A DNA stretch of 5,272 bases from Candidatus Mcinerneyibacteriota bacterium. GTDB taxonomy: Bacteria; AUK180; JAQVHJ01. Shown here in pieces: positions 1-5,272 of the stretch. Every line of letters starts with the position of its first letter. Position 1 is the stretch's first letter. Position numbers and translations under genes: made by a program. The notes beneath the pieces were generated by a model. That model saw only the letters and a list, made by a program, of their open reading frames with translations. It had not been told where the DNA came from and searched no databases. Location of the stretch: assembly GCA_030630935.1 (NCBI GenBank), contig DAOVMD010000246.1:1-5272 (forward strand), written 5' to 3'.

Positions 1-55
1 CGGGATCTCCTCTCTCTGATCGTCGACCTGCTTTATATATTTCTTTTTTGTTTTT

Positions 56-73
56 CTCTGCGTCCTCTGCGTC
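56..73. repeat. Two perfect tandem copies of CTCTGCGTC
   Basis: CTCTGCGTC occurs at 56-64 and again at 65-73 without a gap, directly after a T-rich tract. Read on the minus strand it gives GACGCAGAG twice, followed by an A-rich tract. From memory, similar GACGCAGAG-type strings recur between genes in genomes of uncultured bacteria, so this may be one copy of a dispersed intergenic repeat. That link is inference; only the duplication is seen here. Confidence 0.6.
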
Positions 74-82
74 TGGAGTTTA

Positions 83-98
83 CCCCGTTTTTTCGGGG
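83..98. repeat. Short GC hairpin with a T6 loop
   Basis: CCCCG at 83-87 pairs perfectly with CGGGG at 94-98 around a loop of six T. The stem is five G-C pairs. Neither side has a run of T directly after the stem in the direction of transcription, so it does not meet the usual definition of an intrinsic terminator. It sits next to the CTCTGCGTC duplication and may be part of the same intergenic repeat element. Confidence 0.5.
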
Positions 99-171
99 CG
101 GTTAGAATTACATTCAATTGCATAATAAGTATCTTTCGCTCTAAAAATGTAAATCATAATTAAATTATTCA

Positions 172-186
172 TTACAAGTCTTGTAA
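172..186. repeat. Perfect 15-bp odd palindrome TTACAAG-T-CTTGTAA
   Basis: TTACAAG at 172-178 and CTTGTAA at 180-186 are exact reverse complements around a single central T. As RNA it could fold with six pairs and a GTC loop. No gene starts next to it, so an operator role is not supported by context. It could belong to the decayed repeat sequence around it or be chance in AT-rich DNA. Confidence 0.4.
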
Positions 187-251
187 AAGTTCCTGTCATT
201 TTTTTTCTTTATTTTTCTTTGTATTGGCTTTCTTTCATAATGAGTGATTAA

Positions 252-348
252 TGGGACACTCTTGATAAATTTGGAAAATACATTTCTTTGGAGACAGATG
301 AAAGTTTTATCAATAATGCTACTTATTTTTCATTAACAGAATGTCCCA
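252..348. repeat. Nested inverted-repeat element, possible MITE or IS remnant
   Basis: The outer arms are TGGGACACTCT at 252-262 and AGAATGTCCCA at 338-348, which pair at 10 of 11 positions. Inside them TTGATAAA (262-269) and TTTATCAA (306-313) are perfect reverse complements, so the left half carries both arms back to back. The 97-bp unit has no coding capacity. Short elements bounded by TGGGACA-type inverted ends look like miniature transposable elements or the joined ends of a deleted insertion sequence. I see no clear target-site duplication: the flanks are ATTAA on the left and AGTTT on the right. It lies 64 bp beyond the stop codon of the minus-strand operon. Confidence 0.45.
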
Positions 349-411
349 AGTTTTTCTTTTTTGTTGTTTTATTTTTGTTTATCTTTGTTTTTTTGGGAGA
401 TGAACCGGTTG

Positions 412-1299
412 TTACTTAGCTAAAGCTTCCAATTCCGGTCTTATTAGCAGGTATATTTCTTTAGTTCTTGTAATTGCTTCAATTAAAAAATCAACCTGCT
501 CTTCAGTATCGAGGATGAATTTAATATCTTCAGGTTCATTAAAAGGAGAAAGTAGTTCGGCAAGATTATCGAATAAAGTACCCATTTCATTTAAAGAATC
601 TATAGGTGCAGATAGGAAATATCTTGAGGCACATTTTGCATTATGCGAAATAGTAGAACAAAATCTTGCTGTATTTATAGGTTGAATATCTATTGCTCTT
701 TCATCGATCTGTTCCATCCATAATTGAAAGAATTCAGCTCCATACATATATCCGTCACAGAAAACAGGGCCTGAGTATCCAAGATATTTTAAAGCGTTCT
801 TTCCAATAGATTTAATAATATCTTCATAAGAAATTTTAAACGATGATAAATCGGGAATTATAATTTGGAGGATCTTTTGAGTTTCAGTTCGTTTAATAAG
901 ACCCTCATGATTCATTACTTCTCCATAGAAGGAATCGGATGTCAGGATTTTTTCTACATAACCCCAAGCCGGTGTTGGAAATCCTTTCCACTTTGCAAAT
1001 ACCAGGATTGGGTAGTCAATGTCCTGGGGATACTTATGAACAAGCGGGAACTCATTATTTGTCAATGTAAGTCCAATGGTTACAGAAAGAAATTCAAGGA
1101 TATCCATGGGAATATATTCCATTAACCAATAATCCGGTTTATTTTCAGTATCATAATTGAGACAGAATGGAAGGTTGGCTAAACAGATTAAAAAATCATT
1201 ATGTATATGTATTCCAAAATTCCTAAATGCCATTCTTAAAAAATACGTAAATGAAGAATTGCCTATCTCTTCAACATTATTATTTGAATAATCGGTCAT
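412..1299 (-). CDS. Protein of uncertain family, tentatively papain-like (BtrH/C39-like) without a catalytic Cys
   Basis: This is a 295-aa protein with no signal peptide or membrane segment, so probably cytoplasmic. I do not recognise it securely. Its layout resembles, from memory, BtrH-N/C39-like papain-fold proteins. A helix at about 18-30 ends in an LR-AFRNFGI-type string, and a segment at 95-149 has DYPILVFAKW, then AWGY, then FYGE. A helical C-terminal part has GAEFFQLW (187-194) and HNAKCASRYFL (219-229). The Cys expected before the first helix is absent (NSSFTYFL), which would make it non-catalytic if the assignment holds. I chose the ATG at 1299, which has AAGGGG upstream, over an in-frame TTG at 1332 that lacks a clear site. 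It overlaps the DUF3108 gene by 20 nt, so the two are probably translationally coupled. It is the last gene of the operon. Confidence 0.75.
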   Translation of the reverse strand: MTDYSNNNVEEIGNSSFTYFLRMAFRNFGIHIHNDFLICLANLPFCLNYDTENKPDYWLMEYIPMDILEFLSVTIGLTLTNNEFPLVHKYPQDIDYPILVFAKWKGFPTPAWGYVEKILTSDSFYGEVMNHEGLIKRTETQKILQIIIPDLSSFKISYEDIIKSIGKNALKYLGYSGPVFCDGYMYGAEFFQLWMEQIDERAIDIQPINTARFCSTISHNAKCASRYFLSAPIDSLNEMGTLFDNLAELLSPFNEPEDIKFILDTEEQVDFLIEAITRTKEIYLLIRPELEALAK

Positions 1300-2707
1300 A
1301 GGTTTTTGTTGCCCCTTTATCTGAGTAATCAATTATTGTAGCTTCAAATGAGCCGACAACAACTTTACTGCTCATTTTCACAGGGATATGCCTTTTATCT
1401 TTTGTCATCCAAATCCTTAATTCCCCCTTTGCACGGAATACTCCACTACTAAATTTTAATCTTGGAATAACCAAATATGTTTCAACTTTCCCTATTTTTG
1501 TTTTTAAAGTTTCACCTTCATAAATCTCAATAATTAATTTATAGTTCTTTGCTCCGGAGGTAGTATCAACTTCAATTTTCATTCCTGGAGAAATATTTTG
1601 AGTTCTGACATAATATAAAGCAGTTAATACATCCATTGCATTTGGTGCAATGCCGAATATAGTATCCTTATATTTCCCGGTTAAGGTTTCAGTATTATAA
1701 TAAGTCGTTCTGGTTTTCTTTTTCCCCGCCTCATTTGAATTTTCTTTATATTTAAGAGATGCGAAACTATCCACATCAAAAAAGGATTCATAAGAATTCC
1801 TTACAGAGTAAGTAAAGTCGAAGAACTTAGTTGTTCTTGCTTCTGAAACACAATGAAAAACCTTATGTCCGCGAAGATTATGAATTTCAGGAATTGTCAT
1901 TGTAGAATATCCCGCCTTTATCGGACCATATTTAATCTGGTATATGATATATTCCTTCTCTTTGAATGCCTTATTTTCCACAAGCCTTAGTTCAGATTCA
2001 AAATATTTGAGATATAACTTCCCAACAACTGAGCCATAACTCATTTCACTTAAAAGGAAGATATCTCGGTCATTTAGTTTTGCACCTGCGATCCTAAGAG
2101 GTTTCTCATGGCTTTCGGAATTTATAATTATTTTGAAATTATCATAGATAATGGTATTAGTAACATTATCTTCATTATCAATATCGCTTTCAAGCCTGTA
2201 TTCATGAAGGTTTATTCCTTTTTTCTCAGCAAGGTAATTATGGAGAGTTGTGCATCTATCACGCCATTGTCCCCAATGCCCATCATAAAGAACTTCTTTA
2301 AAATAAGTTTGAAATTCTATTCCATATCTGATTACATAAGGATTATTATAAGCAAGACCTTCACAAAAAACTATCGCTGACTTTGATAAAGTTTTTCCAA
2401 AGGGATATCTGAGATTTATATCATATTGTTTATTCCAATATCCGACATCGTGCTTTCCCCAATTATTAAGGATAATTTTAACACCCTTTCGGAATTTATT
2501 TAGATCATCTTGGTTTATTAGAGATAATGCCAGGTAATACTTATATTGAAACTTTTCAGGATCTGATTTTGAAAGTTCTCTAAAGACTTTCTCAGATTTT
2601 TCATATTGCTTTTGTTTATAATGTTTTATTCCTGTTTCAAAATTTACTGCAGAAGTTAGAATGGTTGCAAGAATAATAAAGACGATAATTAATAAATATT
2701 TTTTCAT
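1280..2707 (-). CDS. Secreted TPR-like plus DUF3108 domain protein
   Basis: This is a 475-aa exported protein. Residues 1-20 form a signal peptide (two Lys, a hydrophobic core, likely cleavage after TSA at 18-20). No Cys follows, so it is not a lipoprotein. Residues 23-62 look like a TPR helix pair (GIKHYKQKQYEKSEKVF). Residues 63-250 are unassigned and rich in Trp and Tyr, including HWGQWRDRC at 144-152. Residues 252-462 match DUF3108: YQIKYGPIKAGYSTM opens the beta-rich domain, with YSVRNSYESFFDVDS in the middle and a closing strand near VGSFEATIIDY. DUF3108 proteins are envelope proteins of Gram-negative bacteria without a settled biochemical role, so none is claimed. The start at 2707 has AGGA (2717-2714) 6 nt upstream and directly abuts the stop codon of the methyltransferase gene, which points to coupled translation in one operon. 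Confidence 0.88.
   Translation of the reverse strand: MKKYLLIIVFIILATILTSAVNFETGIKHYKQKQYEKSEKVFRELSKSDPEKFQYKYYLALSLINQDDLNKFRKGVKIILNNWGKHDVGYWNKQYDINLRYPFGKTLSKSAIVFCEGLAYNNPYVIRYGIEFQTYFKEVLYDGHWGQWRDRCTTLHNYLAEKKGINLHEYRLESDIDNEDNVTNTIIYDNFKIIINSESHEKPLRIAGAKLNDRDIFLLSEMSYGSVVGKLYLKYFESELRLVENKAFKEKEYIIYQIKYGPIKAGYSTMTIPEIHNLRGHKVFHCVSEARTTKFFDFTYSVRNSYESFFDVDSFASLKYKENSNEAGKKKTRTTYYNTETLTGKYKDTIFGIAPNAMDVLTALYYVRTQNISPGMKIEVDTTSGAKNYKLIIEIYEGETLKTKIGKVETYLVIPRLKFSSGVFRAKGELRIWMTKDKRHIPVKMSSKVVVGSFEATIIDYSDKGATKTYDRLFK
1312..1317 (-). promoter_or_regulatory. Ribosome binding site AAGGGG deciding the start at 1299
   Basis: On the minus strand AAGGGG (1317 down to 1312) lies 12 nt upstream of the ATG at 1299, inside the 3' end of the DUF3108 gene. 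The upstream in-frame TTG at 1332 has only a poor purine match before it. This is why the shorter 295-aa form is preferred over one 11 residues longer. The 12-nt gap is on the long side. Confidence 0.5.
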
Positions 2708-3322
2708 TTAATTTCCTAATGTATTTTTTATCCAAGTGATTATTTCAGTCCAGAAAAAGAATTTCACAGACATTATTATAAAAAGAGCGATTACAGTTCT
2801 TAATGTACTCTTCTCTGACTTAAAAGCTTTTTTAAAATTATATTTCCCTGTCGAGGATCCCTTGCAATTGAATTTTGGAAGAAATCTGGGGACATGTTTT
2901 TGATATTCTAAGTATTCTTCTCCGAATTTTTTTATCAGCAAATCTTCTTCCCAGAGAACAATAGGGATATATTGAACAAAAAACATAATAAAGAATATTA
3001 TTAAAAACCACCATTTTCCAGAAAGGCAGCTAAAACCAAGAGATAGAATAAAATTACCAATATATAAAGGATTACGTACACAATTGAAAGGACCACTTGT
3101 TACTAATTCATCTACTGAACCCTTTCTTGTCCTTGAAATTCCACCTATATAAGCAACTGCAACTACTCTGATTGTTTCACCAATTATTGTTAAACCAATT
3201 GCAATTGAAAACCAGATAAAATTAAAGTTTCCAACGTAGATTAAGAGCAGAATTAGTGGAATAGGTGTATAATCTCTATATCTAAAAAACCAATGTCCAA
3301 TTTTTAATATTAAATTTTTCAT
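2708..3322 (-). CDS. Integral membrane methyltransferase, ICMT/PEMT (isoprenylcysteine/phospholipid methyltransferase) family
   Basis: This 204-aa membrane protein belongs to the SAM-dependent isoprenylcysteine carboxyl/phospholipid methyltransferase family. The hallmark is LVTSGPFNCVRNPLYIGN at 73-90, followed by the second conserved block WEEDLLIKKFGEEY at 124-137 and the VPRFLP ending at 144-149. Hydrophobic segments lie at about 20-31, 34-60, 86-100 and 104-123. After FLP the protein continues for 55 residues, with an AFKSEKSTLR string at 166-175 and another hydrophobic helix at about 176-192. Bacteria lack prenylated CaaX proteins as a rule, so the acceptor is more likely a lipid or isoprenoid, but it cannot be named from sequence. 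The start at 3322 has a weak AAGAGA-type site close upstream. It is the first gene of the operon, about 14 nt from the predicted transcription start. Confidence 0.88.
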   Translation of the reverse strand: MKNLILKIGHWFFRYRDYTPIPLILLLIYVGNFNFIWFSIAIGLTIIGETIRVVAVAYIGGISRTRKGSVDELVTSGPFNCVRNPLYIGNFILSLGFSCLSGKWWFLIIFFIMFFVQYIPIVLWEEDLLIKKFGEEYLEYQKHVPRFLPKFNCKGSSTGKYNFKKAFKSEKSTLRTVIALFIIMSVKFFFWTEIITWIKNTLGN

Positions 3323-3342
3323 AATCTCTTTATATTTTTAAA

Positions 3343-3371
3343 ATGATAACAGATTTTTTATTAAATGTCAA
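3343..3371 (-). promoter_or_regulatory. Sigma70-type promoter of the three-gene minus-strand operon
   Basis: On the minus strand, TTGACA (3371-3366) is followed by a 17-nt spacer and TATCAT (3348-3343). TGT directly precedes the -10 box, giving an extended -10 element. The -35 box is perfect and the -10 box differs from TATAAT at one base. Transcription would begin near 3336, leaving a leader of about 14 nt before the methyltransferase start at 3322. No further promoter is obvious at the two downstream gene junctions. Confidence 0.75.
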
Positions 3372-3410
3372 GTAAAATATTAAACTTAACAAGCCGCTTT
3401 TGAAGAAGTG

Positions 3411-3423
3411 TTGAATAGTTCAA
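3411..3423. promoter_or_regulatory. Small dyad TTGAA-N3-TTCAA
   Basis: TTGAA (3411-3415) and TTCAA (3419-3423) are reverse complements around TAG. The dyad lies about 40 bp upstream of the -35 box of the minus-strand promoter, a position where activators often bind. Five-base arms are short, so this is weak evidence for an operator. Confidence 0.2.
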
Positions 3424-3506
3424 GTGTAAAGTAAAAATCAAATGAGTGAGGGTTTGATTAACATTCTTAACAAAACATAGAACAGATAGCAATAACGTTT
3501 TTTTCA

Positions 3507-3523
3507 TTTAGTAATTAACTAAA
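3507..3523. promoter_or_regulatory. Operator-like dyad TTTAGT-N5-ACTAAA
   Basis: TTTAGT (3507-3512) and ACTAAA (3518-3523) are perfect reverse complements with five bases, AATTA, between them. The 17-bp size and half-turn spacing suit a homodimeric helix-turn-helix regulator. It lies near the middle of the divergent region, 136 bp from the minus-strand -35 box and 129 bp from the plus-strand one, so direct blocking of either promoter is unlikely. No regulator gene is in the window. Confidence 0.3.
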
Positions 3524-3651
3524 ATCAATGGTTCTATACACAGAAATATTGTTCTGAATTGAAGCATATAATGCATTAGGAAGAATAAATCTTTTCCCAG
3601 ATAATGGTTCTAATCTACTCCTAATTAATCAAATATCATGGTTTTAAATAC

Positions 3652-3680
3652 TTGACATCATTATTTATATATGTTATAAT
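3652..3680 (+). promoter_or_regulatory. Consensus sigma70 promoter with extended -10 for the TPR gene
   Basis: TTGACA at 3652-3657 and TATAAT at 3675-3680 both match the consensus at all six positions and are separated by the ideal 17 nt. TGT at 3672-3674 adds an extended -10 element. Transcription would start near 3686-3688, giving a leader of about 32 nt that contains AGGAGG. This predicts strong constitutive expression unless a repressor acts. Confidence 0.88.
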
Positions 3681-3700
3681 AATAAATAATGTAAAATATC

Positions 3701-3706
3701 AGGAGG
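3701..3706 (+). promoter_or_regulatory. Ribosome binding site AGGAGG of the TPR gene
   Basis: A full AGGAGG lies 12 nt before the ATG at 3719, slightly farther than usual. A second in-frame ATG follows at 3728 but would be 21 nt away, so 3719 is preferred. Confidence 0.8.
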
Positions 3707-3718
3707 AATACATAAACT

Positions 3719-5272
3719 ATGGATGATATGCAAGAAAAAATCAATGAATATTTAAATGAACTTCAACATGATCCATCCTCAACTATATTTGCTAAATTAG
3801 CTGATGCGTACCGGAAGAATGGTGATTATGATCCTGCTTTAAAAGTTGTAGAAGAAGGTATTCAAAAGAATCCGGAATTTATCAAAGGCTGGATAGTCTG
3901 GGGAAAAATCCTTGCTGATTCCGGACGTAATGATGATGCAATTGATAAATTTAAGAAGGTTACGGAACTTAATTCCGATAATCTATCTGCATATTTATTC
4001 TTGGGTCGATTATACAAAAAAGTCAATAATCTTGAAAGTGCACTTGACTCATTTAACAAATCATTCAAACTTTCACCAGACGATGAAGATATTTTAGAAG
4101 AAATTGAAAATCTTAAAACTAAAATATCTGAACAAGGTTCTCCAAGTTCACCGGAACCGTCAACGGACGAAAAGATAGGTGAAGAATTTATTACACCGTC
4201 TATGGCAGAGGTCTTAGTTGAGAAGGGTGAATATGAAAAAGCCCTTGAAATTTATCAAAAAATACTAGCAACAAATCCGAATGATCAGAACATCACGAAT
4301 AAGATTGTAGAGTTAGAAACAAAATTGAAATCATCAGAGGAACCTCCACAGGTTAGCTCTGAGCAAAAACCTGAAGCTGACTTTGACGATATTTTTGCTG
4401 AGGAACTAGCTGGTGAGTCTGTAACAGGCGATACAACAGGTTCAGAATTAGAAGACTTATTTGAAGATTCTCCCGAAAAAAAATCTGAAGAACCATTATT
4501 TTCTTCAACTGAAGAACTTTTTTCAATGGAACCTGAAACGAAAGAAGAAGTTCCACTTCCTACTGGTGAAGATATCTTTACATCAGCTACAGATGAAAAG
4601 CCTGAAGATAACCAACCCCCGAGTGGAGATGATATATTCGGAACTTCAGACCAGCCGTTAACTGTTCCAGAACCAGAGCCCGAAGGAAAAACCTCATCAG
4701 ATGAGCTTTTTGATGAATTAAAAGCAGAAGACCAGTCAGTTTCTGAAACTAGCGAAGTTGATGATGCTTTAGATGATATATTCAGTGAACCAACTTCAGA
4801 TGAGAAACCTAAAGAAGATATTTTTACTGAAGAAATCCAGACTGAGAAACCTGTTGCAACAGATGATGCAATTGTAGATGAGGATTTTGAGGATTTGTTT
4901 GGTGATACATCTACTGATGCTAAAGAAGAAGTAGCTTTAGAAATTACAGAGGATTCAAAACAAACACCTGAAGAGGATGTTAAAGAAGGAAGTTTTGAAG
5001 ATATTTTTTCTGAAAGTTCAAAATCAGAAGAAACATTTGTTGAAGAAGAATCCACTTTAGAGAATAAATCCACAGAAGAACAATTTGAAGATATTTTTGG
5101 AGAGAAATTAGATCAGGAGGAGGCAGTTACTCCAGAAAAGGATATTTCAGGAGCACCCACAGAAGAACCTATCAAGGAAGAATCCACATCAGAAGAAGAT
5201 ATATTTGGTACCGTATCAGAAGAACCTGCTAAGGAAGAATCACCAACAGCAGAAGAAGATATCTTTGGTGCC
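3719..5272 (+). CDS. TPR protein with a long acidic tail of repeated (D/E)(D/E)(I/L)F motifs, 3' end cut by the window
   Basis: 518 codons are open from ATG 3719 to the window end with no stop, so the protein is partial at its C-terminus. There is no signal peptide or membrane segment, so it is probably cytoplasmic. Three TPR units lie at about 22-54, 55-88 and 89-122, with typical W/Y-LG-A-F-P positions (for example WGKILADSGRNDDAIDKF). A Pro/Ser linker follows, then a fourth unit at about 158-189 (MAEVLVEKGEYEKALEIYQK) and a short helix to 205. From about 206 onward the chain is very rich in Glu, Asp, Ser, Thr and Pro, looks disordered, and carries 13 DDIF/EDLF/EDIF-type motifs. TPRs bind peptides or proteins, so a scaffold or adaptor role is inferred; no partner can be named. 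Its own promoter and AGGAGG site predict strong expression, divergent from the methyltransferase operon. Confidence 0.9.
   Translation, partial: MDDMQEKINEYLNELQHDPSSTIFAKLADAYRKNGDYDPALKVVEEGIQKNPEFIKGWIVWGKILADSGRNDDAIDKFKKVTELNSDNLSAYLFLGRLYKKVNNLESALDSFNKSFKLSPDDEDILEEIENLKTKISEQGSPSSPEPSTDEKIGEEFITPSMAEVLVEKGEYEKALEIYQKILATNPNDQNITNKIVELETKLKSSEEPPQVSSEQKPEADFDDIFAEELAGESVTGDTTGSELEDLFEDSPEKKSEEPLFSSTEELFSMEPETKEEVPLPTGEDIFTSATDEKPEDNQPPSGDDIFGTSDQPLTVPEPEPEGKTSSDELFDELKAEDQSVSETSEVDDALDDIFSEPTSDEKPKEDIFTEEIQTEKPVATDDAIVDEDFEDLFGDTSTDAKEEVALEITEDSKQTPEEDVKEGSFEDIFSESSKSEETFVEEESTLENKSTEEQFEDIFGEKLDQEEAVTPEKDISGAPTEEPIKEESTSEEDIFGTVSEEPAKEESPTAEEDIFGA
4385..5272 (+). repeat. Array of thirteen four-residue acidic-aromatic motifs within the TPR protein
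   Basis: Motifs begin at residues 223, 245, 265, 284, 304, 328, 352, 366, 391, 427, 457, 493 and 513, reading DDIF, EDLF, EELF, EDIF, DDIF, DELF, DDIF, EDIF, EDLF, EDIF, EDIF, EDIF and EDIF. Spacing is mostly 19-25 residues, stretching to 30-36 in places. A further degenerate copy, EKDISGA (473-479), has Ser where Phe is expected. Codons vary among copies (GAT GAT ATA TTC, GAA GAT ATC TTT, GAG GAT TTG TTT), so the peptide motif is kept while the DNA has diverged. Spacers share only an acidic, Ser/Thr/Pro-rich make-up. Confidence 0.85.
5162..5272 (+). repeat. Near-identical in-frame tandem repeat of 57-60 bp at the window edge
   Basis: The unit EEPxKEES...EEDIFG occurs at 5162-5212 and again at 5219-5272, an offset of 57 bp, with one extra codon in the second copy. 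Most codons match between the copies, unlike the older motifs upstream, which suggests recent duplication by slippage or unequal exchange. The array probably continues past the window end. Confidence 0.75.

Follow-up and report, generated by a model that had tools for sequence, protein, structure and literature searches.

The gene that runs off the end of the window (the whole stretch of 5272 nucleotides analyzed here, which is one complete contig, G000:C244) carries a TPR head followed by a long linker studded with a short acidic motif, and both continue, on a second contig and in intact orthologues, into a C-terminal Roadblock/LC7 domain. The linker motif recurs at the C-termini of MglB proteins. 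The evidence leans, if modestly, toward placing this protein with the MglA/MglB system of bacterial Ras-like GTPases, and more specifically toward a scaffold for MglA that carries many MglB-like docking helices. The features of the gene and its 5′ signals are collected in Table 1.

Table 1. Features of the TPR–linker–Roadblock gene and its upstream region, in window coordinates
Feature	Position	Strand	Basis and remarks
5′ part (518 codons) of the TPR–linker–Roadblock gene	3719..5272	+	Open to the window end; 3′ part very probably G000:C84:2-1021 (L007/L068)
Consensus sigma-70 promoter, TTGACA-17-TATAAT, with TG before the −10	3652..3680	+	12/12 matches; consensus match only
AGGAGG, ribosome-binding-site-like	3701..3706	+	Sequence
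Folded TPR head, ~residues 1-205, with repeats at ~20-125 and 158-196	3719..4333	+	Pfam TPR; orthologue model; homology to heads elsewhere
Motif array, 13 copies of (phi)-x-D-(I/L)-F in an acidic linker predicted to be disordered	4385..5266	+	Sequence; disorder in orthologue
Start of a 20-residue/60-bp tandem unit (…EEPxKEES…EEDIFG…), with further units on contig C84	5147..5272	+	62% identity to C84

The preliminary description of this DNA counted 13 copies of [DE][DE][IL]F, and exactly that number is present in the open reading frame at 3719–5272 of the forward strand. The copies begin at residues 223, 245, 265, 284, 304, 328, 352, 366, 391, 427, 457, 493 and 513, spanning residues 223 to 516. 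Shuffling of the 296-residue tail in 20 000 trials gave a mean of 0.20 motifs and a maximum of four. Upstream of the array the TPR repeats are recognized by Pfam TPR_2 with an E value of 4e-21, and the contig ends inside the array. The codons differ between the motif copies, as had been remarked, with ATT, ATC, ATA, TTA, CTT and TTG used for Ile or Leu, TTT and TTC for Phe, and GAA, GAG, GAT and GAC for the acidic residues. The variation claimed for the spacers holds for the first 11 copies, where they have diverged, but not for the last two, which are part of a 20-residue tandem unit; these terminal copies are therefore recent duplicates. A tandem-repeat artefact alone is ruled out as the source of the first 11 copies, and of the arrays in other genera.

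The remaining frames of interest lie on the reverse strand. A Ser-rich ORF of 262 codons (4285-5073) is antisense to the array, and like frames lie opposite the arrays of relatives; these probably arise as a side effect of the codons for acidic residues. At 2708-3322 there is an ICMT/PEMT-like membrane methyltransferase with a weak likeness to Leptospira LmtA (79 bits against a cut-off of 325), and at 1280-2707 a DUF3108 protein with a signal-like N-terminus and a short TPR-like stretch. A 306-codon ORF at 412-1332 overlaps the end of the DUF3108 gene and is without a match in Pfam or NCBIfam.

The array was initially taken for a C-terminal acidic tail, but it is a linker with a Roadblock/LC7 domain at its far end. 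A second contig of this genome, C84, begins with sequence that matches the final repeats of the window. C84 opens with a 339-codon frame comprising a 60-bp tandem array, six more strict motifs and, after these, a Roadblock/LC7 domain (PF03259) that scores 43.9 bits against a Pfam gathering score of 23 (Pfam E value 1.9e-11); a gene for an M24 peptidase lies downstream. In the same class the TPR head, disordered acidic linker and Roadblock domain are found together in single ORFs of 745-889 codons in G002, G003, G004 and G006, representing three genera, and the same design is split over two contigs in a further genus (G005). The Roadblock/LC7 domain (PF03259) of the G004 orthologue scores 31.1 bits, above the Pfam gathering score. 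All the orthologues are located upstream of genes for an M24 peptidase, efp, accB and a DnaB-like ATPase, and the gene order of C84 matches. Given these intact single-ORF orthologues and the gene order that C84 shares with them, C244 and C84 very probably carry parts of one gene, with the TPR head and the Roadblock domain on two contigs in the window's genome. C84 and the intact orthologues rule out a free C-terminal tail. The number of motif copies here is at least 19 (13 in the window and six on C84, with any units in the gap not counted), and most of the six on C84 lie in the ~60-bp tandem array.

The DnaB-like ATPase (PF03796), whose gene lies downstream, a few genes on from that of the TPR–Roadblock protein, has a conserved N-terminal P(E/D)DLFAEF(I/V)K (L068:3168-5069; L062:7742-9499; L060, L061, L063). 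This peptide represents one motif-like copy, and the N-terminal stretch around it is charged.

The array is a general feature of the intact linkers. Relaxed motif counts are 12 in each of G002, G003 and G004 and seven in G006, where 0.5–1.0 would be expected. An AlphaFold2 model of the G004 orthologue, made from a shallow alignment of four sequences, has a helical head at residues 1–190 (pLDDT ~90), an unstructured region at 190–617 in which essentially all linker residues have pLDDT <50, and a folded region at 618–749 (pLDDT mostly 65–86). In a fold search with the whole model the matches were TPR proteins only, and they covered residues 1-139. The lack of structure in the linker and the Pfam TPR match bear out the earlier proposal that a folded TPR head is followed by a region that is disordered and carries the motif many times over.

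Such a molecule might in principle bind itself. The grooves of TPR domains commonly bind short acidic peptides, and in a sticker-and-spacer layout like this one the motifs could work within the protein: by docking in its TPR groove or on the dimer of its Roadblock domain, they would lead to self-association or condensation. The AlphaFold2 model of the intact orthologue orders no motif on either domain, which with so shallow an alignment is weak evidence against self-docking, and related TPR–Roadblock proteins that lack the array nevertheless retain the TPR head. We consider self-docking distinctly improbable.

The preliminary description held that its reading turned on whether the motif is better conserved than the spacers, and across genera the motif persists while the spacers are little different from shuffled sequence. 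Between genera the heads are 52–55% identical and the Roadblock domains 35–45%. With the motifs removed, spacer-only identity is 0.36, 0.43 and 0.38 in the three comparisons, against 0.35, 0.39 and 0.37 for shuffled spacers. In each linker Phe is preceded by I, L, V or M far more often than expected (P from 1e-5 to 1e-9 in G003, G004, G006 and the window). In the codon comparison of the close pair G002 and G003 the differences are too few for purifying selection on the motif to be seen, with nonsynonymous changes at 3/56 in the motif and 30/468 in the spacers (P = 0.18 counting gaps). All the indels between these two are in spacers, and acidic low-complexity expansions distinguish G002 from G003. 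Those expansions, together with the 60-bp tandem array (84% match) present both on C84 and where the window ends, are features that might be expected of a neutral spacer enlarged by tandem duplication, in which the motif is simply a passenger of the repeat unit. The cross-genus comparison argues otherwise, since the spacers are barely above shuffles and yet the Phe is retained in its motif context; so too does the confinement of the G002/G003 indels to the spacers. We regard a neutral linker, too, as distinctly improbable.

The four-residue motif first proposed is too short. A logo constructed from 54 linker copies gives (F/L)-(E/D/G)-D-(I/L)-F-(G/A/S). Position −4 is hydrophobic in 59% of copies compared with a background of 18%, position −2 is D in 46 copies and E in three, and position +1 is G, A or S in 69% against a background of 19%. 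These preferences extend the pattern to (F/L)-x-D-(I/L)-F-(G/A/S); the tandem copies of C84 depart from it in having mostly E or D at −4. The 54-copy logo conforms to the acidic phi-x-(D/N)-(L/I)-F pattern of the MglB Ct-helix type.

How common is that pattern in MglB itself? In a survey of 40 MglB-type proteins from 40 genomes, covering many bacterial families, 34 have [FILVM]xx[ILVM]F within their last 25 residues, compared with 2.0 expected and a maximum of seven in 2000 shuffles. The C-terminal variants include IDNLF, LDDIF and LEDIF, of which LDDIF and LEDIF are also spelled in the array. The C-terminus of Myxococcus xanthus MglB, SDDDIDNLFS, aligns with SDEDLNNLFN of the MglB-like protein of this class. 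This stretch of M. xanthus MglB is the Ct-helix, which is reported to bind MglA in a pocket to which alpha5 and the beta2–beta3 loop both contribute, and to stimulate nucleotide exchange on MglA (PMC6785124; also PMC11016934). MglB Phe157 and Asp154 contact MglA Lys181/Lys185, and a Glu-rich helix of RomR can substitute for the Ct-helix (PMC6785124). By analogy, docking of MglA by the linker motifs seems to us slightly more likely than not.

An MglA-type GTPase is present in six of the seven genomes of the class, that of G004 matching M. xanthus MglA with an E value of 1e-78. Wherever the sequence reaches, the class MglA keeps Lys181, Lys/Arg185 and Ile67, and Leu64 is Leu or Phe; in G001 the MglA gene is cut before alpha5. 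Where the contig extends far enough, MglA is clustered with genes for two Roadblock proteins, and a DUF4388 protein is encoded downstream. One of the Roadblock proteins ends in …FDFDSLMIDDLDDIF (or close variants) and the other in …LPSDEDLNNLFNW; the alignment of the latter with M. xanthus MglB extends through MglB's C-terminus. The divergent Roadblock protein beside MglA has an …IDDLDDIF/DDLF end in all six class genomes with the cluster. The end of this divergent protein is nearly invariant over a longer stretch, as …DFDSL(M/T)(I/V)DD(L/I)DD(I/L)F-stop (L069:3304-3888, L070:111-701, L071:2867-3451, L067:544-1065).

The motifs might alternatively be stickers for some other partner, either in the manner of the DnaJ-type DIF motif acting on Hsp70 or J-domains, or as a FliM/CheZ-like peptide that binds receiver domains, with the Roadblock domain a separate matter. 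Array copies such as FGDIFG and FDDIFG have what we take to be a resemblance to the DIF motif of the DnaJ G/F-region, and the genome's own DnaJ (L018:1222-2325) carries FGDIFEDIFGDFFG, a DIF-type sequence that resembles single array copies. Peptides of similar pattern occur in flagellar and chemotaxis proteins. The other matches to the DNA pattern of the motif in G000 are one contig with DnaJ and one without a motif-bearing ORF. Yet the J-domain and Gly/Phe-rich region that define the DnaJ context are lacking here; there is no J-domain match, and the sequence around the motifs is acidic and not Gly-rich. Moreover the protein is itself a Roadblock protein, Roadblock paralogues beside MglA have the motif at their C-termini, and there are array copies with N at −2 or L at −1, as in MglB. 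Another partner appears unlikely.

The MglA scaffold has its own difficulties. MglA was searched for in the window's genome, which is 80% complete, and was not found; the conserved oxidoreductase genes that flank the MglA cluster gave just a weaker, partial match there. In this class the TPR–Roadblock gene adjoins no MglA or MglB gene, and is instead in the efp/accB neighbourhood. The linker motifs are internal whereas that of MglB is C-terminal, and the two differ in the flanking positions, with F preferred at −4 and G at +1 in the linker, but I/L at −4 and S/N/K/R at +1 in MglB. The likeness to the DnaJ DIF motif also counts against it.

TPR–linker–Roadblock proteins are found in other families (L101, L102, L163, L169, L170 and L176). 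Both domains are identified by Pfam in five of the six; in L163 the TPR is identified by Pfam and the Roadblock by similarity to the G000 domain. In this best case both domains are homologous to those described here, the L163 protein matching the window head with an E value of 2e-34 and the G000 Roadblock domain with 3e-11. The gene adjoins that of an MglA-type GTPase in L170 and L176, whereas its neighbour is an aroB-like gene in L101 and L102. Unlike the class proteins, these relatives have none or one motif-like copy in their linkers, four of those outside the class having one each (TDEDIF, DSDIF, AEDIL and TEDIL). No motif array was found outside this class among the inspected Roadblock-bearing long ORFs from 386 sampled genomes. 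Some clusters outside the class bring the TPR–Roadblock gene together with additional Roadblock genes and an MglA that is greatly extended at its C-terminus (L170:525-3743; L097; L176:620-3185).

The architecture has no NCBIfam model, and we found no description of a TPR–Roadblock motif array in open-licence papers. The earlier opinion that no such system had been described therefore stands for the multi-copy array within that literature, but must be qualified in that the motif matches the MglA-docking helix of MglB, and TPR–Roadblock proteins are found in further families. MglB (M. xanthus, PDB 6IZW; T. thermophilus MglB), the GAP/GEF of MglA, shares the Roadblock/LC7 domain and an acidic, helix-forming (I/L)-D-(N/D)-(L/I)-F, which in M. 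xanthus is the part that docks on MglA (PMC6785124). MglB is however a small, single-domain GAP coupled to mglA with one C-terminal motif, whereas the present protein is uncoupled, with an added TPR head, a long linker repeating the motif internally at least 19 times, and the Roadblock domain at its C-terminus. RomR of M. xanthus has a disordered region and an acidic C-terminal helix that replaces the MglB Ct-helix in vitro (PMC6785124), but it has a receiver domain and a single helix, and neither TPR nor Roadblock. SgmX, by its description a TPR effector of MglA, is similar in being a TPR protein that works with MglA (PMC7519303), and differs in that neither a Roadblock domain nor a motif array is reported for it in the available part of that account.

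How might an MglA scaffold of this kind function? The Roadblock domain may pair with itself or with MglB-like proteins, and each linker motif could dock in the alpha5/beta2–beta3 pocket of MglA. The array would then gather many MglA molecules, or hold MglA near its regulator by repeated weak rebinding, and the TPR head would bind a client or site. More tentatively, the protein could be a small-GTPase hub, in which some 10–20 MglB docking helices between the TPR head and the Roadblock domain concentrate or repeatedly recharge many MglA molecules at one place; the array would have grown from the single motif of the TPR–Roadblock proteins of other families. We view this as possible, but somewhat less likely than not.

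MglA-type GTPases govern polarity and motility in bacteria, and Roadblock proteins uncoupled to MglA are largely uncharacterized. Whether or not the linker motifs dock on MglA, MglB proteins in our sample very commonly bear phi-x-(D/N)-(L/I)-F at the C-terminus as a signature, and a TPR–Roadblock family for which NCBIfam has no curated model is found alongside MglA in some lineages. If docking does occur, the linker would serve a bacterial Ras-like GTPase as a multivalent platform. It would also provide a testable rule, that an MglB C-terminal motif inside other proteins marks partners of MglA.
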